A stretch of 64,000 bases of DNA, taken from Mya arenaria. Lineage: Eukaryota > Mollusca > Bivalvia > Myida > Myidae. Numbering within the stretch: position 1 is the first letter of the stretch; every line of letters begins with the position of its first letter. The stretch lies in the NCBI RefSeq assembly GCF_026914265.1, contig NC_069124.1:90610628-90674627 (forward strand). The letters run 5' to 3'. A model generated the notes under the pieces. It did not search any database. It saw only the letters and a list, made by a program, of their open reading frames with translations, and was not told the origin of the DNA. Below are positions 1-64,000 of this stretch, one piece after another. The translations under genes and the position numbers were made by a program.

Positions 1-663
1 TATTTTCTTAAACTGTATCAATTTAAAAGAGACAATTGCATTTTATACAATACATTGCAAAGCCTTCGATATGATGCGGAAAATAACGCAAATTCAAACA
101 ATTGGTGTTCTAATGTACGCACTATATTACAAAATGCAGGATTCAATGAAGTATGGTTATATCCGGAGTCGATTAATATTGATTATATTATTCCTAATTT
201 TAGAAGAAGGTTAATCGACTCGTTTATTGGACATTGGAAAAATGATATAAACTCATTAAGTTCACTAGTGTTATACAGAGAACTAAAATGCACTATACAT
301 ATGTCATCGTATATAGATAAATTGTATAGCTATAGACTTAGGAATATTATTGCTAGATTAAGATTGTCCTCTCATATGCTAAATGTTGAAAGAGGAAGAT
401 ATGTTAATATTGAAAGAAATCAACGTAAATGTGTTTTATGTGTCCGTAATGATATCGAAGATGAATATCACTTTGTTTTGATTTGTCCGAAATATAATGA
501 CATTAGGAAAAAATACATAACTAAATTTTACTATGCAAGACCAAGCATGTTTAAATTCATTCAATTATTAAACTCGGAAAATGCTGCATGTCTACGAAAA
601 CTAGCTTTGTATTGCAAACATGCTTTTAAGCTACGATATACTGCTTTGAATAATAATGCTTAA
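1..663 (+). CDS. LINE reverse-transcriptase C-terminal part (5' truncated by window)
   Basis: The reading frame is open from the first base to a TAA at 661-663, about 220 codons with no start visible, so the protein begins outside the window. The C-terminal half has a zinc-knuckle-like pattern (CVLC, then EDEYHFVLICP, i.e. C-x2-C...H-x4-C). This is typical of the region downstream of the RT domain in many animal non-LTR retrotransposons. A decayed relative with the same pattern lies on the minus strand near 60.8 kb. The absence of stops or frameshifts over 660 bp suggests a fairly recent insertion. The zinc pattern is seen in the sequence; the LINE assignment comes from family knowledge; the clade is not resolved. 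Confidence 0.75.
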   Translation, partial: YFLKLYQFKRDNCILYNTLQSLRYDAENNANSNNWCSNVRTILQNAGFNEVWLYPESINIDYIIPNFRRRLIDSFIGHWKNDINSLSSLVLYRELKCTIHMSSYIDKLYSYRLRNIIARLRLSSHMLNVERGRYVNIERNQRKCVLCVRNDIEDEYHFVLICPKYNDIRKKYITKFYYARPSMFKFIQLLNSENAACLRKLALYCKHAFKLRYTALNNNA

Positions 664-824
664 CTTTTAACATGTTGAAATCATTGTTAGTTCATATATG
701 TATATATGTATAATGCACTCTCGCATTTATCAACTATTGCCATGCCATGTGTAATGTTATTGTAACAACGATGAACTGTATATGTTCAAGTTAACAATAA
801 ATTTTCTGTTCTGTTCTGTTCTGT
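1..824 (+). mobile_element. Non-LTR retrotransposon 3' end with TTCTG tail
   Basis: The open LINE reading frame is followed by a 3' UTR of about 130 bp. It ends in AATAAA and then repeated TTCTG pentamers (about 800-824) in place of poly(A). Short tandem repeat tails are typical of CR1/L2/RTE-like non-LTR elements. The 5' part lies outside the window. Confidence 0.7.
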
Positions 825-904
825 AACAGTAATACAACAGTTACACAGCACGAGGCATCGCTGCCACCCGGTCTAGTAAACTGTACCAAAGCCGAACATT
901 CAAC

Positions 905-1115
905 TATCGCCATGATTGAGGCAATCCGGCAGCTTGTTACCCGTCTTTAAGTCCCATATATTTGCTTCAGTAACTAGTTTCAGCAAAGAACCCCTGCTCT
1001 TTCGCATTGACTGAGGCACTCCAGCAGTGGTACCTCGTTAACCGTCCTAAAGTCCCAGGTTTTCACTTCAGTAACTAGTATCACCATAGAACCCCTGCAC
1101 TATCACAATGATAGA
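905..1115. repeat. Imperfect direct repeat, about two units
   Basis: A block containing TGAGGCAATCC, a Thr/Pro-codon-like GTTACCCGTC segment, AGTCCCA, CAGTAACTAGT and GAACCCCTGC recurs about 95-100 bp downstream with substitutions. No coding frame or known family was recognised. Confidence 0.45.
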
Positions 1116-1264
1116 GAGGAGATCCCTGAGTAACCACTAGTTACCTTTGCCGTAACCATGATGACCTATCAGACTCCTTCTAGCCACCCACACTCATCAA
1201 ACTCCCTCGATCCTACTCCATCAGAGTCCAATTCAGACAAACTTTTCAAGTATGTGTAAGCTTA

Positions 1265-1548
1265 TTTATACTCGAACCTAGGCAAGGCCCATTCGGCGAG
1301 TTCTCCGATAAGATTGTTAGCCATGTAAGTACTTTTTGGAGCAAAGTGCACAGACAGAATGTAACCCGTGTAAAGGCTACCTTGGTTCTTTAACGTGCAC
1401 CAGTATATAGCACTGTCACACGCGACCTCAATTTAACGTCCCTTCCGGAAGACGATTAGTATTTTTAGTGGTGCGGTGGGGAATCGAACTAGCGACCCCT
1501 GCATTGAGAGTTAAGTGTGTTACTAATAAATCACGGGTCCCCACGACT
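1265..1548 (-). mobile_element. tRNA-derived SINE
   Basis: On the minus strand the sequence starts with a tRNA-like head (about 1548-1470). It has an acceptor-like GTGGGGA that pairs with TCCCCAC, and a B-box-like AGTTCGATTCC. A SINE-like body follows, containing CTTCCGGAAGGGACGTTAAA and GTGCACGTTAAAGAACC. The body resembles conserved core sequences of marine-invertebrate SINEs, which I recall but could not check. It is not a functional tRNA gene: the anticodon arm is poorly formed and the body is fused to it. Confidence 0.6.
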
Positions 1549-1854
1549 TGAATCTTGCCTAATACCTCAGGACTGATTTTGAATAAAAACTTAGTGGAAC
1601 CACCTATTAACTGAATTAACTGCCGGTTTACAAATTGACTTATTTCAAAAAATTTGATTCCATATAATTATTATACACTTTTCATATCTCGACTGAAAAA
1701 AAATAAATACAATCTAAGTATCATAACTAACAACACTTTTTAACTTCCTGACCTATACTCATCACGGGACAGTATTGGTTTTTGTCAACTCTGGCCGGCC
1801 GCACAGAACAGCCATTGTTGTCAACGTTTAATATGGTTCGTAAATTTGACTGCT

Positions 1855-1985
1855 ATAATGAAATGTTGTAATTTAATTGAAACGTTTAGTGGTATAAGTA
1901 GAAAAAAGCTGCTATATTCATTGTTTTATTTATTTTTTAACGAGGAAACATTTATTACATGTGTTTTTATAATAAAATGATTGTG
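1855..1985 (+). repeat. Dispersed repeat, copy 1 of 3
   Basis: Contains AATTGAAACG, GTGGTATAA, AAGCTGCT and TGTGTTTTTATAATAAA-like blocks in the same order as 2855-2975 and 14485-14580. It is AT-rich and non-coding. The three copies flank the two adaptor paralogues, so the repeat may have taken part in the duplication. Confidence 0.5.
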
Positions 1986-2045
1986 ATTGTGTTTCATTGT
2001 TTTAATTCTGTCCAAACATTTGAATGACACATGCAACACTTACAG

Positions 2046-2085
2046 TAAAATAAATCTTCTGTTCTGTTCTGTTTTGTGTAGAAAT
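2046..2085 (+). mobile_element. Second LINE 3' tail (TTCTG pentamers)
   Basis: AATAAATC is followed by TTCTG pentamers, matching the tail at 795-824. It marks the 3' end of another, heavily truncated copy of the same LINE family. Confidence 0.5.
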
Positions 2086-3620
2086 GCTGAATGGGTTACC
2101 ACGCATCGTCCGTGTCCTATATTTTAGACATTAATAAAATCACAGGCGGTTTTGAATTACCTATAAAATTGACGCAGATGACAGTACAAAACCAAAACTT
2201 CCTTGTCCTCAAATCGATCCTTTGATCAATTTCAAATATTAACGTAAATATAAGTATTGATTAACATTACCCATTTGGTGTTTTTTATATTTATAAATAA
2301 AATTGATAGTTAAGATTAGTGTGAACGCGACACGTTTGTGAATTGCTTCTTGTTATAAAGTAAATGAGCTCTATAATTCCTCATATCTGATAGTCTAGAT
2401 ATCAAACGGTCTACTCTTGTTTCAAGTATACTCATTGTATTATTCTGTGGAGTCACAGTTATCTTATTTCGGGATGTAGAAAAGAGAATTCGTACTTAAA
2501 TGCAGGTTTCCTAGTATTAGTCAACCAATATGTAAACTTACGTTTGCACCTACCTACATAATTGCAGGGATTGTCTTCAAAACTAGATTTTTAAGAGCTG
2601 TAAATGCTGTCAGTATGTCCTACCAGGTTCTTGGCACCTGTGGACACGCTTAGGTCATCGTTTAATTTGTATCATAAAGGTTCTATCAACAAGTCTAACA
2701 AAACTCACTCAAGATATGGTCGTGTTAGCACTGAAACCATGTCAATTGATGCCTTAAGGTTTAAAATTCTTTTAAAAAAGAAATAAACAGTACCTGTATT
2801 CAAGCAGTGCTAAACGGCGGCTGTAGTAGTTCGGCATGGTACTTGTACAATTACTTATTATAATTTAATTGAAACGTTCTGTGGTATAACTGGTATAAAG
2901 CTGCTTTACTCATTGTTTTATTTATTCGTTTTAAGAAAAAAAAATATTATAAAATTATGTGTTTTTATAATGAACTTTTTTCTGTAGGATTGTGTTGCAT
3001 TGCTTATATTACACAATTAAAACGCCAAACAATATCCTACAATATATAGCATGATAGTAATACAAAATGTGAAGTCATTGTTGTATTAAATAACATGTTG
3101 CATGCATCTGCGATAAACATTGGTCGAACAAAGTGTGCATGCATACATAGTGGATAACATTGGTCTATACATTGCCGCAGAATATTGAAGTATACTTTGT
3201 ACGTGTTTACTTTCACACCCTTAGTCCTCGGCCTGATTTATAGCACGAAGGCCTAAGTCACAATTCTAATTAAATTTCATGTAAAATATGGCCCTGTATC
3301 CACTATAACAATTTCATTTTACAGCTTATGCTATATAAAAAAACAAAGATGAAGTAGTTTGTAAAGGTTGGCAAGCCGTCGAGAAACCGCCGACAACTCC
3401 TTGATTGGGGATTCCAATTGAGTTTCATAGAACCCATCGATCGTCACCTTCATATTCATTGTCATAGTCGCCGTCGCACACGCTTATAACCGTCACTCGT
3501 GAGCCATCTCTTACACCACCGCTACCAGTTGCCATCTTTATCGCAAATTGATCACGGTGCTTAGACTTATATGTACTTTCTTAAACGTTAACTGTTTTTT
3601 ACCGTTTCTTGGTGTTGCAG
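2086..3620. other. Non-coding stretch upstream of the first visible adaptor exon
   Basis: This AT-rich sequence holds a second copy of the dispersed repeat (about 2855-2975). It also holds a block at about 3095-3190 with TGCATGCATCTGCGATAAAC and a GTGTGCATGCATACATAGTGG-like core, which recurs inverted at about 14830-14935. The 60-codon frame at 2604-2786 has no recognisable domain. No exon encoding the missing N-terminal PH strand was found. Confidence 0.5.
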
Positions 3621-6600
3621 AGAGGCGTACGTTACCGGAAGTTGTATATGCTGCTCGAGCAGAACGTGATCTGCACCTTCGAGAGGACGCCGCCCGGTAA
3701 CCAGAATGTAAGCATAATTATATTCACATGAACAAGAGTGGGAACCCAGTTTCACCGTTTAAGCATGTGCTCGAATGGAAACACGTGTTAAGCTATTTGC
3801 TCTATTTAAGCATGCGCTCGAAAGGATACAAGTTGGTAACTAGTTGCTCTATTTAAGCATGTGCTCGAATGGTTACAAGTTGGTAACTAGGTACTCTATT
3901 TAAGCATGTTCTCGAATGAATACAAGTTGGTAACTAGTTGCTCTATTTAAGCATGTGCTCGAATGGTTACAAGTTGGTAACTAGGTACTCTATTTAAGCA
4001 TGTTCTCGAATGAATACAAGTTGGTAACTAGTTGCTCTGTTTAAGCATGTGCTCGAATGGTTACAAGTTGGTAACTAGGTACTCTATTTAAGCATGTTTT
4101 CGGGGTTCATGGACACGAGTAAGCAAATAGTTGACAATTTTATGCATGTGTTCGCGCGAAAATGAGTTGGCAAATTGTTGCTCAAGGTAGGCATGCGTTC
4201 GAGTGGAAACGAGTTTGCAACTAGTTGCATCTTGTACGTATTTGTGCACGTGGACACGAGTGGGTAACAAGTTGCGCCATGTATGAATATGTTCGCGTGG
4301 ACACGAGTGGGCAACTTGTTGCGCAATGTATGCATCTTTTATTTTGGGTGGACACGATTGGGCAATAAGAGGCTCCACGTAAGCTTGTGTTCGCATGGAG
4401 AAGAGTGAGCAAGAAGTTGCCTCATCTAAGCATATGCCCGCGTGGACATGACTGGGCAATTAGTAACTGCGCGTAAGCATGTGCCCGCGTGGAAATGACT
4501 GGACTGTTAGTAACTGCATGTAAGGATGTGCCCGCGTGGACACGACTGGGTAATTAGTAGCTCCATGTAAGAATATGCCCGCGTGGACATGACGGGACAA
4601 TTAGTAGATCCATGTCAGCATGTGTTCGATTGAACACGAGTTGGCAATATGTAGCTCCATGTTACAATGTGTTCGCGTCTACACGAGTGGAAAATTAGTT
4701 GCTCCATGTAAGAATGGATTCGCTTGTACACAACTGGGCAACAAGTTGCTTCATGTTAGCAAGTGTTTGCGAGGATACAACAGGGCAGCTAATAGATCCA
4801 TGACATAGCGAAAAGGCACTGATGTCTTTTGGAGGAATATTAGATGAATTAACATGACAAAGAAATATATAATCCAAACAAAACCATGTTTTATATGTAC
4901 TCTGCTTAAATATATATTGGAAATATATATATATATACTTGCGAGTGATGTGAAATGTGTAAAAGGCAAGTGTTTATAAATCTCTATAGTATATAACTAT
5001 ATATTGTTATTCAGCAACTTTGGAACTTGACGTTAGACAAAAGCACGACTTTCAAATACCGAGGTCCCACTAAGGATCACAGCGGCTACAAGTTCGATCT
5101 ATTCGCTGGCGGACGCAACAATACGTTTAAGGTCAGTGTGGATGTTCAGGGTCAGATAAACTGCATGCCGTTGACGCAATTTTTATTGGAATGGTAGTTT
5201 GTATAATAAGCCTGATATGAATAATGGAGAAGTGTGTGCATATAAAGGGCATTAGCAAATTGATATATAGTTTGTTAGGAATAAAATAATTGAATTCTTA
5301 ATATCTTATGACAAAGACTAAAACCAACTGTATGTCGTTTTTTTTTTCGATATTCATTTATCACTATTTTTCCAGACTGTCCGTCTGTCTGAGTTGGAGC
5401 AATGGCGTGGATACATCATTGGAATTGTAACGGTAGGTGTATAGATATTAAACTATAGGCACAGATACATTGAAAGCAATGTTACGGTATGTGTATAGAT
5501 GTTGAAACAATGGCGCAGATGCATTGAGGGCATTGTAACGGTAGGTGTATAGATGTTGAAACAATGGCGCGGATACATTAAGGCCATTGTAACAGTAGGT
5601 GTATTGATGTTGAAACAATGGCGCGGATACATTGAGGGCATTGTTACGGTAGATGTATAGATGTTGAAATAATGGCGCAGATGCATTGAGGGCATTGTAA
5701 CGGTAGGTGTATAGATGTTGAAATAATGGCGCAGATGCATTGAGGGCATTGTAACGGTAGGTGTATAGATGTTGAAATAATGGCGCAGATACATTGAGGG
5801 CATTGTTACGGTAGATGTATAGATGTTGAAATAATGGCGCAGATGCATTGAGGGCATTGTAACGGTAGGTGTATAGATGTTGAAACAATGGCTCGGATAC
5901 ATTGAGTGCATTGTAACAGTAGGTGTATAGATGTTGAAACAATGGCGCGGATACATTGAGAGAATTGTAACGGTAGATGTATAGATGTTGAAACAATGGC
6001 GCGGATACATTGAGGGCATTGTAACGGTAGGTGTATTGATGTTGAAACTATGACGCGGATACATTGAGGGCATTGTTACAGTAGGTATATAGATGTTGAG
6101 ACAATGACGCAGATACATTGAGGGCATTGTAACAGTAGGTGTATTGATGTTGAAACAGTGGCCTGGATACATTGAAAGCATTGTTACGTTATGTGTATAG
6201 ATGTTGAAACAATGGCCTGGATGCATTGAAATCATTGTTACGGAATGTGTATGGATGTTGAAACAATGGCGCGGATACATTGAGGGCATTGTTACAGTAG
6301 GTGTATAGATGTTGAAACAATGGCGCGGATACATTGAGGGCATTGTTACAGTAGGTGTATAGATGTTGAAACAATGGCCTGGATACATTGAGGGCAATGT
6401 AGCAGTAGGTGTATGGATGTTGAAACAATGGCGCGGATACATTGAGGGCATTGTAACGGTAGGTGTATAGATGGTGAAACAATGGCCTGGATACATTGGG
6501 GGCATTGTTACAGTAGGTGTATAGATGTTGAAACAATGGCGTGGATACATTGAGGGCATTGTTACAGTAGGTGTATAGATGTTGAAACAATGGCCTGGAT

Positions 6601-9600
6601 ACACTGAGGGTATTGTAACTGTAGGTGTATAGATGTTGAAACGATGGCGCGGATACATTGAGTGCATTGTAACGGTAGGTGTATAGATGTTGAAACGATG
6701 GTGCGGATACATTGAGGGCATTGTAACGGAAGGTGTATAGATGTTGAAACAATGGCGCGGATACATTGAGAGAATTGTAACGGTAGGTGTATAGATGTTG
6801 AAACGATGGCGCGGATACATTGAGAGAATTGTAACGGTAGGTGTATAGATGTTGAAACGATGGCGCGAAACATTGAGGGCATTGTAACGGTAGGTGTATA
6901 GATGTTGACACAATATATCATACAGGAAATACAAGATTGTTGATATTTTGTATGTAAATATGTTTTAATACAGCATTATTATAATTGTAATATAAAATAT
7001 ATACGTAGTAAATATATGCTCCAAGATAATCCAACTATTCGTATCTGTCGTGTCTCTCTGTAGCGAACTGTTCCTGTCGACCTGGATCTGCTAGAGGACC
7101 AGATTCGGCGGATCGTGGTAAACGTGCGCGGTTACAACAGTGAATCGGATAGCGGTTATATCCCCGACAGGCCTGGACCGGGTGGTGGGTCGACGCGCAC
7201 GGAAGTTTTCGCTCACAATCGCAGCATAGGGTCTGGTGATTCCGGCAAAGGGAACAGCCTGAAGCTGGACAACAACGGACAGGTGGTAGGTGACCGGTTC
7301 ATTAAAGAAGTTTGGGAAATTGATATAAGGCGTTCAGTGCGCGCGGTTTAGACCAATATTACATTAAACAAAACACACACACACACACGGAGACGAAATA
7401 TGCAAATACAAGTACATAGATGAAAGTACTCTACTCATTACTGACTATTACTGTCCTCTCGGTTTTAAGAATTGAATTGGAACCTTTTGTTAAACTAAGT
7501 TCTGATCATTTGAAGGATCATGTGTGAACGTTAATGGGTGTTTGGGTTTATTCAGAGTTGTGGGAGCATTGCATATAGATGAACGCATGATGTAGTCTTA
7601 TGTGACTACATAACTGTTCATAAAACTTTATGGCTTGTAAAATAAATCTGACTTAAAAAGTATGTAAGAAACTCTCTCTTTTCTTCTTTTTGGGGGGGGG
7701 GGGGGGGGGGGCTTTAGTAACTGGTTATAAGTATAGCTAACATATTCTGATTTGAGAAAACATCAGTGCACTTTTGAAGTGTGGCTTTAGTTGTGCTGGC
7801 GGCGATGAATCAAGTTTCAAGATATTATAAGGAAATGTAACTATACAATAGTAATTTCAGTTTGTTGTTAATTCGGATTCTTGACCAAAATGAAACGCTT
7901 CGTAAAGACACATTAACTACAGCAGGCTGTCGTATTATTGAGAGAGAAGCAGTTCTTGGTTAAATGAGATATTTCATTAATAACTATCAGGGGCGAATCC
8001 AGAATTTGATTTAAGCTAGAGGCGTAACCTTTGGACTTGCGCCCCTCCCTCCGAATTGAAATTTATTTGGTTTGAAGTGTTGGCAGGGGGTGTTTGAAGT
8101 GTTGGCAGGTGGTGTTAGGGTCACTTCCCTTTGAAAAGTTTCTAAACTTTCTATGGTGCATTTTAGGGCGTATTTGTTTACCTTTTTCTCCTATATTAAA
8201 ATAAAAAGTAAACTTAGACGAGTATGGGGTTTATTACACAGTCAAGATGTTTGACTTTGTGAACTTCTTTATAACGTTTATACTAAAGTATTCAGTATGG
8301 AACTGTTGACAATGATGATCTTTGCAGAACAATAATTCGAAAATTGCAGGTTCACAGGTTCCACGCAGACAAATTTGGGGAACAGACCCCGCCCAGGTTG
8401 GTTCTTTTCTTTAAGACATAAGTATAGCTTTCTTCTTACACTGTTTTTGCAATGTGAGTATTAAAATGTATATAAAACATAAGGCTAATATTGGTATGTT
8501 CGGTAAACTATGAACTGTATAACCGAGCGAATGTTTGAGTTGATGTTTACGCGGTGAAAGAACAAGGACGATATCGCTATGACTATTAAACAGCATTGTA
8601 TACTGTTATTTGAGTATATAAAAGAAGACACCAGGGGAAATGATATAAGCCTATTGGCCATCTATTGGATTAGAGCGACACAGCCTGATTTATTCTATAA
8701 CGAAATCCTATTCATAATACCTTGCAGCTGGTTTGTGACTCGCTGCTCAAGGGCAATGGCCGAGACAGTGTTGCGGGCGGCTGAGCGGCTCGGATACGGC
8801 AACACGCTGATGAGGGAGAGCACCACGCACATGAACAACGGAAGTTATGCCATCTCCAAACTCGTCAGGCACAAACGGTGCGTACTTCTCACCTTTCAGT
8901 CCCGATTGGCGTCCATGTACTTCCAGTTTCCAATGTATCTGACTGTATTCCTCGTGCCAAATGACACCCGTTATATTCTTTCAGAACTAACGATGTGCAG
9001 TTTGACCACTACGAAGTTATACGGGTTGCCGGCGGCTACAAACTTAACGTTGAAAATGAGGTATCAATACAGTTTTTTAAGTTTTGTTTAAATGTACAAT
9101 GACCTTATATTGTTGTGAGAAAAGGCATTCTCTGCCTGTTTGTTAGCAAGGTAGATTTAGTATTCAGATGGTTAAAAGGTCAAACGTTAACAAACACAAT
9201 TTACTTATTTTGTTTTAAATTCATTTAAATACAGTCATATTCGATTCATAAAGTAAAACAATGTCAACTAATAATACTCGCTTTGAGGCTGACAGAAACG
9301 TGTAGTGTAATAACAATCATGATTCAACATTCGATATCCTAGCACGAGCCGATGACGTGCCTGACAGAAGTGACGCACTACTTCCAACGCATGTTCGGGC
9401 TGGACACAGAGCTGCTCACGACAAATGACCGTCGGCAGCTGCAGGTGGAGGCCCAAGGGGAGCCCAGCTACGTCGACCGCTTCAGGCGTAAGTCAGTGTG
9501 AGGCGTTGAGTGATAGAAAGCTTGGAAATACATACCCTTTAATATTTAGGTAACAAAGATGTGTTGAACGGATGTTCAGTATAATCTGAGACACTAAGAA

Positions 9601-11038
9601 CCTTTCAGCAACTTGGACTTGGAATAGTTTACGTTTATCTCATGGTGTCGCGTTTTTTACATGGTGGCTGTTATTTATATTCCGAAACACTTGACTGTTT
9701 CACATTTAGCGGATTTAGCCACGTTATATTCCTATCACAATACTTGCAAAAATATGACATCTTTAATCACTTCTACTTGCAAATTTGTATCATTACAAAG
9801 ACACGCAATAAAACAGCTGGAATATATTGTGGAGAGTCTATGTTGGAAATGGTTTGGATAAGTCTTATTTTTTCAATATAACCACTTGCCTCCCTTTTCT
9901 CTTTCAGAGCACGATCATGGCGAACCCGAGCCAGGTATGTATTCACTACTGACCCCGCGCATGCCGTTGACGGTGTGTAGCCACTGTTTTCATACAGTTT
10001 ATTTGTACATGACAACCATTCTCCCGTTCCATACACATTATCTATAAAACTAAAGCTTTACATTTATATTATAATGTATACAACCATTCAGTTGTTAGTC
10101 GTTTTAGGCATAAGTCGTCTTTTTCAAATAAGTAGGCTGATGCATAAGCTCAATATTGAATAATGCTTTAAAAGAATTTACGTTTAAGAGTTTAACGGTG
10201 GTTAAAAAACGTTTGTGTAAAAACGATGACTTTAGCATCACTTTCACGGTAATTGTTGGTTTCGGATGGTTGTATACATAAGACACATGGGAAAAATATA
10301 TATGAGTTTACGTAATCAAATAACTGCCAAGGTTGAAAAGAGAGGAGAACATTCCAAACTAAATACAGAAGTTTGCATTGTTGTACTATGATTGAAACGC
10401 CTGCTGCTTTAGACGGCCGCTGGGTTCCCTCGCCGATGCCGCACATGCAACACTCCTTGTCGGCGCCTGGCTACGTGAACCAGGAGATAGAGCGAGAGGT
10501 GAAGGATGCGCAGACACTAACAGGTGACCGCTGCGTTCCCTCACCGATGCCGCACATGCAACACTCCTTGTCGGCGCCTGGGTACGTGAACCAGGAGAAT
10601 GAGCGGGAGGTGAAGGAGGCGCGGACACTCCCGGTCGCCCCTCCCCCGCCCCGCGACCCCATCGGTGAGATACTCGCAGTGAATTAGTACATAAATAACC
10701 ATGGCCACGCACTCAGTATGGGCCACATTTCGGGAAGTAGATTAACTTCATATAGAACACGAAGTTCAAAGTGTAGTTTGACACTCTCTCATAAATAATA
10801 ATAAATATGCAAAAATTATGTCTAGAGGTCATTGGCTGTCTAGCAATAACATTCAGATCTAAATACATGACACTAACCTCGCTTAAATTTACCCGCCAGT
10901 GAAGGGTCGACCGCCTGCATCGGCAGCACCGCATACACCAGCCTCCCCTCGGGACGACAAACGCTCCCAGCTAGAACAGAGCCTAGCTAATGTTACGCTC
11001 CGTAAAACTGGATTTAAACCCACTTTGTCAGCAAGCCC

Positions 11039-11077
<39 letters not shown>

Positions 11078-13599
11078 GGCGTACAGACTAAACTTTTCTA
11101 AATCAGTGCATTCAGGGATCAAATCTCCTGACTCACCGAATAAGATCCCAGTATCACAAACAAATGTGACTAAGAGAAACGTCCCGCAGACTCACAAAGT
11201 GACTAACGTAGGTGTGCCTAGCGTCTCTTTCTCAACTGATAATGGAGATTCCGGTGAAGACGGCCGGGCCAGTGGTGGAGTTAGCACGTTACTTGAAAGG
11301 TTCGAGATGAATGGCAAACCGCAGTCCTCGGGCGGCAAAAAACCTGTGGTCAAGAAAGGTATTATACCATACACTGTTGTCTTTCGTTTGAGAATACAGG
11401 GGATGCAATACATTAACTTAACTTGACAGAAGTATGTCAAATGCTATAAAACCCTTCTAATATTGATATATTTCAGTCGAAACATTTGTATGTCCTCTTT
11501 CTTCACAAACAACAACGTTCTTATAAATGTTCTTTCCGTATTAAAAACGGTTATTACAATTTTATAAACTGGAACTTATGGATAATCTTTGCTTTCTTAA
11601 TAGTTGAAGAATGTACATATTTATAAACTTTTTAATTTCGTTAACCCATGTCTCGCATGCTGTCTTTTTCCAATATATAATGAATACAAGGTGTATTGTA
11701 TATATATATGTCGATAAGCCGTATATAAAATCCGTCCATTTGTCCTGGATGGTAATGGGAATATATTTAAAAAAACACGTTTATTCTTTTGGATATTGAC
11801 CACACAATAGCATTCAAACTACAGTGTGTAAACCACGCGCATTATCAAGACTTACCAATAAGCGAATCCTACAGAATTTGTACTCATTCTCCATCCATCG
11901 TTTGTAGACAAGAAGGTGCAGTTTCAACAACAGGAGCAGAGGTCTGTGGACATTCCCATGACCGGAAGTGTAGGTCGATTGCACGAGCGGCGGCAGAGAG
12001 AGCCTGCCATGTCTGCTCAGAATATCAAGCAGAGACTTGAAGGTACCCGCGCGGAGAGCGCCTCAGACGTCTTACATAGATATTTACATAACATAGATTT
12101 CCGTATATCCAACTAACACACACCATAGAAAATATCAGCTTTGAAATATACATTGAACAACCTGCATAACAGGCCGCAATCCATGGTATGCTGTAAATTG
12201 TCTCTTGACCGACGCATCCCTTATTTTGACAATTGGCAGTTTGATTAGCAACAATACGAAAATAATTACTGTTAAACCCTGCAAGTTTAAATTTCAAGCT
12301 CGAATCAAGGTTGCAGCGATGATATCCCTCGGTTGGTCCAGACAGCATAAAGATGCGGTTGAGCGTGTCTGTTATCGAGGTCGGATGCATGCACAACTTA
12401 TAGGACTCATTTCAATAAGTAAATTCTAGTACAGAGGAAGCGTATCATCAGTTGACTATGGATCAATTTTCAGACCGTATATTATTAACGCGCAAATGGT
12501 ATTTTCTCAAAGGGCATTGCGCTGAGACTGAATATCGTAAGTTTCTTATGATTACGCAATATTTCCGTGTTTTACTGTTAGAACACATTTATAAATTATG
12601 CCGATTTTGTATGCAATTTAAATGCTAAAATTACAAAGTTTTATGCCCAAATTCATTAGCGTCTATTGTCTTGGTCGATGTATACTGTTATTAAGTAAGT
12701 TCGAACATTGCTTTTTACATAGAAAAAAATTATTCTATGCTGTCATATTGTAGTTAAATATTTCATCTTTTTCTTGTATATTATGTACGTTGCAGTTATT
12801 TATCTTTTGTTTATCTGCTTTTTACCAATACCGCTTTCTTCAAGTAGTAATTACATAAGAATATGTTTTGGGACATTTCTTGTCCTATGTCATAGTATAC
12901 TTTGTAAGAAATAAATTTAAGTTCATGTTGATAACGTTTGCCTTCCTATAGTAGCATAACAAAGTCAATCTCGGTATTTGTATATAATATTTTTTTAAAT
13001 ATTCGAGTAAATTTATCGCATTCGCCGATCTGTATATTATATTTTGTTATAACCGCCTCTGACCGTCACTCTATGTAAATATAGGGTCATGTATATAACA
13101 TTTAACACTAATTGGTAGTTATTGCTATTAACAGTACATCAGAATGTACGATTAATGTTATGCTTGTATCAAAAAAATGTATTGAATAATGTTCTTGCAA
13201 TTTCAACAAGCTTTATCTTACGCATCCATTATGTATTTTGTTTTTTGTATATTTCTCATTAGTATTCGGGAATAGCGATTCGTAAGATGATAAGAGGATG
13301 CCATATTTCTGAGCATGTTTGTAACACTGGTAGTGTTATATCCAACTGTTATTTTTTACCCTGCAGGTCTCAACCCCGAGTTTAAGAGCAGGTTGGAGAA
13401 CATGATCGGCGGAGCGCACACGGTGGCCGCGCCCCACAACTCCCGTCCGTCCATACAGAACCAGATCGCTTCCTCGGGGGCCGCCTCCCCGGTACGCTCG
13501 CTGCCGCCTACCCCACACGACGAACCAGATGACCACATCTACGAGGCGCTGCCAGACGAGGTCATATATTACAACGACTCCGGTCACGGCAGCATGTGA
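3621..13599 (+). CDS. PH-SH2 adaptor, STAP-like, copy A (5' end missing)
   Basis: Exons: 3621-3707, 5015-5131, 5376-5432, 7064-7282, 8350-8396, 8728-8877, 8985-9060, 9343-9487, 9908-9934, 10413-10664, 10900-11358, 11908-12042, 13367-13599. All have AG/GT borders and matching phases, giving 667 residues. The first four exons give a PH domain lacking its first strand (YRKLYMLLE, YKFDLFAGG, C-terminal helix ELEQWRGYI) and a linker. The next exons give an SH2 domain: W-F-x3-C-S-R-x2-A-E with the alpha-A Arg, LMRES with the beta-B5 Arg, and DHYEV with the beta-D His. The tail of about 360 residues has PPPP and PPTP motifs, a Gln run and C-terminal tyrosines (IYEAL, IYYND). PH-then-SH2 order and linker similarity (WRGYI...VP...LL) match STAP1/STAP2, cytosolic adaptors linking phosphotyrosine signals to kinases. 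Vertebrate STAPs lack so long a tail, so the exact family is inference. Confidence 0.8.
3745..4800. repeat. Minisatellite, about 47-bp unit, in first visible intron of copy A
   Basis: A homogeneous block (about 3745-4095) of 47-bp units (AAGCATGTGCTCGAATGG, then ACAAGTTGGTAACTAG) passes into a diverged block (about 4095-4800) of related units (GCCCGCGTGGACACGA), about 22 units in all. Several diverged units contain CATGTAAG or GCGTAAG, resembling the real donor AAT|GTAAGCAT at 3707/3708. The first 50 bp of the intron already resemble a unit (TGTAAGCAT...GAGTGGGAA). Antisense frames here are repeat artefacts. Confidence 0.85.
5376..5432 (+). CDS. Copy A exon: C-terminal helix of the PH domain
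   Basis: A 19-codon, phase 0-0 exon reading TVRLSELEQWRGYIIGIVT between TTTTTCCAG and GTAGGTG. It aligns with the end of the STAP PH domain, which has a Glu-x-Trp-Arg-Gly-Phe/Tyr-Ile helix. The last 39 bases of the exon plus the first 15 of the intron are the founder unit of the 54-bp array that follows. Confidence 0.85.
5394..6912. repeat. 54-bp minisatellite amplified from an exon/intron boundary
   Basis: About 28 units of 54 bp (TTGAAACAATGGCGCGGATA, CATTGAGGGCATTGTAACG, GTAGGTGTATAGATG). The unit phase, length and sequence carry on directly from exon 5376-5432: TTGGAGCAATGGCGTGGATA is the exonic counterpart and GTAGGTGTATAGAT the real donor. Most units keep the ACG|GTAGGT donor context, and in the exon's frame a TAG lies four codons after it. 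The long minus-strand frames across the array are by-products of a period divisible by three. Confidence 0.92.
7064..7282 (+). CDS. Copy A exon: PH-SH2 linker
   Basis: A 73-codon exon, phase 0 at both ends (CTCTGTAG acceptor, CAG|GTGGTA donor). It begins RTVPVDLDLLEDQIRRI, which matches the segment just after the PH domain in STAP proteins, then becomes Gly/Ser-rich (RPGPGGGST). Copy B lacks this exon and the three before it. Because it ends in phase 0, it could splice to either 8350-8396 or 16749-16795. Confidence 0.8.
7372..7388. repeat. Short (CA)n microsatellite
   Basis: About eight AC dinucleotides just inside the intron following exon 7064-7282. A run of 20 G lies further on at 7692-7711; its length may be an assembly-sensitive estimate. 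Confidence 0.8.
10413..10664 (+). CDS. Copy A exon with internal in-frame tandem duplication
   Basis: The exon holds two 111-bp units starting at about 10417 and 10528. Each reads VPSPMPHMQHSLSAPGYVN and continues to QTL or RTL, and the second ends in VAPPPPRDPI. The 37-codon repeat keeps the frame. The equivalent exon in copy B (25764-25904) has one unit, so the duplication happened after, or in only one lineage of, the gene duplication. The exon adds proline motifs to the tail. Confidence 0.85.
10900..11358 (+). CDS. Copy A exon with 13-residue glutamine run
   Basis: The exon is phase 1-1. Its upstream part reads SPRDDKRSQLEQSLANVTL, followed by a CAA run with a terminal CAG (13 Gln at about 11040-11078), a Ser/Thr-rich spacer and RASGGVSTLLERFE. 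The antisense poly-Cys frame across the run is an artefact. Copy B's counterpart has 8 Gln. Confidence 0.85.
12043..13366. other. Last intron of copy A, nothing recognised
   Basis: An AT-rich intron of about 1.3 kb. It has a GTACCC donor shared with copy B and a CCCTGCAG acceptor. No repeat array, exon-like segment or RNA gene was seen. Confidence 0.6.
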
Positions 13600-15180
13600 G
13601 CCCACGTGACATAGACTGACTGATTGGTAGACGTCACGCTTAATCCACAACACAGGAAGACATTGACAGACGCCCATCACAAACAGTCGCCAACTAACAC
13701 AGTTACAAAGCTTCATAATACCTTACTCAAACAATATGCAAGAGGTGAAGCACCATTTAGAAGGAAAAAAATCAGTTTGTACAAAGCCATGATATATATT
13801 CCATGGCAGTGGCAGAACAAACAGTTTTCAAACAATTGGTCAGTAATGTTTTTATTGTGATGAAAGTGCTGTTGTTGTTTAGCATTTTGTAAACGAAAAA
13901 ATGGCCATATACTGTTCAGAAAATACAAAAGTGTGTCTCATGCATGGCACATTTCTTACGGTTTGTGCTAATCTTGTCATTTATTTCCTCTAACAGTAGC
14001 ATTCGTCATTCAACTTGTACGAAAGTACGATAGCAATCGATGTCCTTCAATTAAATGCATCCATGCATGAATGTCGCATTTCTTACCAACTTTATAAAGC
14101 GTTTGTGACATATTGTTGTAAATAGCTAATTCATTTGATGTTTCATTTACAGTTTTCAGATATTAATAAACACTTATTTATTCTTTAATTAAAATACTAA
14201 AAGTGCTGTTCCCTCCCCTCTTTTCGGCATTTGAAACGTTTTGAAACATGCCAATATCTCTATGGCAAATGGTCTTATTTTAACACTTTGAGAATAGTTG
14301 GAGAGAATGTTTGGTCGAATATGGAAAGGGTATAAAGGATGTACTTTTCTGGGTAGACGAGGAAAGGGTGGTTATATCAAAGGGTACACTTAATGCGCTC
14401 TTAACTGCCTGACACCTGATATGAATACCACAAACAAACATTTGGTAAATCTGAGTTGTACAATGAATTATTATGAGATATTTGAACCACTCAGTCGTAT
14501 AAATAGTATAAAGCTGCTTATTTCATAATTTTATTTATTGCTTTTGACATTTATAACATGTGTTTTTATAATGAACATTTTAAAGTGATACTCGTATTTA
14601 CAATCAAAACATACACATGTATGACAAAACTGAATTGCGTAATAAATATAAAACTACTTACTAAATAATGCATTTATAGAAAATATTTATTACTCATAAC
14701 AAGATTGTAACCGCGCATTAAATAGCTGAATACGCACAAATATTAAATAAAGACAATTGAATTAATTGTAGCACTGCTTTCTTGGAAGTAAGAGTGCATC
14801 TTTAAATGGGGTTGTGTTGCATTGCTAAAGTTCCTTCCAAATATTCTGCTGCAATGTACAGACAAATGGTATCCGCTATGTATGCATGCACACTTTTTTC
14901 GACCAATGTTTATCGCAAATGCATGCAAAATGTTATTTTGTAGAAAATTAATTCATATTTTGTTATAACTAACAAGCTATATATTTTAAGTGGCTATACA
15001 TGGTAGGAGTTTAAGTGAAAATACGGACCACAAAGCATTAACTGGTGCGTTACAAGTGTGAGCTGTAAATGATCGCTCGCTGTTCCTAATCCTAAGATCC
15101 ACCGACCGGCGGCTCTATACCTTTCTTTGTCAGAGAAAGAAGTTCACGCTGAGATGTATATACTTACTTGAGTAATAATA
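13600..15180. other. Copy A 3' UTR and A-B intergenic sequence
   Basis: Up to about 14410 the sequence matches the region after copy B (29296-30010), so the duplicated block includes the 3' UTR. Shared blocks include GTGAGCCCACGTGACA and GTAGACGAG. A third copy of the dispersed repeat lies at about 14485-14580. An inverted copy of the 3095-3190 block lies at about 14830-14935, with a TGTATGCATGCACAC core. Confidence 0.6.
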
Positions 15181-16200
15181 CTAGTTAATACAAGGATTTA
15201 AAAGTTCATATATGAAGTACTGTTCTCATTATTTCCCATTAAGTTTGTATTCTAGTACTGTCTACTAGGGCACGGTTTAAAATTGAATTGAAACTTGTTG
15301 ATAAACAAAGTTCTGATCGTTTGAAGTGTCATGTGTCATCGGTTATGGGTGTTTGGATTTATTCAGAGTTGTGGGAGCGTTGCATTTTGAGTAACGCCTA
15401 ATATAATCTTATACGACTATATAACTGTACATATAACTTTATGGCTAGTATAATATAACTGACTGAAAAAGTATATATGAAACTATTTTGGCCTTATCTT
15501 ACTGGTTGAAAGTATAGCTTACTTATATTCTGACTGTGTGGATAAATCAGCGAAATTGTGCGGGCGACGATGAGTCAAGTGAGAAATGAACCATGGCGTA
15601 ACGCAGCGGTGCCTCCCAGCCATGTGATGGATGATTCTGTGATTTCGGGCTAGCAACTCACTCGCGGTGATTTATTTGCTGACAATATTAGCATTTCCGA
15701 ACAATAGGATTTATTGAAATAGATAATGACGGAACAATTGGTGCAGTTTATTCAAATAGTTAATATTGTCTTACATGTGTGGCAAAGTAATACACAATGC
15801 ACTGAGTGTCGGTTTGAGGATTTAGTTGTATTTCGTATACATCTTGACTCATAACTATCGTGGATTTATATACCCGTGAATAGTTTAATACCAAAGTTTT
15901 AAACACTTGGATATTATAAGGAACTATACAATTGAAATATGGGCTTGGTGTTTGCTTTTAATTTACATTCTTGACCGAAATGAAACGCTGCGTAATGCCA
16001 CATAAACTACAATAGAGTGTCCCATTAAAATTGTGAACGTATTATTGTGAGAGGAGCAGTTCTTGATTAAATGCAGTATTGTATAAATGGCTATATAAGC
16101 ATGAACATGTCTAAAGTGATATATCATACATGTTTGTGTTAAGTCTTAATCGTGTTTAGAACCATAAAACTGTTAGTCAATTATAATGTAAATCACTGAG

Positions 16201-16341
16201 CGGCGGGACCCGGGTCGCCACACGGAAGCCGACATGTACTATAGTGAAAACAAGTCGATTGACGATTTGAAGTTCTGGACAGTACGCCTGCCCCGCTACC
16301 AGAACGGAACGCGGACGTACCGCTACCGCGGCCAGTACCAG
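16201..16341 (+). CDS. Candidate head exon of copy B (unrecognised)
   Basis: A GC-rich island in AT-rich sequence, open from 16192 and including an ATG at 16234 (MYYSENKSIDDLKFWTVRLP), then Arg/Tyr-rich codons (RTYRYRGQYQ). TACCAG|GTGCGA at 16341/16342 is a usable phase-0 donor, and the next exon (16749-16795) starts in phase 0. No matching segment exists in copy A. The acceptor side (CACTGAG) is weak, so this may be a first exon starting at the ATG rather than an internal one. No domain was recognised. It could instead be an unrelated gene fragment, because the frame runs on to 16452. Confidence 0.4.
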
Positions 16342-16748
16342 GTGCGAAGACCGGTCCGTTACAGCCGGAGGCAACGAAACCTAGGCCTCCTATACGTCAT
16401 AGAGATTATTGCAATTAATAAACGAATAATGAACATGTCATTTGATCTATAGTATTGTTCACTTTTGATCAAGACTAAAATTTACGTAAGAACGTGACAT
16501 ACGCGCAAACAGTACGACATTGTAAGGTTATTAAACAGTCAAGATAAATGGAGATGTTAAAAGAGTCTTCACGCTTCCTGGTCTTTATAATCAAGATATG
16601 CAAATATATGAAAAATCAAATTGAAACATTTATTTCGAAATTCATTACCAATGACTTTATGTACATACATTAACGTGTAAAAAATGTATCCAATATGGTA
16701 TATTTAAAACGATGAGTTGAGCAGAAAAAAATAATTCGTATGTTGCAG

Positions 16749-19700
16749 GTTCACCGCTTCAACGCAGACGATTTCGGGGACCAGACCCCGCCCAGGTTGG
16801 TTCTATTCTACTAGTACACACCATTATGGCTTTCTTTTGACACCGAACTATGCAGAATAAAAATGATATATATACTTATACAGGTATGCTATTTGTGGTG
16901 AACTATGAACTCGAAGATATTATCTAGCGAATATTTGAGTTAATGTTTTAATATGTTAGGGGTAAGACACCAGATTATTCAGATGCAAGAAAACAAGAGA
17001 ATTGTCAAAAACTTACAAAAAATGACATCGTTGTGCACAACACGTTGAATCTTACTTATTGATGTATCACATCGCTCACGACCCATTTTTTGCAGTTTTT
17101 GCGCAATTCTCCAATTCGAAATTTACTAGGGTTGGCTTTCACGTAAATCCCAGTAAGTTTTAAAAAAGATCGTCAGTTTACTTATTTGTATATATATGGT
17201 TTAAATGATGGGGAACCATTGTGCGCTATTTTTAACATGGTAACACAGGTGAGACAGCAACATGATTGTTGCGTTTATTATTTGAAAGTAAAGTGATGTT
17301 TTATCGGCCTCCTACTAGCTCGCATTGAAAATTTTATGCAAATACATGTACTTCATTTGCCGATTGATTTTTGGACCATCTGGTGTCTAGCCCCTTTAAC
17401 GCGTAGAAGGAACAGAGACGATATCGTTATGTTGTTTACTAGTATTTGAGCATATAAAAGCAGACACTAGAGTGAATGATATAACGCACATTGGCCATCT
17501 ATTGGACTAGAGCGACACATCCTGATTTACTATATCACAAAACCCTTTTGATGTTGCAGTTGGTTTATAACTCGCTGCTCGCGGGCGATGGCCGAGACAG
17601 TGCTGCGGGCGGCTGAGCGGCTCGGATACGGCAACACGCTGATGAGGGAGAGCACCACGCACATGAGCAATGGAAGTTACGTCATCTCTAAACTCGTCAG
17701 GGAGCAGTACGTACTACCCATCTTTTAGTTCCGATTGGCGAGGTTGTACGTCCATTTTCCACTTAATTTTGAACCAGTATACCCGTTTACATCGTGTTAT
17801 TTTTCTATGTTCATGGGGGAATCTATATATTCTCGACCACACAGTTTATGGAGGAATCTATCTATTCTCGACCATACAGTTCATGGAGGAATCTATCTAT
17901 TCTCGACCACCCAGTTCATAGAGGAATCTATCTATCCTCGACCACACAGTTCATGGAGGAATCTATCTATCCTCGACCACACAGTTCATGGAAGAATCTA
18001 TCTATCCTCGACCACACAGTTCATGGGGGAATCTATCTATTTTCGACCACACAGTTCATGGAGGAATCTATCTATCATCGACCACACAGTTCATGGAGGA
18101 ATCTATCTATCCTCGACCACACAGATCATGGTGGAATCTATCTATCCTCGACCACTCAGTTCATGGGTGAATCTATCAATCATCGACCACACAGTTCATG
18201 GGGGAATCTATATATCCTCGACCACACAGTTCATGGAGGAATCTATCTATCCTCGACCACACAGTTCATGGGGTAATCTATCTATCATCGACCACACAGT
18301 TCATGGAGGAATCTATCTATCCTCGACCACCCAGTTCATGGGGGAATCTATCTATCCTCGACCACACAGTTCATGGGGGAATCTATCTATTCTCGACCAC
18401 ACAGTTCATGGAGGAATCTATCTATCATCGACCACACAGTTCATGGAGGAATCTATCTATCCTCGACCACACAGATCATGGGGGAATCTATCAATTCTCG
18501 ACCACTCAGTTCATGGGTGAATCTATCTATCATCGACCACACAGTTCATGGGGGAATCTATATATCCTCGACCACGCAGTTCATGGAGGAATCTATCTAT
18601 CCTCGACTACACAGTTCATGGGGTAATCTATCTATCATCGACCACACAGTTCATGGAGGAATCTATCTATCCTCGACCACCCAGTTCATGGGGGAATCTA
18701 TCTATCCTCGACCACAAAGTTCATGTGTGAATCCATCTATTCTCGACCACACAGTTCATGTGGGAATCTATCTTTCCTCGACCACACAGTTTATGGGGAA
18801 ATCTATCGATCCTCGACCAAACAGTTCATGGAGGAATCTATCTATCCTCGACCACACAGTTCATGTAGGAATCTATATATTCTCGACCACACAGTTCATG
18901 GGGGAATCTATCTATCATCGGTCACACAGTTCATGGGGTAATCTATTTATTCTCGACCACAAAGTTCATGGGGGAATCTATCTATCATCGATCACCCAGT
19001 TCATGGGGGAATCTATCTATCCTCGACCACCCAGTTCATGGGGTAATCTATTTATTCTCGACCACCCACCCAGTTCATGGGGTAATCTATCTATTCTCGA
19101 CCACTCAGTTCATGGGGTAATCTATCTGTCCTCGACCACTCAGTTCATGTGGTAATCTATCTATCCTCGACCACAAAGTTCATGGAGGAATCTATCTATT
19201 CTCGACCACAAAGTTCATGGGGTAATCTATCTATCATCGACCACACAGTTCATGGAGGAATCTATCTATTATCGACCACTCAGTTCGTGGAGGAATCTAT
19301 TTATCCTCGACCACTCAGTTCATGGAGGAATCTATCTATTCTCGACCACACAGTTCATGGGGGAATCTATCTATTCTCGGCCACTCAGTTCATGGGGGAA
19401 TCTATCTATCCTCGACCACCCAGTTCATGGAGGAATCTATCTATCATCGACCACACTGTTCATGGGGTAATCTATCTATCATCGACCACACAGTTCATGG
19501 GGGAATCTATCTATCCTCGACCACACAGTTCATGGGGGAATCTATCTATTCTCGACCACAAAGTTCATGGGGTAATCTATCTATCATCGACCACACAGTT
19601 CATGGGGGAATCTATCTATCATCGACCACCCAGTTCATGGGGGGAATCTATCTATCCTCGACCACACAGTTCATGGGGGAATCTATCTACTCTCGACCAC

Positions 19701-22700
19701 ACAGTTCATGGGGGAATCTATCTATTCTCGACCACACAGTTCATGGGGTAATCTATCAATCATCGACCACACAGTTCATGGGGGAATCTATCTATTCTCG
19801 ACCACAAAGTTCATGGGGTAATCTATCTATCATCGACCACTCAGTTCATGGGGGAATCTATCTATTCTCGACCACAAAGTTCATGGGGTAATCTATCTAT
19901 CATCGACCACCCAGTTCATGGGGAATCTATCTATTCTCGACCACACAGTTCATGGGGGAATCTATCTATTCTCGATCACACAGTTCATGGGGTAATCTAT
20001 CTATTCTCGACCACAAAGTTCATGGGGTAATCTATCTATCATCGACCACCCAGTTCATGGGGGAATCTATCTATTCTCGACCACAAAGTTCATTGGGTAA
20101 TCTATCTATCATCGACCACACAGTTCATGGGGTAATCTATCTATCATCGACCACCCAGTTCATGGGGGAATCTATCTATTCTCGACCACAAAGTTCATGG
20201 GGTAGTCTATCTATCATCGACCACCCAGTTCATGGGGAAATCTATCTATTCTCGACCACAAAGTTCATGGGGGGGAATCTATCTATCATTGACCACACGG
20301 TTCATGGGGGAATCTATCTATCCTCGACCCCATGGTAATATCATATCTGACTGTATTCCTCGTGTCGAATGACTTCCGCTATGTGCTTTTAGAACTGATG
20401 TGCAGTTTGACCACTACGAAGTGATCCGGGTGGCTGGTGGCTACAAAATAAAAGTTGAAAATGAGGTATAACTACATTGTAGAATTACCTTATATAGTTA
20501 TGAGAAGAAGCATTCTCTGCCTGTTTTAGCGGGTCATTTAAATACAGATTAAGTATGAAGATGGTTAAAAGGTCAAACGTTTACATATACAGTTTACTAT
20601 TAAGTACACAGACTTTCAATTATTGTTTAACAGTTAAATGCGAAGAAACTCGTGTATGTCGACGGCTTTTGAAAAACGGTATCTCCAAGTCTGAAACGAT
20701 TTTTTTCCGGGAATAAAATGTGTACACTTTTTTAACTTCAATTCATTTGAATACAGTCATATTCGATTCAGTAAATACAACGTCAACTAATAATACTCAC
20801 TTTGAGGCTGAAAGAAACGTATATTGTAATAACAATTATGATTCAACGTTCGGTATTATAGCACGAGCCTATGACGTGTCTGACAGAAGTGATGCACTAC
20901 TTCCAACGCAAGTGCGGGCTGGACACGGAGCTGCTCACGACAAATGACCGTCGGCAGCTGCAGGTGGAGGCCCAAGGCGAGCCTAGCTTCGTCGACCGCT
21001 TCACGCGTAAGTCGTTGAGATATAAAATGCTGAGGTAACAAAGATTTGTTAAACTGATATTCAGTATAAATGTCGCGTTTAGTGGGAATCTTTTCAATTA
21101 CACAGTTGTCTGTGTCGCGTTTAGTGGGTTTGTTTTCTATTACACAGTTGTCTGTGTCGCGTTTAGTGGGTTTGTTTTCAATTACACAGTTGTCTGTGTC
21201 GCGTTTAGTGGGTTTCTTTTCTATTTCACTGTTGTCTGTGTCGCGTTTAGTTGATTAATTTATAATAACACAGTTGCCTGTGTGGCGTTTAGTGGATTTG
21301 TTTTCAATTACACAGTAGTCTGTGTCGCGTTTAGTTGATTAATTTTCAATTACACAGTTGTCTATGTCACGTTTAGTGGGTTTCTTTTCTATTACACAGT
21401 TTTCTGTGTCGCGTTAAGTGGGTTTGTTTTCAATAACACAGTTGCCTGTGTCGCGTTAAGTGGGTTTCTTTTGTATTGCACAGTTGTCTGTGTCGCGTTT
21501 AGTGGATTTGTTTTCAATAACACAGTTGTCTGTGTCGCGTTTAGTGGGTTTCTTTTCTATTATACAGTTGTCTGTGTCGCGTTAAGTTGATTTGTTTTCA
21601 ATAACAAAGTTGTCTGTATCGCGTTAAGTGGGTTTGTTTATAATAACACAGTTGTCTGTGTGGCGTTAAGTGGGTTTCTTTTCTATTACACAGTTGTCTG
21701 TGTCGCGTTTAGTGGATTTGTTTTCAATAAAACAGTTGTCTGTGTCGCGTTTAGTGGGTTTCTTTTCTATTACACAGTTGTCTGTGTCGCGTTTAGTGGA
21801 TTTGTTTTCAATAACACAGTTGTCTGTGTCGCGTTTAGTGGGTTTCTTTTCTATTACACAGTTGTCTGTGTCGCGTTTAGTGGATTTGTTTTCAATAACA
21901 CAGTTGTCTGTGTCGTGTTTAGTGGGTTTGTTTTCAATTACACAAGTTGTCTGTGTCGCGATTAATGGATTTGTTTTCAACGACAGAGTTGTCTGTGTCG
22001 GGTTTAGGAGTTTTGTTTTCAATAACACAGTTGTCTGTGTCACGTTAAGGAGATTTGTTTTTAAGTACACACCGGAAGATATTGTGGAAATTCTATGTTG
22101 GAAATTGTTTGTTCAAGTCTTAATTTTCTTTATATAACCACATGCCTCCCTTCTTTTCTTTCAGCGCAAGAACCCGAGCCAGGTATGTGTTCACTTTTGA
22201 ACCCGTGGACAGTGTGTTGTTGCTGCATATATACAGTTTATTTTCACGCCTTAACCCTTCTCCCGTGCCACAAACATCATCTAAAAAGCTTTGCATACAT
22301 TCTAAAGTAGCCAACCATTTTACAGTAGTCGTCTAGTCGAAAAAGTAAATTGTTTTCTAAGCTTGATAATGCTTAAATTGAATTTCAGATTAAGTTTACA
22401 TACATGCAGGTACAGGAGCACGTGTCATTTAATCCCGAGAAACTTTTTAATGAAATAATGTATTTCTCAATGGCTACATGTCTGACCAGGCGCAACCGTT
22501 TACACGTGTCCTGCTGTCATGGCAGCACTTGTTACTGATTTGTTTATCCCATAGATTGCATTTCGGCTACTTTTGTACAGTACATGTATGCCTTATTGTA
22601 GTGGAAAGACTTTGTTATTTCAATGTTTCCCCAACGAAACCCGGTATGACTTTCACAATATGTATCCTGCTTTTTTAAATTAAACAGTTCTGTTGGCATG

Positions 22701-25700
22701 CTTTATCTCATTGGCATGGCATATTGCACACTCTTTCAAAAGGCTATATGGTTTCATAGACCTTTCGGGTAAGACGTACGATGATTTGAATTCCACATTC
22801 TCTTCTCCTTTCTTTCTTACTGTTTAACCATTGTGCAATGTATTTTCGTAGTCTGTTTATGGCGGAGTTCGCGGGATACATGCTGATTTTCCTGATTTTA
22901 TGCTCACAATTGTTGGAGGAATAACATAATCTACTCTATCTACCTATCTGCAACTTTTCTGTCTTTCCGGAACATTTACCAGTATGTAACCAGCAACAAT
23001 CACGCATTCTTGCACATCGAACTGAAATACACAAAATGTAGAATAATTCACTTGTATTAACACAGTGTAAATTACACTTATTTAATTCAAAATAAGTAAA
23101 CACTAAAGCTCTTATTCACATATAATACATATAAAGTATATAAAACACACGAAGATACGAGTTTTATTAGTTAGAAGTGGCAACATAGCTACACATTCAC
23201 GGTTTCCTCGTGCACATACATGGGTAGCGTATCACTGGAAATGGTTTTTATTTTTTATTGTAAAACTGTCTTAATTGTTCACGTGTTTTTGTGCCAAAGT
23301 AGTTTAAGGCGATTCTTGAGGCAGCACATTTTTTATACTGACTGAATTATGGCTGGACCTGATAAGGATATTGCTTCTATTAAATCCATAACAGAATAAG
23401 ATGCCAGACATACAGTGGACCATATCAGGGATAAATTTGTCAGTGGTTTATTCGATTTCAAAGAACAATATAAAAATGCCTGAGGTCTGCGCACGTTGGA
23501 CTCCGCACTTGTTTATCACAGAACAGAAGCTGGCACGTGTTGGAAAGACGTCGGCAGTGCTCTCTAAATCAAAAATAATAATGTCAATAACCCTCGGTGG
23601 TTAGCGACATTGTCACGGGCGATGAAATATGACTGTTTCTTTTTTATCCCGCCAGCAAAAAAAGGCGTATGTTCTGTCCCTTCCGGTTTCCAGTTGTTAC
23701 AAAAAATGCAACGAGTATCGCACCTGCACTGGTTACAGAATATAAGCAACAAAATAATCTCCATGAATGTTGGTTGACAAACTGAACATAAAACTAACTG
23801 AACACACAAGGAATTTGAAACCTTTCATTCAAGATACAACCAATCTGTGTGTACAATCTTAAAAGTATTATAATATTAATAAATTTTATGTTAAATACAT
23901 GTAAAATGTCAACTAAAGCCTTCTAAATAGTATTCGGTTAACTTTACGAAAACACGTGATATTTTTTTTCCAACGTGCCATAGTGCACTTGTTCTATGAC
24001 GACAGCTTCATATTAAAAGAGTGTTTAAAGGCAAACCCTCATTTGAATGGATTTCACTAAATTAACAATAGCATGTGTACTGTCTTATTGTGTTATTAAT
24101 TATTTATTATAATATTGTTGTTAAGTAAACCACTCTACTTTATTATTAAACATGAAATTGCTTTATTGATCATTGGAGAGCTAACATTGTTCAACAGCCA
24201 TTCGCGAATAACCGACCGACAATGTCTAAATAACCTACTAGCGAATGCATGAACAGTAGGTCCGGGGGTATATCGGGGATAGCCGGGGAAATGGGCCGTG
24301 TTTTTACCTTCTAGGTGGCCCCGCAGTGCCGGGTGAGTGCGGTGGTTTTGTCTTCACACCAAATATAGCGGGGAATGGGCCTTACCTTGAGTCTCTTGGG
24401 TGGGGTTTCACGAGCAGTTCGTCCCCGCAGGGCGGGGACTTTGCCTGGGGTTGGCTGGACCGAAAGTCAAAGTCCCCGCTATTCCCCGGACCGGGGGGGG
24501 GGGGGCGTGGTTACAAATGACTGGTGCATAAAACAGCGTTTGTCCCGAAGAACATTTGTGTACATAAACATACCTGTGATATGATGTTTGATATTTTCAT
24601 GTGTGAACCTTCACCTTATAACCATATAAATTGACAAGATCTTAATTTCCAACATCCGACTGGTTGGTAGTTGGATATTCGCGAATAAACAACTGGCAAT
24701 TTCGAAAAACCAACGGGCGAATGGAATGGAAGATAAAACAACTTGCAGGTACTTGGACATCGAATCCCCAACTACCAACTACCTCCCAACTTTGCCGTCA
24801 TATAAATTAATAAAAAAAATTGTATGATATAAATATGTAATGTTTGGTAACTTTAATTGTTGTAAAATACAGTGTTAATGAAGAAATATGATTTAGGCCC
24901 GTGTGTTACAGATTATGACGACCCCGGGCCAGGCTCTCCTTCATGGGGCAAGGACAATTCCTCCAGACGACCGCCGGTGGAGGGCGGTGGAAGTGGTAAG
25001 TGTTTCTCCCTAACATCACTACTGGCGTGTGGGTCGTACCTAGTCAGCACATTGCTGTACCACATACATGTAGATTACATAGTTTCCTAAATACAATCGC
25101 GTGTATATATGTAAACGGTTACATTGGGAAAACACTTATGGTGCAATAACTTAAAATTTGATCATTCTATTCAATTAAATTAATTCCGCAATCAATTTAG
25201 TGGGTTAGAAAAATATTCCTGATGCACAAAACTGGGCGGCTTCTGGCACCCCATGCCGTCGTCCTTAGAGGAGGAGGTCAGGTTCCACACACTCTCAGTT
25301 ACATGAACGCATTGCAGGCTGCTGTACATAGATTGTGACCAATCGATTTTCGAAATATTGTCAACCTGAAGATACATTTTAACTAATTTACATTATAGTT
25401 TCTACTTTTATAAAGTGGAACTGTCAAGTGAAAATCCGCGCATGTGAGCGGCAATAAAACGCCGGGACGCAAAACGCGCATGCCGCACAAAAGTGTTGCA
25501 TTCGATAGAATATAAATCAAGAGTTTAACGCCGGTCAGAAAACATTTGTGTTATGACAAGAGCTTTTGAATAGCTTTCAGTGTTATTTTTGGTTAAGGAT
25601 GCTGCCACTGGCTGCTCGTATACCTGAAAATACATGGAAAGAACAAAATCGTGAGCTTTAATACGTTATCGACATACTGCCATATCTGAAAAGAGAGGAA

Positions 25701-28700
25701 TACATTACAAACTAAATACAGAAGTTAGCATGATTGTTTTAAGACTGAAACCTGCTGTTTCAGGTGGCCGCTGCGTTCCCCCACCGATGCCGCACATGCA
25801 ACGCCCCTTGTCGGCGCCTGGCTACGCGAACCAGGAGATGGAGCGGGAGGTGAAGGAGGCACAGACCCTCCCGGTCGCCCCTCCCCCGCCTCGCGACCCC
25901 ATCGGTGAGATATTCTTACTGGATTAAGTACATGAATCATTGCAACACACTCAGTCTAGGCTACTCTTCCGGAAGTGACTTAATTTTATTGATAAATCGG
26001 ATGTTTAAAGTGTATTTTGATAAATATACTATCATAAATAATAAACAATGTGCCGAAATTGATATATATATATATAGTCACTGTCTGACTAGTAATTAAT
26101 TCAGAGTTTTATGCACGATCTCACCTCGCTTAAATTTACCTAACAGCAAAGGGCGGACCACAGGCCTCGGCAGCCCCACATACTCCAGGTTCGTTGCGTC
26201 CATCCTCTCTGATGTCCACCAAGTTGTTCAGTGGCCCAGCCTCCCCGCGGGACGACAAACCCTCCCAGCTAGAACAGAGCCTCGCTAACGTTACTCTCCG
26301 TAAAACTGGAAATAAACCCACTTTGTCAGCAAGCCCGCAACAACAACAACAACAACAACAGGCGTACAGACTAAACGTTTCTAAATCAGTGCATTCAGCA
26401 ATCAAATCTCCTGACTCACCGAATAAGTTCCCAGTTGGGGGAAATTCACAAACAAAAGTGTCTAGTACAAACGTACCGCTAAACCAGAAAGTAACTAACG
26501 TGTGCGCGCCTAGCGTACCAACTGTCTCGTGCATCACTGATAATGGAGCTTCTGGTGTAGACGGCCGGGCTTCTGGTGGAGTTGGCACGTTACTTAAAAG
26601 GTTCGAGGTGCTGGGCAATCCTCAGTCCCCGGGCGGCGAAAAACCTGTGGTTAAAAAAGGTATTATACCATACACTGTTTCTTCGTTTGCGAGTAAAGGG
26701 GATGCATTGCATTAACTTAACTTGATAGAAGTCTTTATAAAAATGTCAAATGCTATTAAAGTGCATGCAATCCTCTTTTTTCGCGAATTATAATGATCTT
26801 TTAAATGTTATTTCCTTAAAACGATAATAGCAATTCAATAAATTAGAGCAAATGCATAACCTTTAAAATCGCTGGTTGAAGTAAACATGTATGTACATAT
26901 TTATAAACTTGTTATAGTAATTCTAAAAAAAACCTGTTACTCCCTGCAAGGTGAATCACTAACGGGCGTCTGTATGTTTTTTTGTTTCAATATATAATGC
27001 CTACAATGAAAATTGCCGTTATGAAATAATTTACATGTATATATGTCGAGTAGCCGAATACACATATCATTATAGCCTTAGTTGTTGCTCGTCTTCTTTG
27101 CCTGTTTATTTCCTATAACTGCAAACTGACTAACATATTATCATAAAGCCTTATGTGTTATTTTTCATGTCGTGCCTGTAAATGCTCTATAATTGTACAC
27201 TTACTAATGGTAACAAGAACATTGCTTGGCCAGCGCCGAAGAGGACCCGCCTCGCAGAAAGCGAGCTTAAGTCTCCCTGCGACCACTACGAGGTGGTGCA
27301 GACAACATTTCCAGACTACGGCCACCCCGTAACGACCTCGGCAACTACAGAAACACTCGCTCCAGTGGTGGTGTGGTTGTGGTGGTGGTTGTGGTGGTAC
27401 TGGTGGTGAAGAAGCACACACTAGATGGAGAGGAAGTGGAATACGGGCCATAACGTGTGGCCCGGGAGAAGAAATATACGACGACACTGTAGTTCCTAGT
27501 AGCCGCACATCTGGTTGGTATTGGTGCTTGCTGACCGTCTTGCATCACGTGTATGTTAACATATGCACGATGTTTGGTAATACACGGGCGCACATTTGAC
27601 ACTGTAATTTGAAAGCAATTTGGTTTTTTCTTGTAAAAACAAGCTCATTTTCCATTTCAGACCACAAATAAGAAAACAAAATCCTGATTCCTTCATAAAA
27701 GACCGGTCAACTGTTTGAAACTTTTAGTATCTTTATTTGATTTAAAATACAGATTTGTCCAAATTCCACCAGGTTATCCTTGATAACAATAATGGGGACC
27801 TTTTAAAAAAAAATCATTGAATGTTTTGGACGTGAAGCACACAATAGCATTCAAATTACAGTATGTAAACCACGTGCATTATCGAACCCATCCAATAAGC
27901 TTATCCTACTAAATTTGTACTCATTCTGCGTCCATTTTTTAGAGAAGAAGGTGCAGTTCCAACACCAGGAGAAGAGCTCCGTGGACATTCCCATGACCGG
28001 AAGTGTAGGTCGATTGGGCGAACGGCGGAAGAGCGAGCCGCCCCTGTTTGCCCAGAATATCAAGCAGAAATTTGAAGGTACCCGCACTGAAAGTATCACA
28101 GTAGTCTAAAATAGATTCCCGTATATCCAACTTACACACATTGTGTACATCGTTGAAAATAGTTTGAAGGGTTCGAGACTATATGCAAGTGTTGGGACAT
28201 TGTAACAAGTTGTTCCGATTGCTGTCGGGTCTGATCTTAACGACATAGCTGAATTTGATATGCTTAACCTGAATGCATGGTATGGTGTTAATTGACCTTA
28301 AACGGACGCATCCCTATTTCGACAATTGGCAAATTGTTTAGCAATAAGACGTAGTACTGTTGAATTATGCATGCTCGAATCAAGGTTGCAGTGCTGATCT
28401 AGACGGGGATCCGATTGAGCGTGCCTGTAATGAGGGGGCGTATTAATATACATCATTTCAATAAGTAAAAGCCAACAGATGAATTCAGGCCATCTACAGC
28501 AATACTTAGTAAAATTAATGACCAGAAAATTAAAAAAAATCCTCGATTGTCATTGACCAACACAAGATGTGCAAACTTACATATATGAGCATGTTTGTGT
28601 GTATTAATAGTTTCTGTAAGAAATAGATTAGTTTATTTTTGTATGCCTCCGTTATGTAGCAAAAACACCGGACTTTTTAAGTATTCGAGTAAACGCATTC

Positions 28701-29295
28701 GCCGATTTGTATATTACATTGTGTTGTATTTTATGTGATAACGCCTCTTGCTGTGACATATTTTTAAAGCATTAATTTCAACACTAATTGATTTTATTTG
28801 CTATTAATGGTGCCTGTTGCGGCCATATCAACACACGAAGTACAAAATCTTGTTTGATTGATTAATCTCTTGTATCACAAATTTTATTTATTTGTTTTCT
28901 TGAAAATTCAAATAAGCTTTATTTCATATTTCGTTCGATAAATCGAGGATTCCAATTCGAAAGTGATCATACGACAGATCTTTGATAAGAGGGTGATGTC
29001 ATGATGGGCGTTGAATCTGTATGGTGTTTGCATTTATCCTGCAGGTCTGAACCCCGAGTTTAAGAGCAGGTTGGAGAACATGATCGGCGGAGCGCACACG
29101 GTGGCCGCGCCCCACACTTCCCGACCGTCCATTAAAAGCCTGACCGCTTCTTCGGGAACCGCCTCTCCTGTCCGCCCGCTGCCGCCTACCCCACACGACG
29201 TGCCGCACGACCACATCTACGAGGCGCTGCCAGACCACGATATCCCGCCAGACGAGGTCACGTATTACAACGACTCCGGTCACGGTAGCATGTGA
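16749..29295 (+). CDS. SH2 adaptor, STAP-like, copy B (no PH exons seen)
   Basis: Exons: 16749-16795, 17560-17706, 20393-20465, 20862-21006, 22165-22182, 24912-24995, 25764-25904, 26147-26659, 27943-28077, 29045-29295. All borders are AG/GT and all phases agree; 517 residues are encoded from 16749. The SH2 is complete: W-F-I-T-R-C-S-R, LMRES, HYEV, then a helix EPMTCLTEVMHYFQRK. The tail keeps the PPPP motif, an 8-Gln run and C-terminal IYEAL and TYYND tyrosines. Differences from copy A: a codon deleted at the start of exon 20393, an extra 84-bp cassette exon, no 37-codon duplication, and a longer polyQ exon. No stops or broken splice sites were seen, so it is probably functional. Its 5' end may be the candidate exon at 16.2 kb or the PH exons of copy A. 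Confidence 0.75.
17815..20333. repeat. 35-bp minisatellite, about 72 units, in SH2 intron of copy B
   Basis: Units read CTCGACCACACAGTTCATGG and then AGGAATCTATCTATC. Recurrent variants are CCTCG/TTCTCG/CATCG and GGGGGAATC/GGGGTAATC. The array splits an intron that is only 107 bp long in copy A: sequence before it (about 17707-17790) and after it (CTGACTGTATTCCTCGTG at about 20348) matches A's 8878-8984. All three plus frames are open over long stretches because the unit lacks stops; these are not genes. Confidence 0.92.
21070..22065. repeat. 42-bp minisatellite, about 24 units, in copy B
   Basis: Units read GTGTCGCGTTTAGTGGGTTT, GTTTTCAATTACACAG, TTGTCT. Between about 21660 and 21900 two subtypes alternate (TTTCTTTTCTATTACAC and TTTGTTTTCAATAACAC), a higher-order 84-bp period. 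The matching intron of copy A has only one related core (GGTGTCGCGTTTTTTACATG at about 9644-9663). A 14-residue repeat frame (VSRLVGLFSITQLS) results from 42 being divisible by three. Confidence 0.9.
22183..24911. other. Large intron of copy B
   Basis: About 2.7 kb between exons, compared with 478 bp for the intron at the same place in copy A. It contains a GC-rich inverted-repeat element at about 24258-24507. A Cys-rich minus-strand frame at about 23640-23800 (CNQCRCDTRCIFCNN) was not assigned. Otherwise AT-rich with no recognised genes. Confidence 0.55.
24258..24507. mobile_element. GC-rich inverted-repeat element
   Basis: The outer arms share GGTCCGGGG (left, about 24259) with CCCCGGACC (right, about 24484). 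The inner arms are GCGGGGACTTTG and CAAAGTCCCCGC. CG-rich TATAGCGGGGA-like blocks repeat inside, and a G-run of about 13 ends it. Base composition is unlike the surrounding intron. It looks like a small non-autonomous element; the family is unknown. Confidence 0.5.
24912..24995 (+). CDS. Copy B-specific cassette exon
   Basis: An 84-bp exon (GTTACAG acceptor, AGTG|GTAAGT donor), phase 1-1, encoding an acidic start (DYDDPGPGSP) and a Gly/Pro/Arg-rich end (RRPPVEGGGS). No counterpart was seen in the matching 478-bp intron of copy A. Being a multiple of three in a symmetric phase, it can be included or skipped without a frame change. Confidence 0.7.
25190..25377 (-). other. Unassigned minus-strand open frame in copy B intron
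   Basis: A 61-codon frame (LQCVHVTESVWNLTSSS, then Lys/Asp/Gly-rich) with higher GC than its surroundings. No domain or splice partner was recognised. It could be a captured gene fragment. Confidence 0.25.
26147..26659 (+). CDS. Copy B exon with 8-residue glutamine run
   Basis: Counterpart of 10900-11358. It has an extra Ser/Leu-rich insertion before SPRDDKPSQLEQSLANVTL, a Gln run of 8 (about 26338-26361), a spacer longer by several codons, and RASGGVGTLLKRFE before the donor. It is phase 1-1 like copy A. Confidence 0.85.
27190..27600 (+). other. GC-rich coding-like insertion in copy B intron
   Basis: This sequence has no counterpart in copy A. One frame has PAPKRTRLAESELKSPCDHY and a Thr-rich stretch, followed by a GGT/GTG-rich run and, in a shifted frame, KKHTLDGEEVEYGP. 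It looks like part of a gene or retrocopy damaged by slippage in the GTG run. The source gene was not recognised. Confidence 0.3.
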
Positions 29296-30010
29296 GCCCA
29301 CGTGACACAGACTGACTGCCTGTTGGACGTCACGTTTTAACCACAACACAGGAAAAAGTGACGGACGCCTGTCACAAACAGTCGCCAACTAACACAGTAA
29401 CATATTTACTCTAACAGCATACAAGAGAAAAAGCACTAAAAAGTGAAGAAAAAATCAATTTGTACAACATTATGAAATCTTGACCTTAGCAGTGTCAGAA
29501 CGAACAGTATTCGAAGAAATGGCCAGTTATGTATACAGAGTGATGAAAGTGCTGCTGTTGTTTTTCATTATATGATTGGAAGAATGACCAAATACTGTTA
29601 CAAAAAAATGCAATTAGTTTGTTAAGTGTGTCTTTTAATTTCATCTCATCCCGAGCCTTCGTAATTTCTGACTGTGTCTCATGGACGGATGTCGCATTTC
29701 CTACGGTCTTTATAAACCGTATGTGATATATGTTGTAAATAACAGAGTCATTTAATATACATTTACGGTATACAGATTTCAATATACACATACTTATTTT
29801 TATATTAAAAACAGTAAAACATTCGTGTCCATCCTTTTTTGTGGCATTTGAAATAATTTGAAACATGCACGAGATCTTTGTAGGATATAGTCTGAATTTA
29901 ACATTTCGCAATGAGGAGAGAAATGGACGATGAATTTCAAGAGTTGGAACAGGATGTATTTTACTATGTAGACGAGCAAGTATTCTGTCAATGGACTATA
30001 AACTACCTGA
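29296..30010 (+). other. Copy B 3' UTR region
   Basis: Non-coding sequence similar to that after copy A over about 700 bp (GTGAGCCCACGTGACA, AGTCGCCAACTAACACAGT, ATGAAAGTGCTG). It sets the right border of the duplication. Confidence 0.6.
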
Positions 30011-30520
30011 CAAAAATCCATTATGTGTGAGGAGCAGGCAGATGTCACAATTTCCAAGGTGAATAAAGATGCGGCCAGTCCGGGCGTCCATTATAAGCCT
30101 TTTATGAGACAGATTTGAAAATTGGCAGAAGATGCCCGACGAACGGTTTAGAGACCTTTCAGCGGCATCGGCGGCGGTGCATACAACGATAGAAGAAGAA
30201 TAAAGAAGAAGAATTCTATTAACCATAAGCTTACAGCCCATGAGTTACATATAATATAAACATGTGCATATTATTAACATTTTATTAACATTTGCGGTAT
30301 AACTTATTTCGAAATAAATCATAATGTATAAACAAGATAAAGTTATAGCACATCAATAATTATAATGCGGAAAAAAGTTAGTGGAGAAAAGTGTTTGGTA
30401 TCTCACACATTTCAAAGCTCTTATAGACAAAACAACATAATTTTCTAATAATAGTTTCATTTTCTCTCGAAATAAGTTCGAGAAGTTTTGGAATTATTGG
30501 ATTGCGCTAAGTATATCGCG
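30011..30520. other. Intergenic sequence, nothing recognised
   Basis: AT-rich, with a short GC-richer stretch (about 30070-30180) that has only an 81-codon minus-strand frame. No domain was identified. Confidence 0.4.
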
Positions 30521-30886
30521 TAAAGCTGCACTCTGGCAGATATACCATTTTTACAACTTTTTTATTTTTTGTCTTTGAAAGAGAATTTATTTGTGTAAAT
30601 ATCTGCAAACCAATGATATATGATTGCTGAAAAAAAATCAGATCGTAGATTTTCACATTCCGTTCGAAAATTAGTGTTTTATGGCTTAAACTGTTACTAA
30701 CGGTATCGCATAAAAGTGCATAAAACATCATTTTTTTAACTTAAATATGAATATCTGCTATCAATTTTTTGTCAGCAGTCATAATATTATACAACTGTTT
30801 CCATGGATTTTCGCAAAAATTGGCTCGTCCCAAGACAAAAAATAAAAAAGTTTTCAAAGCGTTCAGTCTGTGAGATTGCAGCTTTA
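30521..30886. mobile_element. MITE-like element with about 60-bp terminal inverted repeats
   Basis: The left end TAAAGCTGCACTCTGGCAGA and the reverse complement of the right end (TAAAGCTGCAATCTCACAGA) match. Further inward both arms have ACTTTTTTATTTTTTGTCTT. The total length of 366 bp and lack of a coding frame fit a non-autonomous DNA transposon. The duplication at the target is TA or slightly longer. Confidence 0.8.
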
Positions 30887-33317
30887 ATGTATTAAAGTCT
30901 TAATTCATAGTATAATGGACATTTGAAGAGAAAATGGAATTCATCATGGAATATTCGTTCATTCATTGGTATTTATGCGTCTGGTCATTTCTAGATCTAA
31001 TCTATGTGTACTGGTGTTAATGTTATTCTGAATTTATTGTTTTGTATGGTGTCTAAATATGACTGCTAATCAAAGCTTGCAAAATTTGCAAATAGTATAT
31101 ATGTTGACACTCTTGATGATTCTCGTAGTTCTTTATTTAAAAGAAAGGCATGAAACAATCTCTAGCCCTCATTTTAAAGGCGTGTTAAAATAGTTTGCAA
31201 TTCCAATCCCCTGGTTAAGCCAAACATCAGCGAATCCCATTCAATAAGCAGAAACCACTTATTTTAGTAGCATCGACCATAACCTTAACCTTGACATCCA
31301 ATACAAGTTTCAGGAAACCAAGTTATTCATAACTAAATTTAATGAGCAGAAACATTTTTAGTAACAGCGACCTTGACCCAACCAACCCAAAGGACAATCC
31401 AACGCTACGTATGCCTTCACATGAGCTACATATACACCAAGTTCCATCACTATCAAAGCAATATCAAGGTATGTCATGACATAAGCTTTGTATACAACAA
31501 AGTTAACCAATATATGCTATTTCTAGCTGAAGTTATTTGACGGAACCCAATTTTCTACTTAAGTATCAGCTACCTTGACCTTGACCTCCAAGCAAGCCTA
31601 AGATATGTCTTTGCAAAAGCTACATACACATAACAAGTTTCGTTAAACGAAGTTAATTCTTACCCAAGTTAGTGGGAGACACCTTTTTTAGTAGCAGAGG
31701 AGAATGCGGGTCAAAAAGGCCCACTTCCAGAAAGGCCCTGTACCAGAAAGGCCCAGTACCGGAACGGCCCGGTCCAGAAAGGCCCATACACCCCAAAAGC
31801 CATCCAAAGCCATGACATCACATAAGATACATACACTCACACCAAATTCCATCACTATCCATCAATGCTAACTAAAGAAACCATTTTTCTATTTTAGTAA
31901 CATCAACCTTGATGGGCGCCTGTCACAAACCCTACCTCCCCTACAATTGATATTAACCATTGTCTGCTCTTACATATGTATGCTTATAGACTTATAGTTT
32001 AAGTGTGCTCTTTCAGTAGACATATAAAAAAATTGCATAATCCATTAAACTGGATGGCATTTCGGGGACATTTGTCACTTACTGTGACAGCTCTTGTTCT
32101 AGTAGAGGTCACCATGACATTGACTTTCTGGCGCCCAAATCACATTAACTGACCATGACTAAGGTGCATATGAAGTTTGAAGACTTCATGTTCTTCATAA
32201 ATCATCGATCAGAAACACATGTATGACGACAACGTGGAGAGCGATTGACGTGAGTTTTACAAGGTTTTACTAGTACTTGACATTTACTTTGTTTTAAAAG
32301 GTCTTACCCATTGTGACTCATATTAATAACTCCCGATATATATAGGAGATACTTTAGTCGCATGTACTTCTGAACGTATTGCACCTACACACATGAAACT
32401 GCGTAAAAATGTTGGTCAGTATGGGATGTCTTCATCACATTTTATGATGCCTTTAGAAAGAATTCTGGCCCAATCATCTATTAAAAGAATATTGCGCGCA
32501 TTTAACCATTCTCCAGCTGAGTCTAGGGGTATTCATAATATCTCTGTCTAGTCAACATCATCATAATAATGTCTATAAATAGTTTCAATAAGATCTAGAC
32601 AAAAAGTAACTTCTAGAGTATTAATAACCCTCTGTATACATTAACCATCATGCTTTGGGTCAGCTTGGGTTTTGTTCCAATACATTTCAACGTTTTCAAG
32701 GTGGTGAAAGTTGCGAAAGCAAAAAATTATATCAAAATCCCCAATAAATGCCAGGAGAAAACGTATGTTCAGTCTGGACATGGAGGTCCAGCTTTGATAA
32801 TGGACAGATGGGAGAAACCTGGGGACAATGACGAAGGAGGACCAAATCTTACTACCAAAATTTGCATTCATGCAAATGGACAAATGCCTGAATGCATTTA
32901 AACTATCTTTTACGTAACTTGCAAGTAGAAATGTTATGAAATAAAACCTTTATATTATAAAACTTCTACAATGAACGTATATTGTATATAAACTTTTATT
33001 TAATAAGTTAAAATAAATATCTAGAAACAACAAACTGATAAACTTTCCAAAAAAAAAAAAAATTAATGGAAACAACACAGACCTGTTGCTAAAACATAAA
33101 AATATTGCCCTGTAATAGCACACAGACTGAGCCATCCAACAGTTAGACAATCCTTTCCATACTAAATAATGTAAATCTTGGTAATGGCATCCAAATATAA
33201 AATCAATTGGTAACAAGATCCTACTTTTTTACATATTTCCTAAAAGTACAATCAACAATGTGTCTTAAATTTATTGCTATTGTATTTTTATATGTGAAAG
33301 ATATTTTCAAATGTTTA
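30887..33317. other. Intergenic, repeat remnants
   Basis: Contains decayed repeats with ACCTTGACC motifs (about 31250-31650 and 31840-31930). At about 31725-31790 there is a short tandem with a GAAAGGCCCA-type core. At 32060-32100 there is an element end like that at 50420 (TGTGACAGCTC). The overlapping frames at 32641-32901 have no domain. A possible FEM1B polyadenylation region lies just below 33317 on the minus strand. Confidence 0.5.
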
Positions 33318-36338
<3,021 letters not shown>

Positions 36339-36393
36339 TGTAAACCAATTCAACTTTCTACTTTCTTTTTGTAATTAACAGCCTCTTAGGTAA

Positions 36394-38365
36394 GAATTAC
36401 GGACACTACGGACCATGGACATTACGGACCAGACACTACGGACCAGATTTAGGGACATTACGGACCAGATTTAGGGACATTACGGACCAGATTTAGAAAT
36501 TTACGGACCAGATTTAGAAACTTACGGACCATGATTTAAACACATTTTTTTTTAATTATTCACTCATTAGTTTTTAATTTGTTAATAAATACTTGAATAT
36601 GAGTGCTCAGTATGACGTTATATCTTCCATAAAACTGTGAAAAATCGCGTGAAGTTCGAATAGATCGGCAGTTAAATCAGTTAAAAGCAACAGAAGATAT
36701 ATGTTCCAAAACAGTTTATTTACCAAAATAAATCGAGCACATATAAGAACACGTGGGTGATACTGGCGGCTGCGGACATCTGGCTACCCTCAAGAACACT
36801 GTCTGTTGTTGGCAGTCGCATGATGTGGTCGGGTGGTCGGACGTCGCTGTGGTTGATCGTCTCGTCCTATAATGTTAAAATGTTTTAAACACAAGCTATT
36901 GATTCATCAGTTTTAACCATTTCTGAAACTAAAATTTGTCGAAATTTGAAATCTATGTTAGTTATATGTTTACCAAGTTCATCATCCTATCTCATAAGAA
37001 AACTGTAACATACCTGGACTTCCATAGACTCTTCTGGTCGAGTTTCATCATTACACGTGATGCACGTGAACTCTAACTCGGTCCCATCCACGTTCGCAGC
37101 ATCATACTGGGCAATGGATATACCGGTACCACAGCGTAGATGTTGCCAACGTTCACATATGTCGCATTCCACGGCGCGGTGGTTTGCATAAACACCTCTA
37201 GACCAGTGGATACAACGAGCGCAAGGCATACTTATAGATCTTTTCAGTTTTATGGCAGAGGAAATTTTGAGGATGTAAGGGGGGGGGGGGTGAGCTTATT
37301 AACCCTCGCCATCGGGTTATACCCATTCGGTGAGCACGCTACGTTTTACAGTATTTCTACAGATTTAATAACATTTAAAACATATCGTCTTTAATCGTAG
37401 CGTGGGTGCTTTGGACTGTATATATATAAATACTCCTACACAGTATGTATAAATCTCTGGTTAAAAATTCAATATTTAAATAATATCTTAAGAATCTATC
37501 ACATACGCATTAAAATCAAACACTTCAAATACATCATATACAAACATTTTAGCCTACATTTTAAAAAAGATGTCTAAATTTTAAAATTCTTTACAATAGT
37601 AAGTGTTTATATATATACAACGTATCCTTGGCATTATAACAACTAGCTAGTGAGAATTTTTTTTTTTTTTAAATGACAGATTTCTCACTAGTTAGTTTCC
37701 TAGTATGTAAACCTCAACTCTTGCTTTATATTAAATAAACGATGTGTGTTTGTTGCAATTCTTGCAAACTGATTTTTAAAACTGGCAATTTCTGTTGCCT
37801 TAATTAGTTATAATTGTACCCGTAATTATCGGCGGTATATTACAAAAGAAACAAACATTACAATGACAACCTTTAATTGGCAATCATAAAAGTGTGAAAA
37901 CCCATTGTAACGGCGCACTTTCAATTAAATCAGATGAAACGGAAAACAAACAAATATGACTATTCAAAGTTTATTTCAGAAAGCAATCGATCACATATGA
38001 AAACATTAATATTCACATTTACAATTAGAAGATAAACACATTACGTTCATTATTATTCATTATTATTCGAATTATCATTATACTTTATTAAAAATATATT
38101 GATGTTTAACATTGGAATTTCATGGGATTTTTCAGTTACATTAAAGATAATTGTCATACTGAGCACTAATATTCAAGTATTTATTAACAAATTTCAGACC
38201 AATGAGTGAATAATTAAAAAAAACAAATGTTTAAAAACAATATAAATCATGGTCCGTAAATTTCTAAATCTGGTCCGTAATGTCCCTAAATCTGGTCCGT
38301 AATGTCCCTAAATCTGGTCCGTAGTGTCTGGTCCGTAATGTCCATGGTCCGTAGTGTCCGTGACC
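36394..38365. mobile_element. Mutator-like DNA transposon, 9-bp target duplication
   Basis: The ends are inverted copies of each other over about 230 bp, with sub-repeats of TTACGGACCAGATTTAGGGA and the shared start TACGGACACTACGGACCATG. The direct repeat CTTAGGTAA flanks both ends exactly (36385-36393 and 38366-38374). A 9-bp duplication with long inverted repeats is characteristic of Mutator-like elements. No transposase frame lies inside, so it is non-autonomous. Inner AT-rich parts also mirror each other (about 36545-36610 and 38140-38215). Confidence 0.85.
36720..37229 (-). CDS. Small PHD-finger protein carried by the transposon
   Basis: Two exons on the minus strand: 37014-37229 and 36720-36866, phase 0, donor CAG|GTATGT, acceptor ATTATAG. 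Together they give 120 residues from the ATG at 37229. Residues 3-59 carry the C4HC3 zinc pattern: PCARC, then ECDICERWQHLRC, then TCITC. The second exon reads DETINHSDVRPPDHIMRLP and ends at TAA. PHD fingers usually bind histone tails; no such function is shown here. It may be a captured host fragment or the N-terminal accessory part of a longer transposon protein whose transposase was lost. Confidence 0.6.
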
Positions 38366-38374
38366 CTTAGGTAA

Positions 38375-40810
38375 ATATGATATACAAAATCGATATTTTC
38401 CCCTTATGCTTTTATTTATTCAGAATTTGATGGAAAAAAAAGAATAGATTTAATAATTTGAATTCAGATAAAGTTAAAATTGATATTTAAGCTTTAAGAT
38501 GTTATTACCTGTTCATCAACTCTTTTTTTACTCACCATAATATTGATGTAAGCGGCTGTATTAGTTGTTGACACTTTCAGCACATATTTATCATCTACAA
38601 TTAAAGGTTTGTCTAGTATCTTTAAATGTATTAGTGAAGAAATTTCGAATGGCGTTCTTTCTTGGTGTTCTTGATACTTATTTGTATAAGTCTGCGTGTT
38701 TTATATTAGTTCTAAATCGTTGGAATTTTACTGTGTGCGGGTGGGGTATTGTCACATTGTGAAATAGTCATTGTGTTGTGAAATTGATAAAACAATTGGC
38801 CGAAGAAATAAGCCTATAACTGGCTTATATGCATAAATATATTATACAGTTATTACAACTCAATCAAATAAATCATATAAATTGAATTTTCAATAATGAA
38901 ACAATTTCAATTTAAAACCAAATCCATATGCTCCAAACTAATTATGGTTGAAATCTTTTTTGAACCAATGGGATGGCAGTATTTTTTCAAAATATTTCAC
39001 TTTTGAATTCCCTATGGTCAATGGTTACCGTTAACAGTGAAGTTGAAACAATATTGTTTGCCTGATTATTTTGTGTAAGTGTCGTATTTCTATAATGGAC
39101 TAGTGCTGAGTTTTAAGATTACACAATATTTTAAAATGCAAATTTCCTTGATGTGATAAAAATGAATTTTAATACTAAATGCATCATTCACCAAAAAACA
39201 CCACGAGCTTTGCTTGCAGATACATTGTCGTTAATTTGTCAAGAAACACAATTCAACATGTATTTTATTCTGATAACTTATCATTAAAGAGAGAAGAGAG
39301 TTTTTCTAGACTTTGATTAGTATAAATTTAGTTACTAGTAAGTATTCTTTAAAAGTTTTAATGAGTGCTCTCCCTGTCATTAACTCAGTGTTAAAAGAAA
39401 TTCAGCAATTTAATGCGCCACTGTTGGTCCCAACTTTTAAGCTTATTCAAAGGTTAAATTAATATAACACACTGAACTGACATGTTGGCTTAATATTTCT
39501 GCAGGATAATAACCTTGAAAATAAAATAAGAATCTAATATAAGCCATGAAAAGGTGGACAGGCACTAGTCAGTGCCTTCCTGTTAACAATTATGACCGGT
39601 TTAAAAAGGTCATTTTGTAAATTACAACCCTCACTGTTTTATTACCTTTGGCTGAATATATATTAAGTGATGTCATCTGCAATAATGAGTGCTGTTGAGG
39701 CATTCATGTTGACGAAAAAAGCAGCTTTTAACAAAACAAATTTAAAGGGACTTGCTCATGGTTGGTAAAATGCACTTTTCCCGAAATAAAAGAAAAGAAA
39801 TAAATTGTGGCAAATCATTTAAATTGTCAAAACTAAGATACTGACAGCTCAAACCCTTCAACACATTTTGATATTCAAATATTGTATTTAAAGCAGGGCG
39901 CGACACTAAGGTAACCCAGTGACCCGAGACACCCATTTTTCTGACAGGATTACCACAGCCAATTTGCTAGGGTCACCAGGGTCACCAGATAAAAACACTT
40001 TGCCACTGTGGTAATATCATATATATTTTATTTTTTTATCAAATGAAAAAAAAAGAATAAATACAAAACTATGCTTTATCAATAAATAAACAATCTCTTT
40101 ATGTATATAGCACATATTTTTGCGATGTGAATTATGTCATTTAAAAATTAATCATTTAATTGATTTTTTGTGAATATTTGCAGGACACCCTGTTTTTTTA
40201 CGGGTCACAAATTTTTGTAATATTTTATGTGTTGCGGTGTGTCACCTGTTAGTTTCGCGCCCTGTTTAAAGACCACATTTTTTTTATACCATTGGTATGG
40301 CATTTAAGCAAATTATTGTAGCGTGATAAGTTGATGGATATTATCATGTGATGTTTCTAATGTAAAAGAAAAAATGTACAACAGCTATTGTATCAGTCCT
40401 TGTGGTGAAGATGTCAGTTTTCTAATTTTTCTTGACTGTTACAGCATGGGATTGTTCCACATTACAACCAACATATTTTTTTTATTTTTTTAAATTGTAT
40501 TTATTTTCTGCAATTTCTGTATCAATGAGTTTTTTTTTTTTTAAATGAGTGTTTTCAGATGCATTTTTGGGAAAATTAAATTTGGTCCAGAAACATGAGG
40601 GAGACCTTTTAAAATTTATATTTTAGCTTAAATCAAACTTTTGATATAGAATTTACCTTTTTGAGTTGTGGCTTCAGGGAACATAAAAATATCTGAACAA
40701 TAAAAAAGTTTCCTTGAATGACCATTATTGTTGCTAGCGCAATGATATGCTTTCAATATCTGCTGGGTTTCAGATAACACTAACTGTGCAGTTTTGGCAG
40801 TGTGTACAAG
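38375..40810. other. Intergenic between FEM1B and EDC3 (divergent)
   Basis: AT-rich. On the minus strand near 38510-38540 an ATG followed by nine codons and CAG|GTAATA could be a 5' exon for FEM1B, but its phase does not fit the known first exon. A dispersed repeat starting near 39745 (TTGCTCATGGTTGGTAAAAT) was noted. EDC3's promoter and any non-coding first exon should lie here; an acceptor GGCAG at 40796-40800 precedes the EDC3 start codon. Confidence 0.45.
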
Positions 40811-43800
40811 ATGAACTACGTAGGGTGTCTAGTGTCACTGAACTGTGGGGATGTGCTGGGTGTGTACCAGGGCCAGGTGTGTAAGGTGGACAACTCCGAA
40901 CAGGCCATCACACTCTGCATGCCTTTCAGAAATGGAGTCCAGTGTGAGTTTCCAGAAGTCACCATCAGGTAATGTCACCTTCACTCATGAATGGATCATC
41001 TGTTAGTTTAATAATTCATGCCTTCTTTTCATTATGGTAATAACAGCTTTTGTCTTTAATAAGTCCAGTAGATGCCAGTATAAAGTTATTTACAGAATGC
41101 TGTTGGTCTCTTTTCTCTTTGTGATTTATAGTAACATGTATTCCTTTAGCATTTGTTACGTCATGTGAATTTTCTTGCATTTATCTTGATTGATTTAATG
41201 AATGTAAAATTTCAGTGCTTGTGACATCAAAGAATTAAGGATTGTTAAATCAGCTAATGAAGCACGCAAAATTGTGTGCAAAAGTGCTACACCATCCAAG
41301 CTGTCGAAGGAGACAGCGGAGGATTTGGATGCAGTTGCCTCCCCTGGACGGGTTGTGGAGGCTAGGCTCGACACAGGCAACCCAGTAAATGGAACAGGGT
41401 ATGGAACTGTTAACAACACAAAAGACAGACAAGATTTTAATAAATGCCGTAGTGACAATAGTTTAACACCTAGCAAAGACAGACTAGGAGCAGGCGTGTC
41501 CGAGACTCAATTAAGGCGAACTCCAACCAGGGATAGGAATGGTTCAGTGAATAACCAGGGGTGTCAAAATGGTAACAGAGACAGGTAGGTACATTTAAAC
41601 TTAGTTCATACTTGGCTGTCTTGATTACTAGAATTCCAACTCAGTTTGGTCTTAAAATTGTATATGTATACAAAGTACTAACCTTTTTTCTCAAATTCCT
41701 GTGAAGTTTGTTATCAGAAAAAAGGCTGAATTCATGTACATGTAGGCTTCCTGTAGCTTTTAAAAAATAAATATATGGGACACATGAGGGGATTTGGGGT
41801 CTTCAGACGAATTGTTATATAAGGCTATTTAACTTTATATGATAATTCATATTTATCAATCTTGTTTCAAACACCCCTAACCTAGGCTCATTTGTGGTCC
41901 AGCCTATTGTTTTTATATATATACTGAAATAATAATGTTATTTCATATTTCAATGTCCTATGTTCCTAAAAGTGAAATTAGGTTCTATTAATTGTACATG
42001 TATATCATACTATAAATTCTATTTATGAAGTTTGTTTTCTAGGTATGATTATGATGTTGCCAATGGTAACAGATACAATAGACAAACTCCAACTAAGGAT
42101 GAGCAGTTCAGGACCAGAGTTAATTCAGGTAACCTAAAGGAAAAAGGAAATACAGGAATTTTAGGTATCCCACTTATATATATGTTTTATAAATTATGTC
42201 TGCCGACCCAATTTTAGTTTTTTGTTTTCTGTACAGAAAAAGTGTGATATATATTTTTTTTCGAAAATAAAATAAAATACAAGTTTTTTTGAGTATTGAA
42301 GATTGTTAAATATGTTGTTTATGCTGATTTCAGTTGAAATATAAAGCAAGTATACAAAGTGTAATAACTGCATATATGTGATGTACTTTTACTCGTTTAT
42401 TTTGCATATAATGTTAATAAGAAAGGCGTAAAAAAAATTGTGTATTTCCATTTTCGTGACATACCCAGGTACAGTACCCTTTTTTGCGCCGACCCAAAAC
42501 CTTTTTCTTGGTTTGGGAAATACTTCTTATCATGTGTTTAATATTTTTTATTTAACAAATTAAAATGATGTGTTTTTGGCTTTTAACAATACCAGCATTG
42601 CTAATACTGATTGTATAGATGCTCTTAAGCATGCGACAAAAAAGCTCACCTAACCTATAAACATATAATTTTTTAAAGCCTCATAAAAATATAAAAGCTA
42701 ATAAAGCTAGTACAGAACTAGCCTGTTTGTGAGTCTGATTCCTTAAAGCAGCTATCAGAGAACTAGTTTATTTGTGGGTAAGATTCCGTAATAGAGCTAT
42801 CCAAAAATTTGCTTCTTATGCCCCCCTTCGAAGAAGAAGGGTATATTGCTTTGCACATGTCGATCGGTCGGTCGGTCGATCAGTCTGTCGGTCTGTTAGT
42901 AGACCAAAGCTTGTCCGAGTGATAACTCAACAATGCCTTGACGTAAGGTCATAAAACCTGACACAAAGATAGGGCCTGACCAGTAGATGACCCCTATTGA
43001 TTTTAGGGGTCATCGGGTCACAGTGACCTTGAATGATAAAAGGTTGTCCGATTGGTAATTCGACAATGCCTGCACCCATGGCCCTCAATCTTGACTTGGA
43101 GGTTGGGTTTGACCAGTAGATGACCCCCATTGATTTTTGGGTTAATCGGGCCAAGGGTCAAGATCACAATGACCTTGAATGAAAAAAAATTGTCCGAGTG
43201 ATAACTTGACAATGCCTTCACCCATGGCCCTCAAACTTGACTTGGAGGTTGGGCCTGACCAGTAGATTACCCCTTTTGATTTTGGGGGTCATCAGGTCAA
43301 AGGTCAAGGTCACATTGACCTTGAATGATAAAAGGTTGTCTGAGTGATAACTTGAAACTGCCTGCACCCATGGCCCTCAAACTTGACTTGAAGGTTTTGC
43401 CAGACCAGTTGATGACCCTTATTTATTTTTGGGGTCATCATGTCAAAGGTCAAGGTCACAGTGACCTTAAAGGCAAACTTGACAATTCCTGGACCTATGG
43501 TCATCAAACTTGACATGAAGGTTGGGCCTGACCAGTAGATGACCCCTCTTGATTTTGGGTTTTATCAGGTCAAAGGTCAAGGTCACAGTGACCTTTAACA
43601 CGAAAAAGTTAACAAAGCTTCTCCCAGTGATATCTCAACAAAGCCTGGACATATGACCTGTAGATGACCCCTTTAATTTAAGGGGTCACCGGGTCAAAGG
43701 TCAGGGTCCTAGTGACCTTGAACGCAAAAGCTTGTCTGTGTGATAACTTGACACTGCCTGCACCCATGGCCGTTAAACTTGGAGGTCCATGCATATTTCA

Positions 43801-46800
43801 TTCAATTGTCCAAATAATCCTGACAACATGGGGCTCAGGGGGGAGCATAATGTTTGACAAACATCTCTTGTTTGGGTGTTGAATTCCTTAAAATCCACTT
43901 TTGTTGTATTCTATATATTTTGACACATCATTGAACTACTAAAGAAAGGCATCAATATTAACCAGGTTTTCACAAAGTGAAACCTGGTTGTTAGAATGAC
44001 GTACGCCATTGTTCAGGCAGAAAGAAGGCGTCAAACTTTCCTATGAAACTGAATAACTTTAGTTAGGGTTGACATATCTTGACAGAACTTTATTTATAGG
44101 AAGAGTTTATAGTTAGCTTTTATGGGATAGCGTTGAAGGCCCGAAGGGTCAAGGTTAAGGTCACTGTTACTAAAAAAAGGAAAAAAACAGTTGAACCCAA
44201 ATAACTTGAGTTAGGGTTGACAAATCTTGACTAAACTTGGTATTCAGGAAGAGTTTATGGATACCTTTCATTGGATTGTGTTTGGGGTCAAGGTCATGGT
44301 CACTGTTACGAAAATTAGAAAAACAGTTGAAACTGAACTCGCAATGAAGGCTGAAGTTCTTCTGCCAATTATTGAAAACCTTGTTTCGTCGCATTGCGGT
44401 GTTTCTTGTTTAATTGATATTTCAAGATTGAATGCATATTATAATTACAGTTGAAACTTGTTATGTCGACTTTGTCAGGACCTAGGGAAAAAAGTCGAGA
44501 TAACGAACATTTGACACAATTTGTGACAAACGAATTACAAAAAAATATCACATTTGAGTTTGATTTTTGTCCAACGACTTCTGCAATTGAACAGTCTTGT
44601 TACCGTCATGAAAACAGCAAACGTATTATTGAAAAATGAAGTGAAAAAGAGAAATATTTGTGTCCGATTTATTTCATTCACATTTATGGATTATATAAAA
44701 CAGATATGAAACCTCAATTGCGTATACTTGTACATTGTAAGACAACACTATAACACATATGACAACAACTTAAAATAGCACATTCGATCATGTTGCTTTT
44801 TTGTGAGAAATTTCTTCGTCACGTAACTTTCAATGTTGTCGAATATTCCGATGATGTCGTCATTGTGCGTTCCAATGAATAGCTTGTGCAATAAATGTGT
44901 CCTTAATAAAAACAAACACCTTTAATTAATCACACTTACCAATAAACCTCCAATTATGACAGTTTATTATTTTGACACATAATTTAGCGACATGACGCAA
45001 AGCGCATAAATATTTTCGCACCTACAACTCGATCTACAGTACGACATAAGGAACAAGGGAAATGTGTGAAATTTGACCACAGAGACTGAAATAGGAGGTA
45101 GACATAGCGAAAAAGTCAAGATAGAAAAATCGACAGAAACAGATTTATTTTATATAGAATAAGAAGGAATAAATTTTGGACCAGAGAATAAAGTCGACAT
45201 AACCGGAAAGTCAGATATCCGACGTGGACATAGCGAGTTTGGACTGTATGTTTTGTTACACATGTACATGAAAATGTAAATTGTTTATTTTGTTTCAGCA
45301 TCAGAAAACAAGGGCAGTCATAAAAGTAGTGTTCCAAGAAAGATCGAGTTTAAGAAGAACATCCAAAACAGACAGGACTGTTTTAGTGCTCCAGTTGATT
45401 CATATTTAGATGAGTTTGACTTTGAAAAAAATCTTAAACTGTTTGATAAAAAGGCAGTATTTGAGGAGATAGAAAATAATAACCCAGAGTTAATTAATAT
45501 AGATAAAAAGCCAGAAAAGTATAGGCATGATGAAAATGTGCTTCAATCAAAGCCAGTCCAGCTTCAACGAATCAAGGTTCCCAAAGAGTATGGTGCATCA
45601 TTTACAACAGGTACGCTCATGTAGCAAGCTTAAGTTGGCTATACAGTAATTTCATGTAACATTATAAATTCTATGGTTTATTATCATGTCTATATTATTT
45701 AACTTACAAAATCACTTTCTACATGGCAGTTTGTCGCATTTAAATCAGAAAATAATAATATCATATATCACCCACTTGATGATATAGTTCTACATATACA
45801 AGATTAAATTCTGTGTATTGCAGATTCTGGTTTGGTAGTTCCTAGTATTGACTATGAGTTGCGCAACAAGCTGTTTGACATTGCTGATGCATATGGGTTT
45901 TCTGTTGAGCGTCGACTGGAGATGATTGGCCGCTCCTCCAGTGAGATGGTACTGCAGCTGCTCGGGGGCAGTAACAGGTAAGTGTAGTACCTAGTAGTGC
46001 CTACTTCAATGACCAGTGTGTACAGATAGTACCTTCTGGTAGTCTTTTGCTCAACTGAGGGCTTTTTTCATATAAAATACGTGCCACATCAAGCTTAAAT
46101 ATCTTCCACAGAAAATTGGGGGACAAATATTTTTAAATAGAAAACTTATTGTTTATTGTTAAAATACACGGCTATTTTTTAATGAATCAGTAAAACAAAT
46201 AAAAAAAATGATTTCTTTTTCATGCAGGTTGAATCCACAGAATGGTCACCAGTTGCCCACGGTCTTGGTGCTGTGTGGGCCGCATGTGCAGGGAGCCCAG
46301 GGCCTCAACTGTGCCCGCCACCTCGTGAACCACGGTGTACGCACCATTGTCTTCCTGCCCAACTTCCTGCGCATGATCCAGGCAGTTGAGTTGGAGCTTA
46401 GGCTGTATGAGACCAGCAACGGCAAGCGCTACAGCATGGAAAAAGGTGTATAAAAATTCTGTGTTATTGTGCTTATAGTTTTGTTTGGGTCCATTACTTA
46501 ATTTGATTAGAATTTAATAAAAAATACAAATATAGATTATGAATATTGATTATTATTTTTATGCTGGTATCAAACGTTAAAAATAAGAAATATAACAATT
46601 CTTGTTACCTCCACATTAATGTAAACTATATATTCATAACTGTTGAAATAAGCCATTATGTTGCATTGTTTGCTTTGGTTAAGAGTTTTGATGATATGAA
46701 GCAACATTTAATGAAATATCTATTACACTTTTGATTAAACATTGATTCCTTATATTTTCAGATATTCCTACTTGTTCAATAGATATGATCGTCAATTGTT

Positions 46801-47093
46801 TGGATAGTCATGAAAACTCATTTCTGAAAGACCAGAGCTGGTACCAGTCTCATGTTAGATGGGTTAAACACAGCCGGGCTCAAGTTTTTACGATAGACCC
46901 ACCAATAGAAAATGTTGACATTTTACCAAAATGGTGTTTGTATCCTGTGCTGCCATTGGCTAGGCTTGACATGACATCACAGGTGTACCTATGTGACCTT
47001 GGGATCCCAAAAAATGTGTTTAAGGATGCAGGTGTCACATACAGGTCTCCTTTTGGACACAAGTTCATAATACCTCTCCATTTACAGTCCTAG
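40811..47093 (+). CDS. EDC3: EDC3, enhancer of mRNA decapping 3
   Basis: Seven coding exons: 40811-40968, 41216-41584, 42043-42128, 45299-45610, 45824-45977, 46228-46445 and 46762-47093. All have GT-AG borders and matching phases; 542 residues (human about 508). Residues 1-65 are the divergent LSm domain (NCGDVLGVYQGQV, ITLCMPFRNGV). A polar linker follows. The FDF motif is DEFDFEKNLKLFDKKAVFEE, around residues 240-260, and binds the decapping helicase DDX6. From about residue 305 comes the YjeF-N dimerisation domain (DSGLVVPSI, VLVLCGPHVQGAQG, TIVFLPNFLR, INCLDS, YLCDLGIPKNVFKDAG). The protein ends SPFGHKFIIPLHLQS. EDC3 is a P-body scaffold that activates DCP2. The ATG follows an acceptor, suggesting an upstream non-coding exon. 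Confidence 0.96.
42816..43874. mobile_element. Bivalve-type interspersed element rich in AGGTCA motifs (EDC3 intron 3)
   Basis: The left end TTATGCCCCCCTTCGAAGAA and the right end GGGGGGAGCATAATG are partial inverted copies. A GGTCGGTCGGTC stretch follows the left end. The centre has about five to six diverged units of about 110-160 bp with CCATGGCCCTCAAACTTGAC, GACCAGTAGATGACCCC and GGTCAAGGTCACAGTGACCT. No protein is encoded. Several short frames are by-products. Confidence 0.75.
43965..44412. mobile_element. Repeat element beginning with an AACCAGGTTTTCAC hairpin
   Basis: AACCAGGTTTTCACAAAGTG is followed by GAAACCTGGTT, forming a hairpin. Inside, two diverged units share GTTAGGGTTGACA and GGTCACTGTTAC. 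The end, AAGGCTGAAGTTCTTCTGCC then TTGAAAACCTTGT, recurs at about 63865-63904, so the two are one family. Confidence 0.6.
44448..45246. mobile_element. Tc1/pogo-like non-autonomous transposon, TA target
   Basis: The left end CAGTTGAAACTTGTTATGTC and the right end, read inverted, CAGTCCAAACTCGCTATGTC, match. Both are flanked by TA (44446-44447 and 45247-45248). CAGT termini and a TA duplication are typical of pogo/Tigger elements. The length is 799 bp with no transposase frame. The right end lies 52 bp before EDC3 exon 4. Confidence 0.8.
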
Positions 47094-48538
47094 TGTGCTC
47101 TGACCTCCACTGAAGGGGGAACTAATTTAGATTGACAATTGAATCTTTTCATTCAGATTCAGAAATTCAATAATATTAAAAACAGTACATGTATCTGAAT
47201 ACAACACTGTACAAAGTTAGTTCTTGATAATAAACATTCTTTAATTACTGTTACGGGATCGGAGCAGTTTGTGAAAAAAAAGGCAAGTTATCACTTATTG
47301 GTACATTATCAGCCTTTTCCTTACCCTCAGAATTTGGACAATGCACAACTTGCCAAATTAAGGGGGAGATATTTGTGAGATTCCAAATTACATGGACATG
47401 TACTAAGAAGTGAGAACTATTTGTTGTGTCTTTGAGCATTAATTTTGTTTGAATTTTAATATTGAAATTCTTTCAAAGTTTTAATAAGGGTGCAATTATA
47501 TACACATGTAATACATTTGATTTTACATTCAAAGACCTGTGCCAATTTTATGCTTCTTTTTATTTGATCCTTAGATTTTTATTGGTGATGTTTTATTTTA
47601 AAATGGTCAGTGTAACAGTGTCCTAATTGATTTCTTTTATCGTTAAGTTGGGCTTTTTAACAGGCTGTTGTGATATAGATAGTAATGATAACTTTTGAAG
47701 ATGGTTTTTGCTATTGTGTGGTATTGGTCAGTTTTGCAAGGTTTAAAATTTGGACACTATTCACCAGAAAACAATAGAAAATATGGTTTTTTTTGCATCC
47801 TGGCCAATTCTTGAAAAAATCAAGTTTTTAACGTGACAAATTTCCAAATAATCTACAGTAATTGAAGGGATAACATATTGCTGTTGCTAAACAATTGATG
47901 GGCAATGTGGCAGCATATTTTCTATTGACCCTCTTCATTCATACAATATATTATTGCACAACGTTTATCAGTGAACCATGTCTTTAATAACTATTGAAAG
48001 GCATTGAAAATTTAACATTTTGCTCTATACAGGGATTGATATTTATCATAAAAAGGTTGATACAGATGAAAACAGTATTATCATTTTATTGTTTGCTGGG
48101 CAATGACTACATGTACTTGTTGTATGAGAAAGTCTGGTTTTATTTTATTTACTGTCTTTTTTTAAACTGATGCTTATTGATCAGTGAATACATGCACATG
48201 TGACATAAAGTGGGTAAAATTGCCTACTTTTGTGTTTTATACTTTATTTTCAAAGATTTGATTGTTTTTAATGAATTTCATTTGCTATTTTAATAGTTCA
48301 ATATGTGAACGACAATAATGAGAAACTTTGGCTTGTCTCAATATTTCTTGACATGGAACAAAAATCTGTATGTAAAATGTTTACCTTGCTGGTTGAAAAA
48401 TTTGTTAATTAATTTTCCATGTTGGTTTTCACACTGTATCTATAGACAGCGTGATATTCCAGGAAGATGTTACTGATGGTGATTAAACTAAGATAGCTGT
48501 TGCTGCTGATGATGAGGACGCAGTTGATAATGTTGAAA

Positions 48539-48573
<35 letters not shown>

Positions 48574-50530
48574 CACATCCATGATGGTGTTGTTGGTGAT
48601 GGTGGTGACAATGGTCATGAATTTGATGCTGTTCATCATCATCGTCATCAATGAGAAGTGAATCTCACTTCAAATACAAGCAATTTTAGAGTATTTATGC
48701 TTTGTTAAGCTATATCTGGCTTTAGGGTCGGAGAGACACACATTTTGTGCTGCTGAATAAATGTACTGCTTTACTGCTTTCAAACCAGTAGTGAAAACTA
48801 CAGTACATATATTTTATCAATCATTAACATTGTGGATTTCATCAGCTTGCCTACAACTGAAAAATGATTAAAAACCTTTTCACTACTCAATTGGATATGA
48901 ATGGGTGATTTCTATGTAAAGTTAATGCTATGTTTTCTATTATGAAATGAGAGTTCATCAACTATTCGCTGATTCATGATTTAACCAGCAAATTATTAAA
49001 GACTGATGTTGATTACACTATGATGACTCATAACTTTTGAGCTTTTCCTTTTTTGGCAGAAAACAGTTAAGGTATTGCCAATATTTTTGTGTCATATAGC
49101 AATAAATTAATGACCAGAACTATATTGCATCAAAGTGATGGTCAATTGTCGAAAAATACTTCTAATGATAACTAGCTTACACAAAGTTGGCTGAAATATT
49201 TTAGGAGTGATGCACCTTTGTGAATTGTTGCTTCTCAGGTTTACCATGCAGAGCATAAGCAGTGCCCATGTACTCTTGAAAAAACAACACTCTATAAACT
49301 TATTAACTCGTACATAGGCCAATCTCTGAGGAAAACTGTAATAACTAACTAAAAAGATACAGACAAAATAAACATTCTTCATCTCTCATGACATTTCAAG
49401 TATGATTGGTAAGCAAAACATTCTTACAAGTTTTGGCAGATGACATATCAGATGTTTTTGATACCATTCTCATTTTTGGTCAAAACAAGCATATGGTTGA
49501 TAGCAAGTACTCTTGTAATTACTATTTTAAAAAGGGCAGTGAAACTTTTCACATATTTTTCATCAGTATCTGTTATGGTGGGAACCATATAAAGTATGAT
49601 TTTAATTGAACTTTTATTTACATAGAGTCTGTAAAACTAAAGTGTGATTCAGGGTCAAGCTTTCTCTAGGTTAGGACAGTAAACTAACAACAGTTTTATT
49701 GTCCTTTCTACACTTTTAATGTATTCTATGTGTATAATTTGCCTGCTTCATTTGATAGGCATATGGAATAATAAATATTTAAAAGTATTTTGTTCTTGTT
49801 TGTGCTTGTGGAGCTCGGTTGTTCATTTTAGAGCAGCATATAGTGTTTGGACAATCTGTCAGTCAGTTGGTCCATATGGTTTTCGATCAATAAACAAATG
49901 CTTGGAACCAGGAATCTGGGCAGGCAGGATGGTCATGACAAGCCTATGACCCCTATTGATTTAAAGGTCAGGTTAAAGGTCACAGTGGCAGTGATCTTGA
50001 TCGGATAAATGTTTCCAATAAATAACTGAAGAACGTTCGGGTCCAGAAATTTCTAACTAGGTACATGCAGGTAGGTTGGTAATGACCAGATGATGGCCCC
50101 TTTAGATTTTGAGATCAAAGGTTAAAGTGGCGTTGATTTTGAGGGAAAAACTGTTTTATATCTATAACAGAGACCAGGTTCCTCAAACTAGTAGGCAGGT
50201 AGGTCATGACCAGCAGATGATCCCTAACAATATTGAGGTCAAACGTCAAGGTCACATTTTATGGTCAATGTTGAGAAAAACTGATAAAAAGAATTAATTC
50301 AATTGTCACAGATTTATATAGCAATTCTTGAAGGCATTTGTTAAGATTAATTAGATTTTAGTTACACATTTTATTCAACATACATGTTACATACTTATAG
50401 CTGAATCAGAGGCATTTGTCATCGGATGTGACAGCTCCCGTTATATTTCCATTGTGTATCTCTTAATTACAAGGTGACCTTTTATGTCTTAATGAAAGTT
50501 TGCAATGAATCATGGCAACACATTTTTATG
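47094..50530. other. EDC3 3' UTR and intergenic sequence
   Basis: AATAAA-type signals occur near 47228, giving a plausible EDC3 3' end. A (GAT)n microsatellite lies at about 48538-48572. A remnant of the AGGTCA-rich repeat family lies at about 49850-50290 (GACCAGCAGATGA, GGTCAAGGTCACA in diverged form), ending near 50450 with TGTGACAGCTCCCGTT. No gene was recognised. Confidence 0.55.
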
Positions 50531-50962
50531 ACTTTTGAGTCATATTAATTATAGGTCGCAGATAAGTTTACAGTTCAAACAGGAAATAGATAAGATGAAG
50601 AATAGGTTCTGCACTTATAGAAGTTTTAAACATTTTAATATTGAACATTTTAACCAGGATTTATCCAAAAATCTTTTAACTGTAGATATGTGTCAGACAG
50701 ATGTAAACAAAATGTATAATGAATTTAGCAAAACTTTTACTGAAACTGCAAACAAACATGCCCCATTAAAAAAGAAAAACGATTCTCCAAAGACCAGCCC
50801 CATTTATGAATAAAGCTTTAAAAATGCCATTTTTAAAAAAAGAATGCTTTTCAATAAATTAAATATGAACAAATCAACCAAAAACTGGGAAAATTTCAGG
50901 AAACAAAGAAACATAGTAACTAGTTTGAGTAGAAAATCTTTAAATAAATATTTCATTGACAG

Positions 50963-51973
50963 ATGTGTGTGGGGGGTTGCCAATCAGCTGACTTTTGGCC
51001 TACTGTCAAACCTTTTCTTACTAATAAGGGGAACATCAAGCACAAAGATACCATCTTACTTGAAAACACAAAACTAGTAACAGACCAACAAGAAGTATGC
51101 AATGTCTTCAATGATTTCTTTGTCAACGTAGCCAAAAATATTGGAAATAATTCTCTTGATGTAAATGAAAACCATCCAAGTATTGTATCAATTAAACAAA
51201 ACAACCTAACACAAACTGAACTTCATTTTAAACCTGTAGATTCTGGTTTTATTGATAAACAAATTTACAAATTATGTATCAAAAAAGCAACAAGCGCTGA
51301 TGGTATCTCATCTAAACTGGTAAACTTAGCTAAACCTGTCATCGCCAATCACATTACTTCTATCGTAAACAAGTCATTTTCAACATCAACTTTTCCTGAT
51401 AGTTTAAAAATGGCACAAGTTACTCCTTTACATAAAAAGAACAGTAATCTCGAGAAGGGCAACTATCGTCCAGTCAGTATTCTTCCAGTAATGTCAAAAA
51501 AATTTGAACGTGCCATGAACACTCAATTAGTTGAATTCTTTGAACAACATTTTAATATATTCTTGTCTGCTTTTAGACCAAAATTCGGATGCCAAACAAC
51601 ACTTTTAAAAATCGTTGAAGACTGGAAACAGGCACTAGATGAAAACAAATATGTAGCGTCAGTACTGATGGACCTCTCCAAAGCGTTCGACTGCCTTCCT
51701 CATGACTTGCTTATCCTTAAATTAAAATACTATGGCGTAAGTGAAAATGCACTTCACTTAATCAAATGCTATTTGAGCAATAGGAACCAATGCGTTAAAC
51801 TAGGGGAATTTACAAGTGACTTTAAACATATTTATAAGGGAGTGCCCCAAGGCTCTATCCTGGGGCCTGTCTTGTTTAATATTTTCATAAATGATATTTT
51901 CCACTTTGTAACAAAAGTGAATTATATAACTATGCTGACGATAACACTCTGTCACATTCTGATCACAATATAA
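50963..51973 (+). pseudogene. LINE reverse transcriptase, main open segment (broken)
   Basis: The longest uninterrupted part, 336 codons, covers the linker region and RT blocks up to the palm. The catalytic Y-A-D-D box is in another frame just past the frameshift at about 51925, so the enzyme is broken. Earlier parts of the same protein appear in other frames at 50535-50813 and 50844-51077. Confidence 0.8.
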
Positions 51974-53343
51974 ATGACGTTAAAAACACCCTAGAACAGG
52001 ACAGTATCTCTTTGATAAACTGGTTTTCAGATAACAAAATGCAAGCAAACCCAGACAAATTTCAAGCCATAGCTATATAGGTCCTAAATCTAAAAAGTGC
52101 AATTTAACCATCAAACTTGAGAATAGTATCATCAAATTATTAGGTGTTACTATAGATTTCAGATTAAATTTCAATACTCATGTTTCAAACACCTGTAAGA
52201 AAGCATCAAGGCAATTAAATGTGCTAAAACGCATTGGGAAAAATCTCTGCAAATTAGGTAAACTAAACATATACTACTCTTTTATTATGTCAATCTTTTA
52301 TTTCTGTCCCTTAACCTGGCATTTCTGTGGAGAGCATTACGGTGTATCTACAATGACCATACATCAAATTATTCTTCTTTATTAATTAAGTCACATCTAC
52401 CATCATTAAAAATTAGAAGACTAAGAACTATTGCCTTAGAAACCTTTAAGATCATAAACAAACAAACACCAGTTTATCTTCACGATTTAGTTAAAATAAA
52501 AAAAACTCTTATTCTTTTAGGTATAGAAACACCGCAGAGGTACCCCAGGTAAGGACCACAAAGTATGGCCTCAACTCTTTCCGTTCAACAGCGCCCAAAC
52601 GTTGGAATTCACTCCCTCAGCACTTTCGTGACGAAACAAACCTGAGTCAGTTTCGGAGTTTGGTCAACGCATGGAACGGACAGAGTTGTAGGTGTTCTTG
52701 TTGCGCTTATCAAAGTTAAACCTTCCCCTCTTTTGTTCTACCCTGACTGTTTTTGTCATTATGCCACGCTTTGATCTTTGTTAATCTTTGCTTTTTGCCA
52801 TGCTTTTTAGTTTAGTTATGCTTAGTGCTTACTTAGCCTGTATTGCATCAATCATATCTATTTCTAATCAGTGCATTGTCATAGATATCCTTTGCTTTGA
52901 ATTATATTTATGTGCTTGCATGTTCACTGCATAAATGTTTGCTGCAACTTCTGAGAAGCTGGTGCTAATCAGGTCATCTTGAATCTGATTCAAGCTGATA
53001 TGTGTTTAGTATCCTTTCAAGACATGCACACTTGTGCTATTTTTTTTCCTCTCAGTTTTTTATAAACTTTTATCTTAAGATCTTTTTAGACTACGGTCAA
53101 GATTAGCGCCAGCATCCCAGTTTTTAAATGTGTATACTGTATGTGATATCTGTAAAAAAAATTGTCTTAATCATGTGCTAATCCACTTTTAGTAAGGTAC
53201 AATTTCTTACATATTTTAATATTGTATATGTACATAATTATGTATTAGTAAGCGATATCTGTATTTTGTCTTAATCATGTGCTAATTCTTAATTAGATAC
53301 AATCTCTTTAATACTTAAATATTTTATATAGATATATGCTTGT

Positions 53344-53448
<105 letters not shown>

Positions 53449-53807
53449 TATATGTAGTCAATAGCTATTCATAGCTAATGTTTTCTCTGTTATGTCATAC
53501 CGACTGAAAATAAAATTTGATTTGATTTGATTTGACTTACTCAAATTTTATTAAACCTTGTTTGATACTGATGGAGCCATGGGGGTTCCCAAATTTTGGC
53601 TTTAGTCACCATTGTTATTCAGTTCATAACGACCATGGTCAGAGTGATTATATAGTTAGCTAATATTTCATGTTATCATATAACCGATTTTAAAAAGCAG
53701 TCTTGTATCTTGTAGAAAATTGATAGAACCTGACCATTTCTTCACTATTATAGGGAAGTGGTTTTAAATATCTTGGTCACGTGGTGTGACGTAATGAAGC
53801 AAAACAA

Positions 53808-56800
53808 ATGGCAGGAGACAGCTGGGCTTTTATGCCTAGTGTTTTGATTGTTGAAATACTTTCGTATCTTTCGCAGAGTGATAGATTGAATGCATCGTCT
53901 GTATGCATACGATGGCGTTCTTGCCTATTTCAGTCGAAATTATGGAGGACGTTATCGCTGAACTTGCACAGAAGCAATAAGGAAAGGACGAACTTTTTGA
54001 CAGACATATGCGGACGTTTTGCTAGAAAATGCGCAGTAACATTTAACCCTCATAACATTGACGAAGTGAAGACATGCATGAATGTTTTAGATGTGTTAGC
54101 GATCAATATCAATTTGCAAGTTTTTGAGCTGAAACCAAGCAGTTGTCATTTCCAGTGGACAGAATTTCCAGAGCTTAGGCTAGTAAACTATTTTATTTAG
54201 GTCATCAGCTGTGTTCTAAAATTAGAAACCGATGTCAACAATAGTCACGTGACAAATGTCACAACATCATTATTTGTTATTCTGCAAATATTACATTGCC
54301 CAAACTTTTCTTTCGTAACATTAATGATTTTACTCTTTTTTATATTTAGGTTAATGATAGTTGAAAATATTTATTATTTATAACATTATCCATAATTTAG
54401 TATATTTATTGTGTTTGAACAGTAATTATGAGATTTCTCAACCATTAAAATATTCAATTTCTTTTGCATTGCCTAGATACCTTACTTGTGATGCACCTAA
54501 ATGATCTAATTGGTCATGGTCATAGTCGTTGTATGTCCTATAAAATCATTTTTATCTTTTACACTTGTTTACCTAGGACAAATTGTACAGCATTAGCAGT
54601 TTCTGTAGTTGGTTACATACCTGGAGCCCGTCCAAGGCAGTGCCTTATTTCATATTAATATTATTCATAATTAAAGAACGGTAATGAAAAACATAGGTAT
54701 TTAGTCCAAATATGGACAATTTACTGCCAAAACTATCATGTTTGTAGCTGTGATATTTTCAGGCCATTTTTTTTTGGATTATTTTGGAGTGATGTATAAA
54801 ATTTGTAATTAAAGTAATACAGTTGACTGATTTAACACATATACATTCCTTTCTTGAAACATGCACAAAACTCACATATTCATGAAAAAATGATTTATTT
54901 AATATAGATAAGTTTATTCTCCCACCTCAGATGAGTAGATCCAAAAACTTGACCATGCTAGAAATTCTTATCTTGCCCACGAGCAAAGATAATATAAGTA
55001 CCCGTATGGAACTCCTTTTTTATTGTCATCACACAATTACCTCCCTTGTTGAAGACCGTTGTCTGTAGCATCATTGAAACCTTGTCTTGTGGCAATATTT
55101 GGAATCTTAGTAATAATTTCTCGCTTCAAATGGCACCATAAAAAAGTTTTCACTCTCCATTCAAAAAATAATGATTCACTCTCTTCAGAACTATTACTAA
55201 AGACCGATTTGACAATTAACATCATCTGAATCAATGCGCGCATATCCATTACAACCACGAATTATCACATATTTATTCACATTTTTTTCACTACGCACAA
55301 AAGAGTTCCAGCAAAAAATACAGTTTTACTTAATTTTGCTAAACTGTGATGGGAGAAAAAGCATCTACCATAGCTGCTTGTGTAAGATAGGTTCATCCCA
55401 ACACTCGCACATTCTGTTTTTCGCTAAACCTCGTTTTGCAAAACACCCTACGCTCGGGTCGTGATGAACCTATCTTACACTCTTGGCCATGGAAGATACT
55501 TATATCTCTCAGGAATGGCAATAGTAAATGGAAAATATGTTTAATTAAAACATGTCCTGGAACTGACTTGTTCCATTTTATGTTGTAACACTTTGTTAAT
55601 GATAAAATACGTGTTTAAATGGATGCAATAATTCTTGCAGGTTCATAGACAGATTGGAAAATGTAATTCAAAGCTGTAGAAGATTGAAACACATTTCCTT
55701 GGGGTGTTCTGAAGATCTTCAAGCCCATTCAAATGCTTTGTTTGAATCTCTTGCGTCAAGGCATAGTGTGTCATTAGAGGCACTGCACATTGCAAGTGTA
55801 AAGGAAGACTCTGAAAACTATGGGATCATAGACCTTAAAGTGGATCTATTTCAGAACTTTTCTTGCCTCAAGCATCTTAGTATTGACTTCGATTTCGTTG
55901 ACAGTAGATTATTGGCAGCCTTTTGCAAAAATGGTAAACCAGGTCTGGAAAAGTTGGTAATACATGTCCATGGAATTGAACCAGACCATGAAATAATTCC
56001 AAATTCATTATGGCAACAGTTTACAAGTTATAACAAAAATGTCAAAGTGACCTTGAATCTTATGCATTCCATCGCAGGAGTTCAAAAGTTAGTAGACATT
56101 CTCAAACCAGATCTTCCATTGCAACATTACCGGCAGTTTTTCTGTACTCAATTAAGCACTGCAGCCATTGGACTGATGGGGAATCAGTATTCCAGGACCC
56201 TTAAGTCTGTCCACATTGTAGATGGCATGGAGTTTGGCTTTCCTGCCTGGTACAATATTTCAACAAATGAAGATCCTTTTGTCATGCTTGCTTGGAAATG
56301 TCCACACCTGTCCCGTCTTACATTGATTGGTAAGTTCTTTACAGAGATAAGACCGCACTAATTGAATATTTTGTGTGACATATTTTGGAAAGATAAATCT
56401 TGCTGGCTAATGGATTATATGAAAGTATGATATTTTTTCATATAGGCTTAAGTGTTTTTGGCATTGAAGGATGAAAAGTTGATGTATTTTTAGCTCGACT
56501 ATTCGAAGAATAAGGAGAGCTATCCTAGTCACCCGAGCGTCGGCGTAACCACTTAAGTTAAAGTTTTTGTAAGAGTTTATGTACCACCTCAAATATTTTC
56601 AAAGTCCGTTGACATATGGCTTTCAAACTTTGCACACTTGTTCACCATCATGCCCCCAACCTGTACACAGGAGGAGGTAACTCTATCAAGCATTTTGACA
56701 AAATTATGCCCCTTTTTCTACTTAGAATTTACGTTAAAGTTTGCGTACCACCTCAAATATTTTCACAGTCCATTGACATCTGGCTTTGAAACTCTGTACA

Positions 56801-59048
56801 CTTGTTCACCATCATGCCCGCAACCTGTACACAGGAGGAGGTAACTCTATCAAGCATTTTGACAAAATTATGCCCCTTTTTCTACTTAGAATTTAAGTTA
56901 AAGTTTGCGTACCACCTCAAATATTTTCAAAGTCCATTGACATAAGGCTTTGAAACTTTGCACACTTGTTCAACATCATGCCCCCAGCCTGTACACAGGA
57001 GGAGGTAACTCTATCAAGCATTTTGACAAATTATGTCCCTTTTTCTACTTAGAATTTAAGTTAAAGTTTGCGTACCACCTCAAATGTTTTCAAAGTCAAT
57101 TGACATCTGGCTTTGAAACTTTGCACGCTTGTTCACCATCATCCCCAAACCTGTATACAGGAGGAGGTAACTGTATCAAGCATTTTGACAAAATTATGCC
57201 CCTTTTTCTACTTAGAATTTATGTAAAAGTTTGCGTACCACCTCAAATGTTCTCAAAGTTCATTGACATCTGGCTTTGAAACTTTGCACGCTTGTTCACC
57301 ATCATCCCCCCAACCTGTACATAGGAGGAGGTAACTGTATCAAGCATTTTGACAGATTTATGCCCCATTTTCGACTTAGAATTTAAGTTAAAGTTTGTGT
57401 ACCACCTCAAATGTTCTCAAAGTTCATTGACATCTGGCTTTGAAACATTGCACGCTTGTTCACCATCATCCCCCCAACCTGTACACAGGAGGAGGTAACT
57501 GTATCAAGCATTTTGACAGATTTATGCCCCATTTTCGACTTAGAATTTAAGTTAAAGTTTGTGTACCACCTCAAATATTTTCAAAGTCCATTGACATCTG
57601 GCTTTGAAACTTTGCACCCTTGTTCACCATCATGCCTCCAACCTGTACACAGGAGGAGGTAACTCTATCAAGCCTTTTGACAGAATTATGCCCCTTTTTC
57701 GACATTGAATTTATGTTAAAGTTTGCGTACCACCTCAGATAATTTCAAAGTCCATCGATATATGGCTTTGAAACTTTGCACTCTTATTCACCATCATGAT
57801 CTCAACCTGGGTACAGGAGGTGGTCACTGTATCAAGCTTTTTTACAATATTGTGCCCCTTTTTTTACTTAGAACTTACGTAAGTTTGCGTACTACCTCAG
57901 ATATTTTCAAACTCCATTAACATATGCCTTTCAAACTTTGCACACTTGTTCACCATCATTATCCGAACCTGTGAGACTTTATACAATGGTATTCAACCAC
58001 CCAGCCTAATTGAATAACCAAGTTAGATTACTGTATTTTGCAAATAATGGCCCTTTATTATTAGATTTAAAAATTCTGGTTAAAATTTTGCACGTTACCA
58101 AATTTATGTTAATATCTCAGCACACCATGTATTGCATTGAAATCTAATCTAACAGTGATCCATGCATGTTTCGCCAAAACTTTTCAATCCTTACACTGAA
58201 AAGCGGCGGAATAGTCGAGCGGGCTGTCTCTGTGATAGCTCTTGTTTACATACTTGACACAGTAAAATCATTAAATCACACTTAACATGCATGTCTTCAT
58301 TTGTTTTACATCGTCATTTTGCAAGGTGCACCAATAAGTTATATATGTACATGTGTTGGTACTTTAAATACCAAATGAATTTGATGATTAAATTTTTCAT
58401 GACTAGGGTACGAGGTTGCAGATGAAGACATAGTTGCCATTGCCAGACTTCGAAGTGACAGCTTGGAAAGCCTGGATATTCCAGACGCGTGCATACGCTG
58501 GGAAACATCTCACGACACACACATCATCGGTGGAGTGCAGCCAGAATTCACAGACAAGGTATTGTACAGGACTCCTGTTCAATTGTTTTGAACATGTGTA
58601 GGTGCTTCAAAAAGCAGGTTTTACTAGTTATCAATTTCTGACAAAGACATATAAAAAATAATGTGTAAGAAATCAAGAGTATTTAATAAAGATATATTGA
58701 TGAATCCAAAGATTCTAGAATTGTTTGTTAAACATCAAAATAGTCAGTTCCCTAACTGGGACTGTTGAGGCTAGACAGTTAATTATTGTTTTGGAGTGAT
58801 AATAACATTGTCTCTGATTTCGACAAATGGCATGCTGGTAACTGTTTAATGTCTTGTAAACAATTGAGTATAATTAGTCCTGAAAAATTCATCATGATGT
58901 TTGTCAGGTATCTGAAAGTCTTGGTCGAAGGTGGCGTCCCCTGGAGGACTCACAGCTCCCGCAGGCTGTCTGGGACAGCTGGGCAGATGCAGAAGAGGCC
59001 TATAGCCACATCCTTCTCTCTGACCAGGCATATAGCCATACGGCCTGA
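53808..59048 (+). CDS. FBXO33: F-box protein, FBXO33-like
   Basis: Four exons: 53808-54178, 55641-56329, 58407-58558 and 58908-59048; 450 residues. The F-box is at residues 8-50 (MPSVLIVEILSYLSQSDRLN, ASSVCIRWRSCLF), the site that binds SKP1. An irregular leucine-rich region follows (LKHISLGC, LEALHIASV, LKHLSIDFDF, LEKLVIHVHG, LKSVHIVDG). NEDPFVMLAWKCPHLSRLTL and GYEVADEDIVAIARLRS match the FBXO33 C-terminal half, and VSESLGRRWRPLED matches its end. FBXO33 is a substrate receptor of SCF E3 ligases, and YBX1 is a reported vertebrate target. The phases of exons 1 and 2 agree only if intron 1 uses AG|GCTAGT at 54178/54179. FBXO39 is the nearest alternative. Confidence 0.88.
55359..55501. repeat. 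Fold-back repeat in FBXO33-like intron 1
   Basis: The arms GTAAGATAGGTTCATC and GATGAACCTATCTTAC are perfect inverted copies. They extend outward imperfectly (CATCTACCATAGCTGC against AGTATCTTCCATGGCC) for about 43 bp each, with a loop of about 55 bp. This is probably a MITE or fold-back element. Confidence 0.75.
56491..58246. mobile_element. Interspersed element with internal 163-bp tandem units (FBXO33-like intron 2)
   Basis: It starts AGCTCGACTATTCGAAGAAT and ends GGAATAGTCGAGCGGGCTGT, so the termini are short inverted copies. Between about 56550 and 57960 lie about nine units of about 163 bp (GTACCACCTCAAATATTTTC, TTGACATCTGGCTTTGAAAC, CACAGGAGGAGGTAAC). Frames within are repeat by-products. 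A second member of the family starts at about 63534. Confidence 0.85.
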
Positions 59049-60534
59049 CTCCATATAGGGTTTGTATGAATTTCACCTCTCTACTCTTCATCTTAGCCTT
59101 TGAGTACAATACACAAGTCCTGTATATCTTGCTGCCCAGGCCTAAACTATGTCACAAACTATATCTGAAACCTGAAGTTCTTACATTTACAATTTTTTTG
59201 AAATATTTAAAGATTAAAACCAGTTAACCATGAGCCTCTATTTTCAGGTCCAGTCAGATGTGTTCAATCTTTTGTGATATTGTGGAGAAATAACCGCTCA
59301 AGAACTAATATTGACAGAAATATATAGCTGTTACAAGACTACATTATTTATTTACCATCATTGTTTTACCATCATGCTAAATCATTCCACAATGTCAAAT
59401 AATTGTCAATTGTTAAATTTCTGGAATAAACCCCATCGGGTGAGACAGCACACATGGAAAGAGGCTACAAGGAAACTTGCAGATGTGGAGTTGGTGATTG
59501 CTGTTAAGTGATTTATGATTGGTGTGTGTGTCTGGGTGATGTGAATGTCTATTGGCATATAAAGCTGAACGCACATTATACCTCCAGTGTATTTGCATAT
59601 TCTATTCCATGTCAGTATCTTCAGGGCTTTATATATTGATTTGGGAAAATAGCCAAAGTAAAATTACCAGTTAATATAAAATGTAATATAAAATGTATGA
59701 CTTTCTGTCAATGTCAAGTGTTAATTTAATTGTAGGTGAAAGGAAATATTTCCTTTATAAAAGGCCATTGCAATTTTTCCAGTAAAGAATATCCTTATGT
59801 GTGCCAGAATATGCAGGTTATTCTGTAAAGATCTAGTCATGACAACAATACCAGTTATGGCTTACCATAATATACAGTGCTTTCAATTAAAGTCCACATT
59901 ATTAAACATTGCTAATTAAATACAAGATATTTATGTACTTTTTATAACTGTGTTTTTGTTGAAAGAGTTTTGTTGTAATGTTGATATCTCTGTATGATTG
60001 TTATAATGTTAATTAGAAAATGTAAGAAAACAGGATGATGGCCTTGAAGTTTGTGATAAAACATTGATTGTCACTCGTGTTGAAAATCATGAAAAGTTTT
60101 TCTGAAGTTTTATTTCATTATGATCTCGACAGGACTTTTTGTTCTCTAAATTTTTATGTTCCTTTGTTAAAATAATGCATGTACAAATTTGTTTTTGTTG
60201 AGGCAAGTTAAATGCTAGTGATAGTGCCATATGCATTTGATATGATTAAAGTAAAGATGAACACAAGGTTGATCCGGACAATTGAAACATTTTTATTGAT
60301 AAAGAGTCGTATTGTTTTTATTTACTTTTCCAATAATTATTTGATTTTTATAATATAACAATGTTTCAGCATTTAATAAATGATATTAAAGTAAATTATA
60401 TTTACCGGGTATATATCAACACTCTGGTTTTATTCATTTATATCCGGGAAAAATGAAAGTAAAAAAAGACTACATGTTACAATGGCACATACTGTAAAGC
60501 AAAGGTTTTGTTGATGAAAAATTGTTGTAATTCA
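59049..60534. other. FBXO33-like 3' UTR and intergenic sequence
   Basis: AT-rich sequence with no recognised gene. Short frames at 59311-59598 have no domain. Candidate polyadenylation signals (AATAAA and variants) occur past 59400 and near 60375; which is used cannot be told from sequence. Confidence 0.5.
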
Positions 60535-62040
60535 ATTCAGTTCAATTTATTAAGTAAACAGAGGCCACCGGCCCAAATTACACAACATTTACAAAAAACA
60601 TAATATTGTAGTTGCAACATAAGATTTACATATTTATCATGTTAACAGATGGTATACATAAATTGTTAACTTCAATCATTTTCAGTAGACATTAAAGAGT
60701 AGAAATCATTTAAACTATTACCAGATGAATACCACCAATTCAAAAGATATTGTCTACAAATAATATCGAAATAAGGACATTGAAAGAATGCATGATATTC
60801 ACATTCAATAACTGTCATATTTTGATCCAGACACTATATACAAAGTCTCTCATCTTGTGGAGTATTTATATATCTACCAAGTTCCATGTTTCGTGACAGC
60901 AAAATCTAGCAAAAGCAATCTAATACTTTAATGGAATTTCCAGATGTCGGCGCCTTTCTGTATTTAATCATGTTTTGTAGTGTTTATAATGATGACACCT
61001 TGAAGAATAACTAACATCATTATCCCAGTTCTAATGAAATCTGGAGTTAAATAGCAAATCTGTTTTTTAATTAATTGAATGATTTGAAAAAATCTATTTC
61101 TATATTCCAAACCCAGTCCAGGAAATTATAAAGAAAAGGTCCAAATGTCTTCAAATACACTGGATATAAGTTGTTGAGACATGTGACTGCAGGATAGTAG
61201 TAAACTGTTTCAACACATGTAGCAATTATTGGAGAAATACTTCATTTATTGAAGGATTACATGGCCTTTTTATATCAAAATCAACATATTTCAAAGTGTG
61301 TTTGAAACAGAATGTTCTCCCTTGTTGGTTGAGGGATCCAAAATACATATTTTTCCATTTTTCAAACACAAAATGATAAATTTGGAACACCCCTGGCTCG
61401 ACTGTGTGTTAACAATACAATAGCAGATACATTTCTCTTTTGTTAAAAAACTTGTTCACTTGCTTTTGAATTGAAGAAAGCAGAATATTACCACTTGTTT
61501 GAAAGTATGTATTTTTGTTTGTGCTTGACTATGATGTTAAGGGCATTGTTGTTGTTGTGTTTGTTGTTATTGTTGTATTATATATTGTTTTTATTTTTCT
61601 GTATTATTCCTTAGAAAAGATCTGTTTTAATTTACAGAATTTTGTATTGTTGAATAACTTCCTTAAAGAGTATGTATAGTATGGTAGACATTGCAGATCT
61701 TAACTTCAACTGTCTGTTATGTCCAGAAACTACTTACCCTACGTGTAGCAATGATAAGTTTTTATCAAAACCTAAAAATAATAGATCTTTAATAATAATT
61801 TCATAAATATCTTAGAATGTGGTAGTTTATCCTTCAATTTGCCACAGTTTTTGTAACGCAATTTATTGATTTTAGATTTCTAAATACTGGCGCGTACATT
61901 TTGAAATTTATCAGTATCAGTATGAAGCTCTGCTGGATGGTTATAAAATGACATAATTGAACACATTTTGAAAATCATCTTGAATGATTCCAAATCTTTG
62001 AGTGATGGAGTCCCATTGATCAATTTTGAACATTATGAAG
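60535..62040 (-). mobile_element. Decayed LINE 3' part, minus strand
   Basis: On the minus strand the 3' end reads AATAAATTGAACTGAATTGA, an AATAAA followed by degenerate pentamers. Upstream (about 60870-60690) a broken frame gives NTPQDERLC, a stop, then VIECEYHAFFQCPYFDIICR. This is the same zinc-knuckle region as in the LINE at 1-663. Stops and frameshifts are frequent. The left limit is uncertain. Confidence 0.65.
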
Positions 62041-62089
62041 AAAGCCATAAATAACATTATAAGTGCACACAAACTGCATCAACCAGATA

Positions 62090-62409
62090 GTCTGGATTAT
62101 TGTTGTACATGTCCAATCAAAGTCTGGATTATTGTTGTACATGTCCAATCAAAGTCTGGATTATTGTTGTACATGTCCAATCAAAGTCTGGATTATTGTT
62201 GTACATGTCCAATCAAAGTCTGGATTATTGTTGTACATGTCCAATCAAAGTCTGGATTATTGTTGTACATGTCCAATCAAAGTCTGGATTATTGTTGTAC
62301 ATGTCCAATCAAAGTCTGGATTATTGTTGTACATGTCCAATCAAAGTCTGGATTATTGTTGTACATGTCCAATCAAAGTCTGGATTATTGTTGTACATGT
62401 CCAATCAAA
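62090..62409. repeat. 32-bp tandem array, ten near-identical units
   Basis: The unit is GTCTGGATTATTGTTGTACA then TGTCCAATCAAA, with almost no differences among ten copies. It has no stop in any of the three plus frames, so three overlapping repeat frames appear (period 32 residues after three units). The near-identity suggests very recent expansion. Confidence 0.95.
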
Positions 62410-63530
62410 TTCTTATTTGAACCATTTGTGAAATTCCTAAGAATGAAGCTTCATGCAATATGTGTTACATTCGTTTTATATTTCTACATTATTTTTGTGT
62501 ATTTGCAATTACCAGTTGTCAAGAAAAAGACAATACTATGTATGCTATTTGACACATGGTCAATACATAATTCCATTGCTTATTAGTTTTTAATATGTTG
62601 ATTATAATAATGAAACACCACAAGTCTTTCCAATAGTTTAATAACTTATCAACAACAGAAAAGTTATATTGTTCTTATATTTGTACTGTGTATTTAACAT
62701 AGCAATTATTTGATTCTGTGCAATGACATGTAAATATTGTGAAGCCTTCTACTCTCCGTAAGAAACAAGCTGGTCAATGTTTTGTGTTCATATCACTAAG
62801 GCAGTTGAAACATCGAACCATCGATGGTGGCAAAATACTGGTAAAACTTCAAACATTATATTACAGCAATAATTAGTTGTGATCTTGACTCTGCTATTTT
62901 AGCTTTATTTTTGGCACATCTAATACTTTGTTTTTACAGACAAGAGCATTATTCCCTAAAATAGTATATGGTGTGTATACATAGAATATTGACAAGAACA
63001 TTATTCTCATAAATAGTTCATGATGTGTATAAACGTAGTTTTGATTAAAGCATTTTTCTCCCTAAATAGTATATAGTGTGTATACATGGGAGTTTTAAAA
63101 TATTTCTTTCAAGGACATTCTTATAAACCATGCTATGCCTCCCATGGAGAGTTGAATGCATATGTTAAGGGTACTGTTCATTGTCAGATGGTTAGCAGTT
63201 GAAAACAGAAATTAACTCCTCACGATTTCAAAAATTAACGTTATATTTTACATTATTACCTTCGATACCCATTTCATATGCTGAAAAACAAATTGAAAAC
63301 ATTTTTAAGAGGAATTACTTATTATATTTAATGATTTCTTATGGAAAACTGGGCAATAATCTATTTGGCAGAAGGTCATTATGTGTTTAATGCTCTTCTT
63401 AATATTACCAATATGATTCGTAGAACCGAGTGTCACAGAATGAGAATTGACTGACACTTGAGCATGTGATCTAAACAATCTTAAAATACAGATCTCAATT
63501 TTTTGGTGTGGAAAATAGGTAATACCTTTT
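62410..63530. other. Intergenic sequence with one short tandem
   Basis: At about 62938-63090 there are three diverged units of about 62 bp with AAATAGTATATAGTGTGTAT and ACAAGAACATTATTC cores. Nothing else was recognised. Confidence 0.5.
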
Positions 63531-63533
63531 TAA

Positions 63534-63904
63534 CTCGACTATTCGAAGAATAAGGAGGCTTTACTACTCTCCTCCGCGTTGGCGTCCGGCTAAAGTTTTA
63601 GGGCAAGTTGGCATTTTCACTTATAACTCCAATTTCCTTCTTTCAAGTCAACTAATACTTCACACAGTTGTTCAGGATCATCGACCCTAGGGCCAAGGTC
63701 ACTGTTACTAAGAAAAAATGTTTCGTACTGAATTACTTAAGTAAGGGTTGACATATTGTGACCAAACTTGGTATGTTTATGAAGGACTTCCATGCGATTG
63801 CATGTGAGGCCCTGAGGGTCAAGGTAATTGTAACTAAAAATAGAAAAAAGGTTGAAACTGAATACCAAGGCTGAAGTTCTTTTGTCAATCATTGAAAACC
63901 TTGT
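63534..63904. mobile_element. Interspersed repeat, mixed ends
   Basis: The left end ACTCGACTATTCGAAGAATA matches the element at 56491. The right end (AAGGCTGAAGTTCTTTTGTC then TTGAAAACCTTGT) matches the element at 44412. It contains GGTCAAGGT and GGTCACTGTTAC motifs. It appears to be a composite or a bridging family member. Confidence 0.6.
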
Positions 63905-64000
63905 GTATTAACTTTTTATTGATATTTTTTATTGCTTTGGACAGGTACCTATTTCATTGTTATTGTATTCATTTCTAAGACAAAGCAGTGTGTATAGTCG

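Follow-up and report, generated by a model that had tools for sequence, protein, structure and literature searches.

Near-neutral growth of donor-repeating minisatellites as the probable origin of an exon-end array in a STAP-like gene of Mya arenaria

Within a 64-kb window of the Mya arenaria genome (NC_069124.1:90,610,628-90,674,627, the whole stretch analysed here, on which all coordinates below are based), 27 tandem units follow a 57-bp coding exon and repeat, in the same register, its end plus the 5' splice site. A paralog carries the same array, and minisatellites with unlike units were found in the same position at other exons. We consider it probable that such arrays arise by near-neutral tandem duplication from the exon end and its 5' splice site, with the first donor remaining the one in use.

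Anatomy of the array and its paralog copy

The gene with the array, hereafter copy A, is STAP-like, that is, a putative PH plus SH2 adaptor. This assignment follows from a weak PDB match, in which the joined exons find human STAP1 (1x1f) as their best hit at E 0.033, and from a sub-threshold SH2 match (Pfam E 0.0071, under the curated cut-off); the PH piece has no match in Pfam. All of the exons considered lie on the forward strand. Two PH-domain exons, at 3621..3707 (RGVRYRKLYMLLEQNVICTFERTPPGNQN; open frame, aligned with paralog B at dN/dS 0.24, donor GTAAGC at 3708) and at 5015..5131 (QLWNLTLDKSTTFKYRGPTKDHSGYKFDLFAGGRNNTFK; open, conserved in paralog B, with genome matches at two places), precede the 57-bp exon at 5376..5432 (TVRLSELEQWRGYIIGIVT), which closes the PH helix, aligns to EEWRGFILTVTELSVP of STAP1 and has its donor GT at 5433. 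The frame is carried on from 5432 into the next exon at 7064..7285 (RTVPVDLDLLEDQIRR..., acceptor AG at 7062-7063, start conserved in paralog B), and an SH2 exon of the same gene follows at 8729..8877 (conserved in B, dN/dS 0.31).

An earlier note on this DNA had placed a 54-bp array in register with the final 39 bp of the 57-bp exon and the opening 15 bp of its intron, multiplying the donor about 27 times, and we recovered both the register and the number. Unit 0 (5394..5447, forward strand) contains the donor GT at 5433 and an in-frame TAG at 5442-5444; behind it, TRF delimits 27 units of 54 bp, the last of 53, at 5448..6905 on the same strand. Unit 0 of copy A equals the array consensus at 31/39 exon bases and 14/15 intron bases. 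The match between exon and units extends beyond the donor itself: stripped of every intron base, the exon scores 41 against the array, whereas 1000 dinucleotide shuffles average 16.3 and reach at most 34.

Two further claims of the note held in part. Most units were said to keep the donor, and GT does stand at the donor position in 24 of the 27, but the identical 9-mer (ACG-GTAGGT) is found in just 10; predicted U1 pairing is -8.5 kcal/mol for these 10 and -4.6 to -5.2 kcal/mol for the other 14 units with GT. Likewise, the TAG past the donor was described as present in every unit, whereas five of the 27 have TTG or TGG in its place. The proposed consequence is unaffected: because the TAG at 5442-5444 sits directly behind the real donor, any decoy product would end there, as GIVTVGV and a stop. 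By eye, the 54-bp unit offers no good acceptor, as its TATAG lacks a pyrimidine tract.

Paralog B, which lies in tandem 34.8 kb upstream of A, carries this array too; here 26 units come after the exon, of which 25 keep GT and 18 the identical 9-mer. Its exon end (WRGYIEGIVT) matches the array consensus at 36/39 exon and 15/15 intron bases, and its first unit does not differ from the consensus at all. Compared over 171 codons, A and B give a dS of 0.46 and a dN/dS of 0.23, which shows that both copies are under purifying selection and that their split is old. The arrays nevertheless share an identical 54-bp consensus unit, while the individual units that they carry differ. Units differ on average at 6.6 of 54 positions inside array A and at 4.1 inside array B, compared with 6.1 from one array to the other; the between-array distance is thus not above that within A, and the arrays are undifferentiated between the paralogs. 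The simple reading of this pattern would be that the two arrays exchanged units or that a transfer took place later, since arrays drifting apart for as long as this divergence implies would scarcely have kept all 54 bases the same.

The in-phase match to the exon, and the stronger match in B, argue for growth of the array from the exon/intron junction, as the note had proposed. So does the lack of matches to the unit elsewhere—two whole-genome searches (18 contigs, 1.216 Gb), which could miss matches and leave rarity unproven, returned none beyond the two paralogs—and so do the six similar arrays with unlike units at other exons that are described below. A tree of the units rooted at the exon, which had been put forward as potential support, did not emerge: the tree that we built is unresolved, with poor support and A and B units intermixed, and in it exon A stands apart on a long branch whereas exon B groups with the units.

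We propose that a short stretch across a coding-exon end and its 5' splice site would be duplicated in tandem, and that the resulting array would then be enlarged via unequal exchange or slippage. Duplication running from coding sequence into the intron would leave the 5'-most coding copy untouched, with the extra copies behind a working boundary; selection on the coding part would hold that copy as exon plus donor, and the intronic copies would drift. Because the spliceosome, we infer, takes the first donor in nearly all transcripts, the array would be close to neutral, and its growth almost invisible to selection wherever the first donor—or the first stop—is the one used. Arrays across donors and across stop codons would fit this scheme, whereas an array across an acceptor would require its last copy to be functional. 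Elsewhere in the Mya arenaria genome, further exon ends and some stop codons would have undergone the same process.

Donor-spanning arrays at other exons

We surveyed 90 regions: the best 30 SH2 hits, a second set made up of kinase, SH2, PH and ABC exons, and one extension. Exons of the second set were chosen from hit lists by a short open frame and an unlike position, and the choice was blind to repeats except in the extension. Removal of duplicates and of the extension left 80 exon loci, some of them in the same gene, which were judged by eye and script.

At six of these 80 loci, a clear minisatellite has its first unit across the exon end and donor; one more is a probable case, and one array lies across an acceptor. 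The six are found at two exons that look kinase-like by eye (L023, ..FLQEASLMT, 51-bp unit, 8 decoys; L058 with L072, ..CRSPFITR, 44-bp unit, 12 decoys), two SH2 exons (L030, ..FTLSVR, 84-bp unit, 18 decoys; L051, ..FAVSVR, 38-bp unit, 11 decoys) and two PH exons (L100, ..ELYYYKSQ, 24/41-bp unit, 14 decoys; L108, ..LDRLRG, 24-bp unit, 4 decoys, all identical). The probable case, L091, scores 43 against a maximum of 36 in 500 mononucleotide shuffles, although its exon part alone is not significant. Overall, seven genes bear tandem decoy donors, numbering 4 to 27, with unit lengths between 24 and 84 bp. Since similar arrays recur at other exons of the survey, donor arrays are a recurrent product of tandem duplication in this genome and not a device of one gene.

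The units decay, whereas the copy in the exon remains under constraint. In L030, for example, FLA is followed in the exon by CGG (Arg), at the SH2 phosphotyrosine-binding position, and the six units read there have CAA (Gln) in four and CGA (Arg) in two. The repeat of L023 has CTCTTACAG ahead of its exon piece; a unit supplying both acceptor and donor, and hence an intron gain, is possible at this locus.

Arrays do not clearly avoid donors, because the donor lies inside an array at 4/67 targeted exons with a scored donor (L030, L051, L100, L108), as against 7/67 at 150-300 bases into the intron. L023 and L058, which involve neighbouring exons, were left out of this count and of the start test below, and for L051, L100 and L108 the script had picked a decoy as the best donor, the first donor being, by eye, also within the array. 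Among 11 hand-listed arrays that begin no more than 600 bases downstream of a targeted exon, four start at the donor, compared with 0.8 expected under a 600-bp null of the analyst's choosing (P 0.005); without L030, which the search possibly favoured in that its array repeats a domain piece, the result is 3/10 (P 0.024). A true acceptor-spanning array, L039 (127 bp, three copies), puts acceptors at 1/77, and the asymmetry between this and the 4/67 for donors is not significant (Fisher P 0.18).

Other arrays of the survey were set aside as not including the donor: L052, where the array starts at +20, L027, L033, L053, L061, L064, L066, L071, L084, L090, L093, the first array of L100, and L102. 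No donor array was seen at an additional 24 short loci (21 carrier and 3 kinase hits), several of which are last exons and have no donor; two of these loci have repeats that span a stop codon (L120, 37 bp, 4 copies; L135, 119 bp, 2 copies).

Weighing the roles and origins of the decoys

The growth of such arrays as a near-neutral process, with the first donor used, appears likeliest because the decoys show no excess conservation, because decoy use meets the TAG at 5442 and because both gene copies are constrained. Some observations pull the other way. Predicted U1 pairing reaches or exceeds that of the real donor in 10/27 decoys of A and 19/26 of B, GT is retained in 24/27 and 25/26, respectively, and with an exon of 57 nt the decoy of the next unit, or of the one after, might be favoured over the real donor.

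Decoy strength also bears on the suggestion of the earlier note that the decoys set the ratio of PH-only to full-length products. Splicing from the array would, on this proposal, give either a PH-only protein (ending GIVTVGV) or an mRNA bound for decay, and so tune the amount of full-length adaptor. The frequent parity of decoy and real donor in strength, the single endpoint that the TAG at 5442 gives to all decoy products and the presence of the array in both paralogs are all consistent with it. Conservation is divided: in B, the donor 9-mer is somewhat better kept than most of the unit, with 38/54 windows kept as poorly or worse, whereas in A it is not favoured over other 9-mers and ranks among the poorly kept ones (7/54 windows as poor or worse). 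Regulation is further disfavoured by the occurrence of such arrays at exons in genes that differ from one another, and by the reading frame behind the donor, which stops within a few codons in the STAP pair and in L023 but stays open for at least 40 codons in L100 and L108 (40 and 43 codons, respectively), so that truncation right behind the donor is not a common feature. A truncated decoy mRNA is, moreover, expected to decay, because several exons follow its stop. With donor 9-mers not clearly better kept, both paralogs under purifying selection and decay expected, the ratio-setting role is unsupported, and we regard regulated decoys as unlikely.

A second functional possibility is that the tandem donors are not spliced but bind many U1 particles, so that a very short exon is more strongly defined or premature polyadenylation within the intron is prevented. 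Tandem donors in seven genes, counting the STAP pair as one, would suit such a platform, as would the finding that six of the seven have at least four decoys as strong as the real donor. It is made very improbable by a donor motif that is not clearly conserved above the remainder of the unit and by the scarcity of strong decoys at some loci: just 1/11 reaches the strength of the real donor in L051, and none does in L091, the probable case.

The direction of growth might instead be reversed, with a pre-existing intron minisatellite spreading over the exon end, which would then itself be array-derived. The closeness of exon B to the consensus (36 of 39 bases) and the identity of its first unit with it could be read in this way, as could one position of the exon end, which is Ile in A and Leu in STAP1 but Glu in both B and the array. 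The WRG[YF]I core, however, is common to exon A and human STAP1 (1x1f), such that the exon need not derive from the array, and the two genome searches matched the unit nowhere else. We consider it quite possible that the array locally overwrote exon B, for which the Ile/Leu/Glu pattern is suggestive only, and unlikely that it gave rise to the exon; as a whole, the array-first account seems to us highly improbable. Assembly artefact or chance resemblance deserves next to no credence and is largely contradicted: the assembly does seem to hold duplicated haplotype pieces (equal-hit pairs ~0.7-2 Mb apart, unaligned), but a dS of 0.46 separates A from B, their arrays carry different units, and the exon match lies above all 1000 shuffles.

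Relation to known systems and a second array in the gene

New introns reportedly arise from tandem arrays in human genes (Zhuo and others, 2007); the clam array resembles that case, to judge by its title, in that tandem arrays serve as a source of splice sites, and differs from it in lengthening an existing intron downstream of an existing donor. Closer to the present arrays are the internal tandem repeats at exon-intron boundaries in human segmental-duplication genes, for which De Grassi and Ciccarelli 2009 (PMC2812944) describe unit numbers that vary between recently duplicated, nearly identical paralogs, possible changes of splicing by way of novel introns, and RNA support for 27 intron modifications. 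Like those repeats, the clam minisatellite crosses an exon-intron boundary (unit 0, 5394-5447) and its unit count differs between paralogs (27 in A, 26 in B); in contrast to them, its unit repeats the donor itself, and arrays of this kind are known from our exon survey at kinase, SH2, PH and STAP-like exons, at the level of DNA. In the potato RdRp gene, an intron is reported to have been gained by a tandem genomic duplication (PMC4974935) that, like ours, includes splice-site sequence; the 54-bp unit differs in having, by eye, no pyrimidine-rich AG, and it creates no intron. Searches of open-licence papers turned up no description of arrays that multiply a donor in a clam, or of their recurrence in an animal genome. 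Boundary-crossing internal repeats are thus known from human duplicated genes, and the new aspect would appear to be donor multiplication that recurs within one animal genome.

A broader extrapolation, which we offer tentatively and with less than even confidence, is that a few per cent of internal exons end in a minisatellite multiplying their own donor, and that spliceosomes meet 4 to 27 near-identical donors there and still use the first. If true, this would amount to a genome-wide natural experiment on donor choice, as well as a path to longer introns and to exon ends overwritten with the sequence of their own repeats, of which paralog B may be a case. Choice among equal 5' splice sites has mostly been studied with a few engineered duplicates; natural arrays would put this choice to the test with many near-identical signals. 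They would also illustrate one mode of intron growth, and how a coding exon may come to be altered by a repeat that is itself non-coding.

Copy A has a second array, a 47-bp minisatellite (TRF; 3758..4767, forward strand, unit cut at GTAAGC) in the intron after 3707, and a third paralog in the window has 35-bp and 42-bp arrays that start, by eye, at ~+105 and ~+55 and do not include the donor. For the 47-bp array, the exon side of the junction has no match to the unit. We rejected the start of copy A's own intron as a unit of this array, since alone it is not significant: nhmmer gives E 0.058, gapped scores of 21 and 20 compare with shuffle maxima of 25 and 31, and a local score of 24 is equalled by 8/1000 shuffles. 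The corresponding junction of B is significant, save in the gapped test against its own unit, where it scores 26 and the maximum of 1000 shuffles is higher, at 28. Without gaps, the first 47 bases of the B intron, counted from the base before GT, match the B unit at 30/47 positions (maximum of 2000 shuffles, 29), and against the A unit the B intron start scores 38, compared with a maximum of 23 in 1000 shuffles.

Donor and acceptor arrays at other exon loci

At one surveyed exon locus, L108 (C15:47791753, minus strand), the donor lies in an array of 24-bp units (oriented positions 761-880) with four decoys, that is, donors repeated downstream of the first. No in-frame stop codon occurs over 43 codons here, and use of a decoy would append GKNNFIRG repeats, as opposed to causing immediate truncation.

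On the acceptor side, an array of three 127-bp copies spans the acceptor of L039 (C15:37728364, minus strand, oriented positions 1100-1468), with TTTAG|GTACACCAAAAGGCCACC present in all three. Intron arrays at two further loci, L071 (34-bp units) and L064 (32-bp units), extend to the acceptor or its vicinity; by eye, their units contain no good AG.

Repeated stop codons and paired genomic matches

Among 24 additional short loci, two mitochondrial-carrier genes have their stop codon inside a tandem repeat, of 37 bp in four copies at L120 and of 119 bp in two copies at L135. The match lists for the whole genome (1.216 Gb) also contained many equal-score pairs, spaced roughly 0.5-2 Mb apart; judged from scores and spacing, these look as if duplicated haplotypes had been set into scaffolds.

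Other repeats in the window

A third paralog of the STAP-like gene (window positions 17600-22200), with the SH2 exon VLRAAERLGYGNTLMRESTTHMSNGSYVISKLVREQ, carries two more intron arrays, one of 35 bp in 72 copies and one of 42 bp in 24 copies, and its own donors, judged by eye, lie outside both. Repeats were also observed in open reading frame, namely a tandem duplication at 10417-10629 (1.9 copies of a 111-bp, 37-codon unit), which sits within the frame PSPMPHMQHSLSAPGYVNQE, and (ACA)13 at 11039-11077, whose open-frame reading is a Gln run.
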